64,000 nt of DNA from positions 587,487 through 651,486 of the forward strand of contig NZ_AZSU01000002.1 in NCBI RefSeq assembly GCF_000511955.1, in the 5' to 3' direction. The stretch is from [Clostridium] ultunense DSM 10521 (GTDB lineage: Bacteria > Bacillota > Clostridia > Tissierellales > Tepidimicrobiaceae). Numbering within the stretch: the first letter of the stretch is position 1; each line of letters starts with the position of its first letter. The translations under genes were made by a program, and so were the position numbers. Of this stretch, positions 1 through 64,000 are shown one piece after another. The notes under the pieces were generated by a model, which was given only the letters and a program-made list of their open reading frames with translations, had not been told where the DNA came from and did no database searches.

Positions 1-355
1 TCAAAACCCTATAGGCCTGTACTCTACCTATATGGCCACCTTTTCTACTATGGAACAAATAATCATTTTGACCTAATTGCTGGTTGCTTACATAATCGTC
101 AAGGTTTTTACGGATTGCATTATTTAATTTTATCTTCTTTTCTTTACTAGTTTTCTGTTCTTCTAAAATTAAGTACTCCTTAAATTGACCATTTTCATTA
201 TAAACATCCTTCACTCTCAAAGGCAAAATATCGCTTATCCTCAATCCGGTATTTAATCCAAATTTAAATAATAGGCCATACTTTGGATCTTTACCATTTA
301 GATAGTAATACATTTGATCGATTTTCTTCCTATTTCTAATAGGTTCTACAGTCAA
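1..355 (-). CDS. Tyrosine recombinase (phage-integrase type), 3' end beyond the window
   Basis: Read on the minus strand from a TTG start at 355, preceded by GAAAGGAG, the frame is open to the window edge (about 118 codons). The product starts MTVEPIRNRKK and contains NTGLRISDILPLRVKDV, the box with the first catalytic arginine of tyrosine recombinases, followed by the beta-hairpin region and HSRKGGHIGRVQAYRVL. The second box (H-x-x-R) and the tyrosine nucleophile should lie beyond base 1. The absence of an N-terminal core-binding domain suggests a short, catalytic-domain-only recombinase or a truncated one. It may mark the edge of a mobile element to the left. Family is fairly sure; host element and completeness are unknown. 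Confidence 0.75.
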   Translation of the reverse strand, partial: MTVEPIRNRKKIDQMYYYLNGKDPKYGLLFKFGLNTGLRISDILPLRVKDVYNENGQFKEYLILEEQKTSKEKKIKLNNAIRKNLDDYVSNQQLGQNDYLFHSRKGGHIGRVQAYRVL

Positions 356-549
356 AATAAAACTCCTTTCTAATGTAACAAAATAAGAGTAATATCTATT
401 AATAAATATATAATATTATACCATAAAGCCATAGAAAACAAAAATATAAAAAGCTATAATGGCTAAAATAACAAATTATTAATAGCAATCTATATGTAAC
501 TAAATATAGAAACTGTTACATTAATAATAATGTAGAAAGAAGGGGTAAG

Positions 550-915
550 ATGTTAGACATTACAAAGGTATTAGTCATCAGTAATGAAATCTCAGAGTAT
601 GAAAGGATTAAGAGCACATTAGATTCTTTAAAATTTTTTCAATTGGACTATCAAACTGATCTAAAGAGGGAGGGTAATTATTATGATTTTGTAATTGCTG
701 ATTTAGATTCATTAGATGGTCCTGATGAATTAAAAATTATTGGTAATTTAAAACAAACCTACAGAAGGTCCAATATTATACTCATAGGAGGAACAAAGGA
801 AGGCCACTTAAGCAAAACACAAAAAGGAATGACTGTTCTATCCAAGCCTATATCTGAAGTAGAATTGTTAGAATGTCTATTTAATGCCATTTTAGAGGAA
901 GTATCAAGTATATAA
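550..915 (+). CDS. CheY-like receiver-domain protein, stand-alone and degenerate
   Basis: 121 residues forming one receiver-like fold and nothing else. VLVIS opens strand 1, VIADLDS carries the aspartate at the phosphoacceptor position, and LSKPISEVELL supplies the conserved Lys-Pro. The acidic pair expected after strand 1 is replaced by Asn-Glu, so metal binding and phosphorylation may be altered. It starts at an ATG after AGAAGGGG and ends 32 bases before a chemoreceptor in the same direction, so the two are probably co-transcribed. No kinase or che gene is nearby. I infer a signalling role linked to the receptor; a purely structural receiver is equally possible. Confidence 0.6.
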   Translation: MLDITKVLVISNEISEYERIKSTLDSLKFFQLDYQTDLKREGNYYDFVIADLDSLDGPDELKIIGNLKQTYRRSNIILIGGTKEGHLSKTQKGMTVLSKPISEVELLECLFNAILEEVSSI

Positions 916-947
916 AGTTAAAAAAGTAAGAGGAGGAATTAGAGAAT

Positions 948-2975
948 ATGAAAAGAAAAAGTATTAAAACCTATTTAATAACTATCTTCAGTTTACTGTT
1001 TTTAGTAGTATTGATCAGTTCTGGAGTAATGTATTATAGGACTACATCAAAAGAATTAATTGATGATTCTAAAGATACATTGTTAGAGATCGCTAAATCT
1101 AGCGTCAAGATTGTAGAAAGCCGTATAGACGGAGAGTTTAAAACTGTGGAGACCATAGCTAATAGGGATAGAATTAGGGACATAACTTATCCTTTAGATG
1201 AGAAATTGAAGCTACTTCAGGGAGAAAAGGATAGAAATAAATACATAACATTGGGTATTTCTGATTTAGAAGGCAATTTGACTACAACTGAAGGTGAAGT
1301 TACAAATATTAAAGATCGATCTTATTTCCAAGAAGCTATAAAATCTGGAAGGGGCATTTCTGATCCCATTATCAGTAAAGTAAACAACTCCCTTAATTTA
1401 GTTTTTGCAGTGCCTATCAAACAGGATGATAATATTTATAGTCTTCTTGTAGCAGCTGTGGATGGCAACATATTGAGTTCGATTATAGAGGATATTTCCG
1501 TTGGAGATACTGGAGAAGCATTTATGATCAACAAGGAAGGCACCACTATAGCTCATAAAAACAGGGATTTGGTATTAAATATGGATAATGATTTTGAAAG
1601 TGTAAAAGAAGACCCAAGTTTAAAGGGGATTGTAGAGTTAGAAAAACTAATGGTAGAAGGTAAGATTGATTCAGGAGAATATGACTATAATGGGGTAGAG
1701 AAGCTTATGGGATTCGCTCCAATATCTAGTACAGGTTGGTCTATTGGGGTTAATGTGCTTCAGTCGGAAGTATTAGAGAATCTTTCGAAAATAAGGAATC
1801 AATCTATAATAATAACTTTAGCTGCCCTTGCAATTAGTTTGATTATTATGTACAGGGTGATTAATAAAATAATAGAACCAATAAAATTATTGGATGAGAA
1901 TTTAGGGTCATTAGCTTCTGGCGATCTGACAGTGAAAATTTCTGAGAAATATTTAAAGAGGAAGGATGAGTTTGGTAGACTAGCCAATTCAGAGAAAAAG
2001 TTATTGGATTCAATGAACCAGATGATAGGTGGTATTAGACATATAGGATTAAACGTAGAGATTAATTCAGCAGATCTATCTGCAGCTTCACAGCAGATGG
2101 CAGCTTCAACGGAAGAGGTGGCTACAGCTGTTCAAGAGATTGCCAAAGGTTCCGAATTTCAGGCTTCCAATCTAATAGAGGTAAATGATATATTAGCAGA
2201 ATTCGATCAAGAATTGGAAAACATGGTGCAATCTATAGTCCAAATCGATGGCTCTTCAAAAGGGATTTATGGGGATGTAGCATCTAGTGATGAGAATATG
2301 AAGGAGCTATCGGCTGCAATAGACAGTACAACTAAAACCATAAACTTGTTTTTAGATAAGATAGTAAAATTAGGGGAAAGCATTATGGAAATAGATAAAA
2401 TTACGGATTTGATAAATGAGATTTCAGAACAGACAAATCTTTTAGCATTAAATGCAGCTATTGAGGCGGCAAGGGCAGGGGAAGCTGGTAGAGGATTTGC
2501 CGTAGTATCGGAAGAAATAAGAAAATTAGCAGAACAGACAAAAAATTCGATAGGAGATATAAATAATATAGTCCATGATATCCATGGGGAAGTAGATGTT
2601 ATAAACCATTCAATCAATGATATTAATGAAGAGATGAACAGTCAGGAGAAAGTAACTATAACCACTATTGAACTATTTGAATCTGTCATGGAGTCTATAA
2701 GAAAAATGGTAGACCAAATAGGCGAGCTAAACCAGTCTACCGAAAATGTAAATCGTGGAAAGGATATGATAATATCAAGAATAGAAGAAATATCCTCAGA
2801 AGCACAACAGGTTTCAGCTTCTTCGGAGGAGATAGCAGCTTCCGCAGAAGAAATGAATGCTTCTGTAGAGGAAGTATCTGCTTCAGCTGAAGCATTAAGC
2901 GGCATGACGGAGAGTATGATGAAAGAAGTAGATAAATTCAAGATTCTTGAAGAAAATGAAAATAAAAAAGAATAA
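948..2975 (+). CDS. Methyl-accepting chemotaxis protein with extracellular Cache-type sensor
   Basis: 675 residues in classic receptor order: short cytoplasmic N-terminus, first membrane segment at about 10-30, an extracellular sensor of about 250 residues with dCache-like motifs ([19 protein letters not shown]), second membrane segment at about 283-303, HAMP at about 304-357, then the long signalling coiled coil. The hairpin tip that contacts CheA/CheW is present around residue 495 ([20 protein letters not shown], then [18 protein letters not shown]). Gln/Glu-rich ends suit methylation sites. The ligand cannot be read from sequence; dCache receptors often bind amino acids or carboxylates. 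RBS is GAGGAGG. A terminator follows at 3003. Confidence 0.93.
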
Positions 2976-3002
2976 ATCTATATAATTAGATTAGTAGAAT
3001 TT

Positions 3003-3047
3003 AAAAAAGGCTTCCTTGATTTAAAATTTTCAATGGAGGTCTTTTTT
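3003..3047 (+). terminator. Rho-independent terminator after the chemoreceptor
   Basis: An A-rich arm ending GGCTTCC pairs with GGAGGTC running into six T residues, using two G-U wobbles. It lies 27 bases after the receptor stop codon. Confidence 0.65.
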
Positions 3048-3158
3048 ATAACGAATAGGAAAGTTCTCACTTGTTAAATATTAATAAAAGAGGACTTTCC
3101 GTTATGAGTTTCAAGAAAAGCTTCCTTAAAAATGTTTCAATAAAAGCTTTTCTTATTT
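3045..3158. repeat. Two-hairpin dispersed repeat, copy 1
   Basis: Non-coding. First hairpin pairs GGAAAGTTCTC (3058-3068) with GAGGACTTTCC (about 3090-3100), extended by ATAACG with CGTTAT. Second pairs AAGAAAAGCTT with AAGCTTTTCTT and runs into T residues, so it could also terminate transcription. A copy of about 80 percent identity lies at 33481-33592. Both copies sit in the leader of a housekeeping gene (glpX, tagO). Confidence 0.8.
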
Positions 3159-3221
3159 TTATTATTTATCATTTTGGTTTATAATAAGTATAGCATAATT
3201 AATTATTAAGGAGAGATGATA

Positions 3222-4211
3222 ATGGATAGAGATTTAGCTTTGTCTTTAGTAAGAGTGACAGAAATTGCTGCATTAGCTTCTGGCAGATATATGGGTAGAG
3301 GTGATAAGATAGGAGCAGATCAGGCTGCAGTAGATGGTATGAGAGCTGCCTTTAACCTTGTTAACACTAAAGGCCAGGTAGTTATAGGAGAAGGTGAACT
3401 AGATGAGGCACCTATGTTATATATTGGTGAAATAATTGGAGCAGGTATGGATGTAAAAGCAGATATAGCAGTAGACCCACTTGATGGAACTACTCTTGTA
3501 GCTAAGGGTTTGCCAAATGCTATTTCTGTAATAGCTATGGCACCTAAAGGTTGTCTATTAAATGCTCCAGACACCTATATGAAAAAGATAGCAGTAGGGC
3601 CTAGGGCAGCAGGGAAAATTCATATAGATTCTACTATTGAAGAAAACCTATATTCAGTGGCTAAGGCTTTAAATAAGGATATTTCAGATTTAACTGTTAT
3701 CATACAAGATAGGGAAAGGCATAGGGATATAATAGATGAAGTGCGAAAGATAGGCGCTAGGATAAAACTATTTGGAGAAGGAGATGTGGCTGCAGCCATA
3801 GCTACCGCCTTTGAAGATACAGGTGTAGATATTATGATAAGCATTGGTGGAGCACCTGAAGGAGTGATTGCTGCCTCCGCATTAAAGTGTATGGGAGGAG
3901 ATTTTCAAGGAAGACTTTATCCAATGAGTGACAAGGAAATGGAAAGATGCAAGAGTTTAGGTTGGACTGAAGAAAAATTAGGACAGGTTCTCACAATAGA
4001 TGACTTAGCTAAAGGAAATGATATATTTTTTGCCGCTACTGGCATTTCCGATGGAGATCTCCTAAAGGGAATAGTATATTATGGAGACAATTTAGCTAAG
4101 ACCCATTCTGTAGTAATGAGGTCTAAAACTGGAACCATAAGATTTGTTGAAGCTCGCCATAGATTAGATAAAAATAATATTTTAAAGGAATTATTGAAAA
4201 AACATAGCTAA
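3222..4211 (+). CDS. glpX: Class II fructose-1,6-bisphosphatase GlpX (first paralog)
   Basis: Hydrolyses fructose 1,6-bisphosphate to fructose 6-phosphate in gluconeogenesis; cytosolic, metal-dependent. The class II signatures are present: GEGELDEAPMLYIGE, the metal-binding DPLDGT, and IGGAPEGVIAA near the C-terminus. I take ATG 3222, seven bases after AAGGAGA, rather than ATG 3216, which nearly touches the ribosome binding site; the paralog also starts MDRNLALN. Length 329 residues is normal for the family. It lies just upstream of a second glpX and of rho, matching the glpX-rho order of Firmicutes. Some GlpX enzymes also act on sedoheptulose 1,7-bisphosphate, and this copy could differ from its neighbour in that respect. 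Confidence 0.95.
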   Translation: MDRDLALSLVRVTEIAALASGRYMGRGDKIGADQAAVDGMRAAFNLVNTKGQVVIGEGELDEAPMLYIGEIIGAGMDVKADIAVDPLDGTTLVAKGLPNAISVIAMAPKGCLLNAPDTYMKKIAVGPRAAGKIHIDSTIEENLYSVAKALNKDISDLTVIIQDRERHRDIIDEVRKIGARIKLFGEGDVAAAIATAFEDTGVDIMISIGGAPEGVIAASALKCMGGDFQGRLYPMSDKEMERCKSLGWTEEKLGQVLTIDDLAKGNDIFFAATGISDGDLLKGIVYYGDNLAKTHSVVMRSKTGTIRFVEARHRLDKNNILKELLKKHS

Positions 4212-4295
4212 ACAAATAGTACATACTATTTGACATAAAAACTACTAATAGAATATACTATATAGAGAATAATGAAATCATAGGGGGACTTTTCT

Positions 4296-5267
4296 ATGGA
4301 TAGGAATTTGGCTTTAAATTTAGTCAGAGTAACAGAAGCTGCTGCATTACAATCTGCTCGTTATCTAGGCAGAGGGGATAAAAACAAGGCAGATGAAGCA
4401 GCTGTTAATGGCATGAGGAAAATGTTTGATACCCTAGCTATTGACGGAGTGGTAGTCATTGGCGAAGGAGAAATGGATGAAGCCCCTATGCTCTATATAG
4501 GGGAACAGATAGGCAAGGCTACTAGAGATTCCATAAAGCTAGATATAGCTGTGGACCCATTAGATGGTACTACTGCTGTTGCCAAAGGGTTATCTAATGC
4601 CATATCGGTGGTAGCTGTAGCACCAAGAGGTTGCTTATTGCACGCACCAGATATGTATATGGATAAGATAGCTGTAGGACCAAAAGCAGCTGGAAAGATA
4701 AGTTTAGATGAAACTGTAGAAACCAATTTGAAAAGTCTTTCTAAGGCATTAAATAAGAATATTTCCGATATAACGGTGACTATGCTAGATAGACCAAGAC
4801 ATAAGGAATTAATCCAAAGGGTTAGGGAAGCTGGAGCAAGAATTAAACTATTCCAAGATGGAGATGTGGCTGCTGCTATAGCTACCTGTTTTGAAGACTC
4901 TGGAGTAGATATACTAATGGGTACTGGAGGAGCGCCAGAAGGAGTTCTTGCAGCTGCAGCATTAAAATGTTTAGGTGGAGAAATTCAGGGACGACTTCAC
5001 CCTATAAAAGAAGAGGAAATAGAAAGATGTAAAGCAATGGGATTAGATGATATATATGGTCTACTTACTATGGACCATTTAGTAAGGGGAAAGGAAATAA
5101 TCTTTGCAGCTACAGGCATTTCCAATGGAGAACTTTTAAAGGGAGTTGTCTATTATGAAAACTATATGGCTAAAACCTACTCTGTAGTCATGAGGGCTGA
5201 GACTGGTACCGTAAGGTTTATTGAAGCCATACATAGGTTAGATAAAAAACCTGAATATGCAAAATAA
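4296..5267 (+). CDS. glpX: Class II fructose-1,6-bisphosphatase GlpX (second paralog)
   Basis: 323 residues, clearly homologous to the gene just upstream: shared opening MDRNLALNLVRVTE, then GEGEMDEAPMLYIGE, DPLDGTTAVAKGLSNA and TGGAPEGVLAAAALKC. All expected metal and phosphate ligands look intact, so both copies should be active. The 84-base gap holds no terminator and the second copy has its own RBS (AGGGGGA), so the pair is probably co-transcribed. Tandem duplication followed by divergence is the simplest origin. Whether one copy has become a sedoheptulose bisphosphatase, or answers to a different effector, cannot be judged from sequence alone. Confidence 0.94.
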   Translation: MDRNLALNLVRVTEAAALQSARYLGRGDKNKADEAAVNGMRKMFDTLAIDGVVVIGEGEMDEAPMLYIGEQIGKATRDSIKLDIAVDPLDGTTAVAKGLSNAISVVAVAPRGCLLHAPDMYMDKIAVGPKAAGKISLDETVETNLKSLSKALNKNISDITVTMLDRPRHKELIQRVREAGARIKLFQDGDVAAAIATCFEDSGVDILMGTGGAPEGVLAAAALKCLGGEIQGRLHPIKEEEIERCKAMGLDDIYGLLTMDHLVRGKEIIFAATGISNGELLKGVVYYENYMAKTYSVVMRAETGTVRFIEAIHRLDKKPEYAK

Positions 5268-5385
5268 TTTGATTTGACTTATAAATATTATAATGATATT
5301 ATAATCCTAGAAATACTTATCTATCTGACATTTCTTGAGGTCATTCCAAAACTTGATTTATAGAAATAGGTTTTAAAAATCAGTA

Positions 5386-5436
5386 TAAAGCCGCATGGGA
5401 ATTATAAATTTAGACTTCCTGCGGTAGCTTTTTTTA
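5386..5436 (+). terminator. Terminator-like hairpin in the rho leader (possible attenuator)
   Basis: AAAGC-CGCA-TGGGAA pairs with TTCC-TGCG-GTAGC and is followed by seven T residues. It ends about 20 bases before the rho TTG start and overlaps nothing coding. It may end glpX transcripts, attenuate rho, or both. Two TATAAT boxes at 5289 and 5300 lie upstream, but no -35 at ideal spacing was found. Confidence 0.6.
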
Positions 5437-5456
5437 AATTTTATGGAGGTGTAATT

Positions 5457-6812
5457 TTGGATTCAAGCATATTACGTGAGAAAAAACTGGAAGATCTCCG
5501 GGTTATAGCTAAAACCCTGGGTATTAAAAGCATTACTAAATATAGAAAAAATGAGTTAATAGATATGATATTGCAGAACACAGGAAAGGAAGAAGAGGAA
5601 GTGCCTCAGGAAAAGACCTCTGGGGAAATTGATATTAATGACATCGATATGGAAGAATTACCTGAGAAGGTAACTGAGGAATTGGAACAGATGGAGAATA
5701 TTGATGGTGCTGAAGGAATATTGGAAATTCACCAGGATGGATATGGTTTCTTAAGATCAGACAATTACTTATCCGGCGATAATGATATATACGTATCCCC
5801 ATCCCAGATTAGAAGGTTTAGACTTCGAACGGGAGATAAAGTATTTGGTATCACGAGACCTGCAAAATCGGGAGAAAAGTATAAAGCTCTTCTCTATGTA
5901 AAAAGTGTAAATGGTTTAGACCCGGAAACCTGCCTTAATCGACCAGATTTTGATAGTTTAACTCCAATTTATCCGAGGAAGAGGATTGCATTGGAAACAG
6001 TTCCAAACAATCTTTCCACTAGAATTATCGATTTAATGGCTCCTATTGGGAAGGGACAGAGAGGGATGATTGTCTCTCCACCAAAGGCTGGCAAAACAAC
6101 TCTTCTAAAATCCGTTGCCAACGCCATTTCTAAGAATCACCCTGATATAGAAATCATAGTGCTTTTAATAGATGAGAGACCTGAGGAAGTTACAGATATG
6201 CAAAGGTCTGTAGATGGTGATGTGGTCTATTCTACCTTTGATGAGCTTCCCAATCACCATACTAAAGTAGCTGAAATAGTCTTGGAAAGGGCTAAAAGGC
6301 TAGTTGAGCATGGAAAAGATGTTATAATCCTATTGGACAGTATTACCCGTCTTGCAAGAGCCTATAATCTAACTATACCCGCTACAGGAAGGACCCTATC
6401 TGGCGGATTAGATCCTGGAGCTTTGCATAAACCTAAAAGATTTTTTGGGGCTGCTAGAAATTTAGAAGAAGGAGGCAGTCTAACCATATTAGCTACTGCT
6501 TTAGTTGAAACAGGTAGCAGGATGGATGATGTTATATTTGAAGAGTTTAAGGGTACAGGTAATATGGAAATACATCTAGATAGAAAACTTTCTGAAAAGA
6601 GAATATTCCCAGCCTTAGATATTAATAAATCTGGAACTAGAAGAGAGGATTTATTGTTAACTCAAAAGGAATTAGAAACTATTTGGAGTATTAGAAAGGC
6701 TTTAGGAAATGCCCCTACTCAGGATGTAACAGAGACTTTAATAGAGAATTTAATGGGCATTAAGTCTAATGAAGAATTTATAGTAGAGATGAGAAATAAA
6801 ATTTGGTTTTAG
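5457..6812 (+). CDS. rho: Transcription termination factor Rho
   Basis: Hexameric RNA helicase that ends transcription by pulling on nascent RNA. 451 residues: Rho-N domain at about 1-45 ([20 protein letters not shown]), an acidic linker, the OB-fold RNA-binding domain at about 75-150 ([16 protein letters not shown]), and the RecA-like ATPase. Walker A reads [10 protein letters not shown] near residue 208 and the Walker B region [13 protein letters not shown] follows. Start is TTG 5457 behind ATGGAGGTG. The TAG stop is the last base of an 18-bp target duplication caused by an IS, so the reading frame is untouched but its native 3' neighbour rpmE has been moved 1.6 kb away. Confidence 0.98.
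6795..6812. repeat. Left target-site duplication of the IS
   Basis: AATAAAATTTGGTTTTAG, the last 18 bases of rho including its TAG, recurs exactly at 8438-8455 on the other side of the IS. Flanking bases allow 18 to 20, depending on where the element is taken to start; 18 is chosen because both element ends then begin with TGT. Confidence 0.92.
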
Positions 6813-6889
6813 TGTCAATAACTTTTGAAAATGTCAGTAAAAAATGAGCTAATTATCGCTTAAAAATGTCAGTATTAGGATATAATAAT

Positions 6890-7017
6890 AACATCTTTGG
6901 GGCTTTGATATTGTAGCTGTTCAATTTTAAATGTCAAGGATAAAATGAACAAGCAAAGCTTGTCCTTGACATTTAAAATTTCACTAGCTTGTTTTGCAAC
7001 TAGCCCCAAAGGATGTT
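6890..7017. repeat. Nested palindrome inside the IS, 3' of the transposase gene
   Basis: Outer arms AACATCTTTGGGGCT (6890-6904) and AGCCCCAAAGGATGTT (7002-7017), inner arms AATTTTAAATGTCAAGGA (6923-6940) and TCCTTGACATTTAAAATT (6963-6980, perfect 18 bp), and a small CAAGC-AAA-GCTTG hairpin in the loop. Transcribed from either strand it would fold into one long hairpin. A terminator or insulator between transposase and rho is plausible; it lacks a long T tract. Confidence 0.85.
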
Positions 7018-7029
7018 AAAATATTGATA

Positions 7030-8376
7030 TTAAGCGTATTTGCTTAAAAATATTTCTTCTAGGACACTGAGTATTTCTTCATAACTTTCATCGAAATAGA
7101 CTTTTTTAAATTTATCATGGCCATATTTGAAATAGTGGTCATCTGGAGGTATATACTTAGTTTTAGGTTTATTCTGCTTGATCTCATGTTTTCTTTTAGG
7201 CTTTATGAAGTTAATTACTTCATAAACATTGCCCTGGTATTCTGCTTTAATTCCTACTGAAGTACTGATTATGACAGTGATCTTTGATTTCTTTGGGATT
7301 TCAGGCAATCCAGGGCTTTTTAATACCTGAAAATGTCTATTGTGTATAGAAAAAACACTGCCATTATCAATAGTTCTTGTTTGTTTAACACATAAAATAT
7401 GATCTAGTATTAAATCATCAGTAAGCTTGCGATAAGCTAATTCACTGTCCTCTGGTTCTACAGCAAACATGGAGTTAAACTTAGGAATATATTTAAGCAA
7501 GAATTCATTAGCTTCCTCAACTGTATTAATCCCTGCAATTTTAAACTCAACGGGTAACCTACTTTGTAGCGTATTCCAAAGTCTTTCGACTCTACCTTTG
7601 GCCTGAGGAGAGCGTGCTGTAATAATTGCGATACCTAATTCTTTCATAGCCCTACCAAATTGGGTATCATTGATAATTTTGCCCTCTAGCTGTTCTTCTA
7701 TGGATACTTTACTAGCATTAGGCGAACGGAATATCGTATGTCTATCTGTATAAATACAAGAAGGAATACCATGATTTAAAATCATTTGTCTAGTGATTTC
7801 TAAATATCCATGTAAGCACTCATTTTTAGTCATATAAAGACCTACAATTTCCCCAGAAGCATCATCAATAGCACCATGAAGAGAAAATTTATCAGTATTA
7901 CCAAACCATTCGAAAGGAGTGGCATCTATCTGTATTAACATTCCTTTTCTAGCTTTTCTCTTCCGTCTGTAATGCTTCTTAGGTTTACGCCTCTTCTTAG
8001 GGCTTACAACACCATTAGAAGTTAGTAGATTATAAAGGGCATTGTAACTTATGGAAATACCCTCATTCTCAAGAAGAAGTTCTTGAAAATGCTTAAAATT
8101 GGCATCCTTGTATTTATCGGATTTTTTAAGTTTAACAATATTTTGTTTAAAATCATCATCGAAAGCATGATAAGGTTTCCTATTGGTATTCTTGTGGATA
8201 AGGAACGACACACCTTCTTCTTCCACTCCTTTTTTTAGGCGATAAATTTGTCGTTCACTTAGACCCAGACTTTCGGCCGCATCACAAGGTTTAAGGTTAC
8301 CTTCAATCACGTTTGAGATGACTCGATATCTGTTTAATTGTTTTTCATTCAATAGATAATGCACCTCTTTTTTCAT
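7030..8376 (-). CDS. DDE (rve-type) transposase of the IS
   Basis: 448 residues. N-terminal helix-turn-helix region at about 10-60 (AAESLGLSERQIYRLKKG), a basic linker (PKKRRKPKKHYRRKRKARKG), then the integrase core with the three acidic residues at about 151 (IQIDATPFEWFG), 212 (IYTDRHTIF) and 265 (GRVERLWNTLQ). This layout matches ISNCY/IS1202 transposases. The start is uncertain: ATG 8376 has no ribosome binding site in front, while a TTG at 8352 lies nine bases after AGAGGTG. No frameshift or missing catalytic residue is seen, so the enzyme should be active. Confidence 0.9.
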   Translation of the reverse strand: MKKEVHYLLNEKQLNRYRVISNVIEGNLKPCDAAESLGLSERQIYRLKKGVEEEGVSFLIHKNTNRKPYHAFDDDFKQNIVKLKKSDKYKDANFKHFQELLLENEGISISYNALYNLLTSNGVVSPKKRRKPKKHYRRKRKARKGMLIQIDATPFEWFGNTDKFSLHGAIDDASGEIVGLYMTKNECLHGYLEITRQMILNHGIPSCIYTDRHTIFRSPNASKVSIEEQLEGKIINDTQFGRAMKELGIAIITARSPQAKGRVERLWNTLQSRLPVEFKIAGINTVEEANEFLLKYIPKFNSMFAVEPEDSELAYRKLTDDLILDHILCVKQTRTIDNGSVFSIHNRHFQVLKSPGLPEIPKKSKITVIISTSVGIKAEYQGNVYEVINFIKPKRKHEIKQNKPKTKYIPPDDHYFKYGHDKFKKVYFDESYEEILSVLEEIFLSKYA

Positions 8377-8437
8377 ATTATTATTTTGACATAATCAAAA
8401 GATAATTATGAGATGACATTATCAAAAGATAATAACA

Positions 8438-8455
8438 AATAAAATTTGGTTTTAG
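8438..8455. repeat. Right target-site duplication of the IS
   Basis: Exact second copy of the 18 bases at 6795-6812. It is a duplicated rho 3' end without a reading frame of its own. Confidence 0.92.
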
Positions 8456-8484
8456 TTGAAATTTTTTTAGGATTATGCTATAAT
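8456..8484 (+). promoter_or_regulatory. Sigma-A-type promoter of rpmE
   Basis: TTGAAA at 8456-8461, 17-base spacer, TATAAT at 8479-8484. The -35 box starts at the first base after the IS target duplication, so the insertion left this promoter whole. Confidence 0.75.
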
Positions 8485-8547
8485 TAATTGGTCAATTTAT
8501 GTGAATTAATGTATTTTTTATACTGGCAATAAAGAGAGGTGAAAGCA

Positions 8548-8748
8548 ATGAAAAAGGGAATACATCCAGAATATTATGAAGCTACAGTAAAATGTGCGTG
8601 TGGAAATACATTCAAAACCGGTTCAACAAAGGAAGATTTAAGAGTGGAAATTTGTTCAGAATGCCATCCATTCTTTACAGGTCGTCAAAAATTTACAGAA
8701 CGTGGTGGCCGTGTGGAAAAATTCAAGAAAAAATATGGTATGGATTAG
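8548..8748 (+). CDS. rpmE: 50S ribosomal protein L31, zinc-binding form
   Basis: 66 residues starting [20 protein letters not shown]. The four zinc-binding cysteines of the C+ form are present (C-A-C and C-S-E-C). I use ATG 8548, six bases after AGAGAGGTGA; an in-frame GTG at 8539 lies inside that ribosome binding site. The gene normally follows rho directly in Firmicutes; here the IS separates them. A terminator follows at 8765. In many bacteria the zinc form is exchanged for a cysteine-free paralog under zinc limitation; none is present in this window. Confidence 0.97.
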
Positions 8749-8764
8749 TCATTGTTTAAAACCA

Positions 8765-8806
8765 AATAGGTTAGTTGCCTATACAGCATCTAACCTTTAT
8801 TTTTAT
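8765..8806 (+). terminator. Terminator of rpmE
   Basis: AGGTTAG pairs with CTAACCT around a 15-base loop, extended by A-T pairs and followed by TTTATTTTTATTT. Confidence 0.75.
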
Positions 8807-8823
8807 TTAAGATGATTTAAACA

Positions 8824-8965
8824 ATGGAGAATTGACAAGGGACAATGAACAATTTTAAATAACTGTCATTCTGAGGCGAAGGCCATAGGCACACTCATTG
8901 AATTAAGCTAAGGAAGCCGAAGAATCTAAGACCCTAAATAATTGTGCATTGTGAATTGAAGAAAA
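8824..8965. repeat. Intergenic repeat region with GACAATT-type units and a CATTCTGAG unit
   Basis: Contains AATGGAGAATTGAC, GGGACAATGAACAATT and AATTGTGCATTGTGAATTG, variants of a unit also present at about 39190, 49966, 51256 and 56899. In the middle lies CTGTCATTCTGAG followed 53 bases on by GAAGAATCT, which recalls a short interspersed sequence found between genes of many bacteria. No reading frame is supported. Confidence 0.55.
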
Positions 8966-8979
8966 AGGATGTTAAAAAA

Positions 8980-9933
8980 ATGAAGATAAAAGATCTTAAT
9001 AGAGTTCCAAAACATATAACCACTATAGGCGGGCAAGCCTTAATCGAAGGCATATTAATGCGAGGGCCAAAGGATTTGGCCATTGCAGTAAGAAAGCCAG
9101 ATGATGAAATAATATTGAAAAAAGAGAAACTAAACACCTTAGGTATGAGATATAAATTTTTCAGTCTTCCTTTAATAAGAGGTGTAGTGGGACTAATAGA
9201 ATCTATGGCCTTTGGAATAAGGGCTTTAATGTATTCTGCTGAATTCTATGAAGAAGATATGGAAGAGGAAAATAAGGAGACCTTCTTAGATAAGGTTTTT
9301 AAGGATAAAAAGGAAGAGGCGGAAATAGTATTTACTCTAATGATATCTTTAGCATTTACCGTTCTACTTTTTATATTATTACCTAGCCTTATCACTAACT
9401 TTTTCAAAAAAGGGATAGAAAGACCATTTATATTAAACTTAATAGAGGGTTTAGTCCGTATTATGCTATTTCTCATATATGTAACTTTAGTATCTAAAAT
9501 GGAGGACATAGGTAGAGTCTTTGAATACCATGGCGCAGAACATAAGACCATCCATTGTTATGAAAACGGTGATCCCCTAACTGTGGAAAATGTGAAAAAA
9601 TATCCTATATTACATCCTAGATGTGGAACAAGTTTTTTATTCATGGTTATGATTGTAAGTATTTTAGTTCTGTCCTTCTTTGGTTGGCCTAATCCTTTAC
9701 AAAGGGTTTTGATAAGGCTCTTAATGTTTCCTGTAATAGCAGGGATTTCTTATGAAATCAATAGGGTTATTGGTAAAAGCAATTCAGCTGTTGCTTATTT
9801 TCTATCCTATCCTGGATTATTAATACAGAGGATGGCTACAGTCAAGGAGCCAGATGAAGCCCAGATAGAAGTGGCTATAGAAGCGTTAAAGGCAGTTCTT
9901 ACAGACAAAAGGGAAGAAGACCTATGGACATAA
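8980..9933 (+). CDS. DUF1385 (YqhQ-type) membrane protein
   Basis: 317 residues. The family opening TTIGGQALIEGILMRGPK is present, followed by an amphipathic region, membrane segments at about 125-155, 165-185, 215-240 and 245-265, and the conserved EYHGAEHKTIHCYENGD and HPRCGTSFL motifs between them. Function is not established; the family is a polytopic membrane protein of Firmicutes and others. Start is ATG 8980 after AAAGGATG; an upstream in-frame TTG runs through intergenic repeat sequence and is rejected. The stop overlaps the prmC start by ten bases, so translation is probably coupled. The gene regularly lies between rpmE and prmC/prfA in Clostridia. Confidence 0.88.
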   Translation: MKIKDLNRVPKHITTIGGQALIEGILMRGPKDLAIAVRKPDDEIILKKEKLNTLGMRYKFFSLPLIRGVVGLIESMAFGIRALMYSAEFYEEDMEEENKETFLDKVFKDKKEEAEIVFTLMISLAFTVLLFILLPSLITNFFKKGIERPFILNLIEGLVRIMLFLIYVTLVSKMEDIGRVFEYHGAEHKTIHCYENGDPLTVENVKKYPILHPRCGTSFLFMVMIVSILVLSFFGWPNPLQRVLIRLLMFPVIAGISYEINRVIGKSNSAVAYFLSYPGLLIQRMATVKEPDEAQIEVAIEALKAVLTDKREEDLWT

Positions 9934-10799
9934 ATCAATTATTGCAAAGAGGAGTAGATCTGATAAAGGATAGACCTTATACAAACCCTGTATTAGAGGC
10001 TACTCTTTTATTAAGCAAATTATTAAATGTGGATAAAACCTATATCTATACCCATGGAAAGGATAAAGTATCCAGACCTATTATGGATAAATTTCTAGAA
10101 TTGATGGAGAAAAGAGCTGAAGGATATCCTATCCAATATATTATCAATGAGAAGGAATTCATGGGTTTAGATTTCTATGTAGATGAAGGGGTTTTAATTC
10201 CCCGGTCTGATACGGAAATCCTTGTGGAGTATGTTCTAGAATATATTGATAATAAATATAAAGGTAAACCCATAAATATACTGGATTTAGGCATAGGCAG
10301 TGGCACTATAGCTTTGAGCATCGCTTATTATAAAAAGAATGCTAATGTATATGGAGTGGATCTACATGATATTCCATTGAAGATAGCAAGAATAAATAAG
10401 GAAAGATTTAAACTAAATAATGTAAATTTATTTAAGGGGGATTTGTTTCAAGGAGTAGAGGGATTAGGAGAAAAATTCCATATTATTACTTCAAATCCTC
10501 CCTATATTCCTAAAAGGGAAATAGAGACCCTTCAAGAAGAAGTTAAGGATTATGAGCCTAAAGAAGCTTTAGATGGGGGAGAGGATGGGCTAGATTTCTA
10601 TAGGAGAATAATCCCTGAAAGCAAGGAATATCTAATTAAGGACGGCTTATTGATTTTTGAAATAGGTTATGACCAAAGTAAGCAGATAACGAATATGATG
10701 GTAGATGAGGGATTTGAAAATGTAGGGATATTAAAGGATTTGCAAGGGCTAGATAGGGTGGTTTTAGGAATAATGGGTAAAAGGAGTTGGAATAGATGA
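9924..10799 (+). CDS. prmC: Peptide chain release factor N5-glutamine methyltransferase PrmC (HemK)
   Basis: Methylates the glutamine of the GGQ motif in release factors, using S-adenosylmethionine. 291 residues: helical N-terminal substrate-binding domain at about 1-90, linker with GLDFYVDEGVLIPRSDTE, then the Rossmann methyltransferase domain with motif I ILDLGIGSGTIALS and the catalytic NPPY (TSNPPYIPKRE). Overlaps DUF1385 by ten bases and the next gene by four (ATGA), an obvious translational coupling chain. Its substrate RF1 is encoded a little over 1 kb downstream, with two transporter genes between. Confidence 0.95.
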   Translation: MDINQLLQRGVDLIKDRPYTNPVLEATLLLSKLLNVDKTYIYTHGKDKVSRPIMDKFLELMEKRAEGYPIQYIINEKEFMGLDFYVDEGVLIPRSDTEILVEYVLEYIDNKYKGKPINILDLGIGSGTIALSIAYYKKNANVYGVDLHDIPLKIARINKERFKLNNVNLFKGDLFQGVEGLGEKFHIITSNPPYIPKREIETLQEEVKDYEPKEALDGGEDGLDFYRRIIPESKEYLIKDGLLIFEIGYDQSKQITNMMVDEGFENVGILKDLQGLDRVVLGIMGKRSWNR

Positions 10800-11317
10800 A
10801 TCTTTTAATAAAGTTGTTTATCTCCTTTTTTAAAATAGGTGCTTTCAGTTTTGGTGGAGGATATGCAATGCTTCCATTAATAAAGGAGGAGGTAATCGAA
10901 GTCCATAATTGGCTAACCAATGCAGAATTTATAGATATTTTAGCAGTATCGGAAATGACTCCTGGGCCTATTGCCATAAATAGTGCTACCTTTCTAGGAT
11001 ATAGGGTATGCGGTATATTAGGTTCTATCGTGGCTACCATAGCAGTAGTTTTACCTTCTTTCATCATTATGAGCATTATATTCCACTTTTTAAATAAATT
11101 TAAAGATTCCCCCTATACGGATTGGTTTTTCATAGGTATTAGGCCAATAGTGTTAGGGTTAATAGCTTCGGCTTCTATCTCAGTGGCTATGGACGCCTTT
11201 ATAGATGTAAAATCTGTACTTATAAGCATAGGGGTATTTTATCTAGTTTCCTTTAAAAAGCTAAATCCAATATATGCAATTATATTGGCAGGAATAACTG
11301 GAGCAATCTTATATTAA
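10796..11317 (+). CDS. Chromate-transporter family half protein, first of a pair
   Basis: 173 residues, five to six hydrophobic segments. FFKIGAFSFGGGYAMLPLI at the start and EMTPGPIAINSATFLGYR near residue 55 are the hallmarks of a ChrA half domain. Short-chain ChrA proteins of this size come as two genes that together equal one long ChrA. Starts inside the prmC stop (ATGA overlap). The family exports chromate in some bacteria; in anaerobes the substrate is often unknown, so the name says nothing certain about resistance. Confidence 0.88.
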   Translation: MNLLIKLFISFFKIGAFSFGGGYAMLPLIKEEVIEVHNWLTNAEFIDILAVSEMTPGPIAINSATFLGYRVCGILGSIVATIAVVLPSFIIMSIIFHFLNKFKDSPYTDWFFIGIRPIVLGLIASASISVAMDAFIDVKSVLISIGVFYLVSFKKLNPIYAIILAGITGAILY

Positions 11318-11331
11318 GGTAGGTGGAATTT

Positions 11332-11871
11332 ATGCTTTTTGATATGTTTAAAACTTTTTTTAAAGTAGGCGCCTTCACCATTGGGGGAGGCTATGCTATG
11401 ATACCCATAATCCAAAAGGAAATAGTGGATAATAAAAATTGGATAAAAGAAGAGGAGTTTTTAGATATTATTGCCGTGTCTCAAGGTTCTCCTGGGCCTA
11501 TTGCTGTCAATGTTAGTATATTTGTTGGATATAAATTAAAAGGATTTAAAGGAGCTTTAGCTTGTACTTTAGGGACTACTTTACCTTCCTTTTTAATTAT
11601 ACTTTTAATTGCCACTGTATTTTTCCAATTTAGAAACAACCCTATTATTGAAAAAGTGTTTTTAGGCATAAGACCAGCAGTAGTAGCATTAATAGTATCT
11701 GCTGTATATCAGTTAGCAAAAAAATCCAAATTTAACTATAAAAAAATATCCATATCGGTAATAACTGCATTGCTTATAGTTTTTTTAAGCATCAGTCCTA
11801 TTTATTTAATATTAATAGGTGGTATAGGTTCCATACTATATTATAAAAACAAAGAGACTGAGGAAAAATAA
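11332..11871 (+). CDS. Chromate-transporter family half protein, second of a pair
   Basis: 179 residues with the same layout as its neighbour: FFKVGAFTIGGGYAMIPIIQ, then SQGSPGPIAVNVSIFVGYK. The pair should form the antiparallel two-domain transporter. ATG 11332 follows AGGTGG at five bases; an in-frame GTG at 11323 lies within that Shine-Dalgarno region and is rejected. Only 14 bases separate the two genes. Together they split the usual prmC-prfA neighbourhood, and prfA downstream has its own promoter. Confidence 0.88.
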   Translation: MLFDMFKTFFKVGAFTIGGGYAMIPIIQKEIVDNKNWIKEEEFLDIIAVSQGSPGPIAVNVSIFVGYKLKGFKGALACTLGTTLPSFLIILLIATVFFQFRNNPIIEKVFLGIRPAVVALIVSAVYQLAKKSKFNYKKISISVITALLIVFLSISPIYLILIGGIGSILYYKNKETEEK

Positions 11872-11914
11872 TTCTTTATAATATAGTACATTTATGCTAT
11901 TCTAAACTAATGGA

Positions 11915-11945
11915 TTGGATTTTTTAGCATTTTTCATGGTATAAT
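11915..11945 (+). promoter_or_regulatory. Promoter of prfA with extended -10
   Basis: TGGTATAAT at 11937-11945 is an extended -10 box. A TTGGAT lies 19 bases upstream, a suboptimal spacing. It would free prfA from the transporter genes before it. Confidence 0.6.
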
Positions 11946-12017
11946 ATATATGGACTATTAATTTGATTATAAAATTTATATCTATAAATTAAGAAGAGTT
12001 TGGAAAGGAGGTATAAT

Positions 12018-13085
12018 ATGTTAGAAAAATTATCCTTTATTGAAAAGAAATATAAAGAGTTGAGCCAGAAGATAATAGATCCCGAAATTATAAATAATAT
12101 TGAAGAATGGCAAAGACTCGTTAAAGAGCATGCAGATATAGAGCCAATTGTAATAAAATATAAGGAATATACTAGGGCTCAAAAGACTTTAGAAGAAGAT
12201 AAGGAAATGCTTAAAGAAAAATTAGATGATGAAATGAAAGAATTATTGAAGGAAGAAGTTGCTGAGTATGAAGAACTTATTGAAAATCTAGAAGAAGAAT
12301 TAAGGATACTCCTTATTCCAAAGGACCCAAATGACCATAAAAATGTAATCGTTGAAATAAGAGCAGGAGCTGGAGGAGACGAAGCAGGATTATTTGCAGG
12401 AGATCTATTTAGAATGTATAGTATGTATGCAGAAAGACAAGGGTGGAAGACGGAGCTGATGAGTTCTAATGAACAAGGAGTTGGTGGATTTAAGGAAGTC
12501 ATATTTATGATAAAAGGTAAAGGAGCCTATAGTAGGCTAAAATATGAGTCTGGAGTCCATAGGGTGCAGAGGGTACCTACAACTGAATCCAGTGGTAGGA
12601 TCCATACTTCTACAGCAACCGTTGCCGTATTACCAGAAGCTGAAGATATAGATATTGAGATAAATCAAAATGATATTAGGATTGATGTATTCCGTTCTTC
12701 TGGAAATGGTGGTCAAAGTGTTAACACTACCGATTCTGCCGTTAGAATTACCCATATTCCAACAGGAATGGTTGTATCTTGTCAGGATGAAAAATCCCAA
12801 CATAAAAACAGGGATAAGGCAATGAAAATATTAAAAACTAGACTGTATGACCAAATGATGAGAGAACAACATAATGAAATAGCTGAGGAAAGACGTTCTC
12901 AAGTAGGTACAGGAGATAGATCTGAAAGGATAAGGACTTATAATTTTCCTCAGGGAAGGATTACAGACCACAGAATCAATATGACCCTATATAAGTTGGA
13001 AAACTTCTTAGACGGGGATATTGATGAGATGATAGATGGTTTAATAACTTCAGATCAAGCAGAAAAGCTAAAACAAGTAGGTTAA
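12018..13085 (+). CDS. prfA: Peptide chain release factor 1
   Basis: Reads UAA and UAG in the ribosomal A site and triggers peptide release. 355 residues. The anticodon-like tripeptide is Pro-Thr-Thr ([14 protein letters not shown]), fitting the PxT pattern of RF1 and excluding RF2. The catalytic GGQ is in [17 protein letters not shown]; this glutamine is the PrmC target. Start ATG 12018 lies five bases after AAAGGAGGT; an upstream TTG frame is rejected. A strong terminator follows. Confidence 0.98.
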
Positions 13086-13091
13086 TATAAG

Positions 13092-13124
13092 AACTCGGAT
13101 AGAAAATTCTATCCGAGTTTTCTA
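13092..13124 (+). terminator. Terminator of prfA
   Basis: AACTCGGATAGA pairs perfectly with TCTATCCGAGTT around a short loop, followed by TTTCT. Confidence 0.85.
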
Positions 13125-13173
13125 TGTTATAATATATGAAAAATGAAATATGGCTAAAGGGGGAAATCAATAT

Positions 13174-14793
13174 ATGAAATTTAATTTTGATCCGTTGATC
13201 TATCATTATCCATCTAGAAGGAATGTAATCTATGGTAAAAAGGGAATGGTTGCTACTGGAAATCCATTGGCAGCAAATGCTGGATTGGAAATATTGAAAA
13301 AAGGTGGCAATGCCATAGATGCTGCTATTGCAACAGCTGCAGCTTTAACGGTAGTGGAACCTACTGCCAATGGAATAGGTGGAGATGCTTTTGCATTAGT
13401 TTGGTCAAGGGGAAAACTTCATGGCCTTAATGCTAGTGGACCTTCTCCTAAAAAGATAAGTATAGATGCTTTAAAAGAAAGGGGATTAGATGGAATTCCT
13501 ACAACTGGAGTAATACCAGTAAATGTGCCAGGTGCTCCTGCAGCTTGGGCTGAGTTATGGAAAAAATTTGGCTCAGCATTGGAATTTAAGGAACTATTAA
13601 AACCTGCTATTTCCTATGCAAAAGAAGGATTCATTATCCAACCTGGTGTCGGTAGTGTATGGGAAAAATCCTTCTATAAATATTCCAAAGTATTAAAGAA
13701 GGATAAGGCTATTCAAGGATGGTTTGACACCTTTGCACCAGAAGGCAAATTAATGAAAGCTGGAGATTTGCTCTGTTTAGAGCATCATGGGAATACATTA
13801 GAAGAAATAGGGGATACCCTTTCTGAAAGCATATATAGAGGGGAATTGGCGGAAAAAATAGCTAATTTCTTTAAAGAAAATGGCGGATTTTTAGAGTTAT
13901 CCGATTTAGAAGAATACTATCCAGAATGGGTAGAACCAATTTCCATCGATTATAAAGGTTATGATATTTATCAATTACCTCCAAATGGACATGGGATTAC
14001 GGTTTTAATGGCATTGAATATATTAAAACAATTAGAACTGGGAGAGATGAATTCCTTTAACAGTACCCATTACCAAATAGAAGCTCTTAAATTAGCCTTT
14101 GTAGATGTACAGAAATATGTAGCAGATCCTAGGGCTATGAAAGTTACCGTGGATGAACTTTTATCAATGGAGTATGCAAAGAATAGAGCTAAATTGATTA
14201 ATCATAAGGCGCTAATGCCTGAAGTTGGTAAACCATCCCAAAGTGGTACTGTTTATTTAGCCACTGCAGATCAATACGGAAATATGGTTTCTTTCATTCA
14301 AAGCAACTATATGGGATTTGGCTCAGGTATAGTTATTCCAAATACGGGAATAGCGATGCATAATAGAGGTTGTAATTTTAATTTAGATCCGGAATCAGCT
14401 AACTGTTTGGAAGGAGGTAAAAAATCCTACCATACCATAATACCAGGATTCTTAATGAGAGATGGAAAGCCTGTAGGCCCTTTCGGGGTAATGGGAGGAT
14501 TTATGCAACCCCAAGGCCATTTACAAGTGTTAATAAATACCATAGAGTATAAATTAAATCCTCAGGATGCTCTAGATAGGCCTAGATGGCAATGGACTGG
14601 AGATAGGACTATAGAAATTGAACAGTCCTTAGACAATAATCTTGCCTTACAATTAGAAAGGGCAGGTCATGATATAGTAGTAAAGGCAGATAGTACGGGT
14701 TTTGGTAGGGGAGAAATTATTTGGAGAGATGATAATGGAGTTCTATGCGGCGCCTGTGAACCTAGAACCGACGGATACGTAGCCGTTTGGTAG
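13174..14793 (+). CDS. Gamma-glutamyltransferase family Ntn-hydrolase
   Basis: 539 residues. The family opening MVATGNPLAANAGLEILKKG, the GNAIDAAIATAAALTVVEP segment and GGDAFALVW are present. The self-cleavage and nucleophile threonine should be near residue 358 in GTVYLATADQYGN, placed seven residues before the conserved Asp as in Escherichia coli Ggt. No signal peptide is visible, so the enzyme is probably cytosolic, which is unusual for glutathione-degrading Ggt. Substrate may be gamma-glutamyl compounds or another amide; oxamate amidohydrolase belongs to the same fold. ATG 13174 follows AAAGGGGG. Monocistronic, converging on the ZIP gene with one base between the stop codons. Confidence 0.88.
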   Translation: MKFNFDPLIYHYPSRRNVIYGKKGMVATGNPLAANAGLEILKKGGNAIDAAIATAAALTVVEPTANGIGGDAFALVWSRGKLHGLNASGPSPKKISIDALKERGLDGIPTTGVIPVNVPGAPAAWAELWKKFGSALEFKELLKPAISYAKEGFIIQPGVGSVWEKSFYKYSKVLKKDKAIQGWFDTFAPEGKLMKAGDLLCLEHHGNTLEEIGDTLSESIYRGELAEKIANFFKENGGFLELSDLEEYYPEWVEPISIDYKGYDIYQLPPNGHGITVLMALNILKQLELGEMNSFNSTHYQIEALKLAFVDVQKYVADPRAMKVTVDELLSMEYAKNRAKLINHKALMPEVGKPSQSGTVYLATADQYGNMVSFIQSNYMGFGSGIVIPNTGIAMHNRGCNFNLDPESANCLEGGKKSYHTIIPGFLMRDGKPVGPFGVMGGFMQPQGHLQVLINTIEYKLNPQDALDRPRWQWTGDRTIEIEQSLDNNLALQLERAGHDIVVKADSTGFGRGEIIWRDDNGVLCGACEPRTDGYVAVW

Positions 14794-14794
14794 A

Positions 14795-15505
14795 TTAAAA
14801 ATATAATATAATTCCGATAACAAATCCCATTATTATGCCTATAGAGGATGCCCTCCCTTTGTGGAGGGTTTTTGCACTAGGGATGATTTCATCGCTAATT
14901 ATATATAGCATAGTACCTCCAGCAAAGGATAGACATAGGGAAATAAATGTATTTGAAATCATACCTACATAAGCACCTAAAAAGGCACCTATTCCTGTAG
15001 GAATTCCCGTTAATATGGTGTAGAATATGATTTTTAGAGGAGATTTTTTTCCAACTTTTAGAGGAATAGCCATGGATAACCCTTCAGGTATATTATGTAA
15101 TAACATAGCTAAGGAAAGGACTGGTCCTAAATTAGACCCCATTAAAAAACTAGAACCTAAGGCCAAACCTTCAGGAAAATTATGTACTGCTATACTAATG
15201 CCTAGAAGCAAACTACTCTTCATAAGAGGATTTTTTACTATGTTTTCTATATGGTTTTCAACAAATACAACTAATAATATTCCTAATATAATGCCTATAA
15301 TAGAAATATATAAGCCCCCTAGAATAAAGGACTCAGGTAAAAGGTGGAAGGTGACAATAAATAACATAAATCCACCAGTTAACCCTAATAGGAAAGATAA
15401 AGTTCTATCCGTATTTCTAATGAATAAAGAAGCCAACCCACCAAGGCCTGTGCCTACCACACCCACTACAAAACCATAGATTGTTATTATCCACAATTCT
15501 TTCAT
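14795..15505 (-). CDS. ZIP-family divalent metal transporter
   Basis: 236 residues, about eight membrane segments. The two metal-site helices are plain: HNFPEGLALGSSF and LLHNIPEGLSMAIP. A glycine-rich first helix and EIIPSAKTLHKG near the end are also family features. Likely imports zinc or another divalent cation into the cytosol; the exact metal cannot be told. RBS AAGGGTGAG lies three bases before ATG 15505. The gene ends one base from the convergent upstream gene, with no terminator hairpin seen between them. Confidence 0.93.
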   Translation of the reverse strand: MKELWIITIYGFVVGVVGTGLGGLASLFIRNTDRTLSFLLGLTGGFMLFIVTFHLLPESFILGGLYISIIGIILGILLVVFVENHIENIVKNPLMKSSLLLGISIAVHNFPEGLALGSSFLMGSNLGPVLSLAMLLHNIPEGLSMAIPLKVGKKSPLKIIFYTILTGIPTGIGAFLGAYVGMISNTFISLCLSFAGGTMLYIISDEIIPSAKTLHKGRASSIGIIMGFVIGIILYF

Positions 15506-15571
15506 ACTCTCACCCTTTCTATATAATTAATATTCTAAGGGAGAGATAATAAGAACAGAAATCTACTAACA

Positions 15572-15618
15572 GAACATATGTGTTGATATGTTCAATAAAA
15601 TATGATAATCTATATAAT
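15572..15618 (+). promoter_or_regulatory. Promoter of the restriction-modification operon with a dyad operator
   Basis: GAACATAT (15572-15579) and ATATGTTC (15586-15593) form a perfect 8-bp dyad with a 6-base spacer. TATAAT lies at 15613-15618; the dyad covers the -35 position, where only a TTCAAT at 15591 is found. A bound dimer would block polymerase. The methyltransferase start is 40 bases downstream. Confidence 0.6.
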
Positions 15619-15658
15619 GAGATTTAAGTAAGTTAAGGAATAAGGAGAGGATATATCG

Positions 15659-17248
15659 ATGGATAATAATCGGGAAAAATTAATGACGATTCAAGAGGCT
15701 AGTGAATGGGCAAGTGTTTATTTGGATAGGGAAGTAACCACATCTAACATATCCTACTTAATACAATATGGAAGAATAAGGAAGATGGAAAACAATGGAA
15801 ACACTCAAGTATCAAAAATGGATTTAATAAAATATTATGAATCCTATTTAGGAAAAAGAGAAATAAGTTGGAAAAAACAATTAGGAAATGATTTAAACTG
15901 GGGACTGTCTTTTGATCATTTAAGGGAAGCAGATACTACAAAACATGTACATAGATTGCATCCTTATAAAGGAAAGTTTATTCCCCAGCTAGTGGAATAT
16001 TTTTTGGATGACCATATTGACGATTATAAAGGTGAAGTTTACTTTGATAGGGGTGATATTGTTCTTGATCCTTTCTGTGGCAGTGGAACTACACTTGTTC
16101 AGGCCAATGAACTAGGTATACATGCTATAGGAATCGATATTTCAGAATTCAATACATTTATCAGCAATGCTAAGATTGGAAGATATGATATCCAGGATAT
16201 TAGATATGAAACCAATAGAATATTAAAAGTGTTAAATGAAATGGCTAAGTCTTCAAATATAATAAAATTTGAAGATGAATTATCTACTTTGTTATCAGAA
16301 TTTAATAATAAGTACTTTCCTTCACCAGAATATAAGCGCAGGGTAAGGAACAAGGAGATAGATGGCAAAAAATATGGGGAAGAAAAAGAGAAAGAATTTT
16401 TATCTATATACTATGGTTTAATAGATAAATATGGAATTAAACTAAAACAAGACAGCGACAAAACTTTTTTAGATAAATGGTATATAAAAAATGTTCGGCA
16501 AGAAATAGACATGGCCTTTGATTTAATTAGAAATATTGAAAATATACAAACAAAAAAAATAGCAGCTCTAATTCTAAGTAGAACTATGCGCTCCTGTCGC
16601 GCTACTACCCATTCTGATTTAGCAACATTGAAGGATCCTATATTAGCTACTTATTATTGCCATAAGCATGGGAAAATTTGCAAACCTTTATTTACAATAT
16701 CTAATTGGTTTTATAGATATAGTCGTGATACTATAAAACGATTGAAAGAGTTTGACCAATTAAGAACTAATTCATATCAAATATGTTTAAGTGGAGATTC
16801 TAGGAATATTAACATTCTTGAAAATTTAAGAGAAAAAAGTGAATACTTTTATGAGTTGGTAAAGGAAAATAAAATAAATGGTATTTTTACAAGTCCTCCC
16901 TATGTAGGTCTAATAGACTATCATGAACAACATGCATATGCCTATGATTTATTTGGATTTAATAGGCGAGATGATTTGGAAATAGGTCCTCTTTTTAGAG
17001 GAAGAGGAATAGAAGCCAGAAAATCCTATGTGGAAGGTATTTCGGAAGTATTGATAAATTGTAAAAAGTTTTTAGTTGATGATTTTAATATCTTCATAGT
17101 AGCCAATGATAGATATAATCTATATCCAGAGATTGCAAAAAGATCTGGTTTAAAAATAGTTAATCAATTCAAAAGGCCAGTTTTAAATCGAACCGAAAAA
17201 GATAAAAGCGCCTATTCTGAGATAATATTCCATATGAAGAGGGGGTAG
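15659..17248 (+). CDS. Type II DNA methyltransferase (N4-cytosine or N6-adenine) with N-terminal HTH-like domain
   Basis: 529 residues. Motif I DPFCGSGTT lies near residue 140 and the catalytic SPPY (FTSPPYVGLIDYHEQ) near 412, about 270 residues later, so the target-recognition region lies between them. SPPY favours N4-cytosine, though N6-adenine cannot be excluded. Residues 1-65 (TIQEASEWASVYLDRE then TSNISYLIQYGRIRKMENNG) look like an excisionase/MerR-like winged helix, which is unusual here and may bind the promoter dyad upstream. The partner nuclease starts five bases after the stop. Protects host DNA at the site cut by that nuclease. Confidence 0.9.
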   Translation: MDNNREKLMTIQEASEWASVYLDREVTTSNISYLIQYGRIRKMENNGNTQVSKMDLIKYYESYLGKREISWKKQLGNDLNWGLSFDHLREADTTKHVHRLHPYKGKFIPQLVEYFLDDHIDDYKGEVYFDRGDIVLDPFCGSGTTLVQANELGIHAIGIDISEFNTFISNAKIGRYDIQDIRYETNRILKVLNEMAKSSNIIKFEDELSTLLSEFNNKYFPSPEYKRRVRNKEIDGKKYGEEKEKEFLSIYYGLIDKYGIKLKQDSDKTFLDKWYIKNVRQEIDMAFDLIRNIENIQTKKIAALILSRTMRSCRATTHSDLATLKDPILATYYCHKHGKICKPLFTISNWFYRYSRDTIKRLKEFDQLRTNSYQICLSGDSRNINILENLREKSEYFYELVKENKINGIFTSPPYVGLIDYHEQHAYAYDLFGFNRRDDLEIGPLFRGRGIEARKSYVEGISEVLINCKKFLVDDFNIFIVANDRYNLYPEIAKRSGLKIVNQFKRPVLNRTEKDKSAYSEIIFHMKRG

Positions 17249-17253
17249 AATAG

Positions 17254-18297
17254 ATGGAACTGTCAAAAGATAAAGTAGAAAAGTTGTCTCATCTAATAAT
17301 AAATGTTTTATTTAAGCGTTTTGAGAGTTTTCCTGATGATTCAATAGATAATAGAAATGCACCTTTTCACGAGGCCTTTTTAAAGGCTTTCTCTGATAAG
17401 TTTCATGGCAAAGTAGTCGATATACCATTTTTTATAAGTCTTAGCAGTTGGTTACATGGACTGAATACCACATTAGGACAAACTTTTTTTGAAGGAGCTG
17501 CACATATATTATCCGATGGAGAAAAAAGAGAGTATACCTCTAAAAAGCTAGGGAACTTACAAATTTCAAAAGATCAAAAGGCCAATATTAACAGTATTAT
17601 GACTGAGTTAAGTAATTCTACTAGGGAACCTAATTTAATAGAAGAAAATAAAATTCTTTTTATGGAGGATTTTTCAGAAAAAGATAATGCCAATGATTTT
17701 TCTTGTGATGTATTTATAGAAGATATAGATAAAATAATTGCTATTGAATTAAAATCTGTAAAACCTAATTCTGGAGAAATGGCAGGGGAAAAACGAAAAA
17801 TACTAGAAGGAAAGACTGCATTGTTTGAAAATTTCCCAGGAAAAAGGGTTAGTTTCTACATGGGCTTTCCCTTTGATCCAACAGCTGAAAAACCTTTTGA
17901 AAAAAACAAAGATAGATTTATGGATTCAATTATTAATTGTAACAAATATTTTGACGATGAAGAAATCTTACTAGGAGATGAATTATGGGACTTTCTATCT
18001 GGAACAAGTAATACTATGCAGCAGTTAATAACTATAATAAATACAATTGCAACTACTGATTTTTTAGATAAATATAATTTCATTAATGACAAATCAAATA
18101 GACCTTCGGACAAATATAAGGAGTACCTCAAAACTTGGAATCTATTTTCAGAATTAGAATTATTAAAAAAGGATAATATTATTAAAGAAAAAATCAAAGG
18201 TAATAATAGATTAACTAGAATTTACAACCAACAGGTCTTTAAGAAAGAGAAATATAATTGGGATAGATATAATGCTTTAGAGGGATTAGTGGAATAG
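17254..18297 (+). CDS. Type II restriction endonuclease, TdeIII-like
   Basis: 347 residues. FFISLSSWLHGLNTTLGQTF near the N-terminus resembles TdeIII/MjaII-type enzymes (GGNCC cutters) as I recall the family. A PD-(D/E)xK core is visible: Asp of CDVFIEDIDK at about 152 followed by AIELKSVKP (E-x-K) at about 166-168. Its start is five bases after the methyltransferase stop, RBS GAGGGGG inside that gene's end, so the two are translated together with methylase first. A terminator follows at 18328. The assignment as a nuclease is firm from context and core motif; the specificity is inference. Confidence 0.82.
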   Translation: MELSKDKVEKLSHLIINVLFKRFESFPDDSIDNRNAPFHEAFLKAFSDKFHGKVVDIPFFISLSSWLHGLNTTLGQTFFEGAAHILSDGEKREYTSKKLGNLQISKDQKANINSIMTELSNSTREPNLIEENKILFMEDFSEKDNANDFSCDVFIEDIDKIIAIELKSVKPNSGEMAGEKRKILEGKTALFENFPGKRVSFYMGFPFDPTAEKPFEKNKDRFMDSIINCNKYFDDEEILLGDELWDFLSGTSNTMQQLITIINTIATTDFLDKYNFINDKSNRPSDKYKEYLKTWNLFSELELLKKDNIIKEKIKGNNRLTRIYNQQVFKKEKYNWDRYNALEGLVE

Positions 18298-18327
18298 TAT
18301 TTTATATATTGAATAGTGTTATACTGT

Positions 18328-18358
18328 AAGGATGGTTCATTGGATACCATCCTTTTTG
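18328..18358 (+). terminator. Terminator of the restriction-modification operon
   Basis: AAGGATGGT pairs with ACCATCCTT (18346-18354), followed by TTTTG. Confidence 0.8.
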
Positions 18359-18580
18359 TGTCATAGGCGAGTGTATATTGATTATGATAATAGGAAGGAG
18401 GAATTGATGTACAGCGAAAAAATATCAAGCTTTATTGATATAATGCTACGCACACTCGTGACTTCAGTCCTGAGTTAATGGCATAGACCATATGTTATAA
18501 ATAAATATATATATAAGTCTGTAATATGTTTGATTTAAGCAACAACATATATTATATTCAAATTGAGGAGGTTGTTGCAT

Positions 18581-18658
18581 GGTTACTTTGTAGCTACAGT
18601 ATCGGAAAGTACAGAAGAACAAATAAGAGAATATATAAAGAGTCAAAAACAGAAATAA
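18581..18658 (+). pseudogene. C-terminal fragment of an IS200-type TnpA transposase
   Basis: The frame reads GYFVATVSESTEEQIREYIK then SQKQK and a TAA, matching the last helix of Y1 transposases, whose catalytic tyrosine lies in the preceding missing part. No start codon and no N-terminal HUH motif remain. Confidence 0.65.
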
Positions 18659-18681
18659 GAAAATAGGTAAATTTATCTATA

Positions 18682-19096
18682 AAAACAGTTATTAAAGGCT
18701 ATAAATATAGAATATATTCAACAGAGGAACAAAAAAATTACCAGAAACTAAAAATTCTATAGGACTAGACCTAGGTATACCCGATATCCTCATTACAAGT
18801 AATGGAGAAACCTTTAAAACAATAAACTTGCATATAAATATGAAAAGAAATTAGCAAAAATACAAAGACAATTACAATATAAATCAGAATGGAATAATAG
18901 AATTTACCATAAGGCAAATAGATTCTATGCCTGTAGTTAAATATGCAGTAATTGTAATTATAAAAATGAAAAAACTAAAGATCTATCTATAAGACAATGG
19001 ACTTGTCCTGAATGTGGAACTTACCATAATAGAGATATAAATGCTAGCATAAATACATTAAACCAAGGTTTAAAAGATTTAGAATCAGTGGTGTAA
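18682..19096 (+). pseudogene. TnpB remnant with frameshifts and internal deletions
   Basis: Three fragments in different frames: KTVIKGYKYRIYSTEEQK (N-terminus), SIGLDLGIPDILITSNGETF (RuvC-I aspartate), and KLAKIQRQLQYKSEWNNRIY followed after a stop by ICSNCNYKNEK, WTCPECGTYHNRDINASINT (zinc finger and RuvC-III aspartate). The segment with the RuvC-II glutamate is deleted. Not functional. Confidence 0.8.
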
Positions 19097-19612
19097 ATAT
19101 GAAAATGCAAGGTAGGCTTTGCACACCTATTGAAATATACAGGGTAGGGACTATCCGAATTAGCTCCTGTGAAGATAGTTGTAAAAACTCTAAGCATTTC
19201 ATCAGATTTAGTTGAAGTAAAAAAGCATTACACTACATATTTGATTTAGCAACGGAAAGGGGATTTGAAAGTAGAGCAGTGCTAGATGATCAAGTAAGTT
19301 TAATTGAAATAGGGAAAGGAGAAGAGATTATTGGGATTTTAGCCCATGTGGATGTGGTACTTTCGGGAGATATTGATGCATGGGTAGTTCCATCCTTTAA
19401 AGCAGTTGAGAGTTTGGGAAAACCATTTAAGAAGAAAATCCAACTAATCATTGGAACCCAAGAAGAAGTAGAGTGGACGGATATGAAGGCCTATGTAAAA
19501 AAATTTTCAGTATGTAATATTGAAAAGGCAATGACAAATATTGAGATTTCTGTCCTTGTGGATACGAAACTGGAAGTAGGATTTATAATCTAAAAGAAAA
19601 GAATCTTAGAGT

Positions 19613-19655
19613 AGTAGTCCAATGACTATATGACGGTTATTGGACTACTTTATAT
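19613..19655 (+). terminator. Terminator-like hairpin after the dipeptidase relic
   Basis: AGTAGTCCAAT (19613-19623) pairs perfectly with ATTGGACTACT (19639-19649), followed by a short T-rich stretch. It may be the original pepV terminator. Confidence 0.65.
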
Positions 19656-19679
19656 AGAGCAACCAAAAAGGAACGGGTA

Positions 19680-19707
19680 CAAAAAGACAGGAGATTTTCT
19701 CCTGTCT
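19680..19707 (-). terminator. Terminator of the iron-sulfur reductase pair (minus strand)
   Basis: AGACAGGAGA pairs with TCTCCTGTCT around a 3-base loop; on the minus strand it is followed by five T residues (19681-19685). It lies 17 bases after the activator stop. Confidence 0.8.
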
Positions 19708-19723
19708 CAAATTGTCAATTGAA

Positions 19724-20482
19724 TTAGTAGCCAATTATAGCAGCTCCAATAGCCCCAAGAAATTGAGATTCCTCAGTGGAAAGTATACTTATTCCTAATT
19801 TTTCTTGGAGCAATTCCTTCAATTTTTCATTCCTTGAAACTCCACCAGAAAAAAACACCTTATCCTCAATGCCTATTCTACTTACCAGGGAATAAGTTTT
19901 ATTACATACAGAATGAAGTAAACCTGCTGCAATATTTTCCTTTGGAGTACCTTCTGCTACAAGGCTTACTACTTCTGATTCAGCAAATACGGTACACATG
20001 GAGCTAATATTGGAAGGTTCTGCTCCAGTAGCCAATGGGGAAAGGTCATCAATGTCCACTTCTAAAGCATTTGCCATTACCTGAAGAAATCTACCTGTCC
20101 CTGCAGCACATTTGTCATTCATTAAAAAATCTACTACCATACCTTCATTATTTAGTTTAATTACCTTACTATCCTGACCTCCAATGTCTATTACAGTTCT
20201 AATATTAGGGTCGATATAATAAGCGCCTTTTCCATGGCAGGTAATCTCCGTTACTTTTTTATCTACAAAGGGCAAGGACACTCTTCCGTAACCAGTACCT
20301 ACAATGGATTTTATCTTATTTTTAGGAGTATTAGTTTTTTGTAAAATTTCTTTCAACAACTGTTCTCCTACACCTTTTGGACTCCATCCCGTAGGCAATA
20401 GTCCAGTGGCAATTATCTTTTCTCCATCATAGGCTGCTATTTTTGCTGCTACAGATCCGACATCTATGCCAATACTTATCAA
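19724..20482 (-). CDS. ATP-dependent activator of a dehydratase/double-cubane reductase (HgdC/BadF type)
   Basis: 252 residues. ASKHA-fold ATPase: ISIGIDVGSVAAKIA is the first phosphate motif, VIDIGGQDSKVI the second, FFSGGVSRNEKL the third. The two cysteines that hold the [4Fe-4S] cluster between the two subunits of the dimer are in NDKCAAGTGRF and SSMCTVFAE. It hydrolyses ATP to push one low-potential electron onto its partner. TTG 20482 follows AAGGAAG at nine bases and gives the usual MISIGIDVG opening; GTG 20491 touches the ribosome binding site. Lies 26 bases after the partner gene in the same operon, with only a single candidate partner subunit. Confidence 0.92.
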   Translation of the reverse strand: MISIGIDVGSVAAKIAAYDGEKIIATGLLPTGWSPKGVGEQLLKEILQKTNTPKNKIKSIVGTGYGRVSLPFVDKKVTEITCHGKGAYYIDPNIRTVIDIGGQDSKVIKLNNEGMVVDFLMNDKCAAGTGRFLQVMANALEVDIDDLSPLATGAEPSNISSMCTVFAESEVVSLVAEGTPKENIAAGLLHSVCNKTYSLVSRIGIEDKVFFSGGVSRNEKLKELLQEKLGISILSTEESQFLGAIGAAIIGY

Positions 20483-20508
20483 AAATATCACTTCCTTATG
20501 AGTTTCAT

Positions 20509-21669
20509 CTATGCATTAACTGTAGAGCTTATAGTCTCTAAGAAAGCCTCTACCCTAACTTTAATTTGACCTAAGTCTGAGTCAGAATAATCCGTTTCAA
20601 TTTGTAAGAAGGGTAGATTTAGCTCATCTTTAACGAAATTTCTAACAAAGTAGGATTCTATATTGTATGTATGGCAAGCTTGCCAAGTTAAATCAACTAC
20701 CCCATCTACCTCATATTCTTCAGCTAATCTTTTAATTAAGTCCATTCTACTATTATTAGGAGTCATACAGGAACATGGGGTTTTAAGGTATTTTTCAGCT
20801 AAAGCTGTAATTGGATCTTTTTCTTCGTCTACCATTATATCTAAACCTTTATACCCGGTACAATTTTCTAATGCAACTACGGAAGCTCCGGATTCTTCTA
20901 AAATTCTTATTACCTTTTCTGAACCGCTTCCTACAGGGCATCCAGTTAGTAAAATTCTTGGAGCCTTTTCATCGAAAGCGAATTTTCCTTCTTTTATTCG
21001 TTCTTCAACTTCTTCTATTAACCTTTCAATCAATTCTATTCCAGCTTCCTTATCCACATTGAATCCTTTTAACCATTGGGCTAACATCATATCCATTCCT
21101 GTCAATGGAGCAGGTTTGTAGGCGTTTAGTTTGTGAAGCCTTTTCATAGCATCCCTTTCTCTATTCATCAGTTTAATAGCATTTCTAAGTTTTTCCTCAG
21201 TAATTTCTACACCTAATTCCTTTTCTAAAAAGTTTTTGAATCTTACCATTTCATTTTCCCACATGGTTAAGGCTAATTCTCCTTCTGCTGTTTGAGGTAA
21301 ATTCATTACATGCATAGGTTTTAGTTCCGCCATTAGTTCATACATTTTCTTTTTACCATCACAAGTAGTTTCTGCCAATAGTACATCGGAAAAGTAAAAA
21401 TATGGACATTTGTCAGTTATGGCAAATCCATAACTAGATTTAATGAGGGGACATAGGTTTCGTGGTAACTTTTTTTCTGCTTCCTCAATGGGTTCTTGGG
21501 TAGTCCCACAAAGGGTAACTGAAATTGCATCAGCAGCTAAAGCAATTTCCTGTGGTGAGAATACACAATACATTCCTACTACCTTTTTACCAGCTTCATG
21601 GGCTTCTTTAATTTTAACCGAGTTAACACCTCTTAGGGCTTCAACTTCCTCCATAACCTTAGGTCTCAT
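20509..21669 (-). CDS. 2-hydroxyacyl-CoA dehydratase D-family protein, probably double-cubane cluster type
   Basis: 386 residues, the size of single-subunit family members such as Escherichia coli YjiM. Ten cysteines are visible, including GMYCVFSPQEIALAADA, RNLCPLIKSS, TTCDGKKKMYEL, GCPVGSGSEK, ENCTGYKG, TPCSCMTPNNSR and WQACHTYNIESY, more than one [4Fe-4S] cluster needs. True acyl-CoA dehydratases have two different subunits (HgdA and HgdB); only one is here, paired with its own activator, which is the arrangement of double-cubane cluster protein. The natural substrate of that class is not known. ATG 21669 (MRPKVMEE) is eight bases after AAAGGAG. Single-subunit dehydratase remains possible. 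Confidence 0.82.
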   Translation of the reverse strand: MRPKVMEEVEALRGVNSVKIKEAHEAGKKVVGMYCVFSPQEIALAADAISVTLCGTTQEPIEEAEKKLPRNLCPLIKSSYGFAITDKCPYFYFSDVLLAETTCDGKKKMYELMAELKPMHVMNLPQTAEGELALTMWENEMVRFKNFLEKELGVEITEEKLRNAIKLMNRERDAMKRLHKLNAYKPAPLTGMDMMLAQWLKGFNVDKEAGIELIERLIEEVEERIKEGKFAFDEKAPRILLTGCPVGSGSEKVIRILEESGASVVALENCTGYKGLDIMVDEEKDPITALAEKYLKTPCSCMTPNNSRMDLIKRLAEEYEVDGVVDLTWQACHTYNIESYFVRNFVKDELNLPFLQIETDYSDSDLGQIKVRVEAFLETISSTVNA

Positions 21670-21875
21670 CTTCATCTCTCCTTTTATCATAATAATAGAA
21701 TATCTATAATAGTGTAACATTTAATATTAATGTCTACCAATTGGATATATTAATAGATAGAAGAATTATATAGATAAGATTTATAAAGAATAATATTTAA
21801 TGGAAATATTTATTTACTCATTTATATAATGATGTATAATAGAACATGGAGAAAGGGATGAAAAGAAGGGACATT

Positions 21876-22934
21876 ATGGAGAAAATAGAAACTAAAATAA
21901 TTAAAGTAAATGAAATAAATCCAGAAGAAGAGTTAATATTGGAAGGAGCTAAGTTTATTAAAGAAGGAAAGCTAGTGGCTTTCCCTACAGAAACCGTCTA
22001 TGGTTTAGGAGCAAATGGTCTTAATGAAGAGGCAGTGAAAGAAATATTTGTTGCAAAGGGTAGGCCCCAGGACAATCCTTTAATACTACATGTATCTTCT
22101 ATAGAAGATATAAGGCCTTTAGTAAAGTCCGTATCTAAAGAAGCAGAAATTCTGATGAAAAAATTTTGGCCAGGACCCTTAACATTATTGTTTAAAAAAA
22201 GCAAAAAGGTTCCAAATATTATTACTGCTGGCCTTGATACCGTAGCTATTAGGATGCCCAATAATCCCATTGCACTAGGGCTAATTAAAAATAGCGGTAT
22301 GCCTATTGCTGCGCCTTCTGCCAATACCTCTGGTAAACCTAGCCCTACATCTGCAGACCATGTTATTGAGGATTTATATGGGAAAGTTCATATGATAATA
22401 GATGGTGGTAGTACTGGAGTAGGTCTTGAGTCTACGGTATTGGATTTAACGGAGGAGATACCAATGATATTAAGACCTGGTGCAATAACATTGGAAGATT
22501 TGCAAAGCATAATTCCTAATGTGGAAGAAGATCTAAGTATTATAAAAAATAGTAATGATATAGTCCCTAAATCTCCAGGCCAAAAATATAGACATTATGC
22601 ACCTAAAGCAGATATGTTAGTTTTTGTCGGGGATGTAGAGAATATGGTAATGGAAATAAAAGTACAAGCAAAAGAATTCATATCTCAGGAGAAAACCGTT
22701 GGAATAATGGCAACAGAGGAAACAAAAGATAGATATGGACAAGGGATTATAATATCTGTAGGAAGTAGAAAAAACATGGAAACCATTGGACATAATTTAT
22801 TTAATACTATTAGATTATTTGACCAAAAAGAAGTAGATATAATTCTAGCTGAAGGTGTAGAATTATCTTATATTGGCACAGCTATTATGAATAGATTAAA
22901 AAAGGCTTCAGGAGGAAATATTATAAAGGTATAA
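21876..22934 (+). CDS. tsaC: L-threonylcarbamoyladenylate synthase (Sua5/YwlC type)
   Basis: Makes threonylcarbamoyl-AMP from threonine, bicarbonate and ATP for the t6A37 modification of ANN-decoding tRNAs. 352 residues, the long Sua5 form: YrdC domain at about 20-215 with KLVAFPTETVYGLGANG and KGRPQDNPLILHVSS, a linker with SPGQKYRHYAPKAD, and the small C-terminal Sua5 domain. Of three in-frame starts I choose ATG 21876, five bases after AAGAAGGG. Next gene ywlE begins 12 bases on. The order tsaC-ywlE-rpiB-upp is the Bacillus ywl cluster without ywlD, ywlG and glyA. Confidence 0.95.
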   Translation: MEKIETKIIKVNEINPEEELILEGAKFIKEGKLVAFPTETVYGLGANGLNEEAVKEIFVAKGRPQDNPLILHVSSIEDIRPLVKSVSKEAEILMKKFWPGPLTLLFKKSKKVPNIITAGLDTVAIRMPNNPIALGLIKNSGMPIAAPSANTSGKPSPTSADHVIEDLYGKVHMIIDGGSTGVGLESTVLDLTEEIPMILRPGAITLEDLQSIIPNVEEDLSIIKNSNDIVPKSPGQKYRHYAPKADMLVFVGDVENMVMEIKVQAKEFISQEKTVGIMATEETKDRYGQGIIISVGSRKNMETIGHNLFNTIRLFDQKEVDIILAEGVELSYIGTAIMNRLKKASGGNIIKV

Positions 22935-22946
22935 GGGGAGAGAAAT

Positions 22947-23402
22947 ATGAATATACTTTTTGTTTGCACTGGTAATACTTGCAGAAGCCCTATGGCCCAG
23001 GCTCTTTTGGAGGAAGTGGCTAAAGAAAAGGGATTGGATATAAAGGTGAAATCGGCCGGGATATTTGCCCTAGATGGTCAGGAGGCCTCTAAAAATGCTA
23101 TTGAAGTTCTAAAATCGGAAGGAATAGATTTAAGAGATCATAGAGCACGAATTATCTATAGGGATTTGTTAGAAGAAGCAGATTTGATTTTGACCATGGG
23201 AATTTCTCATAAGAGGGTATTACTATCCAAATTTGATTTTATCCAAGGAAAGATTTACACTCTTAAGGAATACGCCTATGGGAAAGAAGAAGACATAGAT
23301 GATCCCTTTGGCGGAGATATACAGGCCTACGATAAGGCGAAGGTGGAAATAAAAGAAGCGCTAAAAGAAATGGTTAAGCAATGGAAACAAGGGAGGAGAT
23401 AA
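22947..23402 (+). CDS. ywlE: Low-molecular-weight phosphatase, probably protein-arginine phosphatase YwlE
   Basis: 151 residues. The P-loop is VCTGNTCRSPMA at about 6-17: Cys nucleophile, Arg, and a threonine where tyrosine phosphatases usually have Ile or Leu. That threonine is known to give YwlE its arginine-phosphate preference. The general acid lies in DDPFGG near residue 114. YwlE opposes the arginine kinase McsB in protein quality control; no mcsB lies in this window. RBS AAGGGGAG. Short gap to tsaC and near overlap with rpiB indicate one operon. Confidence 0.88.
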   Translation: MNILFVCTGNTCRSPMAQALLEEVAKEKGLDIKVKSAGIFALDGQEASKNAIEVLKSEGIDLRDHRARIIYRDLLEEADLILTMGISHKRVLLSKFDFIQGKIYTLKEYAYGKEEDIDDPFGGDIQAYDKAKVEIKEALKEMVKQWKQGRR

Positions 23403-23404
23403 TT

Positions 23405-23845
23405 TTGAAAATTGGTATAGGAAGCGATCATGGTGGCTTTGAATTAAAGGAGTATATAAAGGAGTTCCTTGAAAAAGAAGGTATCGAATATATGGACTAT
23501 GGTACCAATTCTTCAGAGTCGGTAGATTATCCTGATTATGGTCGGAAGCTTTCTGAAGCGGTTATAGCTGGAGAAGTAGATAAGGGTATAGCCATATGTG
23601 GTACTGGAATAGGTATATCTATTGCATGCAATAAGGTAAAAGGTATTAGATGTGCTCTTTGTGGCGATACCTATTCTGCTAGGATGAGTGTAGAACATAA
23701 TAATGCAAATATAATTGCATTAGGTGGAAGGGTAATAGGGAAAGATTTAGCTATAGAGATTGTATCTACTTGGTTAAAATCTCAATTCTTGGGTGGAAGA
23801 CATGAAAGAAGAGTGAATAAAATCTCTGATATAGAATCCAATTTG

Positions 23846-23848
<3 letters not shown>
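23405..23848 (+). CDS. rpiB: Ribose 5-phosphate isomerase B
   Basis: Interconverts ribose 5-phosphate and ribulose 5-phosphate. 147 residues opening MKIGIGSDHGGFELKEYIKE; the catalytic cysteine is in ALCGDTYSARMSVEHNNAN and GICGTGIGISIACNK-like glycine loop precedes it. TTG 23405 lies six bases after GGGAGGAG; the ATG at 23381 inside ywlE would add eight non-homologous residues. An extended -10 element for upp overlaps its last bases. Confidence 0.95.
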
Positions 23849-24523
<675 letters not shown>

Positions 24524-24533
24524 TATAATGAAT

Positions 24534-24573
24534 AAAGCGAGCTAAGATTTTATTATCTTAACTCGCTTTTTTT
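24534..24573 (+). terminator. Terminator of upp
   Basis: AAAGCGAGCTAAGAT pairs with ATCTTAACTCGCTTT with one mismatch, followed by TTTTTTT. Confidence 0.88.
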
Positions 24574-24646
24574 ATTGAACTTTTAGAAAAAATAAATTAT
24601 TTTTCAAAAAAAGAAGGGTTTTTTGAAAATTCATAGAATATATACA

Positions 24647-24680
24647 ATATGTTTATAAAGCAAACATATGTCAGTATAAT
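24647..24680 (+). promoter_or_regulatory. Promoter of the IclR operon with a dyad, likely autoregulatory operator
   Basis: ATATGTTT (24647-24654) and AAACATAT (24662-24669) form a perfect dyad with a 7-base spacer, covering the -35 position of TATAAT at 24675-24680. The regulator starts 26 bases further on. IclR proteins usually bind such dyads at their own promoters. Confidence 0.6.
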
Positions 24681-24705
24681 GAACAAACATAGATGGAGGG
24701 ATTAA

Positions 24706-25461
24706 ATGTTAGTTGGAAATACATCTATTGACAAGGCGTATATGATCTTAGAAAGATTAGCTAAAAAGCCTTATGAAATGTCTGCATTAGAATTGGGACA
24801 GGTAACAGGATTAAACAGGAGTACAGTTCACAGGATTTTAAATATTTTAATAGATAATACTATGGTGGTTCAAAACCCAACTACAAAAAAATATTCTATA
24901 GGCCCTGGTTCTTATAGAATAGGTTCTGCATTTTTGAACAAACAACCTAATATTGGGGATATATCCGGTGAATTAGAAAAATTAGCCGCTAAGACTAGAC
25001 AATCCATTGGATATGCAATTCTAATCGAGGATAAGATATTAAGTATTTTTGAGGTAGAGAGTTACCAGCCTGTGCAAATAGGATATAAGGTTGGAGCTTA
25101 TTATCCCATACATTGTGGCGCCTATGGCAAATGTATTATGGCCTACTACGAACCCTATGAAAAATTGAAGGAGATTGTATACTCAACTAATCTAAAGAAA
25201 AATGCTCCTAATACCACTACTGATCCAGAAAAATTATTAAAAGAATACGAAAAGGTAAGAGAACAAGGATATGCAATATCCGATGAGGAAAACATGAAAG
25301 GACTGGTTGGTATAGGGGTACCAGTTAGGAATTATAACAATAAAGTTGTGGCATGTGTTGCAGCTAAATATATAAAAGGAAATGTAGATGAAAAAGAACA
25401 ACAATCTATAATACACCAGCTTAAACTTACTTCAGATAAAATAGGTAAACTAACGATTTAA
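24706..25461 (+). CDS. IclR-family transcriptional regulator
   Basis: 251 residues. Winged helix at about 8-70 (ALELGQVTGLNRSTVHRILN), then the IclR effector domain (SIGYAILIEDKILSIFEVES, HCGAYGKCIMAYY, YAISDEENMKGLVGIGVPV). It heads seven genes in the same direction ending at 33449, so it most likely senses a product of this catabolic operon. RBS GATGGAGGG. A dyad lies in its promoter. Ligand not predictable from sequence. Confidence 0.93.
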   Translation: MLVGNTSIDKAYMILERLAKKPYEMSALELGQVTGLNRSTVHRILNILIDNTMVVQNPTTKKYSIGPGSYRIGSAFLNKQPNIGDISGELEKLAAKTRQSIGYAILIEDKILSIFEVESYQPVQIGYKVGAYYPIHCGAYGKCIMAYYEPYEKLKEIVYSTNLKKNAPNTTTDPEKLLKEYEKVREQGYAISDEENMKGLVGIGVPVRNYNNKVVACVAAKYIKGNVDEKEQQSIIHQLKLTSDKIGKLTI

Positions 25462-25473
25462 GGAGGGGATATC

Positions 25474-25494
25474 ATGAGACAAAAAGGCGGATAA
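25474..25494 (+). other. Six-codon ORF (MRQKGG) behind a strong ribosome binding site
   Basis: AAGGAGGGG is followed at four bases by ATG and six codons to TAA. It could be a leader peptide coupled to the hairpin just downstream, or a relic of a lost gene start. No homology can be claimed for so short a frame. Confidence 0.3.
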
Positions 25495-25499
25495 AAAAG

Positions 25500-25534
25500 A
25501 GACCATCAATTAACCATAGTTAAATTGACGGTCT
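25500..25534 (+). terminator. Hairpin between the IclR gene and the transporter
   Basis: AGACCATCAATT-AAC pairs with GTTAAATTGACGGTCT with one mismatch and one bulge. The T tract is poor (TTAAAAA), so it may be a weak terminator that sets transporter level rather than a full stop. Confidence 0.5.
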
Positions 25535-25608
25535 TAAAAACTAATCCATAATAATGTTATACCTAGAAAAAAGAAAAATCAAGTCATAAATGATTAGGAG
25601 GGGTTTAT

Positions 25609-27030
25609 TTGACTAACCAAGATAATCAAATAAAAGAAAAGAAAAGATTTAAAGTTCCACATACTTTTGTGATCATATTCTATATTATAATATTGGCTAC
25701 AATTTTAACTTATTTAGTGCCAGCCGGTATATATGATAGGGTAGAAGATCCAAATACAGGCAGAACAATAGTAGATGTAGATTCCTTTAAGTACGTTGAA
25801 AGAACGCCAGTGAATCCATGGGGAATGGTTAAAGCAATACCAAAGGGAATGGTAGATGCTGCAAGTATTATTTTCTTTATATTTATCCTTGGTGGTGCAT
25901 TTGAAATGGTTCAATCTACTGGTGCAATAGATGCAATAGTTGTGAAATTTATTAACAAGCTAAAAAACAAGGAAAAACTAGTCATTCCACTGTTGATGTT
26001 CTTGTTTTCAGTTTTAGGATTTACCATTGGTGCCTCTGAAGAAATGATAGCATTTGTGCCAATAACAATAATGATAGCAAGAGGATTTGGATTTGATAAT
26101 ATCGTAGGGGTAGCAATAGCTTCTACAGGAGCAGCTATTGGATTTGCAGGAGGAATGTTAAACCCATTCACTACGGGTGTAGCCCAGGGCATTGCACAAC
26201 TTCCTCTTTATTCAGGAGCTGTGTTTAGAACAGTTGGCTATGTAATATTTTATATAATAGCTGTTTGGTATGTTATGAGATATGCATCTAAAATAAAAGC
26301 TGACCCTAATAAAAGCGTGTTACATGGTGTAAAGACTGGTGACGAAGTAGGAGAGTCAGATGAATTAAAGGAAATAAAGCTTACAAACAGGCATAAAGGC
26401 GTATTGGTAGTATTTTTAATAGGATTAATAATTATGATATATGGAGTAATGGAATATGGTTGGTATATTAATGAAATATCCGCTATATTTTTAGCTATTG
26501 GTATAGTATCCATTTTTGTTGGTGGTAAGGGTACAGATGATGCAGCTATTTCATTCATAAAAGGGGCTAAAGATATTACTATGGGGGCATTAGTAGTTGG
26601 ACTTGCAAGAACAATTTTAATAGTTATGCAGGAAGGACAAATAATGGACTCCATAATATATTCAATGGCAGGTATGTTGGAAGCTTTACCACGACAAATT
26701 ACTGCCGTAGGTATGTTTATAATAAATTCAGTTATTAACTTCTTTATACCTTCTGGAAGTGGACAAGCCTCAACTGTAATGCCTATAATGACCCCATTAG
26801 CTGATGTATTGGGAATCACTCGCCAAACTGCAGCTTTAACTGTTACCTATGGAGATGCATTCTCAAATCAGATAATCCCAACGTCTGGCGCTTTGCTTGG
26901 AGTTCTGGCAGTAGGTAAAGTTCCTTATGACCGTTGGCTAAAATATAATTGGAAATTGGTACTATATTGGACAATAGCTGGATCTATTTTGGTGGCTATA
27001 GCTTCTACGATCAACTTAGGACCATTTTAA
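25609..27030 (+). CDS. YfcC-family (DcuC superfamily) carrier, probable amino acid or peptide transporter
   Basis: 473 residues, about 11-12 membrane segments with a paired layout. The opening KKRFKVPHTFVIIFYIIILA and VPAGIYDRVEDPNTGRTIVD are typical of YfcC. TIGASEEMIAFVPITIMIA and the second-half PSGSGQASTVMPIMTPLADV contain the helix breaks expected at the substrate site. Family members are described or predicted to move basic amino acids, N-acyl amino acids or dicarboxylates. In this operon it should import the compound that the downstream hydrolases and racemase handle. TTG 25609 follows AGGAGGGG at five bases. Confidence 0.9.
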   Translation: MTNQDNQIKEKKRFKVPHTFVIIFYIIILATILTYLVPAGIYDRVEDPNTGRTIVDVDSFKYVERTPVNPWGMVKAIPKGMVDAASIIFFIFILGGAFEMVQSTGAIDAIVVKFINKLKNKEKLVIPLLMFLFSVLGFTIGASEEMIAFVPITIMIARGFGFDNIVGVAIASTGAAIGFAGGMLNPFTTGVAQGIAQLPLYSGAVFRTVGYVIFYIIAVWYVMRYASKIKADPNKSVLHGVKTGDEVGESDELKEIKLTNRHKGVLVVFLIGLIIMIYGVMEYGWYINEISAIFLAIGIVSIFVGGKGTDDAAISFIKGAKDITMGALVVGLARTILIVMQEGQIMDSIIYSMAGMLEALPRQITAVGMFIINSVINFFIPSGSGQASTVMPIMTPLADVLGITRQTAALTVTYGDAFSNQIIPTSGALLGVLAVGKVPYDRWLKYNWKLVLYWTIAGSILVAIASTINLGPF

Positions 27031-27065
27031 ACATATGGATATTATCTGTTGCTGGGAGGATTACA

Positions 27066-28256
27066 ATGATAGATTTTGATAAATATTATGACCAAAAGGA
27101 ATTAATAAAACTTACTCAGGATTTAATAAAGATACCTAGCCATAAAGATGTACCAAATAGAGAAAAAGAAGTTGTAGATTTTATATATAGATTTTGTAAG
27201 GAAAATGAACTAGAAGTAGAATTACAAGATGTAGATGGGGCAAGAAAAAATGTATTAGTGTACTTAAGAGGAACAGGCAATGGTAAAACCTTAATGTTTA
27301 ATGGGCACACTGATACGGTACCACCTTATAATATGACTATAGACCCTTTTAAAGCTGAGGTAAAGGATGGTTACATCTGGGGTAGAGGAGCTTCAGATAT
27401 GAAAGGACCTATAGCCTCTATGTTAATTTCCATGCTTGCTATCAAGCGTTCTGGGATTAAATTAAAAGGAGATATTATATTTGCAGGAGTTCTAGGAGAG
27501 GAAGAACAAAGTGAAGGCACTGAGATGTTAGTAAAATCCGGCATTAAAGCTGATGGTTGTATTGTAGGGGAACCTTCTAATTACGAATATGCCATAGGGC
27601 ATAGGGGATTGGAATGGATAGAGATCAAAGTTAAGGGAAAGGCTGCCCATGGAGGAGTACCTAATCTAGGTATAAATGCAATTTCAAAAGCAGCCAAACT
27701 AATTTTGAAAATAGAAGAGGAAATATATCCGAAATTAAAGGAAAGATTTAATGAATATATGGGACCTTCCGTTATGAACTTTGGAAGAATTGAGGGGGGA
27801 AGTCAACCTAGTACTGTTGCAGATTGGTGTTCAATTATATTAGATAGAAGATATATCCCTGGTGAAGATGTAGAGTCTGTTTTTAGAGAATATCAGGATG
27901 TAATTGACGCCCTTAAAGAGGAAGACCCAGATTTTGATGCAGAATTGATTAGAATGGAAGAGAATTTTTTAACATTAGATCATCTGTATCTAATGACCGA
28001 CCCAAAAGACCCCATAGTTTTATCTACTAAAAATGCAATCAGGAAGGTCACTGGAAGGGAACCAGAGATTACAAGGAGAAGAGGTTGGACAGATGCTGCC
28101 CTTTTATCTAATTTTGCTAAAATTCCAACGGTAGTTACAGGACCTGGGAATATAGCATATTCACATACTAAAGATGAAAGAGTTGAAATAAAACATTTGA
28201 TAGATTATGTAGATGTATATGGGAAAATAGCTATGGAGTTTTGTGGAGTTGAATAG
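27066..28256 (+). CDS. M20-family deacetylase/dipeptidase (ArgE/DapE type)
   Basis: 396 residues, dizinc hydrolase. Metal and catalytic motifs: MFNGHTDTVPPYN (His and catalytic Asp), WGRGASDMKGP (bridging Asp), GEEEQSEG (catalytic Glu and metal Glu), GEPSNYEY, and a final H in AYSHTKDER. The dimerisation domain begins at HRGLEWIEIKVKGKAAHGG. Members remove N-acyl groups from ornithine, diaminopimelate or succinyl amino acids. With an ornithine-racemase-like gene downstream, N-acylornithine or a similar substrate is a reasonable guess. ATG 27066 is five to six bases after GGGAGGA; a longer frame overlapping the transporter is rejected. Confidence 0.9.
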   Translation: MIDFDKYYDQKELIKLTQDLIKIPSHKDVPNREKEVVDFIYRFCKENELEVELQDVDGARKNVLVYLRGTGNGKTLMFNGHTDTVPPYNMTIDPFKAEVKDGYIWGRGASDMKGPIASMLISMLAIKRSGIKLKGDIIFAGVLGEEEQSEGTEMLVKSGIKADGCIVGEPSNYEYAIGHRGLEWIEIKVKGKAAHGGVPNLGINAISKAAKLILKIEEEIYPKLKERFNEYMGPSVMNFGRIEGGSQPSTVADWCSIILDRRYIPGEDVESVFREYQDVIDALKEEDPDFDAELIRMEENFLTLDHLYLMTDPKDPIVLSTKNAIRKVTGREPEITRRRGWTDAALLSNFAKIPTVVTGPGNIAYSHTKDERVEIKHLIDYVDVYGKIAMEFCGVE

Positions 28257-28259
28257 TAC

Positions 28260-28289
28260 GAATAGGCAGAGTTCTTACTCTGCCTATTC
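28260..28289 (+). other. Perfect 12-bp intercistronic hairpin
   Basis: GAATAGGCAGAG pairs with CTCTGCCTATTC around a 6-base loop, just after the M20 gene stop. No T tract follows, so mRNA stabilisation or processing is more likely than termination. Confidence 0.7.
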
Positions 28290-28308
28290 ATTAGAAGGGG
28301 AGACTGAC

Positions 28309-29838
28309 ATGAAGGAAAGAATACTAGATGAAAGTTTAATTGGAAAAATATTAACGGCTGAAGAGGCTGCTGAAACAATAATAGATGGGATGACTGTTGC
28401 AACTAGTGGTTTTACTCCTTCTGGTTATCCAAAAGCTGTTCCATTAGCTTTAGCAAAGAGAGTGAGGAATACCCAAGAGAAGATGGAAATCACTTTGATA
28501 GCAGGAGCATCCGTTGGAGACGAATTAGATGGAGAACTTTCAAGAGAGGGAATTATTAAGAGGAGAATTCCTTATCAAACCAATGAATCTATTAGGAGTA
28601 AAATTAACCGGGGAGAAATACAGTTTATTGATCAGCATTTAAGCCATGTAGCTCAAAATATCAACTATAATTTTATTAATAAAATAGATGTGGCAATTAT
28701 TGAAGCTATTAAAATAACAGAAGAAGGAAATATAATTCCTTCCACTTCCATCGGAATATCTCCTACTATAGTAGATAAGGCAAAAAATATAATAATTGAA
28801 GTGAACATGAGCCAACCTTTAGAATTGGAAGGAATACACGATATATATACTATAAAAAATCCGCCTTTTAGAAAACCTATCCCAATAATTAACTGTTTTG
28901 ATAGAATAGGCAGTAATTATATACCTTTAAATAAGGAAAAGATATCAGGAATTGTTATTACAGACATTAAGGATAATGTAAGACCTCTAGCACCGGTTAA
29001 TGACAATAACAAGATAATGGCAGGGATTTTAATGGAATTCTTAGACTTTGAGATTAGGAAAGGGAGAATTCCCAAAGAATTATTACCTCTCCAATCAGGT
29101 GTTGGTTCAGTTGCTAATGCAGTACTAAAGGGGTTTTTAAATTCTAAATATGATAATTTACAGTTTTACACCGAAGTAATCCAAGATTCCATATTGGATC
29201 TAGTGGAAGCGGGAAGAGTATGTTGTGCTTCAGGAACAGCTATTACACCTTCTCCTGAAAAGCTAAAGGAGATATTACTCAGCATGAAAAGGTATAGGGA
29301 TAAGATAATATTAAGACCTCAAGAGATTAGCAATCATCCTGAAATAATTAGAAGGTTAGGAGTTATAGCTATGAATACAGCTATTGAGGTGGATATATAT
29401 GGAAATGTTAATTCTACCAATGTATTAGGAGGAAATATGATGAATGGAATAGGGGGTTCTGGAGACTTTGCAAGAAATGCTTATCTTTCAATATTCTTTA
29501 CAGAATCCATTAGAAAGGATGCCCATATATCCACAATAGTTCCTTTAGTATCCCATCATGATCACACAGAACATGATGTAGATGTAGTAATAACCGAGAG
29601 AGGCATAGCAGACTTAAGGGGATTGAGCCCAAAGGAAAGGGCTAAAAGAATAATAGAAAATTGTGCTCATCCCGACTATAAGGACCAATTACGAGAATAT
29701 TACAATAGAGCTAGCGGGAGAAGGGGCCACATACCTATTTTGCTAAACGAAGCCTTTTCTTGGCATTGCAGATTTGAAAGCGTTGGCACTATGAAGAATG
29801 ATACTGGGGGGAAGGAATATGAGTTATCCAGCAATTGA
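28309..29838 (+). CDS. Acetyl-CoA hydrolase/CoA-transferase family protein (Cat1/Ach1 type)
   Basis: 509 residues, fused alpha and beta halves of a family I CoA-transferase. Near the start: MTVATSGFTPSGYPKAVPLA; the catalytic glutamate should be in FYTEVIQDSILDLVEAG, by alignment with the S-E-V-I-S-D motif of succinyl-CoA:acetate transferases; GSGGSGDF-like glycine loop reads GGNMMNGIGGSGDFAR, and TERGIADLRGLSPKERA is the usual C-terminal signature. It would move CoA between acetyl-CoA and an acid released by the operon. ATG 28309 follows AAGGGGAG. Its last 20 bases overlap the racemase start. The donor/acceptor pair cannot be told. Confidence 0.88.
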   Translation: MKERILDESLIGKILTAEEAAETIIDGMTVATSGFTPSGYPKAVPLALAKRVRNTQEKMEITLIAGASVGDELDGELSREGIIKRRIPYQTNESIRSKINRGEIQFIDQHLSHVAQNINYNFINKIDVAIIEAIKITEEGNIIPSTSIGISPTIVDKAKNIIIEVNMSQPLELEGIHDIYTIKNPPFRKPIPIINCFDRIGSNYIPLNKEKISGIVITDIKDNVRPLAPVNDNNKIMAGILMEFLDFEIRKGRIPKELLPLQSGVGSVANAVLKGFLNSKYDNLQFYTEVIQDSILDLVEAGRVCCASGTAITPSPEKLKEILLSMKRYRDKIILRPQEISNHPEIIRRLGVIAMNTAIEVDIYGNVNSTNVLGGNMMNGIGGSGDFARNAYLSIFFTESIRKDAHISTIVPLVSHHDHTEHDVDVVITERGIADLRGLSPKERAKRIIENCAHPDYKDQLREYYNRASGRRGHIPILLNEAFSWHCRFESVGTMKNDTGGKEYELSSN

Positions 29839-30889
29839 AATAAACTTGTCTAAGATAAGGGAAAACACAAAGGTGATAACAAATTTATGTAAAGATTATG
29901 GAATTGATATAGTAGGAGTTACTAAGGTTTCAAATGGTTCCATTGAAATAGCCCAAGCTATGATCCAGGGAGGAATAAAAATAATTGGAGATTCTAGATT
30001 AGGTAACCTAAAAAATTATGAGGATCTATCTGTAAAAAAGATGCTTGTAAGATTACCCATGATGAGTGAAGTAGGGGAAGTCGTTAGATTATGCCATATT
30101 TCACTTAATTCAGAAATAGAAACTATAAAGGCTCTTTCAATAGAAGCCCAAAAAGCTGGGAAAATCCATGAAATTATATTAATGGTAGATGTAGGAGATT
30201 TGCGAGAAGGCATATTCGACGAAGAGGAAATAGTGGAAACTGTTAAAGAAATATTGAAACTAAAAGGCATTAGATTAATCGGTTTGGGTACAAACTTAAC
30301 TTGTTTTGGTGCAATAATTCCTTCTAAGGAGAACTTAGGCAAATTGGTAACCATTAGAGATAATATAAACAAGGAGTTTAATATAGATTTGGAGGTAATA
30401 TCTGGAGGAAATTCAAGTTCCCTTTGTCTAATAATGAATGGAGAAATGCCAAAGGGAATAAACCAACTACGGCTGGGAACATCTTTATTGCTAGGGTTAA
30501 TTGAAGTAATTTGGACAAGGATACCAAATACCCATGTAGATGCTTTTAAATTGATTGCTGAAATTATTGAAGTAAAAGAAAAACCATCAAAACCCATAGG
30601 AGAAATTGCTATGGACGCCTTTAGAAATGTTCCTACCTTTGAGGATAAGGGACAGATGAAAAGAGCTATATGTGCCGTAGGTAGACAGGATTGTGAACCG
30701 GATTTTATGATTCCAGAGGATGAGAGGATTAGTATATTGGGTTGTAGTAGTGACCATCTGATATTGGATATTACCCACTGCCATAAGGATTATGAAGTTG
30801 GAGATAAGGTGACTTTTATTCTAGACTATATAGGTATCTTAAGATGTATGACATCAGCTCATGTAAGGAAAATATATGTAAACCAATAA
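29819..30889 (+). CDS. orr: Alanine/ornithine racemase-family PLP enzyme, probably ornithine racemase
   Basis: 356 residues, fold-type III. The PLP lysine is in VGVTKVSNGSIEIAQAM near residue 37, phosphate-binding SGGNSSSLCLI lies near residue 196 and the C-terminal beta domain ends DYIGILRCMTSAHVRKIYV. The protein matches the Orr type of clostridial amino-acid fermenters better than classical Alr: it lacks the Alr tyrosine box and has the extended HVDAFKLIAEIIEVKEKPSKP. Ornithine racemase feeds L-ornithine into the D-ornithine aminomutase path. ATG 29819 follows GGGGGAAGG and lies inside the preceding gene. Gene identity as a racemase is sure; ornithine is inference. Confidence 0.78.
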   Translation: MSYPAIEINLSKIRENTKVITNLCKDYGIDIVGVTKVSNGSIEIAQAMIQGGIKIIGDSRLGNLKNYEDLSVKKMLVRLPMMSEVGEVVRLCHISLNSEIETIKALSIEAQKAGKIHEIILMVDVGDLREGIFDEEEIVETVKEILKLKGIRLIGLGTNLTCFGAIIPSKENLGKLVTIRDNINKEFNIDLEVISGGNSSSLCLIMNGEMPKGINQLRLGTSLLLGLIEVIWTRIPNTHVDAFKLIAEIIEVKEKPSKPIGEIAMDAFRNVPTFEDKGQMKRAICAVGRQDCEPDFMIPEDERISILGCSSDHLILDITHCHKDYEVGDKVTFILDYIGILRCMTSAHVRKIYVNQ

Positions 30890-30908
30890 ACAGGAAGAAG
30901 GTGAAAAC

Positions 30909-32279
30909 ATGTATGATCTAGCCATTAGAGAAGGAATGATTATTGACTTCGAAAACAATAGTATATTTGTTGGGGATATAGGGATTAAAGGCGGAAAAAT
31001 TGTAGATGTGGGAAGATGCAATGGAAATGCTAAAAAAGTTATAAATGCAGAGGGGTTAATAGTATCACCAGGGTTTGTTGATATTCATATGCATGAGGAA
31101 GTGATAGGAAATAGTGTGGATGGAGATGATTACGACATTGGAAATAACATGTTGCGAATGGGAGTTACAACAGCTGTAGGTGGGAACTGTGGCAATAATA
31201 GACAAGACATAAAGGAGTTTTTAGATTTCGTAGACCATAATGGAGCACCTATCAATTATCTAACCTTTATTGGACATAATTTTTTAAGAAATAGTTTAGC
31301 TATAGACCCCTATAGAAAAGCTACAGAAATTGAAATACAGAAGATGAAGGATATGGTTAAAGAATATATTGAAAGCGATAATGCAATAGGCATATCCTTC
31401 GGTATAGAATATTCTCCAGGGATTACATTTCGAGAAATGGTAGGTTTATGTAATGATATAGAAGACAATATATTATTATCTGCCCATTATAGGGGAGATG
31501 CAGATAAATCCATAGATTCAATAAAAGAGATGATTGAAATATCTAGGGTTACCAAGAAGCCTATGCAAATATCCCATATTGGAAGTTGTTCTGCCATGGG
31601 CTATATGGACGAATCTTTAGATTTAATTGAAGTTGCCATAGGAGAAGGTTTAGATATAGCTGCTGATTGTTATCCTTATAATGCATTTAGCACCCGAATT
31701 GGTAGCGCTGTATTTGATGAAGGTTGTTTTGAAACTTGGAACAAATCCTATGATAGCATACTCTTAACAGAAGAACCTTATAAAGGGATTTACTGTGATG
31801 AAGAGTTATTCTACAAAGTGCGAAAAGAGTATCCTGATATGTATGCTGTTGCCTTTGTAATGAATGAAGAGGAGGTAATAGACGCCTTAAAAGCATCTTT
31901 TGTATTTGTAGCTAGTGATGGTATGTTGAATAAAGGACAAGGCCATCCAAGGGCTGCGGGAACTTTTCCGAAGGTGCTGGGGAAATATGTAAGGGATGAT
32001 AACCGATTGGATTTAACAGATGCTTTAAAGAAGATGACTTTATTACCTGCCCAGAGATTAGGACTGAGGAATAAAGGAGATATTCAAGTAGGTATGGATG
32101 GGGATATAGTTATATTTAATCCGGCTACTATTATAGATCAGGCTACCTTTACAGAACCAACTAAGCCACCAATAGGAATTGAGTACGTTATAATAGATGG
32201 AAAAATCGCCTTGGAAAGAAATAATGTAGTAAATAACCGTCTTGGAAAATCCATAAGAAGAAATCAATTATCATTATAA
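30909..32279 (+). CDS. N-acyl-D-amino-acid deacylase (amidohydrolase superfamily)
   Basis: 456 residues. Metal-site order of D-aminoacylases: GFVDIHMHEEV (H-x-H), AHYRGDADKS, QISHIGSCSAMGYM, AADCYPYNAF, and VFVASDGMLNKGQGHPRAAG (catalytic Asp followed by the H-P-R-x-x-G-T-F signature). The small beta domain is split between residues 1-60 and the last 60. It frees D-amino acids from N-acyl forms. Placed between the racemase and a second M20 enzyme, it fits a path in which acylated D- and L-amino acids are unmasked and interconverted. RBS GGAAGAAGGTG. Start is clear. Confidence 0.92.
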   Translation: MYDLAIREGMIIDFENNSIFVGDIGIKGGKIVDVGRCNGNAKKVINAEGLIVSPGFVDIHMHEEVIGNSVDGDDYDIGNNMLRMGVTTAVGGNCGNNRQDIKEFLDFVDHNGAPINYLTFIGHNFLRNSLAIDPYRKATEIEIQKMKDMVKEYIESDNAIGISFGIEYSPGITFREMVGLCNDIEDNILLSAHYRGDADKSIDSIKEMIEISRVTKKPMQISHIGSCSAMGYMDESLDLIEVAIGEGLDIAADCYPYNAFSTRIGSAVFDEGCFETWNKSYDSILLTEEPYKGIYCDEELFYKVRKEYPDMYAVAFVMNEEEVIDALKASFVFVASDGMLNKGQGHPRAAGTFPKVLGKYVRDDNRLDLTDALKKMTLLPAQRLGLRNKGDIQVGMDGDIVIFNPATIIDQATFTEPTKPPIGIEYVIIDGKIALERNNVVNNRLGKSIRRNQLSL

Positions 32280-32291
32280 GAGGTGATGTGG

Positions 32292-33449
32292 ATGAAAGAT
32301 AGGATACAAAGATTGATTGAAGAAGTAGAAAATGAACTTATAAATTTAAGTGAATATATCTATAATAATCCTGAATTAGGTTATGAAGAGTATAAATCTT
32401 CAAGGGCTCATATAGATTTACTAAAAAAATATAATTTTATTGTAGAAGAAAAATATATAGGAATAGATACTGCCTTTAAAGCCGAGTATAAAGGCCAAAA
32501 AGAAGGCCCTACTATTGCATATCTTACAGAATACGATGCATTACCAGGGATTGGCCATGGATGTGGTCACAATCTGCTTGGAACTGTAAGCACGGGGGCA
32601 GGAATAGTATTAAGCAAATTGATAGATGAGTTAGGAGGGAGGGTATTAGTATTTGGTACACCAGCAGAGGAGACCAGTGGAGCTAAAGTTATAATGGCAG
32701 AAAAGGGCTCCTTTAATGACGTAGATGTGGCTATGATGGCCCATCCGAATGATACTTTTTGTGAAAGTGGTAAATCCCTAGCATTAGAACCTATTCAGTT
32801 TACCTTTAGAGGGAAAACCGCCCATGCTGCTTCTGCCCCCGAGAAAGGGATCAACGCATTAGACGGAGTTTTACTGACCTTTAACGGAGTAAATGCATTG
32901 AGAGAACATATATTACCAACTGCTAGAATCCATGGAGTTATAATAGAAGGTGGAAAGGCAGCAAATATAGTCCCAGATTTGGCAATAGCTCAATTCTATA
33001 TAAGGGCTACTACAAAGGAATACCTTATAGAATTAAGTGAGAAAGTAAAAAATTGTGCTAAGGCAGCAAGTTTGGCTACGGGTACTAAGTTGGAAATTAC
33101 AAATTATGAGGCTTCCTATGATAATTTGGTTACAAATCAAGTACTATCCAGTAGATTTACCCAAAATTTAAAAATATTTGGAGTAGAAAACTGTGAGAAA
33201 CCTAGAGATACTTTTGGGTCCTTAGACATGGGGAATGTTAGCCATGTCTGTCCTGCTATTCATCCCTATTTTGCTATAACAGAAGGTAAAACTATAGCAG
33301 CCCATACAACGGAATTTGCCGAAGCAACTCTTACAGATATAGCCTATAAAAATATGGCCAAAACAATAGGGGCTTTAGTGTTAACTGGTATTGATGTAAT
33401 TAGAGATAAACAGCTTCTAAAGGATATAAAGGATGAGTTTAACAAATGA
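32292..33449 (+). CDS. M20-family amidohydrolase (AbgB/ACY1L2-like)
   Basis: 385 residues. Unlike the operon's first M20 enzyme it carries TEYDALPGIGHGCGHNLLGT, the signature of the aminobenzoyl-glutamate hydrolase/ACY1L2 branch, then GTPAEETSGAKVIMAEKG and TFRGKTAHAASAPEKGINAL for the lid domain. This branch cleaves aminoacyl amides, including dipeptides with unusual basic residues and beta-alanyl-lysine or ornithine compounds in the animal enzyme. That would agree with an ornithine theme. ATG 32292 is five bases after AAGAGGTGA. The last gene of the operon; a terminator overlaps its stop. Confidence 0.88.
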   Translation: MKDRIQRLIEEVENELINLSEYIYNNPELGYEEYKSSRAHIDLLKKYNFIVEEKYIGIDTAFKAEYKGQKEGPTIAYLTEYDALPGIGHGCGHNLLGTVSTGAGIVLSKLIDELGGRVLVFGTPAEETSGAKVIMAEKGSFNDVDVAMMAHPNDTFCESGKSLALEPIQFTFRGKTAHAASAPEKGINALDGVLLTFNGVNALREHILPTARIHGVIIEGGKAANIVPDLAIAQFYIRATTKEYLIELSEKVKNCAKAASLATGTKLEITNYEASYDNLVTNQVLSSRFTQNLKIFGVENCEKPRDTFGSLDMGNVSHVCPAIHPYFAITEGKTIAAHTTEFAEATLTDIAYKNMAKTIGALVLTGIDVIRDKQLLKDIKDEFNK

Positions 33450-33484
33450 GTCGGTAGCTACAACTATCGACTCATTTCTTTTAT
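33444..33484 (+). terminator. Terminator of the IclR catabolic operon
   Basis: ATGAGTCGGTAG pairs with CTATCGACTCAT with a single G-T wobble, followed by TTTCTTTTAT. It overlaps the last codons of the M20 gene. Confidence 0.82.
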
Positions 33485-33592
33485 AACGAATAGGAAAGTT
33501 CTCATTTTAAAATGTAAAATAAAGAGAACTTGACCTATATGAGTTTTAAGAAAAGCTTCCTTAATAATGCTTCAATAGAAGCTTTTCTTAAT
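33481..33592. repeat. Two-hairpin dispersed repeat, copy 2
   Basis: About 80 percent identical to 3045-3158. First hairpin AAGTTCTC with GAGAACTT (a G-U pair in copy 1 is A-U here), outer ATAGG with CCTAT; second hairpin TAAGAAAAGCTT with AAGCTTTTCTTA, perfect 12 bp. Lies between the operon terminator and tagO. No reading frame. Confidence 0.8.
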
Positions 33593-33652
33593 TGACTTAT
33601 TCATAATAATAATATAAAATTTAATAGAACTTATATTAAGGAGCGAAAACAT

Positions 33653-34699
33653 ATGGAAAACATAATAGTACCATTTATAATATCAGTAGCTATATCATTA
33701 TTTATGACTCCGGTAGCAAGGAAATTAGCAATAAAACTTGGAGCAGTAGATATCCCTAAAGATGAAAGAAGAGTACATAATAAACCTATGCCGTTAATGG
33801 GAGGTCTAGCCATATATATAGCAATCCTCGTATCCTCTTTAGTATTTCTTCCAATTGATAAAACCTTAGTATCTATTATCATTGGGGGAAGTATAATATG
33901 TATATCTGGTATAATAGATGATATAAAGGGGCTAAGTCCAAAGGCCAAATTAGTATTCCAAGTAATAGCTTCTATTGTGTTAATTATTGGGGATGTGAAA
34001 ATAGATGCTATAACTAGTCCTTTTGGTAAACCAGGTGCTGTACTATTATTAAATGGTTTCTCTATTCCTATAACCATATTTTGGGTAGTGGGAATTACCA
34101 ATACTTTGAATTTAATTGATGGTTTAGACGGTTTAGCTGCTGGGGTAACTATGATTGCTAGCCTATCCTTTTTATTCGTTGCCAATAAATTTAACTATGT
34201 TCCTGTTATGATCATGTCTGCCATAGTTGCAGGATCCTGTATTGGATTTTTGCCTTATAATTTTAACCCTGCCAAGATATTCATGGGAGATACAGGAGCC
34301 TTGTTTTTAGGTTTTATAATGGCAGCTCTATCTATAGAGGGAGTTATGAAATCCGTTGCAACCATTGCGGTTGTGGTTCCAATAATAATTCTTGGAGTTC
34401 CTATATTTGATACGACCTTTGCCATATTTAGAAGATTATTAAATGGTAAATCTATTGCAGAAGCTGATAAGGGACATCTCCATCATAGATTGTTAAAAAT
34501 GGGGTATTCTCAGAAAAAAACTGTATTGATATTATATTCTATATCAGCTATTTTTGGATTATGTGCTATCCTTATAGCTAAAATCAACAGCAAAAGAGCA
34601 GTTTTTATCGCTATCGTAATATTTGTGCTTACCATATTGCTGGCTAGCAAGATGGGATTAATTAGTGGGAAGAAGAGGGATGAAAATGAAAAAGATTAA
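33653..34699 (+). CDS. tagO: Undecaprenyl-phosphate GlcNAc-1-phosphate transferase (TagO/WecA family)
   Basis: Puts GlcNAc-1-phosphate on undecaprenyl phosphate, the first step of teichoic-acid-type and other wall polymers. 348 residues, about 10-11 membrane segments. Family motifs: DERRVHNKPMPLMGGLAIY, SGIIDDIKGLSPKAKL (metal Asp pair), NLIDGLDGLAAGV, FMGDTGALFLGF and KGHLHHRLLKMGYSQKK. Overlaps mnaA, which makes the ManNAc branch, by 14 bases. RBS AAGGAGCG. Confidence 0.94.
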   Translation: MENIIVPFIISVAISLFMTPVARKLAIKLGAVDIPKDERRVHNKPMPLMGGLAIYIAILVSSLVFLPIDKTLVSIIIGGSIICISGIIDDIKGLSPKAKLVFQVIASIVLIIGDVKIDAITSPFGKPGAVLLLNGFSIPITIFWVVGITNTLNLIDGLDGLAAGVTMIASLSFLFVANKFNYVPVMIMSAIVAGSCIGFLPYNFNPAKIFMGDTGALFLGFIMAALSIEGVMKSVATIAVVVPIIILGVPIFDTTFAIFRRLLNGKSIAEADKGHLHHRLLKMGYSQKKTVLILYSISAIFGLCAILIAKINSKRAVFIAIVIFVLTILLASKMGLISGKKRDENEKD

Positions 34700-35819
34700 A
34701 GTTATGACAGTATTTGGAACAAGGCCAGAAGGGATAAAAATGGCCCCTATTATAAAGGTTATGGAAAATGCTTCTGAAATAGATAATACTATATGTATAA
34801 CTGCTCAGCATAGAGAAATGTTAGATCAGGTACTTAACCTTTTTCAGATAGAACCAGATTATGATTTAAATATATTCAAACCAGGGCAAAGCCTTACGGA
34901 GATTACTATGAAGGCTTTAGAAGGCTTAGAGAAGGTAATATTGGAGGTAAAACCAGATGTATTATTAGTCCAAGGAGATACTAGCACTGTATTTGCTGGA
35001 GCTTTAGCTGCCTTTTATCAAAAGGTGAAGATAGGCCATGTAGAGGCAGGTCTAAGGTCAGGAAACCTATATTCTCCTTATCCCGAAGAGGCAAATAGAA
35101 AGCTAACCGGTATACTTACAGATTTTCACTTTGCGCCAACTGAGACTAATAAGGACAACCTTCTAAGAGAAGGGTATTCTATAGAAAAGATATTTATTAC
35201 AGGAAATACAGTCATTGATGCTCTACAATATTCAGTTAAAGAAGATTATAGTTTTCAAATACCTTTGTTAGACAATATTGATTATAAAGATAAAAGAATA
35301 ATACTTTTAACCTCCCATAGAAGGGAAAATTTAGGTAAGCCTATGGAGAATATATTTTCTGCCATTAATCAAATAGCTTTAGAATATGAAGATATAGAAG
35401 TAGTATTCCCAATCCATTTAAATCCTAAAGTTAGGCAAATAGCTAATAAGATATTTAATGGGAATAGACGAGTCCATTTGATAGAACCACTAGACTATGA
35501 GCCTTTTACCAATCTAATGGCTAGATCCTATCTAGTAGTTACCGATTCAGGAGGACTCCAAGAAGAAGCTCCAAGCTTAGGAAAACCAGTATTGGTGGTA
35601 AGGGAAGAAACGGAGAGACCAGAAGGGATAGAGGCAGGTACTGCTAAATTAGTAGGAACCAATTATGATAATATATTGAAGGAAATAGATATTTTACTAT
35701 CTAATCAAAAAGAATATGAGAAGATGGCCAACGCAGTAAATCCTTACGGCGATGGTAGGGCTTCTGAAAGGATTGTAGATATTATCCTTAAACATGGATT
35801 TTCTAAAAAACAGGAGTGA
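34686..35819 (+). CDS. mnaA: UDP-GlcNAc 2-epimerase, non-hydrolysing
   Basis: Interconverts UDP-GlcNAc and UDP-ManNAc for linkage units of wall polymers. 377 residues, GT-B-like fold: [18 protein letters not shown] at the start, [49 protein letters not shown], and the C-terminal [14 protein letters not shown] (here TDSGG) and REETERPEG. These are the UDP and allosteric site residues. I use ATG 34686, six bases after AGAAGAGGG; the ATG at 34680 follows that site directly. Overlaps tagO and is followed after 4 bases by the sigma-54 regulator. Confidence 0.95.
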
Positions 35820-35823
35820 TTTT

Positions 35824-37542
35824 ATGAAATTTTCAGTCTATGATCCGGATTTTTCAAGCTATTTATTAGATTCCCTTCTAGATGGTATTCTTATTGTGGA
35901 TATGCGTGAGAAGGTCTCCTATGGAAATACTGCTATTTTAAGGATGTTAGATATAAGGGAAGAAGAGGTTAATTCTCTCCCATTTCCAAATTTTATTAAA
36001 GATGAAAAGTTAAGAGAGTTTTTTAGTTTAAATGGGGAAATGCGAGAAAAGGAATTAGGCTTAAATAGTCATCATCTATTGCTAAAATATATTCCTTATA
36101 CAGTTAATGGGAAACTCCAAAAACATATTTTCATAGTTCGAGATATTACAGATATTAAGGATTCCCAAAGCCAGTTAATAGAAGAGAAGATGAGTTTAGA
36201 TATGATAGAGGACCTTCTCCAATATGCCTATGAAGGTTTTGCCTTAGTAGATAGTGAAGGTAAAATAGTAAAGTGGAATTATGAAGAATTGCTAGGTATA
36301 AAGGAAGAAGATGCTATAGGTAAACCCGTAAGTGAAGTCATAGAAAATACTCGATTAGATATAGTTGTTAAAACTGGAGAAAAAGAAATAAGACATATTC
36401 AGAGAATACAAGGTCATGATATGGTGGCTAATAGGGTTCCTATAATTCGAGGTGGAAAAATAATAGGAGCGGTAGGGGCTGTATTGTTTAGGGATGCCAG
36501 CGATATAAGGGAAATGGCTAAGGAACTTATAGAGTTGGAAAATAAGATTAATGAATACAAAGGTGAGATTGAAAGATTACAGGGTAGTAAATATACTTTC
36601 GATAGTATAATAACCCAAAACCCTAAGATGGAATATTTAAAAAAAATAGGGAGAACAGCTGCTCAATCTAATTCTACAGTATTAATACTAGGAGAATCTG
36701 GTACAGGAAAGGAATTATTTGCCCAAGCCATTCATAAAGCTAGTTATAGAAAATTTGGGCCCTTTATTCCCATCAACTGCGCTGCTATACCCAGAGAACT
36801 GTTAGAATCTGAATTATTCGGCTATGAATCGGGAGCCTTTACTGGAGCAAAACGGGAAGGAAAACCAGGGAAATTTGAACTAGCTAACGGAGGTACAATA
36901 TTTTTAGATGAAATTGGAGATATGCCTCTTGAAATGCAGGTAAAGCTTTTAAGGGTATTAGAAGAAAAGGAATTCGAAAGGGTAGGAGGAAATGAAAAAA
37001 AATTCCTAGATGCTAGGATTATTGCTGCCACTAATGAAAGAATTGAAGAAGCAGTAGAAAAGGGAAGGTTTAGAGAGGACCTCTACTATAGGTTGAATGT
37101 AATAAATATAGATATTCCTCCTCTTCGGGAGAGGATAGAAGATATTCCTTTATTAGTCGAACATCTATTGGAGTATTTAACAAAAGAATTAAACACTGAG
37201 GAAAAGATAATAGATAAAGATACTATAGACATATTAAAGAAATACCATTGGCCAGGGAATGTAAGAGAACTTAGAAATGTGTTGGAGAGAGCTATAAATC
37301 TATCTAATCAACAGATTATATTACCTAAACATTTGCCAGAAAGGTTAATAAAGAATAAAATGTACACTGATAGTAAAGAAAAAACATACCCTTTAAGGGA
37401 TGTGGTAGCTGAAGCAGAAAAGGAAGCAATAGTCAACGCTATAACTAAGGCTAAGGGCAATAAAACTTTAGCCGCAGAAAATTTAGGAATTCATAGAACT
37501 GCTTTGTATAAAAAAATTGATAAATATGGATTAAGCCTTTAA
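35824..37542 (+). CDS. Sigma-54-dependent activator with PAS sensors (AtoC/RocR-like)
   Basis: 572 residues: two PAS regions at about 10-110 ([19 protein letters not shown]) and 130-225 ([18 protein letters not shown]), coiled linker, AAA+ domain at about 265-490 with Walker A GESGTGKE, the sigma-54 contact loop GAFTGAK and [13 protein letters not shown], arginine finger region [11 protein letters not shown], and a Fis helix-turn-helix at the end ([20 protein letters not shown]). No receiver domain, so a small ligand is probably sensed by PAS. It lies just upstream of a sigma-54 promoter that drives thiolase and CoA-transferase, its likely target. RBS CAGGAGTG. Confidence 0.94.
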
Positions 37543-37572
37543 CTGTAGCAAAAAGTATACAAAACAAAATGG

Positions 37573-37594
37573 ATTGTAGACTTATGGCTACAAT
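37573..37594 (+). promoter_or_regulatory. Probable upstream activator site of the sigma-54 regulator
   Basis: ATTGTAG (37573-37579) and CTACAAT (37588-37594) form a perfect 7-bp dyad with an 8-base spacer. It lies about 215 bases before the sigma-54 promoter, a usual distance for an enhancer site. A related half, TGTAGC, lies at about 37546. Confidence 0.55.
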
Positions 37595-37665
37595 ATTAAA
37601 ATGGATTTTGATTAAAATTATCCAGAGGGAATGTTGAAAAATAGGGATTTGTTAAAAAATAGGCA

Positions 37666-37707
37666 AAAGATGAGTGTAGAGCATTTTCTACACTCATCTT
37701 TATTTTT
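37666..37707 (+). terminator. Terminator of the sigma-54 activator gene
   Basis: AAAGATGAGTGTAG pairs perfectly with CTACACTCATCTTT (37688-37701), followed by ATTTTTC. Confidence 0.88.
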
Positions 37708-37807
37708 CTAAAGTTTAAGATATTTTAATGGAATTAGGTATCAGCTAGGGGCATTGTAATTTACAGACTTGTAGGGCTTTAGAAAAATAATTTTTACACA
37801 AAACATG

Positions 37808-37825
37808 TTGGCACGAAACTTGCAA
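37808..37825 (+). promoter_or_regulatory. Sigma-54 (-24/-12) promoter of the thiolase/CoA-transferase operon
   Basis: TTGGCACGAAACTTGCAA matches the sigma-54 consensus TTGGCACN5TTGC at the invariant GG and GC with correct spacing. It lies 60 bases before the thiolase start. Confidence 0.93.
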
Positions 37826-37884
37826 TTATATAGTACTGGATAATGAGTTAAATAATATAAAAAATATAATAGGAGGTAAGATAT

Positions 37885-39066
37885 ATGAGAGAAGTTGTTA
37901 TTGTGTCTGGAGTTAGGACAGCTATAGGAACTTTTGGTGGCAGCTTTAAAGATGTATCTGCAGTGGCATTAGGTACTGTTGCAGTTAAAGAAGCCATGAA
38001 GAGGGCCAATATTGCACCAGATATGGTAGATGAAGTTATATTTGGAAACGTATTGCAAGCGGGATTAGGCCAAAATGTAGCAAGACAGGTTTCTATCCAC
38101 TCTGGAATTCCTATGGAGGTGCCTTCTTATACTGTAAATAAGGTTTGTGGTTCAGGTCTAAAGACTGTAGCTTTAGCGGCACAAGCTATAATGGCAGGAG
38201 AAGCAGATATCATACTGGCAGGAGGTACTGAGAATATGTCTCAAGCTCCTTACCTATTGAAGAAAGCTAGATGGGGACAAAGGATGGGAGATGGAGTAAT
38301 CGAAGACTATATGGTTAAGGATGGACTCTGGGATATATTCAATGATTACCATATGGGAATTACCGCGGAAAATATAGCAGAACAATGGAATTTATCTAGG
38401 GAAGAACAAGATCAATTTGCTCTTAATAGCCAATTGCGAGCAGAAAAGGCTATAAAGGATGGAAGGTTTAAAGATGAAATAGTTCCAGTAGAAGTTCCAC
38501 AAAGAAGAGGAGATCCAATAATTGTAGATACTGATGAGCATCCACGATTTGGTTCAACTATTGAAGGAATGGCTAAGTTAAGACCAGCTTTCAAAAAAGA
38601 TGGTACAGTAACAGCTGGGAATGCATCAGGAATTAATGATGGCGCAGCAGCCTTAGTCCTTATGTCTAAGGAAAAAGCAGAAGAACTAGGGATTAAACCT
38701 TTAGCTACTATTCTATCCTATGCTTCAGCAGGGGTAGATCCTAAGATAATGGGTACAGGTCCTATACCAGCAACAAAAAAGGCATTAGAAAAGGCTAAAA
38801 TAGGTGTAGAAGATTTAGACTTAGTGGAGGCAAATGAAGCCTTTGCAGCACAATCATTAGCTGTAGTAAAGGACTTAGGATTGGACCCAGAAAAGACAAA
38901 TGTGAATGGAGGAGCCATAGCCTTAGGACATCCAATTGGTGCTTCGGGAGCTAGAATTTTGGTTACTCTATTACATGAAATGGACAAAAGAGAAGCTAAA
39001 AACGGGCTGGCGACCTTATGTATAGGCGGCGGACAAGGAATAGCTTTAGTGGTTAGAAGAGACTAA
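37885..39066 (+). CDS. thl: Acetyl-CoA C-acetyltransferase (thiolase)
   Basis: Condenses two acetyl-CoA to acetoacetyl-CoA or cleaves it. 393 residues. Nucleophile Cys near residue 88 in [38 protein letters not shown] with the active His, and the second Cys in [13 protein letters not shown]. Driven by the sigma-54 promoter upstream and followed by the two CoA-transferase subunits, so the set can turn acetoacetate or butyrate into acetyl-CoA, or run the other way. RBS AGGAGGT. Confidence 0.96.
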
Positions 39067-39189
39067 ATAGTGAAATATATACCTTGCATTATTCGGAAAA
39101 TGAACAGGTAATAATTATGTAGCCACTATAGCGAACTAAATTGGTTATTGATAAAATGCAAGTTATTTGATAAAATTGTAACAAGGGTT

Positions 39190-39265
39190 TTAACAATGTG
39201 CAGTTGCTAGGCGACTAACAAGTCGCCTAGTAAGGTTAGTTCTAATTGTACATTGAATTAATTGG
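39190..39265. repeat. Intergenic repeat with GGCGAC-type hairpin
   Basis: CTAGGCGAC (39207-39215) pairs perfectly with GTCGCCTAG (39222-39230). It is bracketed by CAATGTGCA and TGTACATTG, which pair with one wobble. No T tract. It resembles the elements at 49966 and 51256 and may lower read-through to the CoA-transferase genes. Confidence 0.6.
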
Positions 39266-39275
39266 AGGTGTTTTT

Positions 39276-39932
39276 ATGGAGAAAGTAGTAACTATAGATG
39301 AAGCTGTTAGCCATATTAAAGATGGTATGACCATTATGGTTGGCGGATTCTTAAGCTGTGGTACCCCCCATAAGCTTGTGGATGCGCTAGTAAAAAAAGG
39401 TGTTAAAGATTTAACATTAATTTGTAATGATTCAGGCTTCGTCGATTCAGGAGTGGGAAAGCTAGTTGTAAATAAGCAGATTAAAAAATTAATAGCTTCC
39501 CATGTGGGAACTAACAAGGAAACGGGGAATCAAATGAATTCTGGCGAAATGGAGGTTGTTTTAGTACCTCAAGGAACTTTAGCAGAACAAATAAGAGCTG
39601 CTGGTGCTGGTCTTGGAGGCATATTGACTCCAACAGGCGTAGGAACGGTTGTAGAAGAAGGAAAAGAAAAGATAGAAATAGACGGAAAAGAATATCTATT
39701 AGAATTACCTTTAAAAGCGGATGTAGCACTATTGCTTGGACATACTGTAGATAAGGCTGGCAATGTAGTCTATTATGGCGCTACAAGAAACTTTAATACC
39801 CTTATGGCTACTGCTGCGGACACGGTAATCGTTGAAGCTGAAAACCTGGTAGAAGTAGGGGAAATAGATCAAAACCATGTTGTTACTCCTGGATTATTTA
39901 TTGATTATATTGCTGTTGGAGGTGACAAATAA
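39276..39932 (+). CDS. CoA-transferase subunit A (AtoD/CtfA type)
   Basis: 218 residues. Family I CoA-transferase alpha subunit: [38 protein letters not shown] and [20 protein letters not shown]. Works as a complex with the next gene, moving CoA between acetate or butyrate and acetoacetate. The stop overlaps the start of subunit B by one base (TAATG). ATG 39276 follows TTGGAGGTG; an upstream ATG at 39246 lies in repeat sequence. Substrate choice between acetoacetate and butyrate cannot be decided. Confidence 0.93.
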
Positions 39933-40591
39933 TGGATAGAGCTAAAATAAAAGAAATAATAGCTAAAAGGGTAGCTAAAGAATTAAAGGATGGAGATATA
40001 GTAAATTTAGGTATTGGACTACCTACTATGGTGGCTAACTATGTTCCAGAAGATATGAATGTTTTATTCCAGTCGGAAAACGGTTTCGTTGGATTAGGAC
40101 CTGCCCCTGCAGAAGGGGAAGAAGATGAATATATAGTTAACGCTGGAGGTCAACAAGTGACCATATTGCCCGGAGGAGCTTTCTTTGACTCTTCTATATC
40201 TTTTGGAATCATCCGCGGAGGTCATGTGGACGTAACGGTTTTAGGTGCCTTACAAGTAGATGAAGAAGGGAATTTAGCCAATTGGATGATACCAGGAAAG
40301 ATGGTACCAGGAATGGGTGGCGCCATGGACTTAGTAGTAGGAGCTAAAAAAGTAATTATTGCTATGGAGCATACGGTAAAAGGAAACCATAAAATACTTA
40401 AAAAATGCAACTTGCCTTTAACAGCTGCAAAAGAAGTAGATATGATAGTAACTGAAATGGGAGTAATGGAAATAACAGATGAGGGTATAGTATTAAAGGA
40501 AATCAATCCAGAGTTTACCGTAGACCAGGTTCAAGAAGCCACAGAAGCTAAATTGATAATAGCAGAAGATTTAGTTGAAATGGAAGTATAA
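39932..40591 (+). CDS. CoA-transferase subunit B (AtoA/CtfB type)
   Basis: 219 residues. The catalytic glutamate is in [13 protein letters not shown] near residue 51; [12 protein letters not shown] and [20 protein letters not shown] are further family motifs. Translationally coupled to subunit A. The operon ends with a strong terminator. Together with thiolase it fits sigma-54-driven use of short-chain acids, as in the ato system of other bacteria. Confidence 0.94.
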
Positions 40592-40595
40592 AAAG

Positions 40596-40619
40596 AACCC
40601 CAGCTATGGGGTTTTTTTT
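40596..40619 (+). terminator. Terminator of the CoA-transferase operon
   Basis: AACCCC pairs with GGGGTT around AGCTAT, followed by TTTTTT; A residues before it extend the stem. Confidence 0.88.
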
Positions 40620-40642
40620 ACTAATAAATATTTGCAATTTTA

Positions 40643-40671
40643 TTGAATTTAAAGTATATTTATATTATATG
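40643..40671 (+). promoter_or_regulatory. Possible promoter of the atp operon
   Basis: TTGAAT at 40643-40648, 17 bases, TATATG at 40666-40671, about 60 bases before the first gene. The -10 is weak; the region is AT-rich and other boxes are possible. Confidence 0.35.
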
Positions 40672-40730
40672 AATTTTTAAGGTTAAAGTATAGTTATATA
40701 TTTAACAAACTATTGTTTGGAGTGTTTTGT

Positions 40731-40958
40731 TTGAATAGAAAGAATAATAAAAACATGCTTCAAAACTTAAGTTTAATAACCCAAGTAGGCTTATCTATTA
40801 TAACTCCTATAATTGTAGGAGTATATTTAGGTGGATTTATTGATAGGAAAGTTGGCACGGATATGGTATTTACTTTAATATTTATCATATTGGGAGCAGG
40901 AGCAGGTTTTTTAAATTTATTCAAACTAGCAGATAAAAATAAAAACAATAGGAAGTGA
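40731..40958 (+). CDS. atpZ: AtpZ/AtpI-type small membrane protein of the ATP synthase operon
   Basis: About 75 residues, two membrane segments: SLITQVGLSIITPIIVGVYL and MVFTLIFIILGAGAGFLNLF. The family is thought to help magnesium or calcium entry near the synthase or to aid c-ring assembly. TTG 40731 lies six bases after TTTGGAGTG; an ATG at 40755 would cut the N-terminus and lacks a ribosome binding site. Next gene begins four bases on. Confidence 0.8.
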   Translation: MNRKNNKNMLQNLSLITQVGLSIITPIIVGVYLGGFIDRKVGTDMVFTLIFIILGAGAGFLNLFKLADKNKNNRK

Positions 40959-40962
40959 AATG

Positions 40963-41349
40963 ATGTTTAATGACGAAAATTTAGTATTCCATATAATTAG
41001 GAAAACTGTTGTATATAGCTTGATTATTATAGGAATAATGTTTATAGGACTAAAAGATGCAAAACCTTATGTTTTAGGTTTTATCTTTGGAACAACTATA
41101 GGTATTTTAGGGTTTAAATTAATTGAAAAGACTGCTAAAAGAGCAGTGACTATGGAATCATCAAAGGCTTATACTTACTCAATATTCCATTATTTCATTA
41201 GGTATTCTATTTACGCAATAGTCCTAATTATAGCAGCTATTGCCGATTATTTAAATTTTTTCACAACTGTACTTGGTCTTTTTATGATAAAGATGGTAAT
41301 TGTTATTTCTGCGTTCATTAATACTAATTATAAAAAAAATAAAGATTAA
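40963..41349 (+). CDS. atpI: ATP synthase subunit I (AtpI-like)
   Basis: 128 residues with four membrane segments (SLIIIGIMFIGL, YVLGFIFGTTIGILGF, YSIYAIVLIIAAIADYL, LGLFMIKMVIVISAFI). Such proteins act as chaperones for c-ring assembly. Two ATG codons in tandem at 40960 and 40963; the second lies seven bases after AGGAAG. Sequence of the family is poorly conserved, so the call rests on size, topology and place. Confidence 0.78.
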   Translation: MFNDENLVFHIIRKTVVYSLIIIGIMFIGLKDAKPYVLGFIFGTTIGILGFKLIEKTAKRAVTMESSKAYTYSIFHYFIRYSIYAIVLIIAAIADYLNFFTTVLGLFMIKMVIVISAFINTNYKKNKD

Positions 41350-41410
41350 TCACATTCAAGAAATTTGCTATACTATTATATAGGAAAGGAAGAAAGGAGG
41401 TTGAAGATAC

Positions 41411-42082
41411 TTGAAAATAGAATTTACATTAAATATATTTGGTAAATCCATCTTTATACCAGATACTATTGTTAATGTATATTTAGTAGTAATAATATTA
41501 CTTGTTTTAGCGGCAATAGTAAATAAAAAGGTCAAACAAGCAAGTGCAGATGAGAAGCCTTCAAATTTCCTTAATGTGATTGAACTAGCTGTTGAAGCAG
41601 TCCAAAATTTAGTCAAACAGACTATGGGGGCTAAACATTTAAGGTTTGCACCTTTTATATTTAGTCTTATGGCATTTTTATTGTTTGCCAATCTATTTGG
41701 ATTATTAGGATTTACACCGCCTACTTCTGATTATAGTGTAACCTTGACCTTAGCATTAATAACTTTTACATTAACCCAATTCTATGGATTAAAAAACAAT
41801 GGTATTTTAGGTTACCTAAAGGGGTTCACTGAGCCTATGGCTTTTTTGACTCCTTTAAATGTAATAGGTGAATTAGCTAACCCTATATCTTTATCTTTCC
41901 GTTTATTTGGAAATATTTTAAGTGGGGTAATTATAATGGGATTATTATACCAGGCTTTAGGTTTAATAGCACCAATAATAACTCCACCGTTACATGCTTA
42001 TTTTGACCTGTTTTCAGGTGTATTACAAACATTTATCTTTTCTATGCTAACCATGATATTTATTGGTGGCAATTTAGATTAA
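41411..42082 (+). CDS. atpB: ATP synthase Fo subunit a
   Basis: 223 residues, five to six membrane segments. The essential arginine faces the c-ring in NPISLSFRLFGNILSGVIIM near residue 160. FVFANLFGLL-like segment reads MAFLLFANLFGLLGFTPPTSD. Forms the ion half-channels. TTG 41411, preceded by AAAGGAGG. A 61-base gap upstream holds TGCTATACT, a possible internal extended -10. Confidence 0.95.
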   Translation: MKIEFTLNIFGKSIFIPDTIVNVYLVVIILLVLAAIVNKKVKQASADEKPSNFLNVIELAVEAVQNLVKQTMGAKHLRFAPFIFSLMAFLLFANLFGLLGFTPPTSDYSVTLTLALITFTLTQFYGLKNNGILGYLKGFTEPMAFLTPLNVIGELANPISLSFRLFGNILSGVIIMGLLYQALGLIAPIITPPLHAYFDLFSGVLQTFIFSMLTMIFIGGNLD

Positions 42083-42400
<318 letters not shown>

Positions 42401-42406
42401 GGAGAA

Positions 42407-42430
42407 GGGTTCCCAAATATATAGGAGCCC
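42407..42430 (+). other. Intercistronic hairpin between atpE and atpF
   Basis: GGGTTCC pairs with GGAGCCC with one wobble around a 10-base loop. No T tract. It may protect the atpE message end or reduce read-through, giving an excess of c subunit. Confidence 0.5.
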
Positions 42431-42466
42431 AATCTCTAATACCCCTTATAAAAAGGAGGCTTAGTT

Positions 42467-42976
42467 ATGTTTGATGTAAGGGTAATACCAGAACTCTCAT
42501 CGATGATCTTAACCCTATTAGCGGTTTTGATATTATTTTGGGGTCTTTCAAAATTATTATATAAACCAGTTTCTAAGATTCTTAACGAAAGAAAAGAAAA
42601 GATTCAAAATGATATAGATGGAGCAAAAGTATTAAAAGAAGAAGCAGCTACATTGAAATCTGAATATGAATCCAAGCTTCTAGATGCTAGAAAGGAAACA
42701 CAGGAAATAATTGAAAGTGGAAGAAAACGAGGAGAAGAAATAAAAGAAGATATAATAGCTGAAGCAAAGAAGGAAGCAGAAAATATTGTTGAGAAAGCAA
42801 AAAGGGAGATCCAAGCTGAAAGGGAAAAGGCCCTTTTGGATGTAAAGATGCAGGCAGGCGAGATGGCAGTTTTAATTGCTTCTAAGATAATTGAAAAGGA
42901 TGTAGACTTAGCTTCTCAACAGGACTTAATTGAAAAATTTGTGGATGAGGTAGGTACGAGAGAATGGCAAAATTAG
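42467..42976 (+). CDS. atpF: ATP synthase Fo subunit b
   Basis: 169 residues: one N-terminal membrane helix (MILTLLAVLILFWGLSKLLY) and a long charged coiled coil that forms the outer stalk. The C-terminus meets delta. Overlaps atpH by 13 bases, so translation is coupled. RBS AAAAAGGAGG. Confidence 0.94.
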   Translation: MFDVRVIPELSSMILTLLAVLILFWGLSKLLYKPVSKILNERKEKIQNDIDGAKVLKEEAATLKSEYESKLLDARKETQEIIESGRKRGEEIKEDIIAEAKKEAENIVEKAKREIQAEREKALLDVKMQAGEMAVLIASKIIEKDVDLASQQDLIEKFVDEVGTREWQN

Positions 42977-43506
42977 TAGGTAAAAGGTATGCTGAAGCTC
43001 TCTTTGAAGCTGGTTTAGAATTGAACAAATTGGAAGATTTTAAAGAGGATATAGAAAATGTTTCAAAGGTTTTGAGGACAGAAATAGACCTTCAAAAGAT
43101 ACTCAATCATCCGAAGATTTCAAAGGATGAGAAAAAAGATCTATTATCCTCAATATTTAGGGGAAAGGTATCAGAAGAGATACTTAATTTTCTATATATT
43201 ATTGTAGATAAAAGAAGAGAAGGATCTATGATTGAAATATCTAAGGAATTTGAAGAACTATTTAATGAACATAAAAATATTTTAGAGGTAACTGCTATAA
43301 CAGCAGTGGATATGGATAAGAAGCTTAAAAACAAATTAGCTCAAGTACTTAGCAATAAAACCAATAAGACTATAATATTAAACAATGTTGTAGATAGAGA
43401 TATAATAGGAGGAGTTCTTTTAAAAGTTGAAAACAAAATTATAGATGGAACTATAAGAGGACAGTTACAAAGTATAGAAAAAACGATAAAAGGCGCAACA
43501 TTATAG
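42964..43506 (+). CDS. atpH: ATP synthase F1 subunit delta
   Basis: 180 residues. Opens MAKLVGKRYAEALFEAGLE, the helical N-domain that caps F1, and ends with the C-domain hairpin DRDIIGGVLLKVENKIIDGT. Links F1 to subunit b. Begins inside atpF. Confidence 0.94.
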   Translation: MAKLVGKRYAEALFEAGLELNKLEDFKEDIENVSKVLRTEIDLQKILNHPKISKDEKKDLLSSIFRGKVSEEILNFLYIIVDKRREGSMIEISKEFEELFNEHKNILEVTAITAVDMDKKLKNKLAQVLSNKTNKTIILNNVVDRDIIGGVLLKVENKIIDGTIRGQLQSIEKTIKGATL

Positions 43507-45027
<1,521 letters not shown>

Positions 45028-45057
45028 TATTCCCTTAATAATTTGGGGGTGGAATAA

Positions 45058-47332
<2,275 letters not shown>

Positions 47333-47334
47333 TT

Positions 47335-47760
47335 ATGGGTTTTATGCTTGAAATAGTTACCCCAGATAGGAATTTTTTCTCCGATGAAGTAGATATGGTC
47401 ATTGTGAGAGGAATAGAAGGGGATTTGGCCGTTTTAGAAAATCGAGCACCTCTATTAACTCCCCTTGCCATAGGGAAGGTAAGAATAACTAAGGATGAAA
47501 AGAAAAGAGTAGCTGCAATAGTAGATGGTTATATCTCCGTTCAAAAAGATAAAACTACAATAATTACAGATTCTGCCGAATGGCCTGAAGAAATAGACAT
47601 AGAGAGGGCAGAAAGAGCAAAGATAAGAGCAGAGAAGCGTATAAAGGAAAAACCTGAAGGATTAGACATTGTAAGAGCTGAAAATGCCCTAAAGAGAGCA
47701 TTAAATAGGTTAGAAGTGGCAAACATTAAAAAAATTAACGATGAAAATTTTAACCAATAA
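47335..47760 (+). CDS. atpC: ATP synthase F1 subunit epsilon
   Basis: 141 residues: beta-sandwich N-domain (LEIVTPDRNFFSDEVDMVIV, GDLAVLENRAPLLTPL) and helical C-domain (AERAKIRAEKRIKEKPEG) that can inhibit hydrolysis. Last gene of the operon; a terminator follows. Confidence 0.94.
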   Translation: MGFMLEIVTPDRNFFSDEVDMVIVRGIEGDLAVLENRAPLLTPLAIGKVRITKDEKKRVAAIVDGYISVQKDKTTIITDSAEWPEEIDIERAERAKIRAEKRIKEKPEGLDIVRAENALKRALNRLEVANIKKINDENFNQ

Positions 47761-47771
47761 GGTATAAAAAG

Positions 47772-47817
47772 TACCCTTTCTTGGTAATACTTTTATCATA
47801 AGGAAAGGGTATTTTTT
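47772..47817 (+). terminator. Terminator of the atp operon
   Basis: TACCCTTTC pairs with GAAAGGGTA (47803-47811) and leads into TTTTTT. Confidence 0.82.
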
Positions 47818-47894
47818 AATGATAAAAATGTTTTGTCCCCCTTTACATTTTTATTTAAATACCCTTCTCCTTAAAAATAATTGGAGGTAAGGGT

Positions 47895-48692
47895 ATGAAA
47901 AAAAATGGGAAATTTTTTATGATGGGAATAATTTTATTTTTATTAATACCTATATTTGGATTTAGTGTAGATCAATATGAAGAAAGGGATCTATTAATAG
48001 GTGTTTTAGAAGAGACGGGAGCCACCTTTTTAGAAGGGGATATAAGTTTAGGTGGAACAATTCTTGATAGATTTATAGGGTATGAAGAAATTAAAGATAT
48101 TGGAAATAATCTTAGAAATAATTTGGAAATTAAAGGTAACTTAATAGAAAGTGGAAGCCTATATGAAGGGGTAGAAGGAGACTATTATTGGGAAGAAATC
48201 GTTGAAGAAGAGGGATTTCTTCAACTTATGATTCAAGGATTGGATAGCTATAATAATATAGTAACTATTACATTATCCTCCTATGAAGATGTAGACCTAG
48301 GTCCAGGTGAAACAACTCTTTTCATAAATTTAATAAATAAGGAGCAATTTGTTGAAATTAATGATATAATAGTAAAGGTGGAAAAAATTTTCGATGAATA
48401 TGGAAAACCTGTGAATATTACTACTTGTGTTATTGGAACCTTTGATGGGTATATGGATTTAAGAGAGAATGAAAAAAGAATACTGGGAGTGGCTAGAGCA
48501 ATAAAGGGGAAAATTGTTGAAGAATATAAAGAAGACGGGGTTTTAAGCCTTTCAATCTTCACTCCCTATATTGAGGAATATGTATTCACAGGGAACAAAA
48601 AAATGAATATGAATATTGCGGTCCGATTTAATGAATACGAAGATAGGACCTATATTTGGATAGGAACACCTATAATAACTGTAGGCTACTAG
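47895..48692 (+). CDS. ywmB: YwmB-family secreted protein
   Basis: 265 residues. Hydrophobic signal at about 6-25 (FFMMGIILFLLIPIFGF), then a two-lobed extracellular domain of the YwmB/TATA-box-binding-like fold named from structure, not from function. The role is unknown. It sits between the atp operon and murA as in Bacillus subtilis, which supports the assignment. RBS TTGGAGGT. murA starts 18 bases after the stop. Confidence 0.8.
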   Translation: MKKNGKFFMMGIILFLLIPIFGFSVDQYEERDLLIGVLEETGATFLEGDISLGGTILDRFIGYEEIKDIGNNLRNNLEIKGNLIESGSLYEGVEGDYYWEEIVEEEGFLQLMIQGLDSYNNIVTITLSSYEDVDLGPGETTLFINLINKEQFVEINDIIVKVEKIFDEYGKPVNITTCVIGTFDGYMDLRENEKRILGVARAIKGKIVEEYKEDGVLSLSIFTPYIEEYVFTGNKKMNMNIAVRFNEYEDRTYIWIGTPIITVGY

Positions 48693-48710
48693 AATTAGGA
48701 GGGGATTTAT

Positions 48711-49961
48711 TTGAATAAGATAATGGTGGAGAAGAGTCCTCCATTAAGGGGAAATGTAAGAATAAGTGGAGCAAAAAATTCTGCATTGCCGATTTTGGCA
48801 GCTTCTTTATTGGGAACGGAGGATATTATTCTCGAAGATGTACCAAAGCTTAAGGATGTAGAAGTTATATGTGAGGTTTTATCATCTTTAGGGGCAAAAG
48901 TGGAGTTTTTAGATAAAGGAATTATAAAGATTAATTCTAAGGATATAAACAATTATGAAACCCCCTATGAATTGATGAGCAAGATGAGAGCTTCTTTTCT
49001 TGTAATGGGACCTTTATTGACCAGGCTTGGGAAAACTAAAACATCCTTGCCTGGAGGATGTGCAATAGGGACTAGGCCTATAGATTTACATTTAAAAGGC
49101 TTTAGAGCTTTAGGGGCAGAAATAGATGTAGATCATGGTAATATTGGTGCTTATGCAGATAGATTAGTTGGAGATAGAATCTACTTAGATTTTCCAAGCG
49201 TTGGGGCCACTGAAAATATTATGATGGCTGCAGTAATGGCGGAAGGAGAAACCATAATAGATAATGCAGCTATGGAACCTGAGATAGTGGATTTGGCCAA
49301 TTTTCTTAATAAATTAGGGGCAGATATTAAAGGGGCTGGAACTAGCAGTATTAGAATAAAAGGTGTCAAAGAACTAGGTGGAGCTACCCATTCTATTATT
49401 CCAGATAGGATTGAAGCAGGAACCTTTATGGTAGCAGCAGCTATTACTAAAGGAGATATTGTTGTAGAAAATGTTATAACTAGCCATATTAAGCCTGTAA
49501 TTGCAAAATTAAGAGAGGCCGGATGTCAAATATACGAAAATGGGGATAAAGTAAGGGTAATAGGAGCTGATGAAATAAAAGCTGTAGATATAAAAACTTT
49601 ACCCTATCCAGGATTTCCTACGGATATGCAGGCACAATTTATGTCCCTTATGAGCGTTTCCCAAGGGACAAGTGTAATTATTGAAACGGTCTTTGAAAAC
49701 AGGTTTATGCATGTAGATGAATTGAAGAGAATGGGTGCAGATATTAAAATAGATGGTAGATCTGCAATCATTCAAGGGGTAGACAGTTTAATGTCAGCTC
49801 CAGTAAAGGCTACAGATTTAAGAGCAGGGGCTGCATTAGTATTGGCAGGCTTAGTTTCTGATGGAGTTACAGAAATAGGAGATATTTATCATATAGATAG
49901 AGGATATGATAATATAGAAGAAAAGATAACCAAATTAGGAGCTAAGATATATAGGGTTTAA
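48711..49961 (+). CDS. murA: UDP-GlcNAc 1-carboxyvinyltransferase (MurA)
   Basis: First committed step of peptidoglycan synthesis: enolpyruvyl transfer to UDP-GlcNAc. 416 residues. LRGNVRISGAKNSALPILAA at the start; the active Cys, target of fosfomycin, is intact in GGCAIGTRPIDLHLKG near residue 116. TTG 48711 after AGGAGGGG. Position before spoIID corresponds to MurAA of Bacillus. Confidence 0.97.
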   Translation: MNKIMVEKSPPLRGNVRISGAKNSALPILAASLLGTEDIILEDVPKLKDVEVICEVLSSLGAKVEFLDKGIIKINSKDINNYETPYELMSKMRASFLVMGPLLTRLGKTKTSLPGGCAIGTRPIDLHLKGFRALGAEIDVDHGNIGAYADRLVGDRIYLDFPSVGATENIMMAAVMAEGETIIDNAAMEPEIVDLANFLNKLGADIKGAGTSSIRIKGVKELGGATHSIIPDRIEAGTFMVAAAITKGDIVVENVITSHIKPVIAKLREAGCQIYENGDKVRVIGADEIKAVDIKTLPYPGFPTDMQAQFMSLMSVSQGTSVIIETVFENRFMHVDELKRMGADIKIDGRSAIIQGVDSLMSAPVKATDLRAGAALVLAGLVSDGVTEIGDIYHIDRGYDNIEEKITKLGAKIYRV

Positions 49962-49965
49962 TTAA

Positions 49966-50081
49966 TGGACAATTTTGACAGTTCACAATGCATGGTTCAC
50001 AATTGATAATTCTTGGCGGATGAATTCGCCAATACATATTTAGTAATTATGGGGCGACCAAAGGTCGCCCCATTTTTATTT
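49966..50081. repeat. Composite intergenic repeat, with terminator of murA at its end
   Basis: Starts with AATGGACAATTTTGACAGTT and CACAATGCATGGTTCACAATTG, continues with a hairpin TTGGCG-CGCCAA (50013-50032), and ends with GGGGCGACC-AAA-GGTCGCCCC (50051-50071) followed by ATTTTTATTT, a good terminator. The same unit types occur at 8824, 39190, 51256 and 56899. Confidence 0.7.
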
Positions 50082-50241
50082 AATGCTATTGTATAACCCT
50101 GGAACTAGCAGTATAAGACTTACCTTCGAAGGGTATTCCTACTTTCCACTTCTAAATTGGCAATCTAAGATGCTTAATCTTGTTATAATTTTATCTTCCC
50201 TAGCATATTATATTGTATACTTAAGGCAAGAGGGGGAAAAG

Positions 50242-51279
50242 ATGAGAAAAATCGGAATATATACTGTTGTGGTTTTGGTAATTATTATTTTTATACCATC
50301 CATAATAGTTAAAACTTTTAATTTTGTTCCTAAGGAAAACAAAATGGGGAAGAAAATTGTTAGGTCTCAGGTAGAGGAAAGTCCTTCTGAAAATGAATTT
50401 AATGGGAACATAAAAGTATATGATACTAGGAATCAGCAGGTTATAGATATGGCTTTAGAAGAATATGTAAAAGGAGTTGTAGCAGCTGAAATGCCTGCTG
50501 AATTCCATATTGAAGCCTTAAAAGCTCAAGCCGTGGCTAGCAGAACCTATGCCATAAGTAGGACTTTAAAATATAGAGAAGGCCATCCTGATCATATTGA
50601 GGCTCCCCTTTGTACAGGCATTCACTGCCAGGCCTATCTTACACTAGAAGAGTTAAACAATATCCATGCCAAAGATTGGGAGGAAAAATATTGGCCTAAA
50701 ATTGAAGAAGCAGTTGTTTCAACTAAAGGGCAAATTTTATATTATGGAGGAGAGATAATAGAACCTCTATACCACTCTACCAGTGGAGGGATGACAGAGG
50801 ATGCTTTAAATGTATTTGCAGTAGATCTACCTTATTTGAAAGCAGTTGAAAGTCCCTATGAGGAAGATGCTCCTAAATTCAGGAGTTTAATCACAATGAC
50901 AGGGGATGAATTTGTTGAGAAATTGCTTAAAAAATATCCAGGTTCTAATATTACTAAGGATAATCTAGGGGAAAAGATTAAGCTAGTAGAAAAAACCCAA
51001 AGTGGAAGGATAAAAAAATTAGCCATAGATGGTTCAGTAGTAAATGGCAGGGAAATAAGGGAGTTATTCGAACTTAATTCTACTAATTTTAAGATAACTT
51101 TTAATCCAAAGACCAATATAGTAGATATTGAAACCATAGGTTATGGCCATGGAGTAGGCATGAGTCAATGGGGAGCTAACGGCATGGCCAAGAATGGCAG
51201 GGATTATGAAGAAATATTGAAACATTATTATACGGGCGTAGAATTACATCAAATGACAATGGACAATTTAAATAATTGA
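50242..51279 (+). CDS. spoIID: Stage II sporulation protein D (SpoIID), lytic transglycosylase
   Basis: Cuts denuded glycan strands during engulfment. 345 residues with an N-terminal membrane anchor at about 5-22, then the SpoIID domain: EEYVKGVVAAEMPAEFHIEA holds the catalytic Glu, ALKAQAVASRTYAISR follows, and GYGHGVGMSQWGANGMA is the C-terminal signature. ATG 50242 follows AGGGGG; a longer frame into the intergenic repeat is rejected. The last codons (MDNLNN) lie in repeat sequence. Sigma-E control is expected but no promoter was identified. Confidence 0.94.
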   Translation: MRKIGIYTVVVLVIIIFIPSIIVKTFNFVPKENKMGKKIVRSQVEESPSENEFNGNIKVYDTRNQQVIDMALEEYVKGVVAAEMPAEFHIEALKAQAVASRTYAISRTLKYREGHPDHIEAPLCTGIHCQAYLTLEELNNIHAKDWEEKYWPKIEEAVVSTKGQILYYGGEIIEPLYHSTSGGMTEDALNVFAVDLPYLKAVESPYEEDAPKFRSLITMTGDEFVEKLLKKYPGSNITKDNLGEKIKLVEKTQSGRIKKLAIDGSVVNGREIRELFELNSTNFKITFNPKTNIVDIETIGYGHGVGMSQWGANGMAKNGRDYEEILKHYYTGVELHQMTMDNLNN

Positions 51280-51395
51280 ACAATTAATGGTAGGGGCGGA
51301 TCTGTATATCTGCCCTGTTTATATTTTACTATATTATTTTTAGAACGGGTACATAAAGCGGGCAGACCCATGAGTCTGCCCCTATATATTTTTCT
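51256..51395. repeat. Composite intergenic repeat, with terminator of spoIID at its end
   Basis: CAATGGACAATT and GAACAATTAATGG, then GGGCGGAT with ATCTGCCC (51295-51315), then GGGCAGAC (51360-51367) with GTCTGCCC (51374-51381) followed by CTATATATTTTTC. The first unit overlaps the end of spoIID. Confidence 0.7.
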
Positions 51396-51462
51396 GGAAA
51401 TTTTTATTTATCCATGTATTAAATAGATAAAAGTGGAAATAATACCTAATGGAGGTGGGGGA

Positions 51463-52248
51463 ATGAAAAATAGATTGGCTAAATTAATTGAAAAAGATGG
51501 ATTTTATATTATTCTATTTATCTGTGTATGTGTAGTAGCTATTTCAGCAGTATTTGCTTCTAGGAGAAATTTAACTGAAAGCAATAAAGACAATCTATCC
51601 CAGGTTGAGGATTTTATCATCATAGATGAAGAATTAGGATTAGAATCTTCTACAATATCTGAGGATAAAGAAGATGAAAAAGTAATGGAACCAATGGAAG
51701 AAATAAGAGAATTTGTGGATGAAGAATTAGTTGAAGAGGAAGAAGCTAAGGAAACAATGTCAGAGGGAGAAATAGAAGAAATGGATGAAGATTTAGAATT
51801 TATTGAGGAAGAGAATATTGAAGAATTGGCTGAAAGTATGATAAAACCGGTAGAAGGAATATTAGGAGCTGATTTTACAAAGGATAATCTAATCTATTCG
51901 GAAACTTTAGACGAATGGACAGGACATAAAGGGATAGATATATTGGCAGAGGAAGGGAGCCAAGTAGTAGCTGCTCTATCAGGAAAAGTACAAGAAGTAT
52001 ATAATGATCAATTATGGGGAACAGTAATTATACTAGACCATGGAAATGGGATTATGACTAAGTATGCTAATCTATCTACGGAAAATATGGTACAAGAAGG
52101 TGTACAGGTGAACAAGGGGGAAGTAATAGGCAAGGTCGGTAGAACAGCTTCAATAGAAATGATGATGGAGCCTCATATCCATTTTGAAGTCATAAAAGAT
52201 GGGATGAGCGTTGATCCTAAACAACATATACCAGCCTTTATCTATTGA
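51463..52248 (+). CDS. spoIIQ: SpoIIQ-type LytM (M23) protein with complete metal site
   Basis: 261 residues. One membrane helix at about 14-34, a long acidic stalk (about 45-130, rich in Glu), and a LytM domain at about 140-255. GHKGIDILAEEG gives H-x-x-x-D and EPHIHFEVI gives H-x-H, so all zinc ligands are present, as reported for Clostridioides difficile but not for Bacillus SpoIIQ, which lacks one. It should form the forespore side of the SpoIIQ-SpoIIIAH channel. ATG 51463 follows ATGGAGGTGGGG. Lies between spoIID and spoIIID. Confidence 0.88.
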   Translation: MKNRLAKLIEKDGFYIILFICVCVVAISAVFASRRNLTESNKDNLSQVEDFIIIDEELGLESSTISEDKEDEKVMEPMEEIREFVDEELVEEEEAKETMSEGEIEEMDEDLEFIEEENIEELAESMIKPVEGILGADFTKDNLIYSETLDEWTGHKGIDILAEEGSQVVAALSGKVQEVYNDQLWGTVIILDHGNGIMTKYANLSTENMVQEGVQVNKGEVIGKVGRTASIEMMMEPHIHFEVIKDGMSVDPKQHIPAFIY

Positions 52249-52342
52249 AACTAGTATATATTTGTTCTATTAGGAATTTAAAATGCATATGTATTTACAA
52301 AGATTAAAAACCCAAAACAAAGTTCAAAGGGGGTAGACCTAT

Positions 52343-52597
52343 TTGAAAGATTATATAGAAGAAAGGGCATTGGAAATTGCAAAGTACATAATAAGTGAAA
52401 AAGCTACTGTGAGGCAAGCAGCAGGTGTTTTTGGAGTGAGTAAGAGTACAGTTCATAAGGATGTGACAGAACGTCTTCCCAAGATAAACCCTCTTATAGC
52501 AACTATGGTAAAACAGGTTCTGGAGCAAAACAAAGCCGAAAGGCATATTAGAGGGGGGAAAGCAACTAAATTAAAATACAAAGCCATCAACGATTAA
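52343..52597 (+). CDS. spoIIID: Sporulation transcription factor SpoIIID
   Basis: 84 residues. Helix-turn-helix TVRQAAGVFGVSKSTVHKDV and a basic C-terminal helix (AERHIRGGKATKLKYK). Controls mother-cell genes after sigma-E. TTG 52343 follows AAGGGGG at nine bases. Followed by a terminator, then mbl as in Bacillus. Confidence 0.97.
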   Translation: MKDYIEERALEIAKYIISEKATVRQAAGVFGVSKSTVHKDVTERLPKINPLIATMVKQVLEQNKAERHIRGGKATKLKYKAIND

Positions 52598-52599
52598 AT

Positions 52600-52650
52600 A
52601 GGCCCATAAGGAAAGACAAAAGTCTATCCTTATGGCCTTTTGGGTTTTTT
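52600..52650 (+). terminator. Terminator of spoIIID
   Basis: AGGCCCATAAGGA pairs with TCCTTATGGCCT with one bulge and an inner AGAC-GTCT helix; TTTTGGGTTTTTT follows. Confidence 0.8.
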
Positions 52651-52750
52651 GGATAATATTGCATATTTAAAAGGAATTTTTGGAATTATGGAGAATATAT
52701 ATGATATAATGTATAAGTGTATAGATATGATTAAAAGGGGGCAAATATAT

Positions 52751-53779
52751 ATGGCTGCTTTTAGGACGGATTTAGGCATCGACTTGGGAACGGCGAGTAT
52801 TTTAGTATATGCAAAAGGTAAAGGAATAGTATTAAATGAACCTTCAGTTGTGGCGATCGATCAGAATACCAATAAATTTTTAGCTGTAGGTGAGGAAGCT
52901 AAAAAGATGTTAGGAAGAACCCCGGGAAATATAATTGCTTTACGCCCTATGAAAGATGGAGTAATTTCCAATTATCAGGTTACCGAAAAGATGTTGAAAT
53001 ATTTTTTTACCAAGGCTATGGGAAAAACCATCTTCAAACCAAGAGTTATAATATGTGTACCCAGTGGGATTACGGAAGTGGAAAAGAGGGCAGTATTAGA
53101 GGCTAGTAACCATGCTGGTGCTAGAAGGACTTTCCTTATTGAAGAACCTATAGCTGCCGCAATAGGAGCAGGAATAGATATAACGGAACCCAATGGAAAT
53201 ATGATTGTAGACATAGGTGGTGGGACTACAGATGTGGCAGTTATTTCCTTAGGAGGTATAGTTATAAGTAGGTCTATGAAGATTGCAGGAGACGAATGTA
53301 ATGAATCCATCGTTAGATATATAAGGAAGAAACACAATATGATGATAGGGGAAAGGAGTGCAGAGGATTTAAAAATCCAAATAGGAACGGCATACCCTAG
53401 AGAAAAAGAGGTATTCATGGAAGTGAGGGGTAGAAATCTATTAACTGGATTGCCAAGGACTGTTAAGATATCCTCTAGTGAAATGTTAGAGGCTTTAGAA
53501 GAGCCTATTTCCCAAATAATGGAGACCGTCCATTCCGTTTTGGAAAAAACCCCTCCAGAATTAGCAGCTGATATAGGAGATAAGGGAATAGTTATGACTG
53601 GCGGTGGAGCTTTATTATATGGATTGGATAGACTTATTACGGAAAAAACCGGTATAAAGACAAATATTGTGGAGGACCCCATCGGTTCAGTAGCCATAGG
53701 GACAGGAAGAGCCTTAGAATGGGTAAACTTATTGGAGTCGGATTTAATAGATTCGGATTCTATTAGGATAAATAATTAA
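52751..53779 (+). CDS. mbl: MreB/Mbl actin-like cell-shape protein
   Basis: 342 residues. FRTDLGIDLGTASILVYAKG (phosphate 1), VDIGGGTTDVAVISLGG (phosphate 2), MTGGGALLYGLDRLI (adenosine motif) and NEPSVVAIDQ. Forms membrane-bound filaments that guide wall synthesis. Position after spoIIID and before the flagellar rod genes is that of Bacillus mbl, so I use this name; mreB cannot be excluded. ATG 52751 is preceded by AAAAGGGGG. An ATG in front of spurious upstream codons is rejected. Confidence 0.94.
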   Translation: MAAFRTDLGIDLGTASILVYAKGKGIVLNEPSVVAIDQNTNKFLAVGEEAKKMLGRTPGNIIALRPMKDGVISNYQVTEKMLKYFFTKAMGKTIFKPRVIICVPSGITEVEKRAVLEASNHAGARRTFLIEEPIAAAIGAGIDITEPNGNMIVDIGGGTTDVAVISLGGIVISRSMKIAGDECNESIVRYIRKKHNMMIGERSAEDLKIQIGTAYPREKEVFMEVRGRNLLTGLPRTVKISSSEMLEALEEPISQIMETVHSVLEKTPPELAADIGDKGIVMTGGGALLYGLDRLITEKTGIKTNIVEDPIGSVAIGTGRALEWVNLLESDLIDSDSIRINN

Positions 53780-53846
53780 AGTCCTATAAAAAGATGCCGA
53801 TAATAACTATTGAGATTTATATTTGGATTATAGGAAGGGGATTCAA

Positions 53847-54896
53847 ATGAACCGAGGATTATATATCAATGCTACTTCATTAGCCACTAATCAAAAAAAG
53901 CTAGAGGTATTAACTAATAATTTAGCCAATGTAAATACAACGGGTTTTAAGAAGGATATGTCTTTAACGGAGACCTTTCCTGAAAAGCTATTGTCAAAAA
54001 TAAATGGTCAAAAACCTAGAACTAGGTTAAGAGGGGAAAACCAAATAGACTATGAAACCGATGGACAGGTTCATAGGGCTAGTACTAATAATGGATTTTT
54101 TGTCATAGAAACCCCAATGGGCAATAGCTATGTGAAGGATATCCGTTTTATTGTAGATGATGAAGGATATTTTAGAACTTTTTATCAAGATGGTAGAGAA
54201 GATTATAAGACAGACTATGAAAATTTTATAACCGATGGACAGGGCAATAGATTGCAAGGAGAAGCAGGGGATATAGAAGGACTTTTACAAGGGATTATAT
54301 ACCATCCTCCTTCTTCTCGGATAATAGGTACTATGAACGCAGGATTAAAATTCCAAAAGATTGTCACAGATTTTACCCAGGGGAATATAAGTGAAACAGG
54401 TGGAACCTATGATTTAGCTTTAAATGGTCCTGGATTCTTTAAGATAGCTGATCAAGAGGGGAATATTTATTATACTAGGGATGGTTCTTTTGTTGTAAAT
54501 GAAGAGGGGGCCCTTTCCACGCTAAGGGGAGAAACAGTACAGGGAGTAGGCGGAGCTATATATATAGAAGGGAATGAAGTGACAATAGGCACTAATGGAG
54601 CAGTAATAGTAGATGGCAATACAGTAGGTACTTTAGATGTAGTAGACTTAGAAAATAGGGAATTTTTAAGGAAAATTGGGGACAATCTGTACCAAATGGC
54701 AGAAGGAGTGGAGGCAGGAGAAATTTCCTTTGAAGGAGAGGTACTACAGGGGTATCTGGAAAACTCTAACGTAAATGCTATTGAGGAAATGGTTGAGATG
54801 ATAACATTGCTTAGGGAATATGAAGCAGGACAAAAGGCAATTAGGGTACAGGATGAGATGCTTGAGAAGGCTTCAAATGAAATAGGAAGAGTGTAG
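53847..54896 (+). CDS. Flagellar rod/hook-basal-body protein (FlgF/FlhO type)
   Basis: 349 residues. N-terminal rod motif LEVLTNNLANVNTTGFKKDM and C-terminal NVNAIEEMVEMITLLREYEA, both needed for rod assembly, with a central domain that holds DLALNGPGFFKIADQEGNIY. Longer than FlgG because of an insertion at about 60-150. Order mbl, this gene, FlgG-like gene matches mbl-flhO-flhP of Bacillus. ATG 53847 after GGAAGGGG. Confidence 0.92.
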   Translation: MNRGLYINATSLATNQKKLEVLTNNLANVNTTGFKKDMSLTETFPEKLLSKINGQKPRTRLRGENQIDYETDGQVHRASTNNGFFVIETPMGNSYVKDIRFIVDDEGYFRTFYQDGREDYKTDYENFITDGQGNRLQGEAGDIEGLLQGIIYHPPSSRIIGTMNAGLKFQKIVTDFTQGNISETGGTYDLALNGPGFFKIADQEGNIYYTRDGSFVVNEEGALSTLRGETVQGVGGAIYIEGNEVTIGTNGAVIVDGNTVGTLDVVDLENREFLRKIGDNLYQMAEGVEAGEISFEGEVLQGYLENSNVNAIEEMVEMITLLREYEAGQKAIRVQDEMLEKASNEIGRV

Positions 54897-54907
54897 GAGG
54901 TTAAAAA

Positions 54908-55702
54908 ATGAGAGCATTATGGACTGCCGCAACAGGCATGAAATCACAACAGTTTAATATAGACACTATAGCAAATAACTTATCCAATGTAAATACAACA
55001 TCCTATAAGACACAGAGGGCTGAATTTAAAGATTTGTTCTATACTACCTTAAAAAGAACCAATATGGTAGATGAAGAGGGAAGACCTGTAAATCTTGAAG
55101 TAGGCCATGGGGTCATGCCTACGGCTACTAAAAAGGATTTTAGGAATGGTAGTTTTATGGAAACCAATGGTACTTTTGATTTGGCCATTGATGGAGATGG
55201 TTTTTTTGCAGTATTATTACCCAATGATGAAATCAGATATACCAGGGATGGTAGTTTTAAACTGAGTGTAGATTTTGACGAAGGGATGCTAGTAACTTCA
55301 GAAGGTTATATTGTGATGAGTGAAGATGAGGATGAAATACTAATAGAGTCTGGCCTAAGAGATATTACCATCGATGATTTAGGATATATTACAGGGGTAG
55401 ATGAAGAAGGAGAAATAGTAGAGTTAGGAAGGATTGGATTATTTAGGTTTACCAACCCAGAGGGTTTATTATCGGAAGGCCAAAACTTATATAGCGAGAC
55501 GGTAGCCTCAGGGGAAGGGATACTTGTTGAAACTGATGAGATGAAGGGTAGAGTGATACAAGGCTATCTAGAAGCTTCTAATGTACAGGTAGTAGACGAA
55601 ATGGTTAAGATGATCACAGCCCAGAGGGCCTATGAGATCAATTCAAAGACTATACAAACTGCCGATGAAATGCTTCAATTGACCAACAATTTAAAAAGAT
55701 AA
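54908..55702 (+). CDS. flgG: Flagellar distal-rod protein (FlgG/FlhP type)
   Basis: 264 residues. MRALWTAATGMKSQQFNIDT, NNLSNVNTTSYKTQRAEFKD, DLAIDGDGFFAVLLP and the C-terminal EASNVQVVDEMVKMITAQRA all match FlgG. Eleven bases after the previous gene, RBS AGGAGG; part of one rod operon with the next two genes. Confidence 0.95.
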   Translation: MRALWTAATGMKSQQFNIDTIANNLSNVNTTSYKTQRAEFKDLFYTTLKRTNMVDEEGRPVNLEVGHGVMPTATKKDFRNGSFMETNGTFDLAIDGDGFFAVLLPNDEIRYTRDGSFKLSVDFDEGMLVTSEGYIVMSEDEDEILIESGLRDITIDDLGYITGVDEEGEIVELGRIGLFRFTNPEGLLSEGQNLYSETVASGEGILVETDEMKGRVIQGYLEASNVQVVDEMVKMITAQRAYEINSKTIQTADEMLQLTNNLKR

Positions 55703-55715
55703 TGGGGTGAATTAA

Positions 55716-56030
55716 GTGGAGATGAATGTGGATCTAAATATTGACCCAACAATATTACATAAGCAAATGGAATCAATAGATGCTGATAAGGACGATGAAG
55801 CCCTAAGGCAGGTCTGTAAAGAATTTGAGTCCATATTTTTATCCATGATGTTCAAAGAGATGAAAAAGACCATACCAGAAGATGGACTAATAGAGAAGAG
55901 TACAGGTAGGGAGATATTTGAAGATATGCATATTGACGAACTATCCAAAGAGATAGCTAATGGGGATGATGGATTAGGTATAGCTGAGATGTTATATCAA
56001 CAATTTAAAAATGGTTATATTAGCTGGTAG
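55716..56030 (+). CDS. Rod-binding protein, FlgJ N-terminal domain only
   Basis: 104 residues. ALRQVCKEFESIFLSMMFKE and ESTGREIFEDM-type segment (KSTGREIFEDMHIDELSKEI) match the rod-cap domain of FlgJ. The muramidase half found in proteobacterial FlgJ is absent; the next gene supplies a lytic enzyme separately. GTG 55716 is five bases after GGGGTGA; an ATG lies six bases on. Confidence 0.9.
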   Translation: MEMNVDLNIDPTILHKQMESIDADKDDEALRQVCKEFESIFLSMMFKEMKKTIPEDGLIEKSTGREIFEDMHIDELSKEIANGDDGLGIAEMLYQQFKNGYISW

Positions 56031-56042
56031 GAGGTAAGTATA

Positions 56043-56912
56043 ATGGGGAAGAAAGCATTAGCTATGCTAATGATTTTGACCATATTGTTTGTAGTAGCCA
56101 ATACTGGATTTTCTCAGAATAAAAATCCTTCTAAGGAAGAGGTAGAAAAGATTATTGAGGAAGTTGCTACTAAAAGGGGTATTCCCAGTATCATATTAAA
56201 ATGTATTGCTAAAATAGAGAGCACTTTCAGACAGTTTGATAAAAACGGTAAGCCTTTAATAGGGGCGGGCAGATATATTGGCATAATGCAGATAGATGGA
56301 AAGGGAAATATTTATAATTTAGAAAAGCTCAAAAACGACCCTGTATATAATATAGAAGCTGGGGCAGACCATCTATTGGGGAAATGGAAGACTGCTAATG
56401 ATAAAATGGCTCAAATAGGGAATATGGATCCAAATATATTGGAACATTGGTATTTTGCCCTATGGGGTTATAATGGATTATCGGATAAAAATGATCCAAA
56501 TAAAAGTGTCAAAACATATCAAGATAGGATATATGAAATAGCCCTAAAGGATTATAAACAAAAGATAACCCCTATTAGCAGAAGGTCTGTACCTAGTAGG
56601 GGTGGATACCCTAGAAACGATAAAAGGATTTCAACACCTGAAGAATACCATGAAGGTGATATAGTAAAATACAAACCTGGAGATATTGTAAATCCGAATA
56701 CCATGGAAAAGGCAAAGGGAAAAGACTTTTTAGTACTCCATGAGGGGCCAAGAGGCAAAGCAATAGGCACTGTAAAGGAAGACCAAACTATGACCATATT
56801 AGAGGGGCCAGTTTTAAGACGAGGTTTTTATTTCTACAAAGTTAAAATAAATGAAGATTCAAGGGAAGGCTGGGTTTATGGGAATTGGATAGTTTTATCA
56901 ATGGACAATTGA
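56043..56912 (+). CDS. Secreted lytic transglycosylase (SLT) with C-terminal SH3-like domain
   Basis: 289 residues. Signal peptide at 1-24 (MLMILTILFVVANTGFSQ). SLT domain: ILKCIAKIESTFRQFDKNGK holds the catalytic Glu, YIGIMQIDGKGN and IEAGADHLLGKWK follow, and ALWGYNGL is the substrate-binding end. C-terminal part looks SH3-like (LHEGPRGKAIGTVKEDQTMT, GWVYGNWI). Directly after the FlgJ-like gene, so it may open peptidoglycan for the rod. Ends in LSMDN, the last two codons of which come from the intergenic repeat. Confidence 0.88.
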   Translation: MGKKALAMLMILTILFVVANTGFSQNKNPSKEEVEKIIEEVATKRGIPSIILKCIAKIESTFRQFDKNGKPLIGAGRYIGIMQIDGKGNIYNLEKLKNDPVYNIEAGADHLLGKWKTANDKMAQIGNMDPNILEHWYFALWGYNGLSDKNDPNKSVKTYQDRIYEIALKDYKQKITPISRRSVPSRGGYPRNDKRISTPEEYHEGDIVKYKPGDIVNPNTMEKAKGKDFLVLHEGPRGKAIGTVKEDQTMTILEGPVLRRGFYFYKVKINEDSREGWVYGNWIVLSMDN

Positions 56913-56930
56913 CAATTAATTAAAAATGGG
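56899..56930. repeat. Short GACAATT intergenic repeat at the end of the transglycosylase gene
   Basis: ATCAATGGACAATTGACAAT followed by TAATT. The first GACAAT holds the last two codons of the gene and its TGA stop follows. Same unit as at 49966 and 51256. Confidence 0.65.
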
Positions 56931-56934
56931 GATT

Positions 56935-56978
56935 AATCCCTCCTTTAGCTGGTAATAATATTAGCTAAAGGAGGGATT
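56935..56978 (+). promoter_or_regulatory. 16-bp perfect hairpin covering the ribosome binding site of a small ORF
   Basis: AATCCCTCCTTTAGCT (56935-56950) pairs with AGCTAAAGGAGGGATT (56963-56978) around a 12-base loop. The right arm contains AAAGGAGGG, spaced six bases from ATG 56981. It may also be a terminator (TTTTA follows). Confidence 0.7.
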
Positions 56979-56980
56979 TT

Positions 56981-57058
56981 ATGAGGAAAAGGATAATTTA
57001 TACCTTTTTTGCTATTATGCTTACAATATTTACAGTAGGAATCATTTTGTATAATTGA
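56981..57058 (+). CDS. 25-residue membrane peptide, unknown
   Basis: Reads MRKRIIYTFFAIMLTIFTVG then IILYN: basic start followed by one membrane segment. It has an excellent ribosome binding site, but that site is buried in a 16-bp hairpin. The layout resembles small hydrophobic toxins of type I systems or small regulatory membrane peptides; no antisense RNA was identified. Too short for homology. A good terminator follows within 15 bases, which supports a real short transcript. Confidence 0.4.
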   Translation: MRKRIIYTFFAIMLTIFTVGIILYN

Positions 57059-57071
57059 CGTTTTAAAGATG

Positions 57072-57107
57072 AAAAACTGGACAGATTTTCTGTCCAGTTT
57101 TTCCTTT
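57072..57107. terminator. Bidirectional terminator between convergent genes
   Basis: AAAAACTGGACAG pairs perfectly with CTGTCCAGTTTTT. It serves the small ORF on the plus strand and the large secreted protein on the minus strand. Confidence 0.9.
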
Positions 57108-57120
57108 TAGAGGTCTATTG

Positions 57121-59961
57121 TCAGTTGGTGATTTGATAAGTTATATCTTTACCATTTACGATAAATTCAATTGAATATATATTTTTTGCATCTTCTGGTT
57201 TTTCTATTTTACTACTATTTAATTCTATATACCGGATACCATCTTTTAACTCAGATTTATTAGTATTTCCATTATAGACTACCCAAATGCTTTTACCTTT
57301 TTCAAAGGTTTCAACTAATGTATTATGAAGTAGTTCGGCTTCCAGCTTATCCGTAAAACCTCCAGTTCCAAATATTGGAGTGTTTAAAAATAGAAGGATA
57401 TGGTCTTCTTCAGCATTGGCTAAGCTATTTTTCAACCATAGCCATTGTTGTGAGTTTGTCGATCTAATTCCACCTTTAGCACTACTTGCATCTACCATCA
57501 TTAGGTTTTTATATCTATGGGTTTTGTAAGGATTGCCTACATTTATAATTTTATTGGATTTAATAGTTTTATTAAATTCAGCACTGGTTTTTCCTATAAA
57601 TAAGCTTAAGTTATGGGAATTAGCTTTATTCCTTATTTTGTCTATTGCAGCTTGTTGATTAACTTCTTGAAAATCCTTTGGCAATCTAGTCACTATAAAG
57701 GAAAATCCATTTTCAGTTTTTTCCGATTTAATATTTTTTCCATCCTTAAAGCTACTTGGCGTTGGAACTTCTATCTTATCATAGGATGGTGGGTAGGCTG
57801 CCATTAAACTATCCAGCAAAATTTCCCCAGAATATTTTTTAGCTCCATCAGTTTCTACTATATAGATCCTATCTAAAGTAATAGGATAGACCACATTAGA
57901 AGGAATATTTGCTTCAACATATTGCCAATCAGTAGAGTTTAAGGATTTTGTGAAATCTAAAGTATGGCTATCGCCATTTTTATCCTTAATAGTGCCCCTT
58001 AGCCAAGCTCCATTATTATCCCCTTTTATCCAAAGGGATAGTTTATTAGGTGTTCCATTTAAGGCTAGTCCACTTTTTCCATCTGGTGTAAACATTAAAT
58101 AAGAAGCCCTAGTTTCTTCACCTTGGGTGAAATCATATTTAAGGGACAAACTATTTTTACCTTCTTTGGCAGTTGAACTTAGATTAATTTCACCTTTTAC
58201 GTAATTAGGATAAGTAGTTATATTAAAGTTATTAATATCTTCAAATCCTTCTATCTGTATTGCTTTTCCACTTCCTACAGATACTAGAATGTTATTTATA
58301 CTATCACCTATACGCCCAGTTATGGCGCCAGCGCCAATCTTTTCTTTACTATAGAATATTCCATTCTCCACATAACCTATATCGCCGGAAACTGTCCAAT
58401 CTAGATCTTCTGCATATATTTTAGCTTTAAATCCATTTTTATCTATCCCATATAAGGTACCAATATTTTTCTGCTCATTAGGCTGTAAAGTGAACCTATC
58501 TACTGGGAAAATAAGACTTTTAATTTCATCTAATATTCTAAGATCTATAGTAGAGGATATACCTAGGTAATCGGCCTTTACAGTAACATTACCAGAAGAT
58601 TTAGCTTTGAATCTATTTCCTTCTATTTCCCCTCCAACACCTTCAAAAGTATATTTTACTTGGTTTTGATCTATTTCTACAGGATTATGATATTGGTCGT
58701 ACCCTTTAACGATAAACCTTCTAGAGGTATTGGGAAACATATTTGTTTCATCTGTGTCTATCTTTATATAGGAAAGCTCACCCTTAGGAGCATTGGAAAA
58801 GATCCCTACACCATTAACAACCTTTCGCTGTCCTCCATCAGAAGGCTTGTTAACAACCTTTACAACCTGTTCATCTACAGGCTTTACTGCCATGGTAGTA
58901 GAACCGCCCCCATCGAGATTTATTGCATTATAGGCACCTAAATCTTTAAGGATGGCCGCAAATACTTCCTGACTAACACCTTTATAGGAATTGTCTCTAC
59001 CATCAATAGTTACTATTATTAATTCCTTCTTGTCCTGGGTAATGCCAATTCCTGTCCTTGGATGGTCACCTTTAATATTAATATTAGAATTAATTATTTT
59101 CCCATCTTTAAGAATTATACTACCACCGCCAATGGCAAACTTGATATTTTCCAAATTTGGGGTAGTGCCTACAGATAGTTTTACCTCATCTCCTACATTA
59201 AAATTGGTTAATAAGGGTTCTTTTCTACTTCCTCTAACGGCTATTACATAGCCATTTTCCGGAATGGATACTGCTTCTTTACCAATTCTAATATCTTGGA
59301 CTACATTGTCAACTACTACCAATTCCACCATTTCACCATTAGCTTCATCATTAAATTTGTTACCGAAAGATTTTGGTCCCCAGTGTTTATTTAGCAAGGT
59401 TACCATATTCATGTCGGCAGCTTTATTTATTAAACTAATACGTATAGATTGGCCTGAGTTTAATGAGGTGAGGGTCATACTTCTATCGAAAAAAGTAATA
59501 TCCGGATTATTTTCCACATCTAGATAGAATGTAGGAAGGGCATAGGCTCTTTCTATAGGAGATGATAGTACTTCACCTTTTTCAATAAAGGTTCCCATAG
59601 AATAAGAATAGGGATTGTATTCAAAAAAATCTCCGTTAATACCTGCAACGGCATTCTTCTCCTTTACCAAATTACTTACACTATCCCTATGGGATAACCC
59701 TTTATTACTAAATAGCCCACCTATTTCAGCATACTCATCAGTTAAATCTACCCTTACCACATTGATATGCCACCAACCTTTAGAGGTAAACTTCTTTATA
59801 TTTTCATATAGAATACCAGAACCAAGATAGTCTGAACTCTTGGTTTCATAGATTACATAGGGCATATTAACTGCATTAGCAGTTAAGGATGGGGCTGTTG
59901 AAGTAATAATGGCAGTTGCAATAAGTAATAATATAAATATCTTTCTAATTGATTTCTTCAA
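57121..59961 (-). CDS. Large secreted phosphodiester glycosidase (NAGPA domain) protein
   Basis: 946 residues. TTG 59961 after AAGGAGAGGTG gives a signal peptide of about 30 residues (IFILLLIATAIITSTAPSL). NAGPA domain at about 100-400: AVAGINGDFFEYNPYSYSMG, RTGIGITQDKKELIIVTIDG and AINLDGGGSTTMAV, the signature of phosphodiester glycosidases. Then Ig-like segments, a carbohydrate-binding-like beta domain at about 590-735, and a C-terminal region with DHILLFLNTPIFGTGGFTDK that looks like a calcineurin-like phosphatase remnant without its metal ligands. Likely acts on wall or capsule polymers. Not part of an operon; tRNA-Pro lies upstream. Confidence 0.82.
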   Translation of the reverse strand: MKKSIRKIFILLLIATAIITSTAPSLTANAVNMPYVIYETKSSDYLGSGILYENIKKFTSKGWWHINVVRVDLTDEYAEIGGLFSNKGLSHRDSVSNLVKEKNAVAGINGDFFEYNPYSYSMGTFIEKGEVLSSPIERAYALPTFYLDVENNPDITFFDRSMTLTSLNSGQSIRISLINKAADMNMVTLLNKHWGPKSFGNKFNDEANGEMVELVVVDNVVQDIRIGKEAVSIPENGYVIAVRGSRKEPLLTNFNVGDEVKLSVGTTPNLENIKFAIGGGSIILKDGKIINSNINIKGDHPRTGIGITQDKKELIIVTIDGRDNSYKGVSQEVFAAILKDLGAYNAINLDGGGSTTMAVKPVDEQVVKVVNKPSDGGQRKVVNGVGIFSNAPKGELSYIKIDTDETNMFPNTSRRFIVKGYDQYHNPVEIDQNQVKYTFEGVGGEIEGNRFKAKSSGNVTVKADYLGISSTIDLRILDEIKSLIFPVDRFTLQPNEQKNIGTLYGIDKNGFKAKIYAEDLDWTVSGDIGYVENGIFYSKEKIGAGAITGRIGDSINNILVSVGSGKAIQIEGFEDINNFNITTYPNYVKGEINLSSTAKEGKNSLSLKYDFTQGEETRASYLMFTPDGKSGLALNGTPNKLSLWIKGDNNGAWLRGTIKDKNGDSHTLDFTKSLNSTDWQYVEANIPSNVVYPITLDRIYIVETDGAKKYSGEILLDSLMAAYPPSYDKIEVPTPSSFKDGKNIKSEKTENGFSFIVTRLPKDFQEVNQQAAIDKIRNKANSHNLSLFIGKTSAEFNKTIKSNKIINVGNPYKTHRYKNLMMVDASSAKGGIRSTNSQQWLWLKNSLANAEEDHILLFLNTPIFGTGGFTDKLEAELLHNTLVETFEKGKSIWVVYNGNTNKSELKDGIRYIELNSSKIEKPEDAKNIYSIEFIVNGKDITYQITN

Positions 59962-60163
59962 AAATATCACCTCTCCTTGGTTAAACAAATAAGTAAACAT
60001 ATTTCCCTTCTGATTAATTTAAGAACTTACCTCCTGCCCCAAAAGACCTCCTTTCCACATCATAGTAGCTTATCCTTAGGACTCATAAGACTATTATATA
60101 ATGGAAATATATCAATATGGTTACAATAGTATTACAAAGATCTAACAAGTGGTTTTATATAAA

Positions 60164-60195
60164 AAAAGAAGGATTGGAATTCCAATCCTTCTTTT
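60164..60195 (-). terminator. Terminator of tRNA-Pro
   Basis: A self-complementary stretch centred on GGAATTCC with AAGAAGGATT and AATCCTTCTT arms. On the minus strand it follows the tRNA and runs into seven T residues. Confidence 0.85.
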
Positions 60196-60201
60196 GAATA
60201 A

Positions 60202-60278
60202 TGGTCGGGGTGAGAGGATTCGAACCCCCGGCCCCATGGTCCCAAACCACGTGCGCTACCAAACTGCGCCACACCCCG
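60202..60278 (-). tRNA. tRNA-Pro (anticodon TGG)
   Basis: 77 bases on the minus strand, with CCA encoded. Acceptor CGGGGTG pairs with CACCCCG, discriminator A. D-arm with AGTTTGGTAG, anticodon stem CGTGG with CCATG, loop TTTGGGA (anticodon TGG), T-arm GGTTCGAATCC. All arms are intact. Confidence 0.97.
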
Positions 60279-60402
60279 CTGACCACTATTATAGTATAAG
60301 GGATAAGCGTCTTAAATGCAAGATATAGAAACCGACCAAAAACAACCCTTATTCACTATTAAGATTAAATAGATAAGAATATCTTTATTATTCTCATGAA
60401 AT

Positions 60403-61878
60403 TTAACTATTTTCCATTAAATCCTTCAGTTTAGCCATTAAAATCTCTAATTCTTTGAAATTATGAATAATTTCATCTACTTTTCCATCTTCTTCAGTTA
60501 TACTAGCAGCTACTTCTTCTACAGCTGCAGAATTTTCTTCCGTTACACCGGTTATAGACATTATTTCATTTAAGATGGATTCAGAATTTTTCAGTATATT
60601 TGATATTTTTTGTTCCACATCATCAGCTTGAATTAATACATTACTTGTATTTTGGTTTATTTCCTTAAACAAATTGTAAACATTATCGGTAGCAATTCTA
60701 CTAGAATTAAATAATTCTTGGTCTTTATGAACTTTATTGGTTACCTCTATTGTTTTGAATTGAACTTCTCCTAATATATGAGATATTTCCTCCGTGAATT
60801 TACTAGAATTTTCGGCAAGGTTTCTGATCTCTTCAGCTACTACGGCAAAGCCTCTGCCATGTTCACCTGCTCTTGCAGCTTCTATGGCTGCATTTAAGGC
60901 TAGCAAATTAGTTTGTTCTGCAATTTCATCAATGGATTTAAGTATGGAATTAATTTGTTCTGACTGCTGGTTTAACTCCTCTAGGATAATAGCAGTTTCA
61001 TCCATATTTGCACTTACTTGTTTAATTTCTTCCGTTAAGACGGCAACCTGTTTACTTCCCTTTTCTGTAATATTAAAGGTGTTTTGGGATAGTTGGGCCA
61101 TTTTTGCGGCTGCTTTAGTAACTAGTTGGATCTCATCATTGCTTTCTATCATGGATTGATTTATATCGGTAATACTATGGGATTGGGCTTCTATACTATT
61201 GGCTATTTCAAGAGAAGTGTTTGTAATTTCTCCGGAAATATTTTTAATGGTTTCTAAATTGTCCATCAAATTCATGCTAAACTCGTTTATGGTTGCTAAA
61301 GTTTCTCCTAATTGGGACAATAGGATATCTATCCTTTCCTTATCCTTAGCCAGTTCTGTATTTTTTTCTTCCAATTCAGCAGTCATTTTCTTACCAATCC
61401 TACTTTGAAATGCCAATACTGATGTTATTAATACTAAGTATAGATTTAAAGAAATAAGTTTTTGACTATCTAATCCTGGGAACATAATATCCTGATACTG
61501 GAAATAAAAATAATTGGTTAATATAAAATTAATGGCTCCCATTATAAGTATAGGCTTAAAATCTTGAAACATAGATACGACAGCAATAGAATAATATAAT
61601 AAAATATAGTTGGCTGTATGGGGATGAGACTTAATTAATAGAAAGCTTAATGAAGCCATACCTAAGACAACAATATATTTAACAAGATTTTCTAATTTCC
61701 TTTTATAGGTCAGTGCCCAGCATGGAATAAGGGCTATTAGACCGACAATTGCTAAAGTTAGAATCGTTTTTATTGGTACCTTATTTATTAAATCAACGAC
61801 TAACCCTAAAACCAGGGAAAATAGCATTAATCTAGTTACAATTTTATTCTTTTCAAATACAAAATCTTTTTGTGTCAT
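60403..61878 (-). CDS. Methyl-accepting chemotaxis protein with multi-helix membrane N-terminus
   Basis: 491 residues. Residues 15-165 hold about six membrane segments with no extracellular domain and no HAMP, so the signal may come from within or near the membrane. The signalling tip [20 protein letters not shown], then [19 protein letters not shown], lies near residue 330. The architecture is one of the transmembrane chemoreceptors without periplasmic sensor. RBS AGGAGGG at eight bases. A relic of another gene lies immediately upstream. Confidence 0.92.
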
Positions 61879-61893
61879 AGAAAACCCTCCTGT

Positions 61894-61986
61894 TTATTGG
61901 AATAATTTCGAGATAAACCTTCCAATTTCATTGGCTGAGGTAATGGCTTCCCAAGCTCTTTGTGGTTGCCTAGTATCCCCTATACA
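61894..61986 (-). pseudogene. C-terminal relic of a FAD/NAD(P)-type oxidoreductase
   Basis: Frame on the minus strand, open for 30 codons with no start, reads CIGDTRQPQRAWEAITSANE then IGRFISKLFQ and TAA. I-G-D-x-x-x-P-x-x-A-x-x-A-I-x-x-A-x-x-x-G matches the end of the FAD-binding domain in flavin oxidoreductases such as 2-enoate reductases. The rest of the gene is missing. It occupies the leader of the chemoreceptor gene, and TATAAT at 61986-61991 overlaps its truncated end. Confidence 0.45.
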
Positions 61987-61991
61987 TTATA

Positions 61992-62222
61992 GCATATAAA
62001 AGTTAAAATTTTGACAAAAAAATGCAATTATTGTAAGGGGTCATAGTAGGGGAAAAGGTAAGTCTATTGAACACTGCAAAATACAAGAATTCAAAAACCA
62101 TCCAATTTCATAAAAAGGGAAATAGGACTATATTCATACAAATATTTATTAAAAATAAAAAAGAATAAAGGATTTTGCTTATCTTTATAGAATACAATAT
62201 AAATTGGATATAATATTAATTT
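61992..62222. other. AT-rich stretch with no gene found
   Basis: About 230 bases between the divergent chemoreceptor and COG2426 genes, apart from their promoters. No hairpin longer than a few pairs and no reading frame with a ribosome binding site was seen. Confidence 0.6.
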
Positions 62223-62238
62223 AAAAGGAGTCATGCTT

Positions 62239-62706
62239 ATGTTTGAACTAATAGAAGAATTAAAAAGGGAAATACTGGTTGTACTAATGGCTGCTATGCC
62301 TATATCTGAACTTAGAGGAGCTATTCCTCTAGGTATATCTTTGGGATTAAGCCCAATTCATAGCACCATAATCAGCATTATAGGTAATATGGCAATAGTT
62401 CCCATTTTATTAAAGGTATTAAATCCAGTTATGAACTATTTAGAAAAAACTTTTCTCTTTTCTAAATTTATTGGCTGGATTAAAAGAAGAACTTTGAAAA
62501 GAACTAGGGCTGCTATAAAAAAATATAGCTTATTAGGCCTATTCATTTTGGTAGCCATTCCAGTGCCTACTACAGGGGCTTGGACTGGATGTATAGCTGC
62601 AACTTTACTCAAACTAGATTATAAAAATGCATTAATGGTAATACTATCTGGAGTATTTACCGCTGGAATAATAGTTTCTACCATAAGTTATCAAGTTTTT
62701 GGATAA
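62239..62706 (+). CDS. COG2426 (small multidrug export-like) membrane protein
   Basis: 155 residues with four to five membrane segments. The opening LMAAMPISELRGAIPLGISL is the conserved motif, and LLGLFILVAIPVPTTGAWTG the second one, a DedA-like P-x-P-x-T-G-x-W-T-G turn. Transport is only predicted for this family; the multidrug name comes from annotation, not from experiment that I know of. ATG 62239 lies eight bases after AAAAGGAG; ATG 62233 is too near. Confidence 0.82.
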   Translation: MFELIEELKREILVVLMAAMPISELRGAIPLGISLGLSPIHSTIISIIGNMAIVPILLKVLNPVMNYLEKTFLFSKFIGWIKRRTLKRTRAAIKKYSLLGLFILVAIPVPTTGAWTGCIAATLLKLDYKNALMVILSGVFTAGIIVSTISYQVFG

Positions 62707-62718
62707 TGGGGATAAAGT

Positions 62719-62747
62719 TTGACTTAACCTTATTATTATGTTAGAAT
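62719..62747 (+). promoter_or_regulatory. Promoter of metK
   Basis: TTGACT at 62719-62724, 17-base spacer, TAGAAT at 62742-62747, 30 bases before the SAM riboswitch. Confidence 0.75.
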
Positions 62748-62776
62748 ATGTTCATAAATTAATAGAAATCTTGATG

Positions 62777-62877
62777 CCTTATCAAGAGAGGTGGAGGGAA
62801 TGGGCCCTATGAAACCCGGCAACCTGTATTATACAAAGGTGCTAAATCCCACAGAATTTGGATTCTGAAAGATGAGG
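62777..62877 (+). ncRNA. SAM-I (S-box) riboswitch
   Basis: Core elements in order: CCTTATCAAGAGAGGTGGAG, GGAATGGGCCCTATGAAACC, CGGCAACC, AAGGTGCTAAATCCC and CAGAATTTGGATTCTGAAAG, closed by GATGAGG, which pairs with the opening CCTTATC. High S-adenosylmethionine should favour the terminator that follows. Confidence 0.96.
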
Positions 62878-62890
62878 TTACTATTAAATT

Positions 62891-62917
62891 ACCTTTTCCT
62901 TTTGGAAGAGGTTTTTT
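62891..62917 (+). terminator. Riboswitch-controlled terminator of metK
   Basis: ACCTTTTCC pairs with GGAAGAGGT around TTTT (one G-T wobble), then TTTTT. The end of the aptamer (GATGAGGTTA) and a following TTACC offer the competing antiterminator. Confidence 0.85.
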
Positions 62918-62966
62918 AGTTTGTAACTAAAGAAAATTTTTATACAAACTTAAGGAGGTCTTTTTT

Positions 62967-64000
62967 ATGAAAAAATGGTTATTCACTTCTGAATCCGTAA
63001 CTGAGGGCCATCCAGATAAAGTATGTGATGCTATCTCCGATGCTATATTAGATGAGATATTAGCTAAGGATCCAGAGGCGAGAGTAGCTTGTGAAACCAC
63101 GGTGACAACAGGGTTAGTACTTGTAACGGGAGAAATTACAACCAATTGCTATGTAGATATACAAAAAGTAGTAAGACATACTGTGGAAGAAATAGGATAT
63201 ACTAGGGCTAAATACGGCTTCGATGCAGATACCTGCGCTGTCCTTACATCTATAAATGAACAATCTCCAGATATAGCCCTTGGAGTAGATAAAGCATTAG
63301 AACATAAGACAAATGGAGAAGATGAACTAGATCAGATAGGTGCAGGAGACCAGGGCATGATGTTTGGATATGCCTGTAATGAAACGGAAGAATTGATGCC
63401 TTTACCAATTTCTCTAGCCCATGAATTGGCAAGGCGATTGGCAGATGTGAGGAAAAATGGCACCTTGGAATATTTAAGACCTGATGGGAAAACTCAAGTC
63501 ACTGTAGAATACCATGATGGTAAGCCTATTAGATTAGAAAGCATTGTAGTATCGACCCAACATAGTCCCAATGTAGATTTAGATATTATAAAAAAAGATA
63601 TTATGGAACATGTAATCATGAAAATAGTTCCCCACAATATGCTAGATAGTGGTACTAAATACTATGTAAATCCAACGGGAAGATTTGTTGTAGGTGGACC
63701 TATGGGAGATGCGGGCCTTACAGGTAGAAAGATAATTGTAGATACCTATGGCGGATATGGCAGACATGGAGGAGGAGCCTTTTCAGGAAAAGACCCTACT
63801 AAAGTAGACCGTTCAGCCAGCTATGCAGCCAGATATGTAGCTAAAAATATTGTAGCTGCTGGATTGGCAGATAAATGTGAAATAGGTTTAGCCTATGCCA
63901 TAGGAGTAGCCAGGCCTTTATCCATATATGTAGAAACCTTTGGTACTGGGAAAATTTCCGATAAAGAAATAGAAAAATTAGTAGAAAAATATTTTGATTT
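62967..64000 (+). CDS. metK: S-adenosylmethionine synthetase, 3' end beyond the window
   Basis: Makes S-adenosylmethionine from methionine and ATP. 344 codons lie in the window without a stop. [20 protein letters not shown] at the start, [15 protein letters not shown] (ATP loop), [20 protein letters not shown] and [20 protein letters not shown] are present, so all active-site motifs are complete. About 50 residues should follow. AAGGAGGT lies seven bases before ATG 62967. Expression is set by the SAM-I riboswitch, a simple product feedback. Confidence 0.98.

Follow-up and report, generated by a model that had tools for sequence, protein, structure and literature searches.

A 107-bp two-hairpin repeat of Clostridia, very probably a mobile DNA element with a preference for terminator T-runs

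Two copies of a short, structured, intergenic repeat lie in the window (the whole stretch of 64,000 nucleotides that was analysed), and the family to which they belong almost certainly consists of inserted mobile DNA elements. Insertion is in one orientation, directly 3' of a T-run followed by an A. Taking all lines of evidence together, we lean towards the fuller explanation that this is a non-autonomous element of about 107 bp, situated at transcription terminators and moved as single-stranded DNA by a Y1 transposase acting in trans. A sequence-only reading of the same DNA had suggested either a small non-autonomous mobile element or a structured leader RNA, and the former proposal is borne out by about 25 genomic copies, by orthologous as well as paralogous empty sites and by covariation across the family.

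The two copies had been described as one repeat present in two places, at about 3045-3158 and 33481-33592, and a comparison of both stretches indeed shows an identity of 85% across 115 bp (E 5e-30). Where 0 occurrences would be expected, the window has exactly two of the 22-mer TATAACGAATAGGAAAGTTCTC. The two copies are thus real, but the exact element is shorter than had been proposed. Copy 1 (TAACG...CTTTTCTTA, 107 bp) occupies 3049..3155, or 3048-3154 in an alternative register one base leftward, and copy 2 (TAACG...CTTTTCTTA, also 107 bp) occupies 33484..33590, or 33483-33589 in the equivalent alternative register; both are covered by search matches, and these and all further features of the window are given on the forward strand. 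Copy 1 follows TTTTTTA (3042..3048), which represents the target T-run and A according to the rule of insertion after TTTTA, and it lies between a gene for a methyl-accepting chemotaxis protein upstream and glpX downstream, the latter encoding a class II fructose-bisphosphatase (396 bits at a cut-off of 259). Copy 2 is preceded by an amidohydrolase gene, whose terminator with its T-run and A (33444..33483, assigned from the sequence and from the association with terminators) is the target, and it is followed by a gene for a WecA/MraY-family glycosyltransferase. The location upstream of cell-wall and central-metabolism genes, as pointed out before, is therefore confirmed, and neither copy contains an ORF of at least 100 aa, also as previously stated.

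Both DNA and RNA folding predict two hairpins in each copy, in agreement with the earlier claim. In copy 1 they are located at 3050..3110 (AACGAATAGGAAAGTTCTC...GAGGACTTTCCGTTATGAGTT) and at 3113..3154 (AAGAAAAGCTT...AAGCTTTTCTT), and in copy 2 at 33485..33546 and 33548..33589, the second hairpin forming a terminator-like right end in either case; these assignments rest on the folds and on covariation in the family. The folds far exceed those of shuffled sequences, with z-scores of -4.1 (DNA) and -5.1 (RNA) for copy 1 and -6.2 (DNA) and -5.0 (RNA) for copy 2, and each copy beats every one of 200 shuffles. Just to the left of copy 1, the stretch 3003..3047 (AAAAAAGGCTTCC...GGAGGTCTTTTTT) is a probable right-half remnant of an older copy, assigned by eye from the hairpin-2 consensus and without a separate significant search match. 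Its DNA fold has a z-score of -3.7, and the same tandem arrangement is found at other loci; the T-run of this remnant was probably the insertion site of copy 1.

The element is not confined to the window. A BLAST search of its own 3.2-Mb genome with copy 2 as the query revealed about 20 full or near-full copies as well as fragments, and a covariance model built from 78 copies gave 25 matches there. The same model, whose use on the genome and its relatives had been named as a check, detected the element in 16 of 61 genomes of relatives, belonging to 12 of 40 genera, in a patchy distribution and with copy numbers per genome that reach at least about 60; scoring covered 62 candidates in each genome, so that high counts represent minimum values. 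A degenerate pattern scan of genome contigs found more than 116 matching stretches in named Clostridia, from at least 10 named genera, and the matches listed include Thermotalea, Intestinibacter, Tissierella, Tepidibacter, Thermohalobacter, Maledivibacter, Alkaliphilus, Anaerosolibacter, Anaerovirgula, Alkalithermobacter, Lutispora, Romboutsia and a Peptococcaceae bin. Viral contigs gave 0 matches to two patterns, and phages and plasmids gave no convincing match, the marginal one being to Borrelia over 43 bases. In Rfam, no family reached its gathering score on either copy, with weak below-threshold chance matches only, and the matches elsewhere in the window were limited to tRNA and a SAM riboswitch (RF00162, 91.9 bits) at 62776-62878, apart from both copies. 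No description of the element was found in the searched literature, which omits most subscription journals, and the family appears not to have been described previously.

The insertions seem to differ in age. Some of them are young, for example those of genome G025, whose copies are about 89% alike with pairs up to 97% (string-similarity ratio). On the other hand, insertions can persist, because certain loci carry the element in more than one species or genus. It is common to one locus in both species of the genus (L005/L061, L017/L064, L016/L062), and two genera of a single family have it at an orthologous locus (L012:1509-1616 and L054:1498-1554), where it may represent a very old insertion, repeated insertion or co-option.

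The act of insertion can be read from pairs of filled and empty sites. For copy 2, Clostridium sp. Cult1 (G001, L276) has an empty site in which GACTCATTTCTTTTA is joined directly to ATTGACTTATTC; the window is identical to its sequence GACTCATTTCTTTTAATTGACTTATTC except for 107 bp between TTTTA and ATTGAC, so CTTTTA is followed by ATTGAC in G001 and by the 107 bp and then ATTGAC in the window. For copy 1, G001 and G002 retain the promoter-like region of glpX but have no element there, in a comparison which covers the right side of the element, the upstream genes being different. In Intestinibacter bartlettii, a locus filled in DSM 16795 (L175) is empty in strain N19 (L228), with a junction differing by one base; of the five N19 comparisons, three (L086, L082, L110) are too diverged for a clean junction. 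Paralogous sites lead to the same picture. In Thermotalea, the element is found within another dispersed repeat, sister copies of which lack it. A dispersed repeat of Thermotalea metallivorans (L136:5147-5282, L194:2501-2627, L081, L121) that was hit by the element is about 127 bp long or more and has long self-complementary ends (AACCCTTGAGATTT...AAATCTCAAGGGTT). In genus g19, the host is a different dispersed repeat, 245 bp long or more and matched 49 and 34 times in two genomes (G025/G041), some copies of which have the element at one fixed internal site (L289, L292, L295, L304, L324-L346): at least 12 empty sites read CGCTTTTATTTTTTC, and 6 filled sites read CGCTTTTA, then TAATCC...GTTC, then TTTTTTC. 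The base change after the right end in this series indicates that the final base is the element's own, while the A preceding its left end is part of the target, and these boundaries define insertion directly after TTTTA with no duplication.

A survey of 238 left ends is in line with this target, as T is found at positions -1 to -4 in 94-100% of them; the ends were anchored on a required A at position 0 and on the TA that follows, so these positions are no evidence. The precise empty site of copy 2 leaves room for a target duplication of at most 2 bp, and the g19 series shows none. TTTAT was also considered as the target and was rejected, because the empty sites put only TTTTA outside the element.

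The element consensus comprises a T-run and A, after which the element begins with TAACnnATAGGAAA, followed by a distal stem and loop, TTTCCGTnATGnnGTTTCAA, n AAA, stem 2, a loop and CTTTnTT(A/C). Compensating changes had been proposed for the two window copies, and this idea has to be abandoned at that level. Their 5' arm is identical (ATAACGAATAGGAAAGTTCTC) and the differences are confined to the 3' arm; the change between GAGGAC and GAGAAC affects one side only, and CGTTAT and CCTAT pair with different parts of one identical 5' arm. As the 5' arms are identical, the window copies alone contain no compensatory change. The situation is different across the family, where both hairpins covary strongly, and the structure-keeping variation in relatives that had been named as a check is thus present. 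In hairpin 1 the n positions vary jointly, as AC/GT, CC/GG, GC/GC or GA/GA (a tandem mismatch), and one pair of hairpin 2 alternates between A-T (34 sequences), G-C (20) and C-G (9). The stems were written by hand, because RNAalifold gave no structure on the 78-row alignment, in which the distal stems were misaligned; placing the stems by hand and then counting leans towards structure, and not towards the covariation score relative to slid partners. Over 25 pairs, 82% of the cells are paired, compared to 41-57% when partners are slid. Cells changed on both sides number 101, compared to 41 after shuffling and 10-30 after sliding, and the covariation score is 0.153 compared to 0.091. The shuffle test is inflated by the relatedness of rows, and the slid control retains that relatedness.

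The target is more than a run of T, as T-runs behind a hairpin, such as those of intrinsic terminators, are preferred. A hairpin directly precedes the T-run (MFE of -8 kcal/mol or below) in 52% of 198 copies, in comparison to 14% in a control set of 3301 other intergenic T-runs from the same loci (p 4e-23). The upstream gene is transcribed towards the element in 117 of 164 cases, and at some other copies the T-run lies opposite a ribosome-binding site. Because its right end is a hairpin followed by a T-run, the element in turn serves as a target, which gives rise to tandem arrays; in these, the next copy stands behind the right hairpin of the element before it, and as many as four copies succeed one another at a spacing of 102-103 bp. 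Two such arrays, of three and four near-identical copies at 102-103 bp spacing, were noticed in G033 (L306, L307).

One could argue that strong covariation, together with the copies kept at shared loci across species and genera (L005/L061, L017/L064, L016/L062, L012/L054), would rather point to a conserved structured RNA, be it a leader, an sRNA or a regulatory terminator, selected in each place. We consider this idea close to untenable. Across the family the stem mismatches amount to 63 G·T and 66 A·C (counted on the hand-placed structure, distal stem excluded), while tRNA acceptor stems from the same sequences, a small sample, gave 6 G·T and 0 A·C. A selected RNA is expected to prefer G-U over A-C; the equal counts thus mean that no functional RNA is being preserved in the resident copies, and they are the outcome expected of neutral decay of resident DNA copies. 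The covariation of the family would then reflect change in the source copies that move. Furthermore, the position relative to genes is not fixed, orthologous sites are empty, the element is found inserted within other repeats, and its distribution is patchy. The leader RNA suggested from the window copies meets the same objection of missing G-U preference, and it is also at odds with copies that stand behind gene 3' ends as well as before genes, in either orientation, and with the absence of both window copies at the congener loci, where the downstream genes keep promoter-like regions.

What might move such an element? A short fixed 5' target, no target-site duplication (TSD), no terminal inverted repeats (TIR), one orientation and a hairpin at each end are its main traits, and such traits are typical of Y1 HUH single-strand transposition, as known from IS200/IS605 and TnpA-REP (PMC6006769, PMC2817692). 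An HUH mechanism with a REP-type Y1 transposase as the mover is accordingly our tentative proposal, a real possibility which we would still place somewhat short of probable. The boundaries agree with it, and the link to the enzyme is circumstantial. In this scenario, the element would move in single-stranded DNA form, and a Y1 (HUH tyrosine) transposase of the IS200/IS605-REP superfamily, provided in trans from a chromosomal gene, would recognise both hairpins and join the element 3' of TTTTA while the target strand is single-stranded. A terminator hairpin with its T-run would mimic the right end of the element, leading to the target preference, and as a side effect on the host, every insertion would add a terminator-like hairpin between genes.

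Two Y1 genes are present in the element's own genome. Protein P0001 passes the NCBIfam model REP_Tyr_transpos (REP-associated tyrosine transposase) with 82.9 bits at a cut-off of 80, and a right-half element lies 91 bp upstream of its gene. Intact Y1 genes occur in 14 of the 16 element genomes, and Y1 genes are present about as often in element-free relatives (31 of 45), which is no clear association; the remaining two carriers (G025, G027) have decayed Y1 remnants, as detected with a profile of clostridial Y1 proteins. Decayed REP-type Y1 genes with several stop codons were seen in two element-rich genomes (L351:1501-1794, L352:1501-1962). A search of the Y1 loci and of left-end-only copies yielded no autonomous copy, that is, element ends around a transposase gene, and the left-end-only copies are decayed fragments before ordinary genes. 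In a scan of about 40 Y1 loci, none of the Y1 genes lies between two elements, and a single partial copy of the element is found upstream of only one (L209/L348), for which chance could suffice. The left hairpin is flush with the element boundary, and no guide sequence pairing with the cleavage site was identified in the element. The Y1 proteins have a Y---NP motif and extra C-terminal residues, both of which are shared by subclass 2.1 REP transposases, a group with no known REP partners (PMC6006769). It is conceivable, if rather doubtful, that orphan Y1 transposases of the REP type, which carry a C-terminal helix-turn-helix (subclass 2.1/RAYT group 1), have their DNA substrate in this family; both would then form a terminator-homing single-strand transposition system in which targets are chosen as mimics of the right end.

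Other movers have to be weighed against the Y1 enzyme. A tyrosine or serine site-specific recombinase might insert the element as a circle where the core is T-rich, a mechanism that has been put forward for the bcr repeats, and this would agree with T-runs on either side of the element and with the lack of duplication. Nevertheless, we find it unlikely, as the right T-run belongs to the element's own covarying stem (CAACAAAATC/GATTTTGTT) and is not a shared crossover core, such cores need no adjoining terminator hairpins, and no linked recombinase was seen. Our working hypothesis thus ranks a Y1 HUH enzyme first and a site-specific recombinase next. Retro-insertion, in which a reverse transcriptase, e.g. 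that of a group IIC intron, would copy an RNA with its end at the element's own terminator into the T-runs of other terminators, is very unlikely. Group IIC introns do use intrinsic terminators as insertion sites (PMC4424553) and the element does end in a terminator-like hairpin with a T-run; however, 8 of the 16 element genomes, including copy-rich G025 and G054, lack a group II reverse transcriptase (E<=0.001), the element has neither intron domains nor an Rfam match, and its stem mismatches show no RNA preference. In fact, neither Y1 transposase nor group II reverse transcriptase co-occurrence explains the distribution of the element. A classical MITE, derived through internal deletion from an insertion sequence of the DDE type with terminal inverted repeats, is no more credible. 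Small size, AT-richness, intergenic location, lack of coding capacity and multiple copies would all suit it, but any inverted repeat between the ends TAACnnATAGG and CTTTTYTTA is limited to a few bases, there is no target duplication at resolved empty sites, and the orientation is fixed relative to the T-run target.

The element is not a standard REP, a TIR-type MITE or a group II intron. Its function recalls REPs and IS200/IS605 derivatives, its appearance SPRITE and the bcr repeats. It resembles REPs (TnpA-REP/RAYT) in being a multi-copy intergenic imperfect hairpin sequence with compensating changes between species and no TSD, and in the presence of a low-copy Y1 transposase in most carriers. 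REPs are 21-65 nt long, with a GT[AG]G foot and the transposase gene between two inverted REPs (PMC2817692, PMC6006769), whereas the element has 107 bp and two unlike hairpins in one orientation, stands after TTTTA and does not flank Y1 genes; the GT[AG]G foot is absent, TTTTA followed by TAAC being directly at the hairpin foot in 238 copies. With IS200/IS605 derivatives, including group A IStron ends, it shares hairpins at both ends, the lack of TIR and TSD, and insertion 3' of a short specific target. Their hairpins, in contrast, are subterminal with a guide tetranucleotide while those of the element are flush, its 3' terminus is TTA or TTC and not TCAG, and no parent element was found. The clostridial group A IStrons, which are IS200/IS605-based, use TTGAT, ATTAT or TTTAT as targets (PMC4227781). 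SPRITE of Streptococcus pneumoniae is likewise terminator-like, AT-rich and enriched near gene 3' ends (PMC3049150), but by its description it has an 18-bp duplex and a T tract, belongs to one species complex and has no resolvable target or empty site. The bcr1-bcr18 repeats are similar in size class, dispersed intergenic location, structure and linkage to TTTAT (PMC6542083), but are described as confined to the Bacillus cereus group. Group IIC introns, which share the use of intrinsic terminators, are far longer ribozyme retroelements, none of whose domains is found in the 107-bp element.

For a mobile element, a terminator is a safe place to settle, and this family, which has reached several clostridial families (Tissierella, Tepidibacter, Alkaliphilus, Thermohalobacter, Intestinibacter and others), appears to choose terminators by their structure. 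Since clean pairs of filled and empty sites define its ends and its target with single-base precision, the moving enzyme is directly testable. If orphan REP-type Y1 transposases do move it, this would settle a question of long standing, namely what serves as the substrate of the largest REP-transposase subclass. On the practical side, copies of the element should be masked when riboswitches or sRNAs are searched for. Finally, some left-end-only fragments (L246, L251, L255, L261) lie directly before genes and share their orientation, which gives the impression that the terminator-like right half was taken away.

Follow-up and report, generated by a model that had tools for sequence, protein, structure and literature searches.

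A probable double-cubane cluster protein and its ATP-dependent reductase encoded side by side in [Clostridium] ultunense, with a tentative link to selenium metabolism

The gene pair and its surroundings

The window analyzed here is a 64,000-nucleotide stretch of a contig (NZ_AZSU01000002.1) of [Clostridium] ultunense DSM 10521. The first-pass annotation had read two of its genes as an activator and a single dehydratase-like subunit with ten cysteines. Both genes were found on the minus strand, and the dehydratase-like protein contains ten cysteines (residues 35, 54, 73, 88, 103, 244, 270, 299, 301 and 332). We refer to this protein as DCCP (double-cubane cluster protein), for reasons given below. 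The features of the window considered here are:

15659-18297, plus strand: gene for a DNA methylase (PF01555) and, after it, one for a TdeIII-type restriction endonuclease (PF09520, 212 bits)
18944-19093, probably from about 18530, plus strand: C-terminal remnant of an IS200/IS605 TnpB (NCBIfam IS200_TnpB, 60 bits)
19279-19593, plus strand: 104-aa frame
19724-20482, minus strand: probable DCCP reductase (ATP-dependent activase, BcrAD_BadFG family), 252 aa from TTG 20482, assigned by TIGR00241
20491-20497, minus strand: ribosome-binding-like AAGGAAG, from sequence reading
20509-21669, minus strand: probable DCCP gene, 386 aa, assigned by homology, cysteines and model
21676-21683, minus strand: ribosome-binding-like AAGGAGAG, 6 nt before ATG 21669, from sequence reading
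62776-62878, plus strand: SAM riboswitch (RF00162, 91.9 bits)

The start of the DCCP gene was set at ATG 21669 because it is preceded by the ribosome-binding-like AAGGAGAG. The mechanical open reading frame (ORF) of the activase begins at GTG 20491, but we preferred TTG 20482, as AAGGAAG stands 8 nt ahead of it; in the resulting 252-aa reading, the activase has cysteines at positions 82, 125, 163 and 193. The activase gene lies downstream of the DCCP gene across a gap of 26 nt. Chance ORFs are excluded for this pair by the profile scores reported below and by relatives in other genomes, which reach up to 97% identity. Close to the pair, a promoter scan stayed at chance level, no terminator was found, and an Rfam scan gave no match.

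By reading of the ORFs, the pair is surrounded by housekeeping and transport genes. The TnpB remnant marks a decayed insertion located between the pair and the restriction gene, and the 104-aa frame gives the impression of a dipeptidase fragment, with no match in Pfam.

Family, cluster cysteines and predicted fold

The dehydratase-like protein matched PF06050 with 423 bits and the activase matched PF01869 with 193 bits. The NCBIfam model NF040772, "double-cubane-cluster-containing anaerobic reductase", gave the dehydratase-like protein 545.6 bits, well above its curated equivalog cut-off of 350. The family is thus already named in public curated annotation, and the present pair is one more member. 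In a sequence search of the PDB, the Carboxydothermus DCCP (6ENO/7YYL) ranked first with an E-value of about 1e-85, followed by BzdN with 1e-22. The activase scored 281.5 bits with TIGR00241 (cut-off 125.4) and aligned with HgdC (1HUX), HadI (4EHT) and DCCP-R (7YYL chain E). In the alignments with HgdC and HadI, C125 and C163 correspond to both cysteines conserved in those two proteins and are putative cluster cysteines.

Six of the ten cysteines, C35, C73, C103, C270, C299 and C332, were cysteine in every aligned DCCP row, including 6ENO, E. coli YjiM and the collected family members. All six match 6ENO, which was one of the checks proposed with the first-pass annotation, and by alignment they are candidate ligands of a double-cubane cluster. 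Five of the six also match BzdN directly, while C293 of BzdN lies one column off C299. Of the remaining cysteines, C54 and C88 are near-universal among DCCPs but absent from BzdN, and C301 and C244 vary among the aligned DCCP rows. At the C244 position, about half of the rows have cysteine, while 6ENO and a large number of clade A proteins have threonine and many clade C relatives valine (clades defined below); in BzdN, the position corresponds to Ser239, a residue lining a narrow water channel to the cluster.

An AlphaFold2 model of DCCP (34 sequences) had a mean pLDDT of 91.6 and a pTM of 0.91. In a Foldseek search of the PDB with this model, the top five matches were DCCP chains (TM 0.93, 1.8-1.9 Å, 38% identity). 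The proposed superposition on the double-cubane protein thus gave DCCP as the best match, at TM 0.93 and 1.8 Å. BzdN and HadC ranked after DCCP (TM 0.86, 2.7 Å), BzdN being the nearer of the two.

The shared Pfam family PF06050, an activase of the same type and the TM of 0.86 between the model and HadC would also suit one half of a 2-hydroxyacyl-CoA dehydratase of the HadBC/HgdAB type, with its partner encoded elsewhere in the genome. Such a partner subunit was named at the outset as one of the findings that would speak against the double-cubane reading. The genome comprises 3.2 Mb on 12 contigs with an estimated completeness of 100%. In it, PF06050 found one full-length protein and two weak partial matches, a search with the DCCP protein matched nothing but itself, and no second full-length dehydratase subunit was found by either route; the single subunit noted for the pair thus holds for the whole genome. 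The two partial matches, a DUF2229 pair on contig C4, were rejected as partner subunits: they have their own activase and belong to a different system. In that run (4320-7375 of its locus), two DUF2229 proteins and the activase form a separate, uncharacterized activase system in the same genome. The dehydratase-like protein scored 103 bits with the HadC model (cut-off 700) and 35 bits with the HadB model (cut-off 750), HadC has no cysteine at the positions of C35 and C270, and, as first read, neither a CoA gene nor a 2-hydroxy-acid gene was seen within about 7 kb of the pair (ORF translations read, with Pfam used for the methylase and TdeIII genes alone). Half of a dehydratase is therefore very improbable here, and we regard this reading as largely refuted.

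Membership in the class I benzoyl-CoA reductase line, with the protein acting as an electron-storing BzdN-like subunit, is barely credible. An [8Fe-9S] cluster is present in BzdN too (PMC11971306), and among structural matches BzdN comes directly after DCCP. However, the genome lacks a BzdO-like catalytic subunit, BzdO/BcrB-type partners included, and the BzdN model gave 90 bits with a cut-off of 453.8; the score with the BcrC model was likewise far under its cut-off.

We therefore assign the two genes to a DCCP and its ATP-dependent reductase, with a probability of about 0.94 that refers to the enzyme type alone. The double-cubane type had been put forward as probable from the letters of the window; the NF040772 score, the six aligned cysteines, the DCCP-like model and the lack of a partner subunit bear it out. 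Counted against the assignment are the 38% identity to a characterized DCCP from another clade and the residues that differ in two places, beside the last ligand and at the BzdN-channel position (C244, where 6ENO has Thr). By homology with the family, the activase would be a homodimer holding one [4Fe-4S] cluster between its subunits, which would be reduced by ferredoxin or flavodoxin and would then bind a DCCP homodimer. ATP hydrolysis would drive low-potential electrons, one at a time, into the [8Fe-9S] double-cubane cluster that each DCCP subunit holds, and the cluster itself would be the active site at which a small substrate is reduced.

Distribution of the family and neighboring genes

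The DCCP family is common and widespread. Proteins above the NF040772 cut-off were encoded in 40 of 61 related genomes and, in a phylum-wide sample of 200 genomes, in 66; the control genomes of E. coli, with yjiM-yjiL, and Methanocaldococcus jannaschii also exceeded it. By motif and tree, the family falls into three clades: A (long, Carboxydothermus type), B (YjiM type) and C (the type of the present protein, with the motif TWQACHTYN). These labels were coined here, set by motif and checked against one FastTree tree with midpoint root. Clade C occurs in Tissierella, Alkaliphilus, Desulfotomaculum relatives and Desulfobacterota. An activase gene was located within 6 kb of 82 of the 94 clade C DCCP genes and was adjacent in most relatives.

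Several other arrangements were seen. Two DCCP genes lie close together in four genomes (G034, G011, G007 and G020) and at a further locus (L123); such paired genes, of the same or of different clades, often have one activase nearby. At four loci of Tissierella relatives, a gene for a NifU-like Fe-S scaffold, possibly dedicated to the cluster, stands directly upstream of the DCCP pair. MtaA-like methyltransferase genes adjoin clade C DCCPs at five loci, two of which also have a corrinoid activase, and these neighborhoods resemble published type 1 mlp clusters.

The pair in the window stands solitary, so its own neighborhood gives no lead on its substrate. From the gene neighborhoods of relatives, a role in selenium or sulfur metabolism is the best lead: the pair might, for example, provide selenide for SelD or reduce a selenium or sulfur species that is methylated or bound to a carrier. 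We counted loci at which a DCCP gene has, within 6 kb, at least one gene of a selenium set (SelD, SelA, SelB, YedE, YedF, Sec-lyase-like or Se/S-carrier, PF11823). In clade A this applied to 24 of 31 loci, in clade B to 11 of 41 and in clade C to 14 of 94, while none of 49 control regions (861 kb in total, from part of the same genomes) had such a gene. Fisher p values against the controls were about 2e-14, 8e-5 and 0.002 for clades A, B and C, respectively, for loci that are not phylogenetically independent. The neighborhood thresholds were our choice, and the counts are lower bounds, as some loci have short flanks. In the clearest case (L191), one run contains YedE, a TusA-like protein, a clade C DCCP, an activase, a clade A DCCP, a Sec-lyase-like protein, SelD and YedF. 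In E. coli, the gene after yjiML is ytiA, which encodes a PF11823 Se/S-carrier protein. At a further locus (L193:4869-6164, plus strand), a SelD whose gene neighbors those of a clade A DCCP and an activase has about 90 extra N-terminal residues matched by the Se/S-carrier query, and is apparently a carrier-SelD fusion.

Nearly all close relatives have selD and are thus uninformative regarding co-occurrence, and the comparison was therefore redone across the phylum. In the sample of 200 genomes, selD was present in 66 of 67 genomes with DCCP and in 74 of 133 without (p 5e-12), an association that is confounded by anaerobic life. Published work contains hints of such a link: Lin et al. 2015 (PMC5322559) list a "2-hydroxyglutaryl-CoA dehydratase subunit" and a "CoA-substrate-specific enzyme activase" as STRING partners of selenium genes, and a 2023 preprint (PMC10418091) provisionally tied the dicubane cluster protein to selenium metabolism. 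In outline, the selenium association had therefore been noted before; the present analysis adds counts for each clade, control regions and a test of co-occurrence. The genome under study also uses selenium, with a TGA-containing SelD on contig C5, adjoined by genes reading as SelA and SelB, and, on contig C2, YedF with a neighboring Se/S-carrier-like gene.

Several observations run counter to a selenium or sulfur role. There is no selenium neighbor at the pair in the window, and most pairs of its close relatives are likewise solitary. A genome of the same genus has selD but no DCCP, and another genome has DCCP while selD was not detected. In addition, some clade C pairs adjoin genes for NitT/TauT-type ABC transporters or MtaA-like methyltransferases instead. 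Taken together, we consider a role in selenium or sulfur metabolism a tentative reading, with somewhat less than an even chance of being correct.

A narrower proposal, which we consider unlikely in this specific form, is that DCCPs are ATP-driven selenium reductases, in which the double-cubane cluster would reduce Se0, either free or on a persulfide-type Se/S carrier downstream of a Sec lyase, to selenide for SelD. By our own estimate from textbook constants, the Se0/HSe- couple lies at about -0.72 V at pH 7, below ferredoxin, and ATP-driven electrons for selenide formation are therefore chemically sensible; S0/HS-, at about -0.27 V, would not need them. We did not find such a mechanism stated for DCCP in the literature consulted, in which the link between the family and selenium is loose.

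The pair might instead detoxify or assimilate a small nitrogen or carbon compound, resembling azide, hydrazine or acetylene, in the fashion of nitrogenase. DCCPs are reported to act on acetylene, hydrazine and azide in vitro (PMC11971306), and NitT/TauT-type transporter genes adjoin some clade C pairs. However, the physiological relevance of these activities has been described as unclear (PMC11971306), and a recurring nitrogen gene was not found in the scanned neighborhoods; we regard such a function as doubtful. The transporter genes, seen beside clade C pairs at three loci in three genera, encode a SsuA_fam/NMT1-like binding protein, a permease and an ATPase, a possible clue to a substrate.

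DCCPs are described as using a double-cubane [8Fe-9S] cofactor as an active site, and a 2025 paper on benzoyl-CoA reductase (PMC11971306) regards them as archetypes of the family whose biological function is unknown. With selenium or sulfur metabolism as the lead, the neighborhood and co-occurrence counts narrow the question to whether the DCCP pair supplies selenide, or reduces related selenium or sulfur species, for SelD.

Comparison with known systems

HadBC (3O3M), the 2-hydroxyisocaproyl-CoA dehydratase, shares its fold and activase type with the present system, but is built from two different subunits, of which HadC has no cysteine at two of the six positions; here a single dehydratase-like subunit is encoded. 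BzdN (8S02) of class I benzoyl-CoA reductase is a proven [8Fe-9S] protein, and the double-cubane cofactor has so far been reported for DCCP and BzdN alone (PMC11971306). The BzdN fold resembles our model (TM 0.86). However, BzdN works with BzdO, and its cluster is described as an electron store rather than an active site (PMC11971306), whereas the present protein has no partner.

The closest characterized system is the DCCP of Carboxydothermus hydrogenoformans with its reductase (6ENO, 7YYL, 7YZM). The two-gene form had been likened to it at the outset, and the activase gene indeed adjoins the DCCP gene here. The two systems have this form, the activase type, the six cluster cysteines and the fold in common (TM 0.93, 1.8 Å, 38% identity). 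In contrast, the Carboxydothermus protein belongs to clade A, with a longer N-terminus and GTPQ, NCACF and SLQFC motifs, and the present protein belongs to clade C, with GCPVG, PCSCM and TWQACHTYN. Due to these different motifs, the residues at the position of the BzdN Ser239 channel and beside the last ligand differ. In Calderihabitans, a DCCP pair was down-regulated under CO (PMC7306483).

E. coli YjiM-YjiL has the same two-gene form, and YjiM contains all ten cysteines of the present protein. It differs in belonging to clade B and in being followed by ytiA, the PF11823 Se/S-carrier gene, a neighbor that the present pair lacks. The pair described here is itself one of many, and yjiML of E. 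coli K-12 offers a ready laboratory system.

Follow-up and report, generated by a model that had tools for sequence, protein, structure and literature searches.

Seven genes in the window (the whole 64,000-nucleotide stretch of DNA analysed here) raise the question of why a regulator, a carrier, several hydrolases, a racemase and a CoA-transferase should be encoded together, and what compounds they might act on. All lie on the + strand at 24706–33449, in one direction as the initial annotation had stated, and they encode, in order, an IclR-family regulator (24706–25461), a YfcC/DcuC-type carrier (25609–27030), M20a, an ArgE/DapE-family deacylase/desuccinylase (27066–28256), a CoA-transferase of the succinyl-CoA:acetate (YgfH/ScpC) class (28309–29838), Orr1, an ornithine-racemase-family PLP racemase and putative scavenging paralogue (29819–30889), DAA, a D-aminoacylase-like subtype V amidohydrolase (30909–32279), and M20b, a hydrolase resembling HmrA and PM20D2 (Xaa-Arg dipeptidase) (32283–33449). 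The gaps between genes 2 to 7 are 35, 52, −20 (an overlap), 19 and 3 bp. Terminator-like hairpins flank the set, one after upp at the upstream boundary (24534–24569, strand unassigned; a 15-pair stem called by the scan on the − strand, with a T-run on the + side too) and one at the operon end (33444–33477, + strand; a 14-pair stem and T-run); hairpins are no rarer in shuffled sequence, so these two serve only as supporting evidence for the boundaries. Comparison across genomes supports the view that the seven genes form one operon-like unit that is kept as a set.

The regulator scores over the cut-offs of PF09339 and PF01614, combining the helix-turn-helix and effector domains of the IclR family, and its ATG is preceded by an AGGAG-type ribosome binding site. 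Upstream is a tandem IclR-type operator (24650–24685, + strand) composed of two 17-bp palindromes of the form TGTYN8RRACA, TGTTTATAAAGCAAACA and TGTCAGTATAATGAACA, set 19 bp apart, and it overlaps a promoter-like −35/−10 pair (TTTATA and TATAAT, 24652–24680, + strand, 17-bp spacer) predicted from a 10/12 consensus match only. A dyad in the promoter had been remarked on before; the dyad at 24647–24669 is real, but it is part of this better-defined tandem element. In the window the tandem has the full score of 18/18, a value equalled in none of 1000 shuffles, and it recurs upstream of all 12 orthologous IclR genes examined, scoring 15–18/18 upstream of 11 orthologues (p 0.000–0.006). The mean pair score is highest at 19-bp spacing (16.9, versus 13.0–14.3 elsewhere), and a 20-bp spacing is therefore rejected; a single palindrome, TGTTCAN5TGAACA, is weak in the window, and the tandem model is preferred. 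Spacing of this kind is typical of IclR operators (PMC8222616), the 19-bp register falling within the reported 18–22 nt between palindromes. There is one zero-mismatch tandem site in the 3.2-Mb genome, which is the operon's own, and a search of that genome for a wider regulon returned otherwise only matches with two mismatches, at about the level of a reversed-pattern control. The position of the operator suggests that IclR may act as a repressor, bound in tandem across the promoter as two dimers and keeping the operon off until a substrate-related ligand appears.

The two M20 hydrolases are different, as had been proposed. M20a scores 289.8 bits against TIGR01910 (ArgE/DapE; cut-off 217.6) and is 75–83% identical among the operons with Orr at the locus. 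Within the HmrA/PM20D2 family, M20b matches 3ram (9e-80) and 7yh4 (4.7e-66) across residues 5–387, with a metal-site motif HGCGHN aligned with HACGHN; it aligns lengthwise, with full-length similarity, to both HmrA and the beta-alanyl-lysine dipeptidase PM20D2, although its operon context differs from theirs. The CoA-transferase assignment is borne out by both succinate CoA-transferase models (TIGR03458, 742.5 against 658.7; ScpC NF053853, 703.9 against 500). The carrier label holds at the level of the DcuC superfamily, where we file the protein (PF03606, 354.7 bits against 23.1), but not at that of the YfcC model NF008611, for which its 347 bits fall under the cut-off of 500.

DAA matches 1rjp at 1e-53, and its zinc ligands C94, H193 and H223, together with H60, H62, the catalytic Asp D337 and R348, are conserved in 28/28 sequences; Tyr255 is likewise retained in 28/28, and Ser261 in 22. 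It shares its sequence family, the Cys/His/His zinc site, the catalytic Asp and the conserved Tyr and Arg with AfDam, the D-Glu deacylase BbDam and OngB, but differs from them in a specificity loop about two residues shorter with a conserved acidic pair, and in its carboxylate-binding residues. The alpha-carboxylate set Lys252/Tyr283/Ser289/Arg377 is reported to be strictly conserved in characterised D-aminoacylase relatives, and in AfDam, BbDam and OngB the lysine of this set binds the alpha-carboxylate of the substrate (PMC12017989). At the Lys252 position all 28 DAA sequences have a glycine or a serine, so the substrate may be held differently; an invariant Arg305, absent from the aligned structures, could stand in for the lysine, although this is a guess. 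Because the lysine is missing we reject an outright D-aminoacylase assignment and name the enzyme D-aminoacylase-like; the original label survives as to family, zinc site and catalytic Asp.

Orr1 scores 549 bits against the ornithine racemase model NF040742 (cut-off 480), with an invariant PLP lysine (K36) as in fold type III enzymes. A search of its sequence against solved structures gave no match; its AF2 model (pLDDT 93) has an alanine-racemase fold, with a TM-score of 0.80 to alanine racemases. The genome encodes a second Orr, the ora-operon copy, that is 56% identical, and the window-type proteins form one supported clade (100/98), no member of which lies within an ora operon. Its members are encoded in this operon, next to M20b or next to NhaC/ArcD-like antiporters at the same upp-tagO locus, and one is a solitary copy. 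Because both racemases are encoded in the genome and fall in separate parts of the tree, Orr1 is not simply a displaced ora-operon racemase. The clade has Thr at position 221 and Val or Ile (one Asp) at 228, versus Glu, and acidic residues in 30/30, in canonical Orr, which is a conservation pattern rather than a published requirement. Position 221 aligns with a backbone phosphate contact (BsAlr Ile222), and the residue change therefore need not alter specificity, though it could. The model score supports calling Orr1 ornithine-racemase-like, but with two conserved acidic residues lost the label should not be taken literally.

The operon, which comes from a member of the anaerobic order Tissierellales, is present, whole or in part, in many relatives. 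The neighbourhood comparison that the initial annotation had called for finds all seven genes together in three other genomes (G011, G027 and G010), with their order kept or partly rearranged; six are found in G090 and G142 and five in G121, and a core of DAA and YfcC, with or without M20, is found again elsewhere in the phylum. This co-occurrence far exceeds chance. That the genes are unrelated amino-acid enzymes adjacent by accident is highly improbable: membership and gene order do differ between genera, but co-localisation recurs in differing orders in many genera, intergenic spacing is tight, and the tandem operator is conserved. A literature search that covered subscription journals thinly found no paper on the seven-gene set, in keeping with the earlier statement that no named pathway has exactly this composition, and the set is a real combination of known enzyme types that has apparently not been described before.

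The link to ornithine comes from outside the operon, which has none of oraSE, ord or ortAB. The genome encodes elsewhere (G000:C3, L023) a complete B12-dependent oxidative ornithine pathway with its own Orr. OraE is present in 35/37 deacylase-positive genomes as compared with 66/162 others (p=5e-10, on raw counts that ignore kinship), and by genus in 16/17 against 31/61 (p=0.001), an association that owes partly to shared ancestry; all 13 genomes with the Orr1 clade carry OraE. In G121 and G142 (the latter with six genes) the operon lies directly downstream of the ora operon's Orr, these two operons having no Orr of their own. The evidence for the previously proposed ornithine connection is thus indirect, consisting of the Orr model score, the pathway in the genome, these two placements and the family of M20b.

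We propose, with a probability of roughly one half for the whole account, that the seven genes form a peripheral catabolic operon under local regulation, which delivers an ornithine-type amino acid to the ora pathway. Its parts differ in strength: a conserved role in scavenging N-blocked amino acids in both D and L form is very probable, and that the main product is of the ornithine type has about an even chance. The carrier would import arginine- or ornithine-type amino acids that carry a short acyl or aminoacyl block on the alpha-amino group. Judging by family, DAA would deblock the D form and M20a the L form, and M20b would cut dipeptide-like Xaa-(basic amino acid) conjugates. Orr1 would interconvert the freed enantiomers to give D-ornithine, presumably the link to the ord-ortAB-oraSE-orr operon, since this is the form used by its B12-dependent ornithine 4,5-aminomutase. 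The CoA-transferase, whose class is set by curated models, would recover the freed short acid (of the acetate/succinate/propionate class) as a CoA ester. The scheme first put forward, in which blocked compounds are imported, both enantiomers are freed and interconverted, and the released acid is activated to CoA, fits these enzyme classes, with the reservations noted for DAA and Orr1. A bolder version seems to us speculative and rather improbable: a pathway not described before, in which the amidohydrolase, of a new subfamily, grips the carboxylate end otherwise than known D-aminoacylases do and opens a natural class of D-configured conjugates of basic amino acids that has gone unrecognised, while an ornithine racemase that has become neofunctionalised passes them on to B12-dependent fermentation.

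A possible but doubtful alternative is that the operon scavenges D-amino-acid conjugates generally, for example N-acyl amino acids derived from peptidoglycan or diaminopimelate, with Orr1 shifted towards lysine, arginine/citrulline or diamino acids and the ornithine pathway not the sink. In its favour, the residues changed in the Orr1 clade adjoin the PLP phosphate loop, M20a resembles DapE as well as ArgE, and on a Cetobacterium plasmid a 43%-identical deacylase is accompanied by genes for an M20 peptidase, a diaminopimelate decarboxylase and both an alanine and a glutamate racemase. Orr is moreover absent from many deacylase operons, and from most modules of deacylase and YfcC with or without M20, which means that ornithine specificity is not a general property of the core module. 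Such a role sits poorly, however, with the two Orr-less operons just after the ora operon's Orr, with OraE in every Orr1 genome, with the NCBIfam cut-off that Orr1 passes and with the kinship of M20b to a basic-amino-acid dipeptidase family. It had also been suggested that a spore former might scavenge peptidoglycan-derived compounds in this way; the presence of a spo0A gene is compatible with this, but nothing ties the operon specifically to sporulation or peptidoglycan.

Less probable, and in our view unlikely, is an N-succinyl route, in which succinyl would be the blocking group, M20a would act as a desuccinylase and the CoA-transferase would hand the succinate back, in the form of succinyl-CoA, to the methylmalonyl-CoA/propionate route. 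The succinate CoA-transferase model scores are consistent with it, as are the methylmalonyl-CoA mutase encoded in the genome and the f19 genomes, in which M20a, DAA, YfcC and the CoA-transferase are followed by methylmalonyl-CoA mutase genes; but that adjacency was seen in a single genus, YgfH/ScpC-class enzymes take several short acids, and the operon lacks an enolase-type N-succinylamino acid racemase.

Parts of the ornithine-directed reading have parallels in known systems. AbgABT, for use of p-aminobenzoyl-glutamate, likewise pairs M20 amidohydrolases with a related carrier, through which an N-acyl amino acid is taken up, but it handles L-glutamate conjugates only and has no racemase or D-specific enzyme. 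In the streptococcal arginine deiminase system the gene for the arginine/ornithine antiporter ArcD shares a transcript with that for ArcT, a putative dipeptidase thought to give arginine from peptides, and homologues of ArcD bear the annotation C4-dicarboxylate anaerobic carrier (PMC4129364), the Pfam family of the window carrier; arcDT, as part of the deiminase pathway, differs in having no D-aminoacylase, racemase, CoA-transferase or IclR. The oxidative ornithine pathway of C. difficile, orr-oraSE-ord-ortAB (PMC8803604), contains an Orr and is the likely downstream pathway, but the window operon has a different Orr paralogue and none of its other genes. Ornithine use by anaerobes is relevant in the gut, as in C. 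difficile (PMC8803604), and other ornithine sources are thus of interest. If our proposal is right, the operon is a route dedicated to supplying ornithine fermentation with blocked D- and L-amino acids, which would account for the two ornithine racemases in many Tissierellales and give testable roles to this amidohydrolase subfamily, the HmrA/PM20D2-like M20 group and the DcuC-type carrier group.

The IclR and YfcC genes are separated by 147 bp containing a hairpin (25500–25534, strand unassigned) specific to the window. An Rfam search of the operon region, this hairpin included, gave no match, and the gap does not represent a repeat family, having a single weak partial second match in the genome; in locus L027 the same gap is about 47 bp.

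The operon is real and conserved. All seven genes named in the initial annotation (IclR, the YfcC carrier, M20a, the CoA-transferase, the ornithine-racemase-family paralogue Orr1, the D-aminoacylase-like amidohydrolase DAA, and M20b) are present and intact on one strand at 24706–33449, as established by gene calls and family models. The operon sits between upp and tagO/wecA, genes 2–7 are separated by no more than 52 bp, with one overlap, and terminator-like hairpins lie directly upstream and directly downstream; because these features are found there, the limits originally proposed, 24647 and 33484, agree well with the actual unit. The IclR–YfcC gap contains an insert specific to the window (25462–25608), in which a tiny open reading frame (MRQKGG) with a good ribosome binding site precedes a hairpin with 12-bp arms. 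Just downstream of the operon, at 35794–40591, a PAS/sigma-54-type activator, a thiolase and two 3-oxoacid CoA-transferase subunits form what reads from the sequence as a separate short-chain acid cluster.

In 12 IclR orthologues, counting the one in the window, the DNA ahead of the gene shares a pair of 17-bp palindromes (TGTYN8RRACA) with a 19-bp register; the mean pair score is 16.9 of 18 at this spacing versus 13.0–14.3 at others. The window's tandem operator (24650–24685) scores 18/18, equalled by none of 1000 shuffles, with p values of 0.000–0.006 for the remaining 11 regions. It is the sole zero-mismatch site in its own 3.2-Mb genome, other matches being near the control level, and tandem sites 18–22 nt apart are reported as typical of the IclR family (PMC8222616). 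The element was not found at L033b, L036 and L052, where distant IclRs (~40% identical) are linked to rearranged clusters. Because the predicted operator overlies the -35/-10 region, repression would be the natural reading of its action.

DAA orthologues (at least 50% identity, or a clear fragment) occur in 37 of 199 genomes of the order Tissierellales, a patchy distribution since two genomes of the window's own genus have none. The neighbourhood search suggested earlier recovered all seven genes together in three genomes (G011, G027 and G010), and six, without M20b, in G090. In G142, IclR-YfcC-M20a-CoA-transferase-DAA-M20b, with DAA interrupted, immediately follows the racemase gene of the B12-dependent ornithine-degradation (ora) operon, and in G121, IclR-YfcC-M20a-DAA-M20b lies near it, with one 182-aa open reading frame intervening. 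The order is rearranged in G032 and G044 (Orr-M20b-carbamoylase-IclR-M20-YfcC-DAA), and further neighbourhoods in the order hold smaller YfcC-DAA-M20 cores. Across the phylum, 12 of 399 genomes have the deacylase at E≤1e-100, several copies adjoining YfcC and M20. Deacylase relatives at L111, L114, L116 and L117 adjoin a conserved pair of proteins (~453 and ~113 aa), mostly with oligopeptide ABC transporter genes, and at L029:5279–12161 an octopine-dehydrogenase-domain protein and an M20 hydrolase lie upstream of YfcC-DAA-Orr, possibly for opine use. A non-exhaustive literature search found no paper on this gene set; every component is of a known kind, and the combination and two subfamilies are without description in the literature searched.

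The genome also carries a canonical ord-ortA-ortB-oraS-oraE-reactivase-orr cluster (genes named by reading the sequence and from subsequent BLAST matches among loci), a degradation pathway established in C. difficile (PMC8803604). Its canonical Orr is 56% identical to Orr1, which passes the curated ornithine-racemase model; an AF2 model of Orr1 (pLDDT 93) has alanine racemases as its nearest solved folds. When 63 Orr proteins were placed in a maximum-likelihood tree, Orr1 fell in a clade of 14 (starred; support 100/98), none in ora operons: five are in the operon described here, five beside M20b, one is solitary, and three adjoin antiporters of the NhaC/ArcD-like kind, again at the upp-tagO locus. 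At these last loci (L063, L064 and L065, in f13 genomes), only Orr1 and two NhaC-like antiporters with weak ArcD similarity replace the operon. OraE is present in all 13 genomes with this clade. It is also present in 35/37 deacylase-positive genomes versus 66/162 others (p=5e-10), or 16/17 versus 31/61 by genus (p=0.001), an association that shared ancestry inflates. Three positions set the clade apart from both canonical and outlying Orr proteins: 221 (E/D to T), 228 (E/D to V/I) and 229 (T/S to E). Position 221 corresponds to BsAlr Ile222, a backbone phosphate contact (aligned through the R218/G220 match); SpAlr has Asp there, so this change is no proof of a new substrate. Orr-like racemases elsewhere adjoin an NhaC-like antiporter and an NAD-kinase/AcoX-like protein in amino-acid clusters of three genomes (L070:6462–13260, L071 and L076), with GcvPA-like and glycine-dehydrogenase-like GcvPB proteins (the latter passing its model). 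At L077, L126 and L017–L020 (Streptococcus and others) they adjoin dimethylargininase/arginine-deiminase-like hydrolases and an amino-acid permease, and are perhaps racemases of arginine-derived amino acids.

DAA has intact zinc and catalytic residues. It differs from AfDam, BbDam and OngB, in which a lysine holds the alpha-carboxylate (PMC12017989), in that G or S replaces this lysine in 28/28 DAA relatives; Arg305, invariant in the group and absent from the aligned structures, is a possible substitute. The specificity position (Leu298/Arg295/Gln298) maps to ~V268, where the loop is shorter; next comes an acidic pair, D/E270-E/D271, conserved but for K, S or A in single members, which might suit a basic side chain. 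A relative on Cetobacterium somerae plasmid NZ_CP092521.1 (L133) lies with alanine racemase, diaminopimelate decarboxylase, M20 peptidase, serine hydrolase and glutamate racemase genes, a Tn3 transposase being nearby. M20a belongs to the ArgE/DapE family; homologues 75–83% identical occur exactly in operons with Orr at the locus, and a 60–66% group in operons without it. M20b matches HmrA and PM20D2, the latter having ornithine activity, over its full length. The CoA-transferase is of the succinate/acetate class, and the carrier is of the DcuC family, scoring under the YfcC cut-off. PM20D2 has been identified as a beta-alanyl-lysine dipeptidase. Homologues of streptococcal ArcD, which shares its transcript with a putative dipeptidase, bear the same family name as the carrier.

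The gene set, predicted operator, pathway context and family assignments are established, and we propose that N-blocked amino acids would be imported, the D form being opened by DAA, the L form by M20a and dipeptide-type compounds by M20b; Orr1 would racemise the freed amino acid, D-ornithine would pass to OraSE, and the released acid would become a CoA ester. The reading put forward in the initial annotation is partly supported, ornithine specificity and the acyl group being the weakest steps. In the main rival reading the scavenging logic is unchanged, with another basic or diamino acid in place of ornithine; deacylase relatives do occur in diaminopimelate-like contexts, as the lysA- and murI-containing cluster on the Cetobacterium plasmid shows.
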